Virus record (IMG/VR): IMGVR_UViG_3300000216_000008
Location: 3,785-35,913 of that record
DNA: 32,129 nt
Direction: 5' to 3' (one strand)
From: a virus
A program made the translations under genes and the position numbers. This document shows positions 1 to 32,129 of the stretch, in pieces (positions within the stretch are counted from its first letter, which is position 1; the number at the start of each line of letters is the position of its first letter). The notes beneath the pieces were generated by a model. The model saw only the letters and a program-made list of their open reading frames with translations, did no database searches and was not told the DNA's origin.

Positions 1-43
1 ATTTAGAGAGTGAATCATTTTTTTAAGGGGGATACACAAAAGC

Positions 44-577
44 CTAACAAAACCCCTTAGACAAAATCCGTCCTCCTGCAGCCTGAGTAAGATTAACGCT
101 CATTGTAGGATGGACGGTATGGGGCTCCACACTATCCCACTTTAATATTTCAACAACCGGCGTTATATACTCCTCACTACAAAATGTCCTGTCTGGATCT
201 TCTTTAATAGACTTTAACCGGAAATTCATTATCCCGGCCCAATCATAGGGCCTCCGGTCCTCACATGATTTAATATACCTGGACATACAATAGGCCCAAT
301 CAAGATCAGATATCTCCAGCCCCCATATCTCATAAGGGGTCCTTTTTGTATGCTTATCAAAAGAAGAATAGTCCATCCATGACTCTATCAGGCCTTCATG
401 GGGCCATTGTTCAAGAAGATCAATCCCTGCAGGATCTTTCCCGGTAAGCTGTTGGATAAGATCTTTTCCATCCTGATCGACAAATATTGCGGTATGGGAA
501 TATGGCCCTGTCTGCCTCTGGATTACTTTTGAGACAGGAGATATGCCAAAGAATTGCGCTGATTTTAATATCTTCAT
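44..577 (-). CDS. Permuted papain-like (YiiX/NlpC-P60-type) cysteine hydrolase
   Basis: This 177-residue protein has a Ser-His near its N-terminus (YSHTAIF, His28) and a Cys-Ser-Glu near its C-terminus (TFCSEEY, Cys133). That order, with His before Cys, is typical of circularly permuted NlpC/P60 or YiiX-like enzymes, which cleave peptide or amide bonds, often in cell-wall or lipid substrates. There is no signal peptide. It is the last gene of the lysis-like cassette and starts 4 bases inside the end of the preceding small membrane ORF. It could be a second wall-degrading enzyme or a virion-associated hydrolase. The motif placement is seen directly; the family call is from memory and the substrate is unknown. 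Confidence 0.55.
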   Translation of the reverse strand: MKILKSAQFFGISPVSKVIQRQTGPYSHTAIFVDQDGKDLIQQLTGKDPAGIDLLEQWPHEGLIESWMDYSSFDKHTKRTPYEIWGLEISDLDWAYCMSRYIKSCEDRRPYDWAGIMNFRLKSIKEDPDRTFCSEEYITPVVEILKWDSVEPHTVHPTMSVNLTQAAGGRILSKGFC

Positions 578-723
578 TTCGGTGCCGCCTTATCAAAGAG
601 TGAAAGCAGAAGATCAAAGTTATCAGTCATGGCTGCACCCACAATAAGGGATACTGCAATAACAGTAACGCAAATAATCAAAGTCATTTTTGTTTTTGGT
701 TTTAAATCTTTAAATGGGTTCAC
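574..723 (-). CDS. Small single-span membrane protein (holin/spanin-like)
   Basis: A GTG start at 723 gives a 49-residue protein preceded by a strong AAGGAGGAG site 6 bases upstream. A longer reading from 798 has no such site and would overlap the endolysin gene extensively. The GTG shares its first base with the TAG stop of the upstream peptidase gene (TAGTG), so translation is probably coupled. The protein has a short cytoplasmic-type N-terminus rich in Lys, then one hydrophobic segment of about 20 residues (MTLIICVTVIAVSLIVGAAM) and an acidic C-terminal tail. Size and position between two hydrolases suggest a lysis role such as a holin, but no family motif was recognised. Confidence 0.55.
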   Translation of the reverse strand: MNPFKDLKPKTKMTLIICVTVIAVSLIVGAAMTDNFDLLLSLFDKAAPK

Positions 724-1091
724 TATATTCTCCTCCTTGTGTTTTGGTGGACCTGGATATGAAAATGTAAGACTCCACCTTTTGCTTTGTGCAACCATGC
801 GACATTCATTCCTGGCCTATTTGGATCATATGCCCAGTTTCTGTTAATCCATTTCTCAATATCTTTGGCTTGCCCGGGATTATAAACCCACTCAGAAATA
901 TCAATGGCCCTAACTGGATTGGTCCCATGGAGATCATTAGGATGTTTCTTTTCTCTCCAGGACTCGCTCATCCGGATACCAAAGTTATCAATGATCTCAC
1001 ATATTATTGTTATTAATAAAGGAGCATAGTTCCTTTCCATTAACCCCCTGAGAACATTAGTATCCTTTATGATTATCTCATTCTTTTTCAT
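723..1091 (-). CDS. M15-like zinc D,D-peptidase, candidate endolysin
   Basis: This 122-residue protein resembles the small M15/VanY-like metallopeptidases used by phages as endolysins. The expected zinc-site pattern is visible: His55 in DLHG, Asp64 in RAIDIS, and a paired His109/His111 in LHFHIQVH. Enzymes of this family cut peptide cross-links in peptidoglycan. There is no signal peptide, so release would need a holin. Two small membrane proteins flank it. The ATG at 1091 lies inside the end of the upstream holin-like gene, which ends at 1078. The fold call rests on motif spacing recalled from phage homologues. Confidence 0.65.
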   Translation of the reverse strand: MKKNEIIIKDTNVLRGLMERNYAPLLITIICEIIDNFGIRMSESWREKKHPNDLHGTNPVRAIDISEWVYNPGQAKDIEKWINRNWAYDPNRPGMNVAWLHKAKGGVLHFHIQVHQNTRRRI

Positions 1092-1245
1092 GTCTTGTGA
1101 TTTTCAAGAAGCTGATAAGTATTATTGCTGCAATGCAACCTTGTTCTATCACAAGAGATCCGTACCCAAAAAAATAGGATACTGCTTCAATATTAAAGGC
1201 AATAACGCCAATAGCACATAAAAAAATTATCATAAACGGGTTCAT
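1078..1245 (-). CDS. Two-span membrane protein, candidate holin
   Basis: The ATG at 1245 has GGAGG seven bases upstream and gives a 55-residue protein. A start at 1272 is possible but lies inside the upstream gene. Two hydrophobic segments are visible, roughly residues 2-19 (NPFMIIFLCAIGVIAFN) and 31-45, followed by a short charged tail ending KITRHEKE. This is the size and layout of a small class II holin, and it lies directly upstream of the candidate endolysin with a short overlap. No specific holin family was recognised, so the function is inferred from topology and position. Confidence 0.55.
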   Translation of the reverse strand: MNPFMIIFLCAIGVIAFNIEAVSYFFGYGSLVIEQGCIAAIILISFLKITRHEKE

Positions 1246-1259
1246 CGTATCCCTCCTTT

Positions 1260-1685
1260 TCAAGGTTCGCATAGGCCCTGAATGGTTTTTATGTTTTCCT
1301 GGATATGCACAGCGTTTGAATTAATAAGTGATTTGGCTTGACTTATATCAACCCTGTTGTAACTCACTGCCCCTGCCATACTCAAAACAGCTAAAACTAA
1401 AAGACCAAACAACCATCGAAAAGTGCTTGCCCCCATTTTTGTTCCAATCATAGAGAGCCTGGATTCACATCTTAAATCAACCTTGTCTGACCATTCTCCA
1501 ATTTTGTCATAAATTCTTGTCTCAAAATCTTCTCTTTTCTTTTCCCTGTCATCCAGTTTCTTGCAAATTAACTTAATGTCTTTTGAGTGGCCAATTAATA
1601 AATCCCTGTCTGACCTGTTTTTGACATGATCCGAATACCTTTTTGTAAATACAACTTCTTCTTCATGTTCTGGTTCATTAGCCAT
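1260..1685 (-). CDS. Membrane-anchored coiled-coil protein of the lysis region
   Basis: This 141-residue protein has a charged N-terminal half (about residues 10-80) with the heptad-like, Lys/Asp/Glu-rich look of a coiled coil. One transmembrane helix follows at about residues 89-108 (RWLFGLLVLAVLSMAGAVSY), then a short tail of about 30 residues. The layout resembles XhlA-type or similar phage proteins found beside holins, but the sequence similarity is not strong enough to claim that. It begins the lysis-like cluster after the HNH-AP2 gene and ends 14 bases before the holin candidate. Its role is unknown; an accessory lysis or membrane-tether function is inference from position. Confidence 0.5.
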   Translation of the reverse strand: MANEPEHEEEVVFTKRYSDHVKNRSDRDLLIGHSKDIKLICKKLDDREKKREDFETRIYDKIGEWSDKVDLRCESRLSMIGTKMGASTFRWLFGLLVLAVLSMAGAVSYNRVDISQAKSLINSNAVHIQENIKTIQGLCEP

Positions 1686-1729
1686 GACATCTCCTTAATA
1701 AAGTCACATCACTATATTAATTATATCCA

Positions 1730-2260
1730 TTATATAACACATTTCTTTTTTAAATATAAATATGCGGATGAGTAAGTGTTACAATCTGGGAAATTATTAT
1801 CTTTCTCAGCCTGCCATCTTGCCTTGGCTGCCTCTATTTTTGTATCAAAATATCCAAGGTACTTTGCTTTGTAATTGATAAAAATCTGTGCAGTCCATTT
1901 TTTATCACGTTTAAACCAAAAGACTCCTGTTATTCCTGATTTGTTTGTTTTTTTTAGATTGCAATTTCTTGAGTTGCACTGTCTTGTAGCCAGCCGTAAA
2001 TTCTCCCATTTATCATCAAACCTTATGCGGTTTCTGTGGTCTATATCATACCCATTAGGGTCAAAGCCTTCCATGTATATCCATGCAAGGCGAGAACGGT
2101 TGCCACGAATACCACCAACATACATCGCCCAATATCCTTGATTTTCGGATGTGTCAAGCCGTCCAACTATTTTACCAGTTTTACGGTCAAAGAAAACACC
2201 TGTTTCTGGATAATAGATTGTCAATCTTTTTAATTTTTCTTGTTTTGTTTCAGCAGACAT
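1730..2260 (-). CDS. HNH homing-type endonuclease with AP2 DNA-binding domain
   Basis: The start at 2260 (MSAETKQEK) has GAGGAG eight bases upstream and gives 176 residues. The longer reading from 2383 adds a hydrophobic stretch unlike the family. The centre carries an HNH pattern, YDIDHRNRIRFDD followed by ENLRLATRQCNSRN. The C-terminal half is an AP2-like module (SGITGVFWFKRDKKWTAQI through YLGYFDTKIEAAKAR). This HNH plus AP2 architecture is typical of free-standing or intron-borne phage homing endonucleases, which nick or cut a target site and spread by repair. It lies between an unrecognised tail-region gene and the lysis cluster. No intron splice evidence was found around it. Confidence 0.85.
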   Translation of the reverse strand: MSAETKQEKLKRLTIYYPETGVFFDRKTGKIVGRLDTSENQGYWAMYVGGIRGNRSRLAWIYMEGFDPNGYDIDHRNRIRFDDKWENLRLATRQCNSRNCNLKKTNKSGITGVFWFKRDKKWTAQIFINYKAKYLGYFDTKIEAAKARWQAEKDNNFPDCNTYSSAYLYLKKKCVI

Positions 2261-2294
2261 GATTTCACTCCTCAGTAAAATACCTATTAAAAGG

Positions 2295-2350
2295 AGAGCA
2301 GAAAACAAGTAGGTAGCTTGCCTTATCGGGCTATAGTCCCTATCTGCTCT
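2295..2350. repeat. Inverted repeat upstream of the HNH-AP2 gene
   Basis: AGAGCAGA at 2295-2302 pairs perfectly with TCTGCTCT at 2343-2350 and encloses about 40 bases. A smaller GGG/CCC arm lies inside (2328-2340). The element sits in the gap of about 130 bases between the 273-residue gene and the HNH-AP2 gene, and would be in the 5' leader of the latter. Neither side is followed by a long T run, so it is not a typical terminator, and at 56 bases it is too short for a tRNA. It may be a leader structure limiting endonuclease expression. That role is inference. Confidence 0.4.
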
Positions 2351-2394
2351 ATTTATTTTATTATATGTTAAATTATAGTTCATATCAAGTTTAT

Positions 2395-3216
2395 TTACAT
2401 CACTATCCTGATAATTTCCATCCTATTAAAATCACCAACAATCTTTTTAATAGCAGGCAAATTGATTTCTTCTCCGTAATCCCATCCAGCTTCTTTATCA
2501 TCGTTATCCCTAAAACATATCCACAAAGGGCCGTCTGTTTTTCTATAAATAATTATCTTAAAGGAATGACCACCTTTAAAAATATTATCCTGATAGAAGT
2601 TGGCTTTGATATTACCTCTTGTCAGGTTGCCTAAAAATTGATTTGCAAGCCAGACTTTGCCTCGCCTAAATTGGTCATCGCAGTCATTTTTATCTTTTAT
2701 ATACAAGTGTCTTGAGGATGGGTCTTCTCCTTCTACATAATCAATTTTATCCTCTGGTATAATAATATTGAATTCATCTTCAACGTCCACCAGATCTCTT
2801 TCATGCTGAGCCGGGCCAAATAAAACCCTGAATGTTCCCGGTATTGTATCGTGGATGAATTTTTTCAATTCAATAAAATCAATGACCTCTGTGAAATACC
2901 TCTTGGTCAGTGTCGGGTGCATCCATTCAAACAAGCCTGATAAATCAAACCCTATATCCTCTGCCCCTTGCATCAGGACAAGAAGTTTTTCAACTGTTGG
3001 CATCTTGATTGAGTTGCATATTTCAACAACCATATCGGGATGGACAGCTTGAGGATTATACCAAAGACAAAGTTTGGCAATGGCTTTTAACAGGATATTC
3101 TTTTGCCATCCCTGATCTGGATCACGCATATCCCTTGCAAGCTTTCCACTTAGCCACTGCTGCCCACCTGTGCCAGATGAATAGTATTGTATTAGTGCTT
3201 GTTTTATTGTTGTCAT
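2395..3216 (-). CDS. Uncharacterised 273-residue phage protein
   Basis: No family was recognised. The protein is soluble, with no signal peptide or membrane helix. It has an N-terminal helical half containing Trp- and Leu-rich stretches, and a more acidic, beta-like C-terminal half with several Asp/Glu pairs (DVEDEFNIIIPEDKIDYVEGEDP). It is preceded eight bases upstream by the end of a small membrane ORF and follows the tail-fibre genes. The position suggests an accessory tail, adsorption or effector role, but nothing in the sequence fixes this. The long open frame and tight packing make it a real gene. Confidence 0.6.
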   Translation of the reverse strand: MTTIKQALIQYYSSGTGGQQWLSGKLARDMRDPDQGWQKNILLKAIAKLCLWYNPQAVHPDMVVEICNSIKMPTVEKLLVLMQGAEDIGFDLSGLFEWMHPTLTKRYFTEVIDFIELKKFIHDTIPGTFRVLFGPAQHERDLVDVEDEFNIIIPEDKIDYVEGEDPSSRHLYIKDKNDCDDQFRRGKVWLANQFLGNLTRGNIKANFYQDNIFKGGHSFKIIIYRKTDGPLWICFRDNDDKEAGWDYGEEINLPAIKKIVGDFNRMEIIRIVM

Positions 3217-3224
3217 GGTTTATC

Positions 3225-3416
3225 CTATTGGTTCGATCTCTTACGCCTGTCACCATTCCGCAATTCTTGAGAAGTGAAGTAACTCTTAGCATGATGAGAT
3301 GTTATACCAGATCGTCTTTGTTTTTTTCTTCTGTCATTATTGCCCCACAGATCATAAACAGGTGAAAAGACAAGATATCCCCCAAGGACAAAAACGATGA
3401 TAAGCAAAATTGTCAT
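3225..3416 (-). CDS. Small N-terminally anchored membrane protein
   Basis: This 63-residue protein starts with a hydrophobic helix of about 20 residues ([19 protein letters not shown]). A strongly basic tail follows, with clusters such as RRKKQRR and DRRKR. The ATG overlaps the stop of the preceding gene by 4 bases (ATGA), indicating coupled translation. The topology would place the basic tail in the cytoplasm or the periplasm, depending on orientation. No family was recognised. A membrane role near lysis or adsorption is possible. Confidence 0.5.
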
Positions 3417-3712
3417 TTTTTAGGATATTTCTTCTTTATGACTTTTCGTTTTTCTTCCAAAGCAATTGACGTTTCCGGCCTGCCCTCAATATCTTTTTCC
3501 CAAAGAGCAACAATCAATTCTTCTGTTGAAGGATATTCAGCCCTTCTTTTTTCTTGATATGTTGGTTCTGGTATCGGGTCTGCTGGTTCGGGTGTGTTGC
3601 CTTTATCTAACCATTTCTTGAATTCAGCATAATCACTATTTGCAGGATCAGCCGGGATACTGGCATTGTCTTTTAGCCTTATGATTGTTTCTGAGTTTGT
3701 TAGTTTATACAT
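3413..3712 (-). CDS. Tail-fibre-associated small protein (XkdW-like, tentative)
   Basis: This 99-residue protein has a segment with the pattern [21 protein letters not shown] followed by a Pro/Glu-rich stretch. That pattern is common in short phage proteins encoded right after tail-fibre genes (XkdW or DUF4376-like). The C-terminal part is helical and basic ([14 protein letters not shown]). It starts 10 bases after the end of the fibre-like gene and overlaps the next gene by 4 bases. The likely role is accessory to the fibre or tail tip. The family resemblance is from memory and moderate. Confidence 0.5.
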
Positions 3713-3721
3713 GACTTCTCC

Positions 3722-5242
3722 TTATAGTTCTGAGTCTGCTGTGTAATGGAAACCTATAGAATGATCGCCAGTTGCCGCACCATTCACACCTGAAACATAT
3801 GCTCCTGTAAAACCTATACGAGCAGCAGTAGCATTAACGCTTCCCGCTGGCATTGTTACCTTACCAGATGTACCCGCTTCATCGTAAACCACCATAGTTG
3901 GTTGCGCCCTCATAGTCATAGGGAATTTAACTGCAACAGCCAATAAAAAATCAGCACTTGTATTACCCGAATCTCTGGAATATATAGACCCGTCTGTATC
4001 AGCAGTTCCCGGTGCAACGTCATAATCATAACTTTTGCTATAATACCTCTGACACTTAGCCAGTTCATCACCATACTGCCGATATTCAAAGTCTGTGGCT
4101 GTTGAGCCAAGCTCAAATTGGACTTGAGCAAGCCAGAAGTTGTTGTCTGTTGAATCTACTCCGTTTACTTGGTTGGAGGTTGCCCAGTCTTGTGCTGAAT
4201 TCCATGTATCCGCAACTCCTTGAAAGTCTGATCCCATTGCAATAGTCCATGATATATGTAAACCTATTCCATTAGTATAATCCCAGGTTCCCCCGCTATA
4301 ATCAAAGGTAAGAGTAACCGTTTTCTTTTCCCATGTGCTTGCTGAATTGATTGTATATTCAGCTACATAACTTCGATCACCAGTGCTACTTGTAAACGCT
4401 ACACAATAAATACCTGTTTTAACAGCCTTAACCCAAAAACTTAAAGTGGCAGTTTTTCCAACGAAAGGAGCAAAATTGTAGCCTTCAATATTTTGCAAAA
4501 TTGCAACTCTATCATTTGAGGCTATTGAAGCATCTGCGGTTGTAACATCTAATTTCATTGAATAATTGCTTTTATGCCCTGACTCAGACTGTGTTGGAAC
4601 ATCTGTATCTCTACTGACAGTTGTTACTGCTGTACTAAGAAGAAAATATGTAAATCTATCAGCGTGGTAATTACCATTCGCAATAGCAGCAAAACTCGTA
4701 CCCCTCTGCCAGATATTGAAGTCACCGTTTATTATGGCGTTTTTGTTGCCTTGGAGGTCTGCTATTTTTGCATGAGGGATACCGTCATCTGAAAGACCGG
4801 TCATAGAAGTAATGTCTGAGTTTGCTCCAACTTCAGCACCAGATATTTGCACCCACCATGTCCCATCATCTCCAACAGGGTCATGTCCAGTGTTGCTCCC
4901 CTGTGCTGCCCTGTATGTTTTTGAATCAGAACCCCAAGTAACATCACCATCATCATAGGTTGTGCCAATCAACCATTCGGTTGCCCCTGATGCTGCAATT
5001 GCTGCTGCCTGTGCTGCTTCTGCGGCAGTCTGAGCAGTTTCAGCATCAGTAGAATATCCATCAACCGCTGTGGATAAAGCATTCATTTGAGCAGTTAAAA
5101 CAATTAGTTCTCCTGTGGTAGCTGCTCCCCATAATGAAAGAACAGTTAAAAACGCATCAGCCCTTGTATCAAAATTATCCGGATCAGTCCTTTGTGGGGC
5201 AGTCCCAGGATCACTGATTGTTTGTGCAATTTGATAAGCCAT
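3722..5242 (-). CDS. Receptor-binding tail fibre/tip protein with carbohydrate-binding modules
   Basis: This protein has 506 residues. The N-terminal 75 residues are Ala/Thr-rich and helical (AETAQTAAEAAQAAAIAAS), like a fibre shaft. Residues of about 88-132 (EWLIGTTYDDGDVTWGSDSK and onward to DGTWW) have the W-GxxYxxGD-Y pattern of a CBM5/12-like chitin/sugar-binding module. From about residue 165 (NAIINGDFNIWQRGTSF) a jelly-roll carbohydrate-binding region begins, as seen in many phage host-specificity proteins. The C-terminal 80 residues are small-residue-rich and beta-like. Together these suggest a surface glycan-binding adsorption protein. It follows another large tail protein by 11 bases. 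Confidence 0.7.
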   Translation of the reverse strand: MAYQIAQTISDPGTAPQRTDPDNFDTRADAFLTVLSLWGAATTGELIVLTAQMNALSTAVDGYSTDAETAQTAAEAAQAAAIAASGATEWLIGTTYDDGDVTWGSDSKTYRAAQGSNTGHDPVGDDGTWWVQISGAEVGANSDITSMTGLSDDGIPHAKIADLQGNKNAIINGDFNIWQRGTSFAAIANGNYHADRFTYFLLSTAVTTVSRDTDVPTQSESGHKSNYSMKLDVTTADASIASNDRVAILQNIEGYNFAPFVGKTATLSFWVKAVKTGIYCVAFTSSTGDRSYVAEYTINSASTWEKKTVTLTFDYSGGTWDYTNGIGLHISWTIAMGSDFQGVADTWNSAQDWATSNQVNGVDSTDNNFWLAQVQFELGSTATDFEYRQYGDELAKCQRYYSKSYDYDVAPGTADTDGSIYSRDSGNTSADFLLAVAVKFPMTMRAQPTMVVYDEAGTSGKVTMPAGSVNATAARIGFTGAYVSGVNGAATGDHSIGFHYTADSEL

Positions 5243-5253
5243 TTATTTTCTCC

Positions 5254-6771
5254 TTATGTTAACCCTTGAATTTCTAAATCACATTCAGATAAATTGTTAC
5301 TTGGGACCATTACTTCAAAATCACTAAAAAACCCAAAAGCAATTGCCATACTTAAAGATGTAGAATCATTATTGGCATCCCAGACACAAGGTATTGCTCT
5401 TAATTGTGTTAAGGTTTGAAACACCTGATCCACAGCTGTATTTTTTACATTTATTGTGTATCGTAATTCTTTTGCGTATGCTCTCTGAACCAGAGCATAC
5501 TCACCAAAAGTATTAGCTTCTTTTACAGAAAAATCAGATATACTGCCACGTAATCCAAATTTAGTTCCACCAAGATAGGAGCTATGCCCTACAACAATAT
5601 GTCCAACCCTAATGGTATCGTTGGTATCACCTGTAAATATCACTCGACAGCTTGTATTATATGAATAGGTAAAGGATTCAGCCTGAGAAGTAGAAAACCG
5701 AATTGGGGAAAAGAAATAATCAGACCAGGACAAAACTTCTTCTTGGTATAAAGATCCAGATTCATGATCATAAACCCTCACCATTGTCCAGTCTGTGTGG
5801 GGTCCACCTGAATAATCATCAAATACAGTTGCTGTAACTTCTGCCACTCCTGTTCCCTGGGTCCAATCCGTTAATGTACCAGCAAAAAAGGATCTTGGAT
5901 CTGAAGTCCTGTAAACTTCAACTTTATCCCCAATTGCCCAAGTATTTGCATGAGTGGTTGTTATTGCGATAGCTGCCGCAGCAGGAGTTATTGATGTGGT
6001 GCTTGTTTCTGTTTTTGAATCATCTGAAACTATGTATTCAACATTCTTGGCTTCAACAAGAAAATAAGCCAATTTATTACTTTTATTTGATTTTATTTTT
6101 ATAGAAATTTTAGCAGGATTTTCAGATTGGGATGCCATATAATCGTCAAACATTTTCCATCTATTTGAGGCACTGACTTTAATCCAATTTGTTCCATCAT
6201 CATCTGGTGGAAAATTATTGTCATTAGAATCAACTTGGGATTCATAAACTTCTCTGGAAGCATACAAATCTTTCACTGCTGCTTTAATAGAAACATTAGT
6301 AATTGATCCAATAAAAGCTGAATTTCCTTGAACACCAATTTTGGTATCTGTACTTCCAGCAGTTATTATTTCCTGATAAGTTCCATTGGCTGTTCTGGCT
6401 GTTCCCAGACCACCTTGCACATAGGCTTTAACTTCTCCAGCTGAATAATTTTTAATCTGGTACTGAACTAAAACAAAATCACCACTATCAATATTCTCAG
6501 TGACTTGGTATATTTTTGAATTTCCAGCTTGAGCACCATCACAATCATATTCAGAATTTGTCCCATCATAACTCCACTCGGAACCATCTGTGGTGAACTG
6601 GTCAAATATACAATCACCGTAAGATAATAATTCTGGATAGTCAGAATATAAAACGTATGCCCTTGCCCCTGCGGCATAGGCTGGAGATTTTAGGGCATCC
6701 CAATCGGAGAAACTTGCTTCGGAAACATTGCTCGCTAATAATTTTGTTATTTTGGGGATTGTTACTTCCAT
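5254..6771 (-). CDS. Tail tip/baseplate protein with Tyr/Trp-rich beta domains
   Basis: This 505-residue protein is encoded immediately after the tape-measure gene, with the stop TAA directly abutting its ATG and GGAG in the end of the upstream gene. That position is where siphophages encode distal tail or baseplate hub proteins. The sequence is dominated by beta-rich, Ser/Thr/Asp-rich segments. The first 190 residues resemble a carbohydrate-binding jelly roll (YVLYSDYPELLSYGDCIFD and following). A second segment around residues 190-215 has the DDDGTNWIKVSASNRWKMFDD pattern often seen in phage tail proteins. No exact family was recognised, so the tail-tip role comes from synteny and composition. 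Confidence 0.6.
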   Translation of the reverse strand: MEVTIPKITKLLASNVSEASFSDWDALKSPAYAAGARAYVLYSDYPELLSYGDCIFDQFTTDGSEWSYDGTNSEYDCDGAQAGNSKIYQVTENIDSGDFVLVQYQIKNYSAGEVKAYVQGGLGTARTANGTYQEIITAGSTDTKIGVQGNSAFIGSITNVSIKAAVKDLYASREVYESQVDSNDNNFPPDDDGTNWIKVSASNRWKMFDDYMASQSENPAKISIKIKSNKSNKLAYFLVEAKNVEYIVSDDSKTETSTTSITPAAAAIAITTTHANTWAIGDKVEVYRTSDPRSFFAGTLTDWTQGTGVAEVTATVFDDYSGGPHTDWTMVRVYDHESGSLYQEEVLSWSDYFFSPIRFSTSQAESFTYSYNTSCRVIFTGDTNDTIRVGHIVVGHSSYLGGTKFGLRGSISDFSVKEANTFGEYALVQRAYAKELRYTINVKNTAVDQVFQTLTQLRAIPCVWDANNDSTSLSMAIAFGFFSDFEVMVPSNNLSECDLEIQGLT

Positions 6772-9700
6772 TTATTTAGTCTCCACGGCAAAAGTTGTTC
6801 CACCATCTGATACTCTATCCAAAGTTTGTTTGATTTTCTTGATTTTTAGGGAATTGACAGCATTTACATTTCTGAGCTCAGTCCGTAATCCCTTTATTTC
6901 GAGCAGAATACCCTCAGAATAATCGTTTTGAAGGGTAAGGGGTATATTACCCTTACCCATTGGAATAATCGCCTCTGTGCCGTGCAAAAGGGCTGAATAT
7001 CCAGATTTTGGTCCAGTAGCAATCCCACCTTCTTTATATCCATAGCCTTGCATTTTTTTAACATCTTGCTGCAAATCTCCAACCCAAACCCCTAACGAAT
7101 TAGCCCAGGCAACTTGATCAGGCCCACCAGCAGACATGGAATTAAAACTATTAATGGCAGCTGAGATCTCGTTACTTGTAGCACCGGACAAGCCATATTT
7201 TGAAATCAATCCTGTAAGCTCCATGCTCCCAGCAGCTGTGGAAGTACCAGCGATATAAGCCCCCCCTGCTGATGGAGTGGTGGTTGTTGGGACTTTGCCT
7301 GCATTTACACTTGAAATATTTGGAATAGTTGTATTTGGTAAACCCATTGCAGCAACAATATCTATCAAGGCTTGATTTAAAGCAGCAGATGCATTAATTG
7401 AAATATCACCAAAAGCAATCCCAAGAGCATCAGGGAGTTTTAAAAGAGTAGAATTTAAATTATCAAAAACCAACCCATCATTAAAAGCATCATTAAAAGC
7501 ACTATAATAATCAATAAATGTTTGTTCATTTAATAATGCTGCAATCCCTGTATCTATTTTTCCAGTATCAAGGGCAATAGTTTTCAATTCAGTTAATTGA
7601 GCTTGTGGATCAACAACTTCAAGGGCTGTTACTGTTTGACTTGTACTGCTTTCAACATCCTTTAAAGTCCCAAGAACTTTTGACCAAATTTTATTGTATT
7701 CATAAGAATTTTTGGCGGTCTCAAGGGCTTTTTTCATTGCTTTCCCGGACAAGTCAGCTAATTTTCCAGCTCCAGCAGCTGCGGTTGTTGGATCTAAACT
7801 CATAGCATCCCCAGCAGCCTTATTAAAATCTTTCATAATAGCAGAAAGAGTAGAATTACCACTTGTTCCGAATTGATCTTCAAGGGAAATTATAGTGGAC
7901 TTAATTGTTTTTTGAATGCTTAGAAATACATCTGAAGTACCCTTTACGATATTAGCCATTGTGGTCATATCAGATGCCATTTCTTCAACACTTACATTAA
8001 AAATTCCAGCTGATTCAATAAACTCAGATGGTGACCAACCCATGAATTTCTTTACAAAGTTGGCTTGCTGTTGAGTAGAATCCAACTGAACACCATACTT
8101 TTGTCCAATTGTAGCAGATGTAAACTCATTACTCAGTCCTGCTATACCAGCCTTGGCTGCCCCCACAGTTAATAGTTGGGATTTATAAAGGTTAAGCCCT
8201 TCAACCATAGCCAAAGTGTTAACCACGTACCCAAACCCCTTTTGAACTTCTTTTAATTGGGCTATATATGTTGGGTCACCAGCTAAAACAGCAGCATCAT
8301 AAAGCTCAGTGAAGAATTTATTTATTTTTTCTCCTTGACCAGCTATTTGTTGCATCTTTAATTGATCTGCATTGAATACAAAGTTTTTAACAGAATCAGC
8401 CATTTGTTGAAAAATAGCAGCAGTTGGAGCAGCCATTTCTTTTACTGTTCCAGCAAATATAGAATTCTGTAATTCCTGGGCTTCGGTCAATTCTTCTGTT
8501 GTTGCATTAGCTGTTTTCAATTCATCATTCAGGGCATTGAATCCTTCCACCAAAGTTTTAATAGTGACTTGCATCACATTCAGGTTCATATTTTCAACAG
8601 CAGCATCCAATTCAGCCAATGCGTTTGAAACAAAGGCAATCTGGTTGTAGGCTTCAACAGAGCTCAATCCAAGATTATTAACCCTATTATCAAACTTTTC
8701 CATGAAATCAGTTGTCTTTTTAACAGTATCTGAGAAAGAAATAAAGGCATCCCAGGTTGTTGATCCTTCTGGCATAATTGCTTCGAAAAAAGCGGTATTG
8801 AATATATCGGCTACAGCAGAAACTTGATGGATTATATCTTCATAAACAGGTTCAGAGTAAAGATAAGTATCAGCCCCTGACCCTTTTCCTTGAACCGAAA
8901 ATCCACTACTGTCGTAAAATTCTCTTGATCCAGGTTTTGGAGCATTCTTTGCAGCTAAATCACCAGCTGTTATTCTTTTGCTTCCCACAATAGTAGATAC
9001 TATTTGATCCATATTTCCTTGACCTGGAAGAACCCCCAAAAGCATACTTCCTAAGAGCTCGGAAAATACCGCTGAAGAAAGTCCTTTTAAGGCTTGTTCT
9101 GCATTCATATCTTCAGTGAGTCTGAAGGATACTCCGAGATGCTGATAATCTTTTAAGACATCATTTATATTGGTAGACATTGCCTTATCAACATTGGCAA
9201 AAACAGTATCAAAATAAGTGAATAATGTATTTCTCATTTCTGGTTCATTATCGAAGTCAGCGGCAAATACTCTGTAATCGTAAAGGTTACTCTTGAAATC
9301 GTCATACATATTTTCCATGGCAATTTCATAGGGATTTATCTCTCGATCAAAGCTGCCTGTGCCGAATTTCCAGGCTTCTTTTGCCATCCCGGATATTCCG
9401 AATTGCGGTTTTTCTGAGAACATCCGGCCTAAAACTTTTGTTGCTATCATCCCGGCTGCTGCGATAACTCCGATACCGGCTGCACCTGTAAGCATGCTTG
9501 GCCAGGAAGCACCCGCAGACATTCCTCCACCACCAAGTGTGCCAGATAAACCACCACCACCTATACCAAGTGTGTAAGCAGAATTACCTGCCATTGCCAT
9601 TGAACCAGGTATTCCAAGGGCTGGGCCAAAACTTCCAGCAGGAACCCCACCACCCATTCCAAATATTTTACCTAAATTACTCAAATTAAAACCACCTACA

Positions 9701-11619
9701 CTTCCACCTCCACTACCTCCACCAAAAATCATAGAACTCAGCTTGCCCATCAATCCAGTTCCACCCCCACTTGATCCACTCGTACCGAATATAAGATTCA
9801 TTACCAAATCTTTACTGGCTTGGGCCATCATTTCAGCAATCATACTTTTAAATGAAGCTAATATCTGATCAAATACATCTGTTTGGCCATCCAGAAGCCC
9901 TTTATATAAAGTAGAAAAAACATCATGGATATTATCACCCATGTGCTTATAAGCTTCTTGTTGTTCTTCAAGAGCTTTCTGGGTGGCATCTGTTTGTGCT
10001 TGCAAGGCTTTTTCAGTTTCTTCAATTCCTTTTTCATGGGCTTCAATTCCAGCTTCAACCTTTTTGAGTTCTCCTTCTTCCCATGTCTTGATCATTTCAT
10101 TATGGAGTTTATCAGCATCACTCACATGAGTTTCAATTTCTCCAAAATATTGGTCCAGAGCTTTTGATAAAGAATCATCTCTCAATTCTCTTTCTATTTC
10201 TGTCAAAGTAACAATAACATTTTTTAATTTTTCATCATTATTATCTACTTCAGTATTTACCCCTTTAAGAGCTTCAATTTGATTAGTAAAAGTTGCTGTT
10301 AAAAGATCATGTATGTCTTTTGCATCTTGGGCTGATTTTATATCCTTTTCAAGTACTGCAATTTGAGCATCAAGTTGATCTGTGTTTTTGCCCATTATCT
10401 CATAATAAACTTTATCTGCTTTGATCTTTTCAAGAGTTGCCAAATTTACATCTTTGACGCCCTTGGCAAAAACTCTTAGTACATTCATAACAGTATTGAG
10501 AGTTTTGAAAATAACATCTGCTGTTTTTCCCAGAGCCTTTAAAACTAAATCTGATTCCCGGATAATTGTGGTTAAATTTTGAACTGCTTCCCTTAGTTCC
10601 GGCCCGAATAACTCAAACATTTTAAGAGATGCTTCTTCAGCTGTTGACTTTAAAGTTGCCATATCAGCAGATAAACCATCTCGCATTATTTGCGCAGTTT
10701 TTGACGTCACCCCAGCCATATCGTGAATGGTCTGCGTCAACTTCTCTGCCGCCCCGGTTTGACTTGATAAAACTAATGCTGATTTTACGGAAATTTTATT
10801 GAATAAATCCATAACTTCATTTGCTGAAAGTTGTCGATCATGGATTGTTTTCAAAACAGTATTAAGAGAAGCCCCCTCAATACCTAATTTTTTAGCAGCT
10901 TTCCCAGTCCCTAACATGATGGATCTAAGGTCTGTACCTGCCATGGATGCCTTAATACCTGAATTTGCTAAAACGCCAAGATACCCAGCAGTTTGCTCGA
11001 CAGAGTATCCCATCTGCGCAGCTACTGGAGCTACAAACTTAAAAGATTCACCCAACATCTGAACTGAGGTGTTAGATTTCTGAGCTGTAGCAATAAAAGC
11101 ATCTGATAATCTGGTCAATTCTTTTGTTTTCATTCCGAAAGCAGAAAGAGTATCCGTAACAATATCAGAAGCAAGGCCCAGATCCATTTGAGCAGCTGTT
11201 GCTAAATCTAACATTCCGGGTAAAGCTTCCATGGATTGTTTAACTGATAAACCTGCCATTGATAAAAACTTTAAGGATTCAGCAGCCTGACTGGCTGAAA
11301 ATTCAGTCTGCGATCCCATCTCTCTGGCGATCTTAGTGAGCTTGTCTAACTCAGCCCCTGTGGCCCCGGAAACTGCCTGAACTGTCTTCATTGATTTTTC
11401 AAAAGAAGCACCAAGCATAGATGCCTTAATAATTACAGCCCCAAAAGCCACTGCGGTGGCAGCAGCGGCAAGTTTAACTCCCATTAAAGCCTTAGTCACG
11501 TGGCTCTGCATTTTATTCGTAGAACCCGAAACCATTTTATGAGATTTGTCTAAATCACCTTTCAGCTTTTTATTATCGGCCCTTATCTCTATATAAGCAC
11601 CACCAGCCCTTGTTGCCAT
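6772..11619 (-). CDS. Tail tape measure protein
   Basis: At 1615 residues this is the longest gene in the window. A short hydrophobic segment (about 46-69) is followed from about residue 73 by the TP901-type tape-measure core (SFEKSMKTVQAVSG through NSGIKASMAGTDLRSIMLG). A charged coiled coil lies near 480-560, then a segment like the conserved C-terminal region of lambda-type tape measures (FDQILASFKSMIAEMMAQAS). A Gly-rich stretch of roughly 60-80 residues follows (about 610-690). The C-terminus contains GYKEGGIATGPKSGYSALLHG, a motif common near tape-measure ends. The protein sets tail length and helps DNA entry. Its ATG is preceded by AAAGG within the end of the HNH gene. Confidence 0.93.
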   Translation of the reverse strand: MATRAGGAYIEIRADNKKLKGDLDKSHKMVSGSTNKMQSHVTKALMGVKLAAAATAVAFGAVIIKASMLGASFEKSMKTVQAVSGATGAELDKLTKIAREMGSQTEFSASQAAESLKFLSMAGLSVKQSMEALPGMLDLATAAQMDLGLASDIVTDTLSAFGMKTKELTRLSDAFIATAQKSNTSVQMLGESFKFVAPVAAQMGYSVEQTAGYLGVLANSGIKASMAGTDLRSIMLGTGKAAKKLGIEGASLNTVLKTIHDRQLSANEVMDLFNKISVKSALVLSSQTGAAEKLTQTIHDMAGVTSKTAQIMRDGLSADMATLKSTAEEASLKMFELFGPELREAVQNLTTIIRESDLVLKALGKTADVIFKTLNTVMNVLRVFAKGVKDVNLATLEKIKADKVYYEIMGKNTDQLDAQIAVLEKDIKSAQDAKDIHDLLTATFTNQIEALKGVNTEVDNNDEKLKNVIVTLTEIERELRDDSLSKALDQYFGEIETHVSDADKLHNEMIKTWEEGELKKVEAGIEAHEKGIEETEKALQAQTDATQKALEEQQEAYKHMGDNIHDVFSTLYKGLLDGQTDVFDQILASFKSMIAEMMAQASKDLVMNLIFGTSGSSGGGTGLMGKLSSMIFGGGSGGGSVGGFNLSNLGKIFGMGGGVPAGSFGPALGIPGSMAMAGNSAYTLGIGGGGLSGTLGGGGMSAGASWPSMLTGAAGIGVIAAAGMIATKVLGRMFSEKPQFGISGMAKEAWKFGTGSFDREINPYEIAMENMYDDFKSNLYDYRVFAADFDNEPEMRNTLFTYFDTVFANVDKAMSTNINDVLKDYQHLGVSFRLTEDMNAEQALKGLSSAVFSELLGSMLLGVLPGQGNMDQIVSTIVGSKRITAGDLAAKNAPKPGSREFYDSSGFSVQGKGSGADTYLYSEPVYEDIIHQVSAVADIFNTAFFEAIMPEGSTTWDAFISFSDTVKKTTDFMEKFDNRVNNLGLSSVEAYNQIAFVSNALAELDAAVENMNLNVMQVTIKTLVEGFNALNDELKTANATTEELTEAQELQNSIFAGTVKEMAAPTAAIFQQMADSVKNFVFNADQLKMQQIAGQGEKINKFFTELYDAAVLAGDPTYIAQLKEVQKGFGYVVNTLAMVEGLNLYKSQLLTVGAAKAGIAGLSNEFTSATIGQKYGVQLDSTQQQANFVKKFMGWSPSEFIESAGIFNVSVEEMASDMTTMANIVKGTSDVFLSIQKTIKSTIISLEDQFGTSGNSTLSAIMKDFNKAAGDAMSLDPTTAAAGAGKLADLSGKAMKKALETAKNSYEYNKIWSKVLGTLKDVESSTSQTVTALEVVDPQAQLTELKTIALDTGKIDTGIAALLNEQTFIDYYSAFNDAFNDGLVFDNLNSTLLKLPDALGIAFGDISINASAALNQALIDIVAAMGLPNTTIPNISSVNAGKVPTTTTPSAGGAYIAGTSTAAGSMELTGLISKYGLSGATSNEISAAINSFNSMSAGGPDQVAWANSLGVWVGDLQQDVKKMQGYGYKEGGIATGPKSGYSALLHGTEAIIPMGKGNIPLTLQNDYSEGILLEIKGLRTELRNVNAVNSLKIKKIKQTLDRVSDGGTTFAVETK

Positions 11620-11622
11620 TTT

Positions 11623-12312
11623 TTATCCAACCTTTTTTAATAGGTTATTTGAGCCTTTTTCCATATTACATTGATGGCATAAGCATTGTGTATTAGTCAT
11701 TGTATGAGAGCCCCCTTTGCTCAATGGGATGATATGATCAAGGTTAGGATATAATGAATCGTGATGATTTTTTAAATCAGGCTTTGTTTTCTGCTTGCAT
11801 AATTGACAGGTATATTGATCTCGTTCAAAAACATTTTTCGGGTCAAAGAGCTCATAAACACCCCCATATTTTAAAACCCTACGTTTATGAGCTCTTTTCC
11901 TTCTTGACTCTTTCCCTTTGTCCGTTTGATCATATTCTCTTCTTCTTATTGCAATTTCATTTTTATGGATTTGTTCATACTTTTTCTTTCTTATCGCAAT
12001 CTCTACTTTATGGAGTTTATCATATTTTTTCCCACGTTCTGCTCTTTCTTTTTTATGGGCTTCTCTATATCTCTTTTCAACTATTGCTATCTTTACTTTA
12101 TTCTTTATATAATATTTTGCAGCCTTTTTCTTTTTTTGCTCTTTATTCAATGCGGAGTATTGTTTTGAATAGATTGTTCTGCACTGTTTGCAATTAGGAT
12201 AAAGGCCATCTTTCCTTGTGCTATCACGATGGAACTCAGCTGGTGACTTCTCAACTATGCATTTGCTACATATTTTTACGGCACAATTTTTCTCACCAGC
12301 TTTTGTTGCCAT
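11623..12312 (-). CDS. HNH endonuclease inserted between tail chaperone and tape measure
   Basis: This protein has 229 residues. An N-terminal Cys4 zinc knuckle (CSKCIVEK through CKQC, about 15-44) is followed by a long basic region with repeated K/R-rich units (KKYEQIHKNEIAIRRREYDQ). The C-terminal HNH domain includes CQLCKQK, LDHIIPLSKGGSHT and CLCHQCNMEKG. These are hallmarks of phage-encoded HNH homing endonucleases. Its ATG shares a base with the stop of the frameshifted chaperone. Its first six residues (MATKAG) nearly repeat the first six of the tape measure (MATRAG), and the DNA matches at 16 of the first 18 bases. This suggests the gene entered at the tape-measure start and took over its translational start. 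Confidence 0.9.
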   Translation of the reverse strand: MATKAGEKNCAVKICSKCIVEKSPAEFHRDSTRKDGLYPNCKQCRTIYSKQYSALNKEQKKKKAAKYYIKNKVKIAIVEKRYREAHKKERAERGKKYDKLHKVEIAIRKKKYEQIHKNEIAIRRREYDQTDKGKESRRKRAHKRRVLKYGGVYELFDPKNVFERDQYTCQLCKQKTKPDLKNHHDSLYPNLDHIIPLSKGGSHTMTNTQCLCHQCNMEKGSNNLLKKVG

Positions 12313-13099
12313 TATTTTTCCCTCACTATATCAAGCCAAGTTTTTGCAAGAATCATTACCTTTTGAAAACACTTCAGTTGGTCATCGACACCATACAGAT
12401 CCATCGCCCGGTAAATTGGTTCATGCATGATGTCGATTGGCCCACTCTCACTCATAATTAATTGGTTTCTTGTTAAGTAAAAAATCTCTACAGCCCTGTC
12501 ATTCTCAGAATAATACTTTGGTTTACAGGTGCCGCATGGAGGATCTTCAGGTGGATTGCGATTCCCATATACTTCCCAACACGCTTCGCATTGTGGTGCG
12601 TAGATGTTGGTCCATTCTATGGTTTCGACAAGTTTTTTTCCACGCCCTCAGCATGCTCTGTATGAAGATTCAGTTGGAGTTCAATACAGCGTGCCATGTA
12701 ACGATCAAACATTGGAACCTTAGACAACAGGAGTTTATTTTCTCTGGTACATTTAATGGGCTTTCCTGCCCCATCAAAAAACTTCTCCAGACCTGTTATC
12801 ATATAGTCAATTCGGTCATCGGCTTCTTTTTGTTCAAGCTTCTGATCCTGGAGGGCAAAATATTCTACCCTTTCCATGGATCTGGTCTTTGGATTAAGAA
12901 CAAATTCCGCTTCTTTTTTCCTTTTGGAAATCTGTTCTGTCAAAAGATCCTTTGCCGATCTGAAACAAGCTCGACCTGTCCCAGCTTTTGGAGGGAAATA
13001 TGTAATTTCCCCGGTTGTCAAATCAACCTCTGATTCAAAGAAATCAAACCAATCGCCTTTGTCTGTACTTCCAATGTTGAAAATTGCACCTTTTTCCAT
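12312..13099 (-). CDS. Tail assembly chaperone GT-type fusion made by -1 frameshift
   Basis: The upstream frame reaches a canonical slippery heptamer, A AAA AAC, at 12638-12632, which lies in register with the reading frame (GAA AAA AAC). Slipping back one base continues reading from 12632 to a TAA at 12314-12312, adding 106 residues and giving about 262 in all. The extension is open throughout, contains paired CxxC motifs (CEAC and CGTC) and ends exactly at the start of the next gene. In siphophages the gene pair just before the tape measure normally uses such a shift to make a minor G-T fusion that chaperones tape-measure assembly. No AUG start with a ribosome site opens the second frame on its own. 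Confidence 0.85.
12617..13099 (-). CDS. Tail assembly chaperone, G-type (zero-frame product)
   Basis: The ATG at 13099 (MEKGAIFN) has an AAAGG site six bases upstream. The earlier ATG at 13120 has none. The zero-frame product is 160 residues and ends at TAG 12619-12617, five codons after the slippery site. The sequence is helical and charged, with no catalytic motif, and fits the small acidic chaperone encoded between the tail tube and the tape measure. It would be made in large excess over the frameshifted fusion. Identification rests on position and the frameshift signal rather than on sequence similarity. Confidence 0.75.
   Translation of the reverse strand: MEKGAIFNIGSTDKGDWFDFFESEVDLTTGEITYFPPKAGTGRACFRSAKDLLTEQISKRKKEAEFVLNPKTRSMERVEYFALQDQKLEQKEADDRIDYMITGLEKFFDGAGKPIKCTRENKLLLSKVPMFDRYMARCIELQLNLHTEHAEGVEKNLSKP
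12632..12638 (-). promoter_or_regulatory. Programmed -1 ribosomal frameshift site
   Basis: Read on the minus strand the heptamer is A AAA AAC, one of the most efficient X XXY YYZ slip sequences, with the codon boundaries where they must be. The -1 frame is then open for 106 codons. The zero frame closes 13 bases further on. A stimulatory RNA structure downstream was not verified. Confidence 0.85.
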
Positions 13100-13153
13100 C
13101 TTTGGCCTTTCCTTTCGCATTTTTTACACTTTAAGAATTAATAAAAAAGCAGA

Positions 13154-13573
13154 TCAAGTTCCGTATGCAGTTAGCACTGCTCCAGATACTTTTCCTGCGA
13201 AATCAACCTGGCCAAGAGCATTTCTATCAAAAGAGATAGAATCACATTTGGTAGGGAGAATTTTTCCACCTGCTGCAACAGCCCAATACTTGGTGGCTGT
13301 CTCATAAAAATAAAGATTTGATAACTCAACCCCGGCTTTACAGGCAGTAGCAAAAGCAGCCTGTCCTGTGGTATCTGCCGGATCGTGATAACCAGTGAAT
13401 GAAATTGTACCAGGATCTCCAGCACCACCAAACAGAAAAGACTGAACTGAATCACCAAATTCAGTATCTTCAAGAGTTTGTGCTTCATATCCAGATACAG
13501 TCCAAGTTGACAGACCAGCGATTTTAACTGATCCATACATTACCTTTGCAAGTTTACCAATAACTGCGGCCAT
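13154..13573 (-). CDS. Major tail tube protein
   Basis: This 139-residue protein has an excellent ribosome site (AAAGGAG). It starts with a short beta hairpin region and shows the small-residue-rich, beta-dominated look of tail-tube subunits (TVSGYEAQTLEDTEFGDSVQ; GTISFTGYHDP). It sits just upstream of the tail chaperone pair and tape measure, the standard place for this gene. It forms the hexameric tube through which DNA passes. The two glycosyltransferase genes lie immediately upstream, so it is a candidate glycosylation target. Confidence 0.75.
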   Translation of the reverse strand: MAAVIGKLAKVMYGSVKIAGLSTWTVSGYEAQTLEDTEFGDSVQSFLFGGAGDPGTISFTGYHDPADTTGQAAFATACKAGVELSNLYFYETATKYWAVAAGGKILPTKCDSISFDRNALGQVDFAGKVSGAVLTAYGT

Positions 13574-13603
13574 TTTTCTTCTCCTTTCTTTAAATTAACA
13601 TTA

Positions 13604-15109
13604 TTAACTTGCAGCCTTCAATTTAAGCTCCTGACGCTTATCAAGCTGCTTTTGATTCTCTTTATTTACCAGAACAGTCGAATCAAGATTCTGTCCTGGA
13701 AATCGGTCATAAAGCCATTTCCACATTTTCATAAAAACTTCATCTGGTTCCCATTCCATATGAAATCGAGTACAGTAGTGTTCTGCCCATGCATCAATTA
13801 TCCATACTGAGCCAAGTTCCTGTCCTCTGAGGCAAGCATACGTTCCATATAAATCAAACCCCAACATTTCTTCATCGAACCGGAAACAGGATTTCATATT
13901 TACAATTATTGTGCATTCATCCAGACACGCACATTTAACCGGAAGATCATGATCAGAAACAATCCAAAGTGGAGAGCTCATATCATGAAATCTTCCGCAT
14001 AGATTTCCTTCTTCATCTTTTCCCACAATTCCAGCAATTACCCAATCTTCAGGAAGTTTCTCAATCTGCTTTTCCATAGCTGGAAGCCAGTGGCCTGGAT
14101 AAAACATATCTTGGTGCGTCAACACTCCGATTTCAGCCCCACTTTTTTCAATCGCATCTAACATCGTATTAAGCCCTTTTGAGGCTGTTTCTGGTTCCAT
14201 AATAGTAAAGCATGGGGAACTACCCAAAGAGGAGTTTCTGAGTATTAAATCGAGCCTTTTCCGATCATTTACCATACAACCAAAAGCCACTTTATTATCT
14301 GGCTTGATATGTACTTTCTTTTTAAGGTATTCCTGGACAATAGTTTTGGCGTTATGATTCTTTTTGACATAATTATAAAGAAAGTGAGAATCCTCTGCCT
14401 TATATTTTTTGAGCTCAGCAAGAACCCAATTTTTTGTAATTGGAATTGCAAAACGTCTGCCAGAAAAGTTGTTCTTGGCAATCTCTTTTATATTGGATGG
14501 TGTAACATAACCATCACCAACTGCGCCCATATAATGCCGATTATCAGCAATTAGAACTGGTTTGCCTTGTGCCATACTTTCCAGAGCACCACGGCCCAGA
14601 GTAATACAAAGGTCTGCCCAGGCAATTTGGTCCTCGATATTAAAATTAGGATCACTTACCCTGACATTGTATTTATCAAATAGAAAATCAAAAGGTTCTT
14701 TTTTTAGCTGTTGTTCCCTTCGTATAATAAGGATATTTTTTAAAAAAAACCTTGGTTTTTGTCTCTTTTGAACTGGTATTCTAATCGGTTGTCCAACAAC
14801 ATCTGAATCAAAACCATTAGCTGTATGAACTGCTCTTACTTCTTCACTGATTGAAATGTATCGGTCTGCTCCTTTTGGACAGGCTTCTTCCAGAATTACT
14901 CCGTGAGAAATAAAAACCTTTTTTTCAAGTCTGCTTTTAAGCAAGCTAATATCGTGACTGCAAATAATTAAATCGCATTCGTCATTCACATTAGTAGTCA
15001 CTGTATGCCCTAATTCGATCAGGGTATCAGAAACACATTGCATAAATCTTCCTGAGCCACCACATTTGGCGTCATCAGATACATATTTTGCAGAAATTAA
15101 AACCTTCAC
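13604..15109 (-). CDS. Two-domain glycosyltransferase (GT-B-like plus GT-A-like)
   Basis: A GTG at 15109 overlaps the stop of the upstream gene (GTGA) and has AAGGAG seven bases upstream, giving 501 residues. The longer ATG reading from 15142 is less well supported. The N-terminal half opens like a GT-B fold (VKVLISAKYVSDDAKCGGSG). It contains a GT4-type sugar-nucleotide segment at about 172-189 (GRGALESMAQGKPVLIAD). The C-terminal half looks like a second, GT-A-type transferase with THQDMFYPGHW at about 331-341 as a candidate metal/donor motif. It is likely to transfer sugars to a phage or host structure. Donor and acceptor are unknown. Confidence 0.7.
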   Translation of the reverse strand: MKVLISAKYVSDDAKCGGSGRFMQCVSDTLIELGHTVTTNVNDECDLIICSHDISLLKSRLEKKVFISHGVILEEACPKGADRYISISEEVRAVHTANGFDSDVVGQPIRIPVQKRQKPRFFLKNILIIRREQQLKKEPFDFLFDKYNVRVSDPNFNIEDQIAWADLCITLGRGALESMAQGKPVLIADNRHYMGAVGDGYVTPSNIKEIAKNNFSGRRFAIPITKNWVLAELKKYKAEDSHFLYNYVKKNHNAKTIVQEYLKKKVHIKPDNKVAFGCMVNDRKRLDLILRNSSLGSSPCFTIMEPETASKGLNTMLDAIEKSGAEIGVLTHQDMFYPGHWLPAMEKQIEKLPEDWVIAGIVGKDEEGNLCGRFHDMSSPLWIVSDHDLPVKCACLDECTIIVNMKSCFRFDEEMLGFDLYGTYACLRGQELGSVWIIDAWAEHYCTRFHMEWEPDEVFMKMWKWLYDRFPGQNLDSTVLVNKENQKQLDKRQELKLKAAS

Positions 15110-15828
15110 AATGGAACTCCTTTCTCTGATCTTTCTTCCCACTTAATTAATGGACGATTAAAATCAGATAATGTGTGAATTGCTTTTCCCTTTCGAGCCA
15201 ACCATTTTTGACTGTAGGGTGGGAAATACTTCCCGTAATAATCGCAAGTTTTTTCCCATTCTTTTATTGAAATAGCTTTTCCATAATGTTTAACGTATCC
15301 GGCACTGAGGCATTGAGCATTATCCGCCAGTGTTGCTTCCCTTTGATCTAAGCCAGTATAACAAACTTCTGGGGTATTTTTGAACATCATAAGGATATTT
15401 CTGTATTCGGGCCCAATCCATTCTCTATTAGAATAAAGCTGGCCCAAATCTTCGTGAGTGATGTAGTAATCATAAAGTTTCATTACTACTCCATCATAGG
15501 CTTCATAGCCTTGAAAATCCCACTCGATCCTTTCATCAGCATCAAAATAAATAATCCATTCAGGATCATCTTTCTGAGCTTCTTCTAAGATCCTTTGTCT
15601 GTTCTGATATTCAGCCCTTAATCTGTCTGCATCCCAGTAAGTTCCCAATAATACACTTCTTACTTTAGGATGTTCCCGGCAAATCCAAGCAGTATCATCG
15701 GTTGAAGCATCATCGTACACATAAAGAGCATCACAAAAGGAAGAATAATGATCCAAAGTATCTTGAATGATAGCTTGTTCATTTCTGACTTTAGTAATTC
15801 CAACTAATTTGTGAGTGCTCTTTTTCAT
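15106..15828 (-). CDS. Family 2-type glycosyltransferase
   Basis: This 240-residue protein has an N-terminal GT-A fold. VGITKVRNEQ at about 9-18 opens the nucleotide-binding beta strand, followed by the YDDAST motif (38-43) and a DxD-type FDADE at 95-99 that would bind the metal and nucleotide sugar. The family transfers a sugar from a nucleotide donor. No membrane segment is present, so it acts in the cytoplasm. It is translationally coupled on both sides: its ATG shares a base with the stop of the Com-like gene, and its TGA overlaps the GTG of the second glycosyltransferase. Modification of a virion protein is inferred from the setting. Confidence 0.8.
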   Translation of the reverse strand: MKKSTHKLVGITKVRNEQAIIQDTLDHYSSFCDALYVYDDASTDDTAWICREHPKVRSVLLGTYWDADRLRAEYQNRQRILEEAQKDDPEWIIYFDADERIEWDFQGYEAYDGVVMKLYDYYITHEDLGQLYSNREWIGPEYRNILMMFKNTPEVCYTGLDQREATLADNAQCLSAGYVKHYGKAISIKEWEKTCDYYGKYFPPYSQKWLARKGKAIHTLSDFNRPLIKWEERSEKGVPL

Positions 15829-15995
15829 TACTTTTTTTCTTTTTTCTCAACCTTTTTAAAATTGGTTTTTGTTTTAGGTGGAAGGGTGGAACACACTTGA
15901 CAAACAATCTTTATTCCAGCAGCCCTTCTTTCATCAAAGTCAGTTCCTGAAATCTTAAAATCTTTTTTGCATCTTGCGCATTTTACAGCAATCAT
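15828..15995 (-). CDS. Com-like small zinc-ribbon protein
   Basis: This 55-residue protein has two CxxC pairs (CARC at 6-9 and CQVC at 32-35) separated by a short acidic/basic linker, and a Lys-rich tail. This matches the layout of small zinc-ribbon proteins such as Mu Com, a translational activator that binds mRNA. Its ATG overlaps the upstream TGA by 4 bases and its TAA shares a base with the glycosyltransferase ATG. Binding RNA to control translation of its neighbours is possible, but that is inference from family layout only. Confidence 0.65.
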   Translation of the reverse strand: MIAVKCARCKKDFKISGTDFDERRAAGIKIVCQVCSTLPPKTKTNFKKVEKKEKK

Positions 15996-16297
15996 TTGAA
16001 ATACTCCTTTTTAAAAAATATTGTGTGACCAGAAACAGCTGTCATCTCCCAACCATCTCCACCTATTTTATTTAATTCATCTTCAGTTATTGAATAAATC
16101 TTTATCATACGATATTCAAAGCATCTTATCTGTTGCTCTCCAAGGGCTTCTTCAATCTGAGCATCTTCTATCTTACCAAAACACTCTGGGCAAACAATTG
16201 GTTCTTCATCTTCCATTAATTTTTCATAAGCAGAAGCTCTCAGAACAAAATTCTTTTTGCAGCCTTCGCACTCAGCCCATGCATTTGGATCTTCCAT
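15992..16297 (-). CDS. Zinc-ribbon protein with two CxxC pairs
   Basis: This 101-residue protein has CEGC near residues 10-13 and CPEC near 36-39, the usual spacing of a zinc ribbon. A C-terminal half follows that reads like a small beta domain (IRCFEYRMIKIYSITEDELNKIGGDGWEMTAV), resembling short DUF4177-like modules. The ribosome site is AAGGGA. It is followed at once by another zinc-ribbon gene, so the pair may act together. The function is unknown. Confidence 0.6.
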   Translation of the reverse strand: MEDPNAWAECEGCKKNFVLRASAYEKLMEDEEPIVCPECFGKIEDAQIEEALGEQQIRCFEYRMIKIYSITEDELNKIGGDGWEMTAVSGHTIFFKKEYFK

Positions 16298-16300
16298 TTT

Positions 16301-16687
16301 TTATTCCCTTCTTGAAAAAGGTATTGTTATATTAAGTTGATACCAATCGCCATCAACCCCAAGATTCTGAACTGAAGCTTCATCACAATCAATAGTACCG
16401 AATGCAACCATATCAAATAAAGCCGAAAGTGTATCAGCATAAGTCCGGGCAAGAACAGATCCTGTTTCTTTTGGGGTAAAGATTGAAATATCAATAAGGC
16501 CCATAAATTCTTTTGTTGTATCCCTTCCAAATGATAGTGCTTCTACTTCTCCGGGAAGAATAGTGCATCTGATCCAGGCTGTTCCGGGTGTTGGAATATA
16601 AGCAACATTATCCCACTTAATTGCAGTGGTAGACCAGTTGGAACTTAATCTTGATTCAATATCGGTTCTTTCTTGAGCATAACTCAT
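16301..16687 (-). CDS. Tail terminator/completion protein (DUF4128-like)
   Basis: This 128-residue protein has a start overlapping the upstream stop by 4 bases (ATGA). Features include an N-terminal helix with Arg/Glu pairs, a central beta segment (YIPTPGTAWIRCTILPGEVEALSFG), and a terminal stretch ending YQLNITIPFSRRE. This profile is typical of gpU-like or DUF4128 tail-completion proteins that cap the tail tube. Its place between an HK97 gp10-like neck protein and the tail-tube region supports the call. Confidence 0.65.
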   Translation of the reverse strand: MSYAQERTDIESRLSSNWSTTAIKWDNVAYIPTPGTAWIRCTILPGEVEALSFGRDTTKEFMGLIDISIFTPKETGSVLARTYADTLSALFDMVAFGTIDCDEASVQNLGVDGDWYQLNITIPFSRRE

Positions 16688-17118
16688 ACAAGATCCTTAA
16701 CCTCATTTAATTTTTTCTGCATCATCCTGGCTGTATTCCGCATCCAGCCCTTCGGGGCTTGTTGGGAATGTTGTTTTCCAGAAGCTCGACCATATTCCAA
16801 TATTGTAGCATAAACCAGATTATTATACAGGTACAAAGTTTGATTCAGTTTATAAGAAGAAATTCCTTGAGAACTTCTTCTGAAATCTGGTTTTGCGGAA
16901 AGAGCACCCCTGCGTCTTTTTGTCTCAGGAGCACCAACAGTTCCAAGATCCATTTTCTTTGCGGCAGATGACCAGTTTGCTTTAAATCGGCCTGTATCAA
17001 CCGGGCTTTGTCTTACAAGCTGCCTTAATCCATCCAGTGCTATTTTCCTTACAAACAGGTGAAGCTTTTTATTGATATTTCCAGTGAGCTTCTTAGTATT
17101 GAAATCAACTTTTGCCAT
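16684..17118 (-). CDS. HK97 gp10-like neck/tail-completion protein
   Basis: The ATG at 17118 (MAKVDFN) shares a base with the upstream TAA and is served by AAGGAG within the end of that gene. This gives 144 residues, and the longer reading from 17148 is not favoured. The segment ALDGLRQLVRQSPVDTGRFKANW is the signature of the gp10-like family (helix, then SPVDTGxxRxxW). The end of the protein (YATILEYGRASGKQHSQQAPKG) also matches the family pattern of YxxxxExG followed by a Gln/Pro-rich stretch. It joins the head-tail interface. Confidence 0.8.
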   Translation of the reverse strand: MAKVDFNTKKLTGNINKKLHLFVRKIALDGLRQLVRQSPVDTGRFKANWSSAAKKMDLGTVGAPETKRRRGALSAKPDFRRSSQGISSYKLNQTLYLYNNLVYATILEYGRASGKQHSQQAPKGWMRNTARMMQKKLNEVKDLV

Positions 17119-17516
17119 TATGTAGATCTCCTTACTTGGAAAACCCATAAAGCTCTGGCTGCATCAAGTTTCACATCTTCAATAGTCCATTTCTTACTTG
17201 CTGAATCAGTAATAATATCTGCCATTTTTGGAGTGGGTGTTAAATTGATATTTGGAATACTGGCTTTTTGATCGGTGTTCAGAATTATTCCAGCAGAATC
17301 ACCTCCATTGTTCTGAGAATCTTTGACCTCTTTGGCTGTATAGTCCTCAAATAAGATTTTCAGGGAAGTGTAATCAGTATCAGATGATGTTATCGCACCC
17401 GTAGCTGCTGTATATGTCCTTGTTCCCTTAGAAGTATAGGTACAAGTAAGGGGGATGTCTCCAATCACCTTAAAAGCTGTCTTTGCGGCTTTCTGAATTG
17501 TATTTGCAAGTCCCAT
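17118..17516 (-). CDS. Head-tail connector/head-closure-like protein
   Basis: The ATG at 17516 (MGLANTIQKA) has AAGGA seven bases upstream, gives 132 residues and is preferred to the reading from 17549. An N-terminal helix is followed by a beta-rich body (LTCTYTSKGTRTYTAATG; WTIEDVKLDAARALWVFQVRR). This is the usual size and fold pattern of head-closure proteins of the gpFII/gp16 type. It lies just before the gp10-like gene, where such a protein is expected. The family similarity is modest. Confidence 0.55.
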   Translation of the reverse strand: MGLANTIQKAAKTAFKVIGDIPLTCTYTSKGTRTYTAATGAITSSDTDYTSLKILFEDYTAKEVKDSQNNGGDSAGIILNTDQKASIPNINLTPTPKMADIITDSASKKWTIEDVKLDAARALWVFQVRRST

Positions 17517-17517
17517 A

Positions 17518-18066
17518 TTAATCCTTATCTGTATGTTCAGCCCAATCAATTTTCATTGTGGCATAAACAGCTGCATAAGTTGTTATAGAAATAACATATT
17601 TAGTATTGGGTTTTAAGATCCAAAAATCATTTTCATCTGGTTGTATTGTTGTACTTTTCCTTATTGAAAATAAAGTTGTTGCACCATCCGTTGAACCTCC
17701 CGTTGGTGTTCTTGTAACTATGGTTGTTGCTGCTGTGGGTGTCCCAACTCTTTTTTTATTTACTTCAGATAAAGCAGTTCCATCTGTTCTATCTGATCCT
17801 TCTGTAACTAAAAAGGTTGCTTCTCCAGTACTACTTAATGAAAATTTTAAATGAGAATATTTTGTTGTATTTGGAGTTGTAATTTGCCATTTTACAGTTG
17901 TAGTATCACAAACTACGGAATCAGAAACACTAAAAGAAGCCCCTTCAAATATTTTATGCAAAGCGTGGTCTATACAATTAAAAGCGTGAGTTGATCTATC
18001 CATAGAAAATTCTTTAGATTTAGTGCTGCTAATTTTTCCATATATTTTAACCGCTGATGCAACCAT
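17518..18066 (-). CDS. Uncharacterised structural-module protein, 182 residues
   Basis: This soluble protein is Thr/Ser-rich and beta-like throughout, with stretches such as ATTIVTRTPTGGSTDG. It has an AAGGAT ribosome site. It sits between a small unknown gene and the head-closure candidate. The composition resembles small decoration or virion proteins. No family was recognised. The tight packing and good ribosome site make it a real gene. Confidence 0.5.
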   Translation of the reverse strand: MVASAVKIYGKISSTKSKEFSMDRSTHAFNCIDHALHKIFEGASFSVSDSVVCDTTTVKWQITTPNTTKYSHLKFSLSSTGEATFLVTEGSDRTDGTALSEVNKKRVGTPTAATTIVTRTPTGGSTDGATTLFSIRKSTTIQPDENDFWILKPNTKYVISITTYAAVYATMKIDWAEHTDKD

Positions 18067-18075
18067 TTTATATCC

Positions 18076-18309
18076 TTATTCATATGTTACAGTTATCTTT
18101 GCCCCAGCACCAGTTGTCACCACTGTGAGTCCAGTTGAAAAGGGAGCATTAACAAGAAGCCCACTGGTTGCAGAAACACCCACATGCCTACTATTTTCAC
18201 CAGAGATGAAGGAATCAACAGCCAAGTGATAACTCCCATCATCATGCAGATGTGCCCCAATCAGCCTGCTCACTCCACCGTGTAATAAGAATTTTGATGT
18301 GACTGTCAT
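18076..18309 (-). CDS. Small structural-module protein, 77 residues
   Basis: This short beta-like protein (MTVTSKFLLHGGVSRLIGA through AGAKITVTYE) has an ATG that shares a base with the TGA of the upstream connector gene (TGATG), implying coupled translation. It has neither Cys nor a membrane segment. No family was recognised. The position between connector genes suggests a minor virion or decoration part. Confidence 0.45.
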   Translation of the reverse strand: MTVTSKFLLHGGVSRLIGAHLHDDGSYHLAVDSFISGENSRHVGVSATSGLLVNAPFSTGLTVVTTGAGAKITVTYE

Positions 18310-18821
18310 CAGACCCTCACAACCTGGCTAATACCTGGCGTTATTGCCTTGTTTCCAAAGGATCTCAACATATTAAACACCGCATCAGCCAAAGTGGGCA
18401 CTCTATCATTCTTGTCTATAACAAGCTTGATTGTGCCAACCCCAATCTCTTTAAATCCAGCTGTGCCTGGGTCTGCTGTTCTATCTTCTATAACAAGCAA
18501 TCGGGCAAGTTCACATTGGGCATTTTTTACTTCGGTTGGGATCTCATCATTATCAATAGAATTTCCATTCTTATCAACCATCCCTGATCTGGGCAAATCA
18601 AGAGCTTGATCAGCATCTATTTGCCATCCATCCCAATTCATTTGTTCATTTAAAACCCGGCAAGCCATCACAGCATACCCATTCTTTGCAGCATCAGTCA
18701 AAGCTGTCCAAGTTGTATCATGTGGATTAGTTAAAACCCAGGCATCAACTTCTGCTATAGTGACATACGAATTTGCATTTGCCACTCCTGACCCATCTTC
18801 TACTGTTACTGTAACTGCCAT
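18309..18821 (-). CDS. Head-tail adaptor-like protein (DnaT-like phage family)
   Basis: This 170-residue protein begins MAVTVTVEDGSGVANANSYV and continues with a helical region containing YVTIAEVDAWV and YAVMACRVLNEQMNWDGWQ. It then has LDLPRSGMVDKNG and an all-helical end. The pattern DGS-ANSYV ... W-G ... LPRSG is the one found in phage proteins annotated as DnaT-like or gp6-like adaptors, which attach to the portal and begin the neck. Position right after the capsid genes supports this. It is preceded by a strong hairpin. Confidence 0.75.
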   Translation of the reverse strand: MAVTVTVEDGSGVANANSYVTIAEVDAWVLTNPHDTTWTALTDAAKNGYAVMACRVLNEQMNWDGWQIDADQALDLPRSGMVDKNGNSIDNDEIPTEVKNAQCELARLLVIEDRTADPGTAGFKEIGVGTIKLVIDKNDRVPTLADAVFNMLRSFGNKAITPGISQVVRV

Positions 18822-18836
18822 TTTCTTTTCCTTTTT

Positions 18837-18860
18837 AAACTGGGGTTTTCACCCCAGTTT
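18837..18860. terminator. Perfect 10-bp hairpin between capsid accessory and adaptor genes
   Basis: AAACTGGGGT and ACCCCAGTTT form a perfect 10-bp stem with a 4-base loop that reads GAAA, a stable GNRA tetraloop, in the minus-strand transcript. On that strand it is followed by only three T residues and then an A run, so it may stall polymerase weakly or act as an mRNA-processing or stability signal. It lies in the 57-base gap before the adaptor gene. The plus-strand side has a 5-base T run, but no plus-strand gene is known there. Confidence 0.6.
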
Positions 18861-18878
18861 TTGGATGATATTCATACT

Positions 18879-19571
18879 TTATGCTGCGGTTATGGTAGCA
18901 CCGATTGCCAAAGGTATATAACGGATATAGACTGTGACAGCACCAGTAGCAGAGGTTGAAACAACAGCTGCCAATTCAATTGAGCCAGCTGGAACAATTA
19001 ACCCGGATAAAGCAGCCACCCCCAAAGCAACGCCATTTGTGGTGGCTGTAAGATCATTTGCTATTACACCATCCCAGGTATACAAAGTTCCAACAGCATC
19101 GCCATTTATCTCAAGTGCTGTACCATCTGTTCCAAAGGCAGTATCACCCGCAGGAGTAGTGGGATCAATATTGTAATTAATCAAGCAACTTTTCGATTCT
19201 ATAATGGTCGTAACATAGGCAGTTATCTCAAGGATTTTAACTGGTCCACCAGCAACTACAAAGAGATTGTTGTTTCCATTAGTTAGGGTTGTTAGAGTGG
19301 CTGAGACAGTAGTCTCTTGGCTTCCAACTCCCTGTTTGGCATAAGCCATTATTGATTCAGTGGTTGTCACAGCCCCGGCTGCGGCAGCATCAGATTTATT
19401 TCCAATTACATCTCTGGAAGAAATATTATCAGTTGTATCTGCCGTTGGGACAAGTTCATAAGACCCATACAGTGGCTGAGTATAGGTTGTGGCCAGGATT
19501 GTTTGATACCCTAAGAAACAGGCAATAAAAATCATCACCAGTATAAAGGGTATTAAAATTCTTTTTTTCAT
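18879..19571 (-). CDS. Unknown protein with N-terminal signal/anchor peptide in the capsid module
   Basis: This 230-residue protein opens with a signal-type sequence (MKKRILIPFILVMIFIACFLG): a basic start, a hydrophobic core of about 14 residues, and a Cys preceded by Phe-Ile-Ala that resembles a weak lipobox. The rest is Ala/Thr/Gly-rich and beta-like, with the look of a phage surface or decoration protein. Ribosome site AAGGAG. It follows the coat gene and a small ORF. An export signal on a structural-module protein is unusual. It could be an exported or membrane-anchored superinfection factor, or an assembly protein with a removed leader. Confidence 0.55.
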   Translation of the reverse strand: MKKRILIPFILVMIFIACFLGYQTILATTYTQPLYGSYELVPTADTTDNISSRDVIGNKSDAAAAGAVTTTESIMAYAKQGVGSQETTVSATLTTLTNGNNNLFVVAGGPVKILEITAYVTTIIESKSCLINYNIDPTTPAGDTAFGTDGTALEINGDAVGTLYTWDGVIANDLTATTNGVALGVAALSGLIVPAGSIELAAVVSTSATGAVTVYIRYIPLAIGATITAA

Positions 19572-19624
19572 CTTTCTTCTCCTTTTTTATTTATTCTTCC
19601 AAAACATCACGCTTGGATTAATTT

Positions 19625-19798
19625 TTATTTTTTGAAAACTTTTCCTTTAAGAGTGGTGGCAACTTTTTTAACTTCTGATTTTCCAGGAGCAACTTTTTCT
19701 CCAAAAATAGTATGAGTGGTTTTGAGATCTGATTTGTTGATAACCACAAATCCACCCTTTGCATTTTTAGAAACTATTTTTATGGTTTCAACCTTCAT
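19625..19798 (-). CDS. Small basic protein downstream of the coat gene
   Basis: The ATG at 19798 (MKVETIKIV) has GGAAGGAATT upstream and gives 57 residues. The longer frame from 19831 starts inside a hairpin and has no ribosome site. The protein is Lys-rich and beta-like (VVINKSDLKTTHTIFGEKVAPGKS), with no recognised family. Small basic proteins in this place are sometimes capsid decorations or assembly factors. No more can be said. Confidence 0.5.
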   Translation of the reverse strand: MKVETIKIVSKNAKGGFVVINKSDLKTTHTIFGEKVAPGKSEVKKVATTLKGKVFKK

Positions 19799-19818
19799 AA
19801 TTCCTTCCTTCTTTTTGT

Positions 19819-19852
19819 GTGAAGGGCACAAAAGGGATTAAATACCCTTCAC
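19819..19852. repeat. Inverted repeat downstream of the coat gene
   Basis: GTGAAGGG at 19819-19826 pairs with CCCTTCAC at 19845-19852 to form an 8-bp stem over an 18-base loop. It lies in the gap between the coat stop and the next start. There is no T run after it on the minus strand, so an mRNA-stability or processing role is as likely as termination. Confidence 0.5.
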
Positions 19853-19867
19853 AGATTTGACTGATGA

Positions 19868-21034
19868 TTATCCAGCAAGTCTGGCTGCTTTATCCCGGTC
19901 AACAAGAGCAGTACCCCAGAGACAATCAACATCCCAAATAGTCATTTTATAACCACGAATCAACTCCAGCCGCATGATAAGCTTGGAAACAGGATCTGCC
20001 AAGGTAACAGATTCAATAATATTCCCGGCTTTACTTGCACCAAGAAGTTCTTTCAGACCAGCATCAGGTGCCCTCATAGCAAGACCAAAAGCATCCCGGT
20101 GGAAGCCAAGGTTAACAACATGAGTGGCTTTAAGGGTAATGGCAGTTGCAGAAGTTGTGATGGCAACTTTTAGAGGTGGTTTAAATGTCACTGTTCCACC
20201 ACCAGATACATCAGCATCACCAGTCACACAAACATAAGTCTGGGTGTCACCAGCAATGGTGAAAATATCTCCAGTAAGGATAGTTCCAGTTCCAGCAGAG
20301 GCAAGAGTGAGTGTTTCAACACCAACCGCATACCCAGAAGCATCTGTGGTTGCTCCGGAAGCAGTTCCAGCAGTATGGCTTGGAACAGCATCTTCTCCAA
20401 ACCAATCAAAGCCAAAAACCCTTCCAACATTGCCTGATTCTTTGGTGTCCTTGCTACCTCTTTTTTCAGCATCAGAAAACTGAGACAGATTAAGGGCAGC
20501 AGCTTCAGCAGCAAAATCAAGAACACCCCTTCTATCATCTCTGGGACAAAGCTGCTCATGAAGGGTTTTTCTGAGATTGGTTGCACTGGCAACTTCTACA
20601 CCACTTCCAAAAGGAGTAGTGGCAGCAGTACCAACATATCCATAAATACCAGTATATTTGGAATATACAGAGTCATTAATGGCATTGGCAAGAGCCTTAA
20701 AAGCTTCATTCATCTGAAGTGGCACAAAGTCTTGATCAGCCCGGATGCGACCAATTTCTTGATCATTTAGAGCAAAATCAGCATGCTTCCAGTTGGTAAG
20801 GGAAATCTGTGCTGTGGTAGGAGTTAAATCAGAAGGTGCTGTTGGAACAGCAGCTGGTGTAACATTGGAGGCAGTAAGTGCAGAGCCAATAGGAATATCA
20901 ATGGTCTGTCCTTTTTTCTTTGCTTCCATGGAATAGTCAGTGTTTACAAGCCTGGTCATAAGAACTTGCTGACGCAGAGTCATCATTCCTTTTGCCAGGA
21001 TTTGAACCAGAATTGAGGTTAATGTATTACTCAT
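19868..21034 (-). CDS. Major capsid protein, P22 coat-like
   Basis: This 388-residue protein has CAGGAG upstream of the ATG. The N-terminal helix (MSNTLTSILVQILAKGMMTLRQ) and the stretch KKGQTIDIPIGSALTASNVTP through SLTNWKHADFALNDQEI match the P22 gp5-like coat family. The central part has the long, small-residue-rich beta region characteristic of that family's insertion and P-domains. It follows a scaffold-like gene and is followed by small accessory genes, the normal order. It forms the icosahedral shell around the DNA. Confidence 0.85.
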   Translation of the reverse strand: MSNTLTSILVQILAKGMMTLRQQVLMTRLVNTDYSMEAKKKGQTIDIPIGSALTASNVTPAAVPTAPSDLTPTTAQISLTNWKHADFALNDQEIGRIRADQDFVPLQMNEAFKALANAINDSVYSKYTGIYGYVGTAATTPFGSGVEVASATNLRKTLHEQLCPRDDRRGVLDFAAEAAALNLSQFSDAEKRGSKDTKESGNVGRVFGFDWFGEDAVPSHTAGTASGATTDASGYAVGVETLTLASAGTGTILTGDIFTIAGDTQTYVCVTGDADVSGGGTVTFKPPLKVAITTSATAITLKATHVVNLGFHRDAFGLAMRAPDAGLKELLGASKAGNIIESVTLADPVSKLIMRLELIRGYKMTIWDVDCLWGTALVDRDKAARLAG

Positions 21035-21057
21035 TTTAAATTCTCCTGTTTGTAGTT

Positions 21058-21115
21058 CTGGGCAAAATCCCAGAAAGGTTAATTTGTAAAAAATTCCTTC
21101 GGGAATTTGCCCAGT
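21058..21115 (-). promoter_or_regulatory. Structured leader upstream of the capsid gene
   Basis: Three pairings are visible in the 120-base gap between scaffold and coat. CTGGG/CCCAG (21058-21062 with 21069-21073) forms a hairpin. AAATTCC/GGAATTT (21091-21097 with 21102-21108) forms a 7-bp hairpin around TTCG on the plus strand, CGAA on the transcript. CTGGGCAA at 21058-21065 can instead pair with TTGCCCAG at 21108-21115. The first and third pairings compete for the same bases, so the leader can switch between two folds. Control of capsid expression is inference. The T run after the central hairpin is short. Confidence 0.45.
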
Positions 21116-21154
21116 GACTGTCGGCCAAGAGCATTTAAAACTGTTGTTTAAAGG

Positions 21155-21898
21155 TTAAACTGCTTTCATTTCTCCAGAGGCAAGCTTTTCAATAGTACCA
21201 CCAGAAATATCTTTTCCATTTACATGATCAATATTAACTTGTCCTGCTCCAGACAATGGAACATCATACCCACCAATTGAACCGCTGCCTTCTGACTTCT
21301 TGAACAGATTTGATGTTGGAATGTAGGTTTTTGTCAAATACTCTTCAAGCTCAAGATCAGCATCACCAGCCTCATTCTTCATTTTGAGTCCTTTATCATC
21401 TAAGAATACAATTTTACCAGTATCAGGATCAATTGAGGTCAAATTTTGAATATCTGCCTGAATATATTTCATATTTCCTTCTGCTGGCAGAGCATGTTTG
21501 AGAACTGTTCTTGCAGTTGCATTGGCAATCTTTTCTGAATTCCAGCCAGCCTGAACCTTTGCAGAGTTTTCTTTCTCTTTTTTTATAGCATCAGCATGTG
21601 CCTGCTCAAGATTGGCTTTTAAGATCTTGAATTCTCCTGCTTCGGCAAGTCTGTCATTTTCAAGATCTTGAAGCTTTTGAACAGCTTCTGCATACTTTGT
21701 TGGATCAACATCCTTAAAAGTGAGCAGCTGAGTCTGCAAAGCTTCTTTTTCTTTGGCTAAATTCCGGTTATTGGTTCTGAATTCATCCAGCTTTGTACTT
21801 GAAACAAAGCCATCTGGAACCCAGCTGCCATTTTTCTCAACATAGTGCTCTTTAAGAGCTTCGGGAATCTCGGACTCCTTTTGGTATGTCTGAAACAT
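21155..21898 (-). CDS. Scaffold-like protein
   Basis: This 247-residue protein has AAAGG upstream. Residues of about 35-115 form a clear charged coiled coil (KLDEFRTNNRNLAKEKEALQ and following), followed by an acidic stretch and a Gly/Ser-rich tail (SGSIGGYDVPLSGAGQ). This is the usual architecture of phage scaffold proteins (DUF4355/Phage_GP20-like), and it lies directly upstream of the coat gene. It would guide procapsid assembly and be lost at maturation. Identification is by composition and position. Confidence 0.7.
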   Translation of the reverse strand: MFQTYQKESEIPEALKEHYVEKNGSWVPDGFVSSTKLDEFRTNNRNLAKEKEALQTQLLTFKDVDPTKYAEAVQKLQDLENDRLAEAGEFKILKANLEQAHADAIKKEKENSAKVQAGWNSEKIANATARTVLKHALPAEGNMKYIQADIQNLTSIDPDTGKIVFLDDKGLKMKNEAGDADLELEEYLTKTYIPTSNLFKKSEGSGSIGGYDVPLSGAGQVNIDHVNGKDISGGTIEKLASGEMKAV

Positions 21899-21928
21899 GG
21901 TTTTTCCTTTCTCAATTAAAATTAATAT

Positions 21929-22102
21929 TTATGGTGCTTCACTTATTCTCTTCATTGCATGAATGGCACTAAAAAAAAGATCACATTGGGAATTCCAATC
22001 TTCCAATATCTGCTCATAATAACCAACTTCTCTTGGCTTCTCTGGAATCTCAAACTCATCATAATAACCAAGCAAATAATCTTTTATCGTTGTGGTGCTC
22101 AC
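21929..22102 (-). CDS. Small acidic protein with GTG start
   Basis: A 57-residue frame opens with GTG at 22102 and overlaps the TGA of the upstream gene by 4 bases (GTGA), the same arrangement as elsewhere here. The translation, VSTTTIKDYLLGYYDEFEIP and onward to SEAP, is acidic and Tyr-rich. No family was recognised. It ends 30 bases before the scaffold start. Confidence 0.45.
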   Translation of the reverse strand: MSTTTIKDYLLGYYDEFEIPEKPREVGYYEQILEDWNSQCDLFFSAIHAMKRISEAP

Positions 22103-22299
22103 ATCATTATGCCCCTTGCCTTGATGATTTCCATTGCTTGAGCCGTTGTGAATCCTTGTGTGACTAAAGCCAAAAATCTTTCTCTGTAGTAGAAAGCCAC
22201 AAGCTGAACAGAGCTTTTTCGTTCTCCTTCAGCGGCTATTCTCTCTGCATTTGCAAAGAATTCCTGTCCTTGCTCTTCATCTGTTTTTTTTTCAGTCAT
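22099..22299 (-). CDS. Small helical protein, 66 residues
   Basis: A helical, charged protein (MTEKKTDEEQGQEFFANAER) with a C-terminal part reading like a small helix-turn-helix-like module (TQGFTTAQAMEIIKARG). It follows the minor head gene after a gap of about 75 bases. That gap contains a possible 11-codon leader (ATG at 22331, just after AAGAGG) whose TGA overlaps this start. No family was recognised. Proteins like this are common between minor head and scaffold genes. Confidence 0.45.
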   Translation of the reverse strand: MTEKKTDEEQGQEFFANAERIAAEGERKSSVQLVAFYYRERFLALVTQGFTTAQAMEIIKARGIMM

Positions 22300-22375
22300 T
22301 GGGGATCACAAGTCCTTTTTTTTCTCATTTTGCCTCTTTTTTCGCAACTTGTCAAATATAAAAATACCCTCATAT

Positions 22376-24496
22376 TTATTTTCGCCCTTTTTTCGTCAGA
22401 GTTTTGATCAATTTTATTTCGCCACTCGCTGAAGCAAGCTCAGATAAAGATACTTTCCCTGATTTCCAAAGAGCATATCTGGTTGGGCCAAGGATCTGGG
22501 TTTTGACTGCTGTGGAAACACCATTAAAATAATCCTCATATGTGCCCAGGAATCTTCCAGTTGAAATAAACTTTCCACCGCCTACTCCAATTTTACCAGG
22601 AAGGATCTTGCCGGTAACAGGCTCAATCTCACCTCTTATTGTATATGGTCTGAATTGGTCCTTTATTTCATCGGTATCCACTCCTAATTCGCGGAAGGTC
22701 TTTGTAATATATTCAGGAAAGCATCTGCAATTACTTGACAACATACCTCCGACGTAGTACATTGTAGAAAAACATTGGAGGTCATAAACATGTCCAGAAA
22801 AATGCCGCTTGCCCAAGAACTTGAGATTGCCCGTCTTTACCGTTCCGGCCTTATGGAGAAGGAAATTTGCAAGATGTTCCCCTTTGGCCGCAAACTTATT
22901 TCTGATGCTATTATCCGTCAAGGCATCGTGAAAAGAACCAGATCCGAAGTTGCGAACAAACTTTTCGATAGTGGATACACTATAGATTTCCGCCCCGACT
23001 TGGATATTGATCTCATTTGCAATCTTTACAAGAGTGGATTCTCTTCGTACCAAATCGGAAAAAGACTTAATGCTAGTGAGGGGACTATCCGGCGTAGAAT
23101 TAGGAAAGCTGGCGTGCCTGTCAGGAGCTATGCCAGGGCCACTTCTAATAGGTTCGCCCGCATGACAGTTGCTGAACGCCTCGCACACGGAAAGGCCACC
23201 GGTGACCGCTTGCGTGGCAAGCCCCACACTAAAAAACACAGAAAAGCTCTCGCAAAGGCTCGTGAAATCAATGTCACACATGTTGGAATAGGCGAAAAGA
23301 CGCTTGCCAACATTCTTGAAAATGCTGGAATTTATATTGTCAGACAAAAAGCCGTTGGCGTATACAATATCGACGTTGCCATTCCCAAATATAGCATCGC
23401 CGTGGAAGTCACTTGCGGATATGGGTGCACTGCTGCCGGGCGTCCCAGAAATATAAAAAGAGTTAAATATTTGTTTGAAAGTGGTTGGCATGTCTTGTAT
23501 ATTCTTATTGACAAACATCCCATCCAGCCGACCATCATAAATAATGTCAATAGAATCATTAATATCATTAGCACTGATAATACCACTGGTTGTCAGAAAT
23601 GGGTGATTAGGGGTAACGGAGAACAAGTCGCCGGATGGTGATTCAAAGTCATATACAATGCCATCATAATTAAATCTCGTGGCCGCTATTGCATCAGGGG
23701 CGTACACTTGTGAATCCCCTGTATAACAGTTCATATGTAATGGCATTTCTGGCCCACCATCAATGGGATATATTTCTTCTTTTGCTGATAAGGATAAACA
23801 CCTGATGCAAGTCCTATTCTCTGCAACACTGTTCCATTTCTTGCCCTTGATAATATCGTCATTGGCTCTCGCGACGTCATGCATTGCATTAACGTTCACA
23901 GATTGGACATAAGTTCTTGTCAGGCTTTCCATATCGCCACTAAATTGTTTATATACCCCAGAATTAAATTGCTTTAACATATCAGAATAAGATTGACCCA
24001 TTAACATCCCTGAGGTTATTTTAGACTTAAAATCGTCTTGCAGTCGTTTAGAAAAATTATTGCCCACCCACTCATTGAGAAGCTTTCCACCGACCTTTGT
24101 TTTTGTGACAAGGGATGTCATCTGAGCAGAGGAAAGAGCCACATGGTTGAAGTTAGGAATCAAGCCATTAAAAGAAGCTATTTTATTATGCTCAATATAA
24201 GATGCTTTTCCAGCAATCTCTGTTGTTCTGGCAATGTCATTTGTTATCTGAGCCTGAATTCCTTTTGTAAGGGCTTCCATCTCATTGGCAAGGGTATTCA
24301 TCCTTTCTACAGAGAAAACCGATTCAGGGTTTATTGTACCGAGCTTCTTACTGATAATTGACTGGGTTTTCCTGACTGATTTATTAATATCCTTCAAAGC
24401 CTTATTCTCATACTGGCTGAGTTTATAATCCCATTGGGTTTTTCGGGCAAGCTGAATTAATCTCTGCATTTCGTTATCTGTTAGTTTAGTTGTCAT
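22376..24496 (-). CDS. MuF/SPP1 gp7-type minor head protein interrupted by an intein
   Basis: The 706-residue precursor consists of N-extein 1-256, intein 257-589 and C-extein 590-706. Joining the exteins gives 373 residues. The MuF region (about 185-260) contains TYVQSVNVNAMHDVARANDD and then GKKWNSVAENRTCIRCLSLS. The highly conserved LHxNCRC ending is split so that LHMN lies before the intein and CRCF after it. This family sits inside the head at the portal. The ATG lies inside the end of the preceding small gene and has GGGG nine bases upstream. Splicing at Cys257 and Asn589/Cys590 restores the conserved motif exactly. Confidence 0.85.
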   Translation of the reverse strand: MTTKLTDNEMQRLIQLARKTQWDYKLSQYENKALKDINKSVRKTQSIISKKLGTINPESVFSVERMNTLANEMEALTKGIQAQITNDIARTTEIAGKASYIEHNKIASFNGLIPNFNHVALSSAQMTSLVTKTKVGGKLLNEWVGNNFSKRLQDDFKSKITSGMLMGQSYSDMLKQFNSGVYKQFSGDMESLTRTYVQSVNVNAMHDVARANDDIIKGKKWNSVAENRTCIRCLSLSAKEEIYPIDGGPEMPLHMNCYTGDSQVYAPDAIAATRFNYDGIVYDFESPSGDLFSVTPNHPFLTTSGIISANDINDSIDIIYDGRLDGMFVNKNIQDMPTTFKQIFNSFYISGTPGSSAPISASDFHGDAIFGNGNVDIVYANGFLSDNINSSIFKNVGKRLFAYSNMCDIDFTSLCESFSVFFSVGLATQAVTGGLSVCEAFSNCHAGEPIRSGPGIAPDRHASFPNSTPDSPLTSIKSFSDLVRRESTLVKIANEINIQVGAEIYSVSTIEKFVRNFGSGSFHDALTDNSIRNKFAAKGEHLANFLLHKAGTVKTGNLKFLGKRHFSGHVYDLQCFSTMYYVGGMLSSNCRCFPEYITKTFRELGVDTDEIKDQFRPYTIRGEIEPVTGKILPGKIGVGGGKFISTGRFLGTYEDYFNGVSTAVKTQILGPTRYALWKSGKVSLSELASASGEIKLIKTLTKKGRK
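22735..22763 (+). promoter_or_regulatory. Putative promoter for the antisense endonuclease
   Basis: A perfect -35 box (TTGACA, 22735-22740) is followed after 17 bases by TACATT (22758-22763), which matches four of six bases of the -10 consensus. Transcription would begin near 22770. The whole element lies within the intein, starting five bases inside its edge, on the strand opposite to the Hint C-terminal codons (Leu-Ser-Ser is the antisense of TTGACA). Confidence 0.6.
22777..22781 (+). promoter_or_regulatory. Ribosome binding site of the antisense endonuclease
   Basis: GGAGG lies eight bases before the ATG at 22790, ideal Shine-Dalgarno spacing. On the opposite strand the same bases are in the codons for Asp572-Leu573-Gln574 of conserved block F (YDLQ). 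The site decides the start: the upstream TTG at 22775 overlaps the GGAGG and is rejected. Confidence 0.8.
22790..23641 (+). CDS. Vsr/PD-(D/E)XK-like homing endonuclease nested antisense in an intein
   Basis: This 283-residue protein has an N-terminal helix-turn-helix (about 10-44, with LEIARLYRSGLMEKEICKMF) and a second at about 72-108 (LICNLYKSGFSSYQIGKRLN). A NUMOD3-like segment follows (about 139-158, GDRLRGKPHTKKHRKALAKA). A nuclease domain at about 167-243 carries E169 (GEKTLANILENAG), D195 (YNIDVAIP) and E206 (IAVEVTCG), then the helix and strand FESGWHVLYILIDKH. This matches Vsr/EDxHD-type free-standing homing endonucleases. All codons are in register with the minus-strand intein frame. 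By hand count its 18 Leu and 14 Ser codons include no TTA, CTA or TCA. The likely role is cutting intein-free alleles of the minor head gene. Confidence 0.85.
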   Translation: MSRKMPLAQELEIARLYRSGLMEKEICKMFPFGRKLISDAIIRQGIVKRTRSEVANKLFDSGYTIDFRPDLDIDLICNLYKSGFSSYQIGKRLNASEGTIRRRIRKAGVPVRSYARATSNRFARMTVAERLAHGKATGDRLRGKPHTKKHRKALAKAREINVTHVGIGEKTLANILENAGIYIVRQKAVGVYNIDVAIPKYSIAVEVTCGYGCTAAGRPRNIKRVKYLFESGWHVLYILIDKHPIQPTIINNVNRIINIISTDNTTGCQKWVIRGNGEQVAGW

Positions 24497-24653
24497 TACT
24501 TTTTACCCCATACCAGGCATCTATAATATTACAAGTTTCTTCGACATCTTTCCGATCCTTTTGATAAGGATAAATCATAAATGCCAAACGATCCAAAATA
24601 CAGGACAGCTTGAATCGGATTTTATCAAATAGACTTGCTTTAACAGTTGTCAT
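24486..24653 (-). CDS. Small coupled protein, 55 residues
   Basis: This short frame (MTTVKASLFDKIRFKLSCIL to KSNDN) was found by direct reading. Its ATG overlaps the TGA of the upstream small gene by 4 bases. Its end overlaps the minor head gene start by 11 bases. It is basic, helical and carries two Cys. The close coupling on both sides argues for a real gene; the function is unknown. Confidence 0.5.
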   Translation of the reverse strand: MTTVKASLFDKIRFKLSCILDRLAFMIYPYQKDRKDVEETCNIIDAWYGVKSNDN

Positions 24654-24787
24654 TTATTCCGCCTTATACCCAATTCTCTGAACCAATTCCATATCCTCAT
24701 ATACCAAGGCACTGTGGTAAATCTCCACCCAATAACTTCCTGACCATCACAATAAGCTTTCCCATCTTTACCCTTGTATGTAGCCAT
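24650..24787 (-). CDS. Small coupled protein, 45 residues
   Basis: This short frame encodes MATYKGKDGKAYCDGQEVIG and onward to IRRNK. It is basic and Trp-rich (five Trp in 45 residues, including WNWF). It has AAAGGA close upstream of the ATG and an ATGA overlap with the next small gene. It lies in the head module between portal and minor head. No family was recognised. Confidence 0.5.
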   Translation of the reverse strand: MATYKGKDGKAYCDGQEVIGWRFTTVPWYMRIWNWFRELGIRRNK

Positions 24788-24800
24788 CTCAAATCCTTTC

Positions 24801-25232
24801 TTATTCCCAAAATCCTTGTTCTATAAATTTACCATCATTGTCAAAAGTAATATCTGTGTGAAAGCCCGGATACCCATCAAACTTATCAGATGCAGTTTCA
24901 TACTCTTCGTAAGAAAAAGAACCCTCACAAGCCAAAGTTATTTCGGAACCATCTTTTGTCTTATTGACTTTACACTCAACCCCAAAGCCTTTATACAACT
25001 CCACAAATTTCTCAAGGTCTGTTCTTATTGCCAACAGTGAAGCTGGTATCAAAGAGCCTGAATCTTTCATGTCATGGAGCATTTTTTCTATAGCTTTTGG
25101 AGACAAAACCCCACCACAAAAAGCCTGGTTATATGACCTAAATGCAAACCTACATTTCCCACAGCTGAACTTCATTAAAAAATCAGCTAATTCAGCATCT
25201 ATTTTATTAGCCAAAGCTTGTTCTGCTTCCAT
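24801..25232 (-). CDS. Uncharacterised head-module protein with a CxxC pair
   Basis: This 143-residue protein has AAGGAT upstream. Residues of about 24-27 are CGKC, and Cys39 (AFCGG) and Cys86 follow; a metal site is possible. The remainder is helical then acidic (SFSYEEYETASDKFDGYP). It lies directly after the portal gene in the packaging operon. No family was recognised, and no function is proposed. Confidence 0.5.
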   Translation of the reverse strand: MEAEQALANKIDAELADFLMKFSCGKCRFAFRSYNQAFCGGVLSPKAIEKMLHDMKDSGSLIPASLLAIRTDLEKFVELYKGFGVECKVNKTKDGSEITLACEGSFSYEEYETASDKFDGYPGFHTDITFDNDGKFIEQGFWE

Positions 25233-25259
25233 TTTTTAATCCTTCCACATAAAAATTAT

Positions 25260-26672
25260 TTATTCAAACCCCCCAGCCAAGTCTTTATTCTTTTTCTGAT
25301 TTTTCAAATGATCCTCTTCAATGGCTTCCTTTTCCTCTTCAATTGTTCTGCCACTCTGAAGGATCTCACCCTGTTGTAAATTGTAGATAAAGGTATCTTC
25401 TGAGATTTCGCCAGCCTGAACAGCTGCAAGAAGAGCCGTGATATCTTGAGGTGTGAGCCTTGAGCTCAAGAAGTCTTTATTGACTCCAACAGCACACTCT
25501 TTCTCACCAACACCAAGCCAGAAACCGATATCTTTTAGAACCTTGGTCAAACCAGTTTCAACATTACCAGCTATGTCTCCAAGTGTGGCTGAATCACCGG
25601 AGCTTCTTAGCCGTACAGTCTCAGCTGCTTCCACCCCTGGCCTTTGCTCTTCCAGAAGCCTTGCACCAACAATTGCCATCTGTTTCTCAAGCCTGTCCAA
25701 CCCTCTCTCCATTTCAGAAAGCCCTTTGCCCTCTGTGGAAAGAAACCAAGATTTAGCCTGGGGCTCTGTGGTACTATGAGCAGCACCAGGCCCAAGAGGG
25801 ATTTCACTCCCTTCAAACTTAAACCCAGCAAAGCATGGAGTAGGAAGCCCAGCAAAATTCAACCCATATTGATATGCCACCGTCAATTTCCAATGACCTT
25901 TTGAGAGGTTCAATAAATCAAGCAGTGGTGGTCTTGATGGATCTGGGGTGTTGCTTGAAGATCCAAAGAATGTGAAAGGGATATAATTAAGCCTCAACCC
26001 TTTATATTTTGGCTCTCTGGGGTTTGGGTTTTTATCATCGTTTGGAACAACTTCCCATGTGCCATCCTTGCCCTCTGTTTTTTGATAAACGGTCACTTTA
26101 TAGAAACCCTTTTCATCAATCTCAAGCTTTCTCCTTTGCTCAATCACCTCTATCTCTTTTGAGTCATCAAGTTTCTCTCTTTCAATAAACTCACTCAGCA
26201 TGATTTCCTGCTGCACTCCTTCACCAACCTTATCCGGCCAGGAGATTATGGAAAGGGTAGGATATAAAGACACATATGGAATCTCTTTGGCATCAATATC
26301 AACCAGAACACCAACTCTTCCATAGCCAAGCACCTCATCACAAACCATCCTCACCAGATCAAGAAAAGAAGCCCCATTGAGCATCACAGTCTTGAGCATT
26401 TCCTTTTGTGATTCCGGAAAGGTGATATCAACTGGTTTCCTGAGAATAGCACCCTTTAATCCCTGCCTGGTTCTGGCAAGTGCATTGTATAGGATGCCAA
26501 AAGCCTTATAAAGCTCATAACTTGTTGTGTTGGTTGGATTGCTCTTGTGCCCTTGGAGCATGGGTGTGTATCTTGTGCCCTTCTCCTTCACAACCCTTTC
26601 ACCAGCAAAGAAATCTTTTAAATCTTTGTACTCCTCATGATACTCTTTGAACTTACCATCTATCTCAGACAT
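25260..26672 (-). CDS. Portal protein, DUF4055-like
   Basis: This 470-residue protein has GAGGTG upstream. The segment ALARTRQGLKGAILRKP followed by VLGYGRVGVLVDIDAKEIPYVS is the characteristic core of the DUF4055 portal family. The C-terminal third is helical (QDITALLAAVQAGEISEDT), as is usual for the portal clip and crown. It lies immediately after the large terminase, the standard order. It forms the 12-subunit ring through which DNA is packaged. Confidence 0.85.
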   Translation of the reverse strand: MSEIDGKFKEYHEEYKDLKDFFAGERVVKEKGTRYTPMLQGHKSNPTNTTSYELYKAFGILYNALARTRQGLKGAILRKPVDITFPESQKEMLKTVMLNGASFLDLVRMVCDEVLGYGRVGVLVDIDAKEIPYVSLYPTLSIISWPDKVGEGVQQEIMLSEFIEREKLDDSKEIEVIEQRRKLEIDEKGFYKVTVYQKTEGKDGTWEVVPNDDKNPNPREPKYKGLRLNYIPFTFFGSSSNTPDPSRPPLLDLLNLSKGHWKLTVAYQYGLNFAGLPTPCFAGFKFEGSEIPLGPGAAHSTTEPQAKSWFLSTEGKGLSEMERGLDRLEKQMAIVGARLLEEQRPGVEAAETVRLRSSGDSATLGDIAGNVETGLTKVLKDIGFWLGVGEKECAVGVNKDFLSSRLTPQDITALLAAVQAGEISEDTFIYNLQQGEILQSGRTIEEEKEAIEEDHLKNQKKNKDLAGGFE

Positions 26673-26684
26673 TTTTTCACCTCA

Positions 26685-29093
26685 TCACCATGTGGCCGTT
26701 GTTGTTGTTGATATTTCCTGAATTGGAAACTCTGCATGTGTGAAATATCGCATTGCCGTTGTTATATGTTGAAACTCTGAATCTTCTTCTTGAAAGGATG
26801 ATCCTTTTTTTAACTGGACAGAGGCAAGCCCCTTGTCAGCATATCTGCATTTACTTGGATTCACAAAAAAAGACCTCTCACCTTTTGCATTGCATATTTT
26901 GGCTCTCAAGCTATTCTGACCATCCTTTATTGAGGGATTGGATCTGGGCACTTCCATTCTCACTCTGAAGCCCTCTTTTTTCAAGATCTGCTCAATCTCT
27001 AAATAATCAGATATATGTCCATGTTTCTCGCCAATGTGCCCATAATTATCACCATATATGACCACTTGACACCGTTTAAAATTTTTATATCTATCAACAA
27101 ATTCCAAGGCAGATTGTTTTGCTACTGCACTATTTAGCACAATTTCATCCACAGTGTAAACAACATCATCCTTTCTCTGCATTATTGCGGAGCTCAAAGG
27201 GGTGAAATTTTGGTCATGAGTCCACAGGATATCTCCCAATTCCGGATCAAAAACCCTATCAGTGTGATTATCAAGAGAATAATCCTCATAGACCCTTCCA
27301 GTTGCATTTTTAAAGGCTGCTTCATATTCCTGCTCAAACTGCATTTTAGAGAGTTGCCGTTTGGCTGCTTCAATCATCTCTGGTGGCAAGATCTCAGAGC
27401 TCTTCCATGTGTAGCCTCTCCAATCTTTGTCATCAGATGTGATTGCATACTGATATCTATCATAGTAATGATTTAAGCCCTCTGGCACTCCAAAAAGCCA
27501 GCACCAGGGCTTGTAATCAGGCATGGTTGGATTGAATGTGTCAAGGGCAGGAGAAATGTGCTCACCCCAGGCATTCTCTTTCAGATCTCCAAACTCATCA
27601 ATGCCACCACCAGCCCAAAAAACACCCTCAATCCTTTCAGGCTTATCAAGACCAATAACGCTTATGGAAGCACCATTTGGAAAAAATATAATTAAATCGG
27701 TTTCACTTGGTCTTTTTGTATGAAGAGAACAGAAGGAAAGCAGCTTGAGATCATCCCAGAAAATTCTCTTGGCTTGATCCCTGGTGGGAGCAGCTGCAAA
27801 ATATGGCATACCATCATTGTTCATTGCCTGATCCACAACAAACCTTTTAAATCTTTCCGTTTTGCCTGAATTAGAGGTTATTATTCCACCGTGATGCAGC
27901 ACATACATATTAGAATCATTTGAAACAGTTATATCATAAGCCCTTGATTCAGCTTTTTCTCTATGTGTGAGGCTTATCCTATCTGGCAACACACTTGTGG
28001 TCTTGAGTGGAGATAAATCAAAAGAATCAGCCTTTAAAGATTTTCCCTTTAAGGCTTTGATAATATTAATTGCCTGGATGTTTGAAGTTGTCTTTAAAGA
28101 ATACACACACCCATTTTTATATTTTTCTCTGTCATCAATGCCTATTGTTGGAATATCTTGGAAATATTTGAATATAATTTTCTGGCAACATGCCACAACA
28201 CTCTCAGCCTGCATTGATATGCAAAGCACACCCTCTTTTTTTGACTTTGTTTTATAATAAATAGAGCCATCAGTGTCTATAATGCCAGCAAGATACATCA
28301 GGGCAGATTCTCTATCCCACAGGTTGATTTCTTCCCAGATAGCTATTTTTTCATGTGCATATCTACCCTCTACCCACTCACTATAAAATGGAATAGTTTG
28401 AACAACACCCAGCCCACAATAAATTTTATATGTAAAATTCCCATGTTTTGGGGCTGTGCATTTTCCACCAATCTCATCTGCTACTCTGCAAGGTATTGAG
28501 TTGTTACCACTGGAAATATAAAGGCTGGTTTGATATTGATGAGTTGTTGCCTTGTTATCCCTGGAACATCCATCTCCTGTCATAGCCCCAAGAGAATATG
28601 TGTTCATGACTTCTTTTTTGCCACCCCTGATGAGATCACCAAGATATTCACGCTTAACTCTTGACCTCTTGCCTATTGTGGAAATTTCACGCTTTTTATA
28701 TCCACTGGCTGCTTTTAAGTGCTCCCTTCTTTTATCATAATAGGATTCACAGCAGGCAAGAAGCTTGTGGTTTATAGTGGCTCTCAGATATTCTGTATTA
28801 TAAGAGCCCATAGAAACAACCTCTGCAATCCCATTATCCCATGTTTTTGATATAGTTGTTTCAGATATAGATCCATCATTGTTATACCCAAAAATTATAT
28901 CACCAACTGCCAGTGTCTCAATCTTTTTTGGGCCTGCTGGGGTGGCAACCAGAGTGCCTTTAGCCAAGCATCTCCTTCCAGATGGAATAACTTTAAACCT
29001 CACAAGGTCATCAACAAGTGCAAGCTGCTTCTCATGTTCAATGAGTTTATACCATCTCTGCACTTCTCTTTGTGTGGTCATTGGTAAAAGCAT
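26685..29093 (-). CDS. terL: Large terminase with an intein in its P-loop
   Basis: The 802-residue precursor joins to 435 residues after removal of the intein (residues 42-408). Splicing of ...PSGRR to SGKTERF rebuilds the Walker A motif PSGRRSGKT. Walker B is GGIDEFGD at about 496-503. The nuclease half shows the acidic positions THDQNF (Asp627), VYTVDEIV (Asp649, Glu650) and IYGDNYG (Asp682). It is the motor and nuclease that packages DNA, with the small terminase as partner. The ATG at 29093 is just after the small terminase stop. An in-frame ATG at 29081 is an alternative. Confidence 0.9.
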   Translation of the reverse strand: MLLPMTTQREVQRWYKLIEHEKQLALVDDLVRFKVIPSGRRCLAKGTLVATPAGPKKIETLAVGDIIFGYNNDGSISETTISKTWDNGIAEVVSMGSYNTEYLRATINHKLLACCESYYDKRREHLKAASGYKKREISTIGKRSRVKREYLGDLIRGGKKEVMNTYSLGAMTGDGCSRDNKATTHQYQTSLYISSGNNSIPCRVADEIGGKCTAPKHGNFTYKIYCGLGVVQTIPFYSEWVEGRYAHEKIAIWEEINLWDRESALMYLAGIIDTDGSIYYKTKSKKEGVLCISMQAESVVACCQKIIFKYFQDIPTIGIDDREKYKNGCVYSLKTTSNIQAINIIKALKGKSLKADSFDLSPLKTTSVLPDRISLTHREKAESRAYDITVSNDSNMYVLHHGGIITSNSGKTERFKRFVVDQAMNNDGMPYFAAAPTRDQAKRIFWDDLKLLSFCSLHTKRPSETDLIIFFPNGASISVIGLDKPERIEGVFWAGGGIDEFGDLKENAWGEHISPALDTFNPTMPDYKPWCWLFGVPEGLNHYYDRYQYAITSDDKDWRGYTWKSSEILPPEMIEAAKRQLSKMQFEQEYEAAFKNATGRVYEDYSLDNHTDRVFDPELGDILWTHDQNFTPLSSAIMQRKDDVVYTVDEIVLNSAVAKQSALEFVDRYKNFKRCQVVIYGDNYGHIGEKHGHISDYLEIEQILKKEGFRVRMEVPRSNPSIKDGQNSLRAKICNAKGERSFFVNPSKCRYADKGLASVQLKKGSSFQEEDSEFQHITTAMRYFTHAEFPIQEISTTTTATW
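27870..28970 (-). mobile_element. Intein with LAGLIDADG endonuclease in the terminase P-loop
   Basis: This 367-residue intein starts at Cys42 (CLAKGTLVATPAG) and ends at Asn408 (GGIITSN) before Ser409. Block B is YLRATINHKLLA, and block F/G is RAYDITVSNDSNMYVLHHGG. Two LAGLIDADG-like helices are visible in the middle at about 167-175 of the precursor (SLGAMTGDG) and 267-276 (YLAGIIDTDG), so the endonuclease is in the same frame, as is usual. It again ends in Ser-Asn rather than His-Asn. Insertion at the P-loop of a terminase is a known type of conserved intein site. Confidence 0.9.
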
Positions 29094-29113
29094 TTTAGCC
29101 TTCTTGATCTCCT

Positions 29114-29722
29114 TTACCTTGGAAATTGCTTTGATATTTCTTTTAGCAGTTCTGCTTTGTCCTCTTCCCTGGTATCATCTGAAATATTATGTGCTTGCCG
29201 TTCAAGGGCAATCCTTTGTGCTCTCACTCCTGCCAGGTTCTTTAAGGTGACTGACTTTTCAGTGACTGTGAGCCCAATTGTCTTGTTCATTATTTTTCCC
29301 TGATAATTTGCCAGGTATAATTTGGTAGGCTTGCTTTCAAGCTCTGCCAACAAAGCATCTTCCTGTGCAAGCAGTGCTTTTATCTCCACCCTATGCCTTA
29401 CAATGACCTTAGTTCCAGCCTCAGCAGCTTGCTCAACCATCTCATCATCAGAGAGCTTGTTTTTTGGGTCTTTGTCACAAGTTGTGAGCAGGTTTGTGAC
29501 AAGTTTTTCTTTGATCCGTTCCTGCACTTTTTTTGCAAGATTGCGAGTCCAACTTTTTCTTTTCGCATGCTTTACGATAGCACTATGATGAACGGTTATT
29601 TTCCATGTTTGGGAGTGTTTGTGATCTTCTTTATATTGGGCACATATTTCATGGAGTGATAGAGTGCCAGCCCTGTATAGAGGCTCTATGGAATCCCAAT
29701 CAACATATTTTCTCTTAGCCAT
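29114..29722 (-). CDS. terS: Small terminase subunit
   Basis: This 202-residue protein has an N-terminal helix-turn-helix (MAKRKYVDWDSIEPLYRAGT then LSLHEICAQYKED, about 1-33). A basic segment (KHAKRKSWTRNLAKKVQERI) and a long helical, charged region follow. This resembles small terminases with a DNA-binding head and an oligomerising coil. It lies 20 bases upstream of the large terminase gene. It would recognise the packaging site and load DNA onto the motor. Confidence 0.75.
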   Translation of the reverse strand: MAKRKYVDWDSIEPLYRAGTLSLHEICAQYKEDHKHSQTWKITVHHSAIVKHAKRKSWTRNLAKKVQERIKEKLVTNLLTTCDKDPKNKLSDDEMVEQAAEAGTKVIVRHRVEIKALLAQEDALLAELESKPTKLYLANYQGKIMNKTIGLTVTEKSVTLKNLAGVRAQRIALERQAHNISDDTREEDKAELLKEISKQFPR

Positions 29723-29788
29723 TTGAGATCCCTATGGTTGAGATTTTTTGAGGATTGGAGTTGAGATGTTTTTGCTTTGCAGTGCTCA

Positions 29789-29841
29789 TAAAAAAATAAG
29801 CCCTCACATTAAAAGATCCTTCATCTATACAAAAATGAGGG
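29789..29841 (-). terminator. Terminator-like hairpin upstream of the small terminase
   Basis: In the minus transcript CCCTCA (29841-29836) pairs with TGAGGG (29806-29801) over a loop of about 29 bases. Downstream is CTTA followed by seven T residues (29796-29790). The T run suggests intrinsic termination, though the large loop makes it weak. It separates the upstream small genes from the packaging operon. A possible 24-codon ORF starting at 29789 and overlapping the terminase start lies just beyond it. Confidence 0.4.
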
Positions 29842-29892
29842 TGAAAAGTAAAGGCTTAATTGTTACCAGATTTTATGCTTGTCACCAGCTTG

Positions 29893-30075
29893 TTACCTAA
29901 TCCGTTTGAAGCCATGTGCAGGACAGATCCACCAATCTTTTCTGTTGAGCCATGTCATCCTTTCTTTTTCTGATGTCATTGGTTGTGGCTTGATAATCCG
30001 TCTGGTTTGGAATTTCTGCTTTTTCAAGATTGCTGCCACCATGTCCGGTTTGAATAAAATTGGATGCTCTTTCAT
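29893..30075 (-). pseudogene. Truncated N-terminal remnant of an ASCH-like phage protein
   Basis: The 60 residues MKEHPILFKPDMVAAILKKQ then KFQTRRIIKPQP match the start of a larger phage protein family (about 150-200 residues). That family typically reads RPILF-x-MVRAIL-GRKTQTRRV-KPQP, then CPYG and an RE-containing region. Here the frame stops at HGFKRIR just after a CPAH segment that corresponds to CPYG. No continuing frame was found downstream. It may be a degraded copy or a truly short protein. The remnant reading is inference. Confidence 0.5.
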
Positions 30076-30079
30076 TTTT

Positions 30080-30367
30080 TTATCCTTTCATCTCGTCAAT
30101 TTTTTCATGATGAGGATGTCTATAATTTTTTAAAAACTCTGGCATTTTGGTAAGCTTGCCATCTTTTGTGGCTTGAACTCTTGTGCCAAGCCTGGGCTGG
30201 TTAGGAAACATCTCATCATACTCTTTTAATAAAATAGACATTTGTTTTTGCCAAAGATCAGGCATTGCATGCATCATAACCCTTGGAAGTGTTAAAAAAC
30301 TGGCATAACTAAGCCCAAACCATAGCCATAAATCATCTTTTCCACTGATCTCAATTTTTTTAGACAT
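30080..30367 (-). CDS. Conserved small phage protein, 95 residues
   Basis: This Trp-rich helical protein (SGKDDLWLWFGLSYASFLTL) has a segment MHAMPDLWQKQMSILLKEYDE and a C-terminal stretch ending HHEKIDEMKG. Similar proteins occur beside terminase genes in diverse phages, but no function is known to me. Its start overlaps the end of the upstream gene by 8 bases. It lies just before the truncated ORF. Confidence 0.5.
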   Translation of the reverse strand: MSKKIEISGKDDLWLWFGLSYASFLTLPRVMMHAMPDLWQKQMSILLKEYDEMFPNQPRLGTRVQATKDGKLTKMPEFLKNYRHPHHEKIDEMKG

Positions 30368-30869
30368 AAGGCCTCCCCCACATTACCTGGTACATCGCTG
30401 CAGGGTCCACTCCTCTGAATATTGGTATGTACTCCTGACACGTTGCACACCTGGGCCTCTTACCGCCTATGTGGCACTCATAATAGCAGTCACAATACTC
30501 TGCCCTGTTCTTATCTGACTTTCTTCTCAATACCCGTTTCTTTCTCCTGGGGGTTGGTGTTCCGTTCTTTTTTGCTTCCTCCCTTTCTTTTATAAGCTTT
30601 CTTTTCCTTTTTTTTGCCCTCTTAGCGTTATGCTCCTTCCCGCATTTTTTGCATCGCTTTGATGGGGATCCGTCCCTTTTGTTTTTTATCCTTCCTTCGC
30701 AATCAAGACAAAATGTATACCGGTTCACAACAACTCCATCATCTTCATAGTGCTCTTTGCAGATCAGGCCTGAGTATTTCTTGCCTGACCCCAGGGTTTT
30801 CATTGATACGGTCCTCAAATCTTCTTTTTTTAAGATGCACCCGCATTTACAATGATACTCAATGTCCAT
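30360..30869 (-). CDS. Cys-rich basic protein, zinc-binding
   Basis: This 169-residue protein has many Cys in CxC/CxxC pairs (CKCGC at about 8-12, CLDC near 54-57, CKKCGKEHN near 73-81, CATC near 141-144). A long Lys/Arg-rich centre (KRAKKRKRKLIKEREEAKK) follows, as in nucleic-acid binding proteins. It is the first gene of the leftward operon, just beside the divergent control region, which suits a late regulator or a small HNH-like nuclease that lacks a clear HNH motif. The ribosome site is AAGGAG. Confidence 0.5.
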   Translation of the reverse strand: MDIEYHCKCGCILKKEDLRTVSMKTLGSGKKYSGLICKEHYEDDGVVVNRYTFCLDCEGRIKNKRDGSPSKRCKKCGKEHNAKRAKKRKRKLIKEREEAKKNGTPTPRRKKRVLRRKSDKNRAEYCDCYYECHIGGKRPRCATCQEYIPIFRGVDPAAMYQVMWGRPYV

Positions 30870-30896
30870 AAGCGTCTCCTTTATATAAAGGTTAAA

Positions 30897-30981
30897 TAAC
30901 TACGGATATTATGACCCATAAAAATAAAAAAGTAAAGAAAAATAAAAAAAGCGTAGTTATCTCTTGACAAGACCGTAGTTA
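30897..30981. promoter_or_regulatory. Divergent control region with three CGTAGTTA motifs
   Basis: Three copies of an 8-9-base motif occur. TAACTACGG at 30897-30905 is inverted; CGTAGTTA at 30952-30959 and CCGTAGTTA at 30973-30981 are direct. They lie between leftward and rightward genes. The third copy overlaps the spacer of the rightward promoter, and the first lies just beyond a possible leftward -10 (CATAAT, about 30909-30914). This arrangement is what one would expect for an operator of a shared regulator. The regulator is not in this window. Confidence 0.5.
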
Positions 30982-30992
30982 AGTTGTTATGG
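30964..30992 (+). promoter_or_regulatory. Rightward promoter
   Basis: TTGACA at 30964-30969 is a perfect -35 box. After a 17-base spacer lies TTATGG (30987-30992), a weak -10. Its spacer carries the third CGTAGTTA motif, so a protein bound there would block or reposition polymerase. It would drive the leader peptide, deformylase and membrane protein. Confidence 0.5.
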
Positions 30993-31023
30993 AGTGAGAA
31001 ACAACTTTTAAAAAGGAGACAAT

Positions 31024-31080
31024 ATGAGAATTACAAATCTTTTAACACTTTTTCTTACAAGGGGGGTTCTAAATGATTGA
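31024..31080 (+). CDS. 18-residue leader peptide
   Basis: A short frame, MRITNLLTLFLTRGVLND, has an excellent AAGGAG site upstream and ends with TGA that overlaps the deformylase ATG by 8 bases. The deformylase has only GGGG within the leader, so its translation is probably coupled to this peptide. The peptide is hydrophobic with several Leu and Thr codons. Whether the peptide itself has a function is unknown. Confidence 0.5.
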   Translation: MRITNLLTLFLTRGVLND

Positions 31081-31519
31081 ATCAATAGTAACAGATCGAA
31101 AACAACTGTCTAAGAAGTGCAAGTCTTGCTATTTCATGGATCTTGAGATTATGCAAAATGAATTGATCATCAGAGATATGATTGATACTGCAAAGGCTGC
31201 TGACTCTTGTGTGGGCCTTGCTGCTAATCAGATTGGATCTGAGAAGAGAATCATACTTGTTAAATCGGGTCCTGAATTCATGGTCCTTGTAAATCCTGTT
31301 ATCTTCTGCAGGACTGGTGGTATCCTTTCCCGGGAAGAAACCTGCTTGTCTTTCCCGGGTAAAGTGTTCAGGGTCCGGAGACATAGAAGGATCAAGGTCC
31401 ACTTTCAAAAAGTCACTGGTAGAACTGAGCATATGGAATTTTATGAAGACTATGCCCGTATAGTCCAGCATGAGATTGATCACCTTAACGGAAAACTCAT
31501 GAAAGGAGAAATTCAATAA
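31073..31519 (+). CDS. def: Peptide deformylase
   Basis: This 148-residue protein shows all three deformylase motifs. Motif 1 is GLAANQIG (48-55). Motif 2 is EETCLSFPG with the metal-binding Cys91; the family's EGCLS has Gly where this has Thr. Motif 3 is QHEIDHLNG with His133, Glu134 and His137 (HExDH). It removes the N-formyl group from nascent proteins. It is shorter than the usual 165-190 residues of bacterial enzymes, which is common for phage-encoded forms. Phage copies may assist translation of viral proteins late in infection. Confidence 0.92.
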   Translation: MIESIVTDRKQLSKKCKSCYFMDLEIMQNELIIRDMIDTAKAADSCVGLAANQIGSEKRIILVKSGPEFMVLVNPVIFCRTGGILSREETCLSFPGKVFRVRRHRRIKVHFQKVTGRTEHMEFYEDYARIVQHEIDHLNGKLMKGEIQ

Positions 31520-31836
31520 TGAAAAATTTGAAAATAACTTTTGCAACAATGGTTTGGATTTTGGGTTTGGCTATGGCCGGAGGCGGGGTTAATAATGAAT
31601 CAATAATCGCTCAGTTGTTTCTTTGTGTTGCCGGCGTTGCCCTTTTCGCTGCAGCTTCTGTCTGGCTTATTGAGATACTGGAAGAGAAAGAAGAGAAGTT
31701 TGTAATTGAATTTATGGGGTTCACTCCTCTTCTTCTCTCTGCCCGGGATTATTTCCATGCTTATGAACTTGCGTTTACTGATCATCCTGAAAAAATAATC
31801 GGTGGAGTCATCAAGGCTTCTGAATATCCTGTTTAA
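31519..31836 (+). CDS. Small two-span membrane protein
   Basis: This 105-residue protein has an ATG that shares a base with the stop of the deformylase gene (TAATG); AAAGGAG lies upstream within that gene. Two hydrophobic segments are visible at about 8-24 and 31-52 (LFLCVAGVALFAAASVWLIE). A soluble acidic C-terminus follows. The family is unknown. Coupling to the deformylase suggests co-expression under the same promoter. Confidence 0.55.
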   Translation: MKNLKITFATMVWILGLAMAGGGVNNESIIAQLFLCVAGVALFAAASVWLIEILEEKEEKFVIEFMGFTPLLLSARDYFHAYELAFTDHPEKIIGGVIKASEYPV

Positions 31837-31939
31837 CCTTAACCGGGGGGCTCCTGTAGCCCCCTTTCTTTTTTCTCATATTCCAGCCTATTATCTGCCC
31901 GATCAACAATCCCACAAACAATCCTATTAAAAAATTCAA
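31811..31939 (-). CDS. Small membrane ORF, TTG start
   Basis: A 42-residue frame opens with TTG at 31939, preceded by AAAGGAG ten bases upstream, and overlapping an upstream stop (TTGA). The translation begins (M)NFLIGLFVGLLIGQIIGW, a clear hydrophobic helix, and then a basic tail (MRKKKGGYRS). It runs through the terminator of the convergent genes. The start and topology are suggestive of a real small membrane protein, but the evidence is thin. Confidence 0.35.
   Translation of the reverse strand: MNFLIGLFVGLLIGQIIGWNMRKKKGGYRSPPVKVKQDIQKP
31846..31874 (+). terminator. Intrinsic terminator after the deformylase operon
   Basis: GGGGGCT (31846-31852) and AGCCCCC (31858-31864) form a 7-bp GC-rich stem over a 5-base loop. 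It is followed by TTTCTTTTTT (31865-31874). This is a textbook rho-independent terminator, located ten bases after the membrane protein stop. It isolates the rightward unit from the convergent genes beyond it. Confidence 0.9.
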
Positions 31940-32129
31940 TTTGGTTTCACTCCTTTCGGTACTTCCTGGGCTGCATTAACTTGTTCCAGGGCCATGGTTA
32001 ATACCGTCCTGGCATCGTTTATGGTATTTGTGACTCCCTTAACAACAATCGGTTAAAAATCTTAATGCCATTGCTCCGACCTGTTTCGCCTCATCTGCCA
32101 TTGCCGATTTACTTCCGTTCTTTTTAATC
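31936..32129 (-). pseudogene. Possible frameshifted small gene at the window edge
   Basis: On the minus strand an open frame entering from the window edge (…MADEAKQVGAMALRFLTDCC) stops at 32041-32039. A second frame, offset by one base, continues at once with VVKGVTNTINDARTVLTMAL and ends at 31938-31936, overlapping the TTG of the next small ORF. Together they read as one continuous helical protein broken by a single-base change. A sequencing error or a real frameshift could explain this. The gene runs past the window, so its identity cannot be judged. Confidence 0.3.

Follow-up and report, generated by a model that had tools for sequence, protein, structure and literature searches.

Canonical mobile inteins carry a LAGLIDADG or HNH nuclease in frame between the two halves of a Hint splicing domain, interrupt essential genes at conserved motifs, and occur as presence/absence alleles. 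In fractured genes with split inteins, a free-standing EDxHD (Vsr-like) nuclease gene is located between the halves. The viral intein analyzed here has the three features of the canonical type, a Hint domain within a conserved motif of an essential host gene, a predicted nuclease between the Hint halves, and alleles with and without the element, but the nuclease is a separate gene on the other strand with its own putative promoter and ribosome binding site (RBS), and the middle of the sense protein appears to be a passive linker. With the fractured genes it shares a Vsr-like nuclease that is encoded within an intein by a gene of its own, but here the nuclease gene is antisense and overlaps the splicing blocks, and the intein-bearing gene is one unbroken open reading frame (ORF). 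By fold and by profile, the nuclease core is most like I-Bth0305I (PDB 3r3p), although the title of this structure names a mobile intron protein and not an intein-encoded one, and similarity in the core is only about 20%. An antisense homing endonuclease gene, for which expression and cleavage were shown, is known from the nuclear group I intron L2066 of Didymium squamulosum (PMC9548176). There, too, the endonuclease gene lies antisense to a gene with a splicing element, but L2066 is an RNA intron in rDNA, so that the other strand need not encode a protein and there is no dual protein coding (PMC9548176). Finally, hidden out-of-frame HNH insertions have been described in the methylases of phages ShiLan and Pacc40 (PMC11855218). 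These resemble the present case in being phage insertions that leave the host frame uninterrupted and encode a nuclease in an overlapping frame, but the nuclease is of the HNH type, a splicing domain is absent, and there is no detectable RBS (PMC11855218).

In the literature that we searched, no intein with an endonuclease gene on its antisense strand was described. This novelty is provisional, since a preprint by Gosselin, Arsenault and Gogarten, which reportedly deals with actinobacteriophage inteins of non-canonical architecture, may overlap with our findings and could describe the element, because Gordonia phages carry the antisense-type intein. The published notes on phage Snoke only mention the intein, and in the Escherichia and Salmonella phages examined, the intein was annotated and the nuclease was not. 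Gene finders that call genes on one strand thus overlook a nuclease family in well-studied phages.

The locus is located in a 32-kb stretch, hereafter the window, of the 35.9-kb IMG/VR virus record IMGVR_UViG_3300000216_000008 (positions 3,785 to 35,913), and its features are listed in Table 1. An earlier note, made from the letters of the window, had proposed that the minor head gene contains a 333-residue intein whose homing endonuclease gene is complete on the opposite strand. Based on sequence comparisons and structural models, we consider it highly probable that this is a mobile intein and that its homing endonuclease, instead of being an in-frame domain, is encoded by an autonomous gene nested within it in antisense. 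In the computations, both frames are open, conserved, and under selection, the promoter, Shine-Dalgarno (SD) sequence, and start codon are conserved, the plus-strand product has a nuclease fold, and intein-present and intein-absent alleles both occur. The best reading of the sequence is that the minus strand encodes splicing and the plus strand cleavage, both being predicted activities.

Table 1. Features of the intein-bearing head gene and its antisense gene, in window coordinates.
Feature	Position	Strand	Basis
Minor head (MuF / SPP1 gp7-type) gene with intein, 706 aa	22376..24496	-	ORF list; PHROG head proteins; Phage_Mu_F on N-extein
N-extein coding part, 256 aa, end ...PLHMN	23729..24496	-	Profile-based ends
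C-extein coding part, start CRCFPEY..., including stop	22376..22729	-	Profile-based ends
Intein, 333 aa, Cys1 to Asn333, then Cys+1	22730..23728	-	Profile-based ends; fold match to inteins
Ordered N-terminal Hint part, residues 1-123, block A C1, block B TPNH	23360..23728	-	AlphaFold pLDDT mostly 83-97; alignments
Ordered C-terminal Hint part, residues 295-333, blocks F and G	22730..22846	-	AlphaFold; conservation
Sense linker, intein residues 127-290, predicted disordered	22859..23350	-	AlphaFold; column conservation test
Intein block F HVYDLQ, residues 313-318; His codon CAT is antisense ATG	22775..22792	-	
Predicted homing endonuclease gene, 283 codons plus stop, ATG 22790, stop 23641	22790..23641	+	ORF, profile and fold matches
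Sigma-70-like promoter TTGACA-N17-TACATT within intein block G	22735..22763	+	Conserved beyond synonymous-codon null
Shine-Dalgarno GGAGGT, antisense of block F D-L-Q codons	22777..22782	+	
First helix-turn-helix unit, residues 7-43	22808..22918	+	Helices H7-18, H23-29, H34-43 (predicted)
Second helix-turn-helix unit, residues 73-106	23006..23107	+	Pfam matches; AlphaFold
Vsr/DUF559-like nuclease core, residues 165-240, E169, D195, E206	23282..23509	+	Profile and fold matches; conservation
Overprinted site: plus YNIDVA (192-197, catalytic D195), minus GNVDIV region	23363..23380	both	Column test
Doubly constrained site: minus DFHGD (107-111), plus IAVEV (203-207, catalytic E206)	23396..23410	both	Column test

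The Phage_Mu_F match to the N-extein is weak (0.007). Rejoining the exteins gives PLHMN|CRC, and the insertion point, HMN|CRC, corresponds to the MuF H-x-N-C-R motif, which reads AHPNCRS in an intein-free Stenotrophomonas phage. From C1 to N333, followed by Cys, the intein measures exactly the 333 residues that had been proposed, and host gene and intein together are 706 uninterrupted codons, which sets the element apart from split inteins and fractured genes. Both C1 and N333 are invariant across 65 aligned inteins and C+1 is present; Hint blocks B (TPNH, TxxH), F (HVYDL), and G were all found, with a variable penultimate residue (S, H, K, R, or Q). The Hint ends are kept in the minus frame, and the best PDB fold matches of the ordered parts are inteins, with a probability of up to 0.99 but an E-value of 0.03 or weaker. 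Positions 22300-24600 contained no Rfam match to a group I or II ribozyme at E<=1, and an intron of either group was rejected on this basis. The large terminase gene (window 26685-29093) has an intein as well, in this case an ordinary one with weak matches to Hint_2 and to an in-frame LAGLIDADG.

The plus-strand ORF (22775-23641) and the minus-strand ORF (22376-24496) are both open, and the 283-codon gene, from its ATG to its stop, is located entirely within the intein, as had been claimed. The two genes are codon-aligned, with the codons of one gene pairing, as reverse complements, with codons of its partner. Antisense-stop codons (TTA, CTA, or TCA) make up 4.4% of the codons in the other minus-strand genes of the window, from which a p-value of about 3e-6 follows for a 283-codon antisense ORF, counting the window alone, and in the other minus-strand genes tested the antisense ORF in this phase was never longer than 112 codons. 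Used as a single query for related loci, the window protein gave no match. Homologues of the plus-strand protein were found in hundreds of phage contigs, with 108 matching records in the phage collection, and domains of it in unrelated free-standing genes. We classified 119 loci systematically; they came from IMG/VR, from phage records, and from bacterial genomes, and some were near-identical, the analyzed set comprising 95 distinct inteins. In 119/119 the gene was nested inside an intein-bearing ORF in the same phase, which speaks against chance. Since these loci were found via the nuclease and not via the intein, the nesting was not built into the sampling. Additional full-length matches in bacterial genomes had the same nested arrangement, and eight further Hint-N relatives from phage records, one of them divergent, all carried the antisense gene. 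Among the Hint-N relatives fetched, we looked for one lacking the antisense gene, as a control, and found none; loss of mobility was therefore not observed. Three loci have peculiarities of their own. An identical nuclease copy is located on a 3,145-base contig (JABINC010000024.1) binned with a Candidatus Peregrinibacteria genome, which could reflect a host, a prophage, or a binning error. The public annotation of LC507823 contains a 134-aa fragment of the antisense gene (1718-2119) as "hypothetical protein". In locus L025 (3399-7589), a portal-MuF fusion gene carries two inteins, one with an in-frame LAGLIDADG and one of the antisense type.

A phase that is codon-aligned in every locus would also be expected if only the minus-strand intein were real and the plus-strand ORF were conserved through the reverse complement, and it fits this explanation that the full-length plus-strand protein never occurs outside such inteins; a free-standing full-length homologue was sought in about 800 bacterial genomes and not found. 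The substitution pattern argues otherwise, because the rates flip strand within the intein. In close pairs of exteins, the third position of the sense codon was the fastest (log2 of sense position 3 over position 1, +1.26 and +2.26), in the nuclease core the order was reversed (-1.04), and in the Hint ends it returned; an independent alignment gave the same strand crossover. The exteins evolve as a minus-strand protein and the middle of the intein as a plus-strand protein. Purifying selection on the plus-strand codons is evident from an overlap-aware count in the best sampled cluster, Jersey/Kaguna, with a nuclease dN/dS of 0.09-0.19. In the sense frame, dN/dS was about 0.25-0.6 for the Hint ends (0.30 and 0.25 in other close pairs) and, in close pairs other than Jersey/Kaguna, 0.74 for the linker. 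We also compared, column by column, the conservation of one frame with that imposed by the other by randomizing synonymous codons. Sense identity in the linker was 0.147 versus 0.145 expected from the nuclease alone, hence its conservation in the sense frame is imposed by the antisense gene. Plus-frame conservation, on the other hand, far exceeded what the sense protein would impose. At H109-G110-D111, opposite A204-V205-E206, both frames were above expectation. AlphaFold gave a pLDDT of about 32-56 over most of the sense middle versus a mean of 91 for the plus-strand protein, which was modeled as two helix-turn-helix (HTH) units and an alpha/beta core.

Expression signals for the nuclease gene, which the earlier note overlooked, appear to be overprinted on the splicing motifs. 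Read in reverse, block F HVYDLQ is TTGGAGGTCATAAACATG, i.e., the SD and ATG of the nuclease, and the codon choice follows this use: the block F Leu codon is CTC in 53/60 loci versus 9.8 expected, and the His codon is CAT in 57/64 versus 28 expected. About 26 nt upstream of the nuclease start, block G contains the promoter pattern TTGACA-N17-TATAAT, all 12 bases of which are matched in 13 loci. A strong promoter or extended -10 was found in 43/71 relatives versus 4.6 (maximum 10) in synonymous shuffles and 0/700 in extein stretches, and an SD in 58/71 versus 11.4 under shuffling. A strong recognizable promoter is missing in about 40% of the loci. Several loci with Pro in place of the block F His have the Leu codon TTA, a stop in the nuclease frame, and the start seems to have shifted downstream; in two such loci (L026 and L050), the Pro codon forms a new AGGAG. 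The codon choice in block F and the promoter, together with the matches of the plus-strand protein to independent nuclease and HTH families and genes and the results above, leave a passively conserved ORF with next to no chance of being the explanation, and we rejected this null on the homology, position-flip, column, and codon-choice tests. The double coding withstood every test set to refute it (homology, selection, and Hint conservation).

Judged from profiles and structural models, the plus-strand protein is a real predicted nuclease of the Vsr/DUF559/MTES_1575-like kind. Among 65 relatives, Pfam assigned REase_MTES_1575 to 50/65, DUF559 to 18/65 (E<=0.01), and the resolvase HTH_7 to 35/65; for the window protein alone, the nuclease family match was 5.6e-5, which is below Pfam gathering. 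The two HTH units that had been proposed are visible in the AlphaFold model and have HTH family matches, but the proposed NUMOD3-like segment found no counterpart, neither in Pfam at E<=1 for the window protein nor in the 25 families listed for the relatives. A fold search returned I-Bth0305I first and then Vsr, and a profile search of the PDB matched 3r3p, deposited as a mobile intron protein, the fold library entry being the I-Bth0305I catalytic domain. In bacterial genomes, the profile also matched ordinary sense-strand DUF559-type genes (such as the L135 protein), and partial matches were DUF559 proteins, MTES_1575-like large proteins, and HTH proteins. The putative catalytic residues are where they had been placed and are conserved in 62/65 (E169), 65/65 (D195), and 65/65 (E206) relatives; invariant residues are K187, A188, Y192, N193, D195, and E206.

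The core had been described as Vsr/EDxHD-like. The Vsr-like part of this assignment holds, but the His of the HD pair (E..WH, after E206), present as WH in 43/65 relatives, is absent in the window copy, which is therefore not classed as EDxHD and whose activity is uncertain. The nuclease of the window may thus be catalytically dead or altered and the element kept by descent, with the architecture functional in other phages, in keeping with the lack of WH in its whole clade (window, L008, L041, L045, and L051). Yet this clade retains E169, D195, and E206 and shows nuclease-frame selection (position 3 versus position 1, p about 8e-9, pooled over pairs that are not independent), window and L008 are 40% identical in the nuclease frame versus 23% in the other frame, and the promoter, SD, and ATG of the window copy are all intact, so we regard a dead copy as unlikely.

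For the mobile intein with a nested antisense endonuclease, we propose the following mechanism. On the minus strand, the head gene would be translated through the intein, the Hint ends would fold with the middle of ~160 residues as a passive linker, and the intein would splice itself out of the head protein. On the plus strand, the sigma-70-type promoter in block G and the SD/ATG in block F would drive the two-HTH Vsr/DUF559-like nuclease, which may cleave MuF alleles that lack the intein, at the HPN|CRC codons, after which repair would copy the intein in. With a promoter to itself, the enzyme could be produced before the late head operon is expressed, and independently of it. We lean slightly towards the view that this mobile intein represents a class not described before, in which the DNA coding for the splicing domain also holds a complete autonomous homing endonuclease transcription unit on the other strand, with the promoter overlying block G, the SD and start overlying block F, and the catalytic residues opposite conserved sense residues. 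If so, invasion would be freed from host-gene expression and the enzyme could act early in infection, which may explain how a selfish element can produce its nuclease early although it resides in a late structural gene. The region would also be a large natural case of dual coding, about 280 codons long, in which selection is measurable on both proteins and homologues allow a test of each frame. The overprinting of a promoter, RBS, and start codon on splicing motifs makes the evolution of overlapping genes directly testable.

Alleles of the Jersey-type gene bear on mobility. The gene matched 405 phage records, only 58 of which cover at least 80% of the intein-bearing query, and typical other records lack exactly 816 nt, the length of the intein, with flanks that are 90% alike. 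Between intein-bearing and empty alleles, similarity drops from 0.84-0.86 to 0.72-0.74 within 30 nt of the site (three empty alleles only), a suggestive pattern that would be expected from co-conversion or resistant sites. Intein versus extein identity as a test for horizontal transfer gave only a modest signal. The same intein type occurs at another MuF site (L116), in VG15-type proteins (L001 and L029), and in a deaminase-like gene (L124). A real nuclease could still have another role than homing of this intein, for instance in marker exclusion of competitor phages, or be mainly an HTH repressor, as the likeness of its HTH units to resolvase and sigma region 4 domains may hint. This is very unlikely in view of the strict linkage of nuclease and intein, the alleles that differ by exactly the intein, the relatives at different insertion sites, and the closest solved relative, which is a homing endonuclease domain. 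The deaminase-like gene at L124 (1408-2814, virus Rctr197k) has exteins that by eye resemble the dCMP deaminase zinc motif and carries the annotation head morphogenesis, for which the intein may be responsible.
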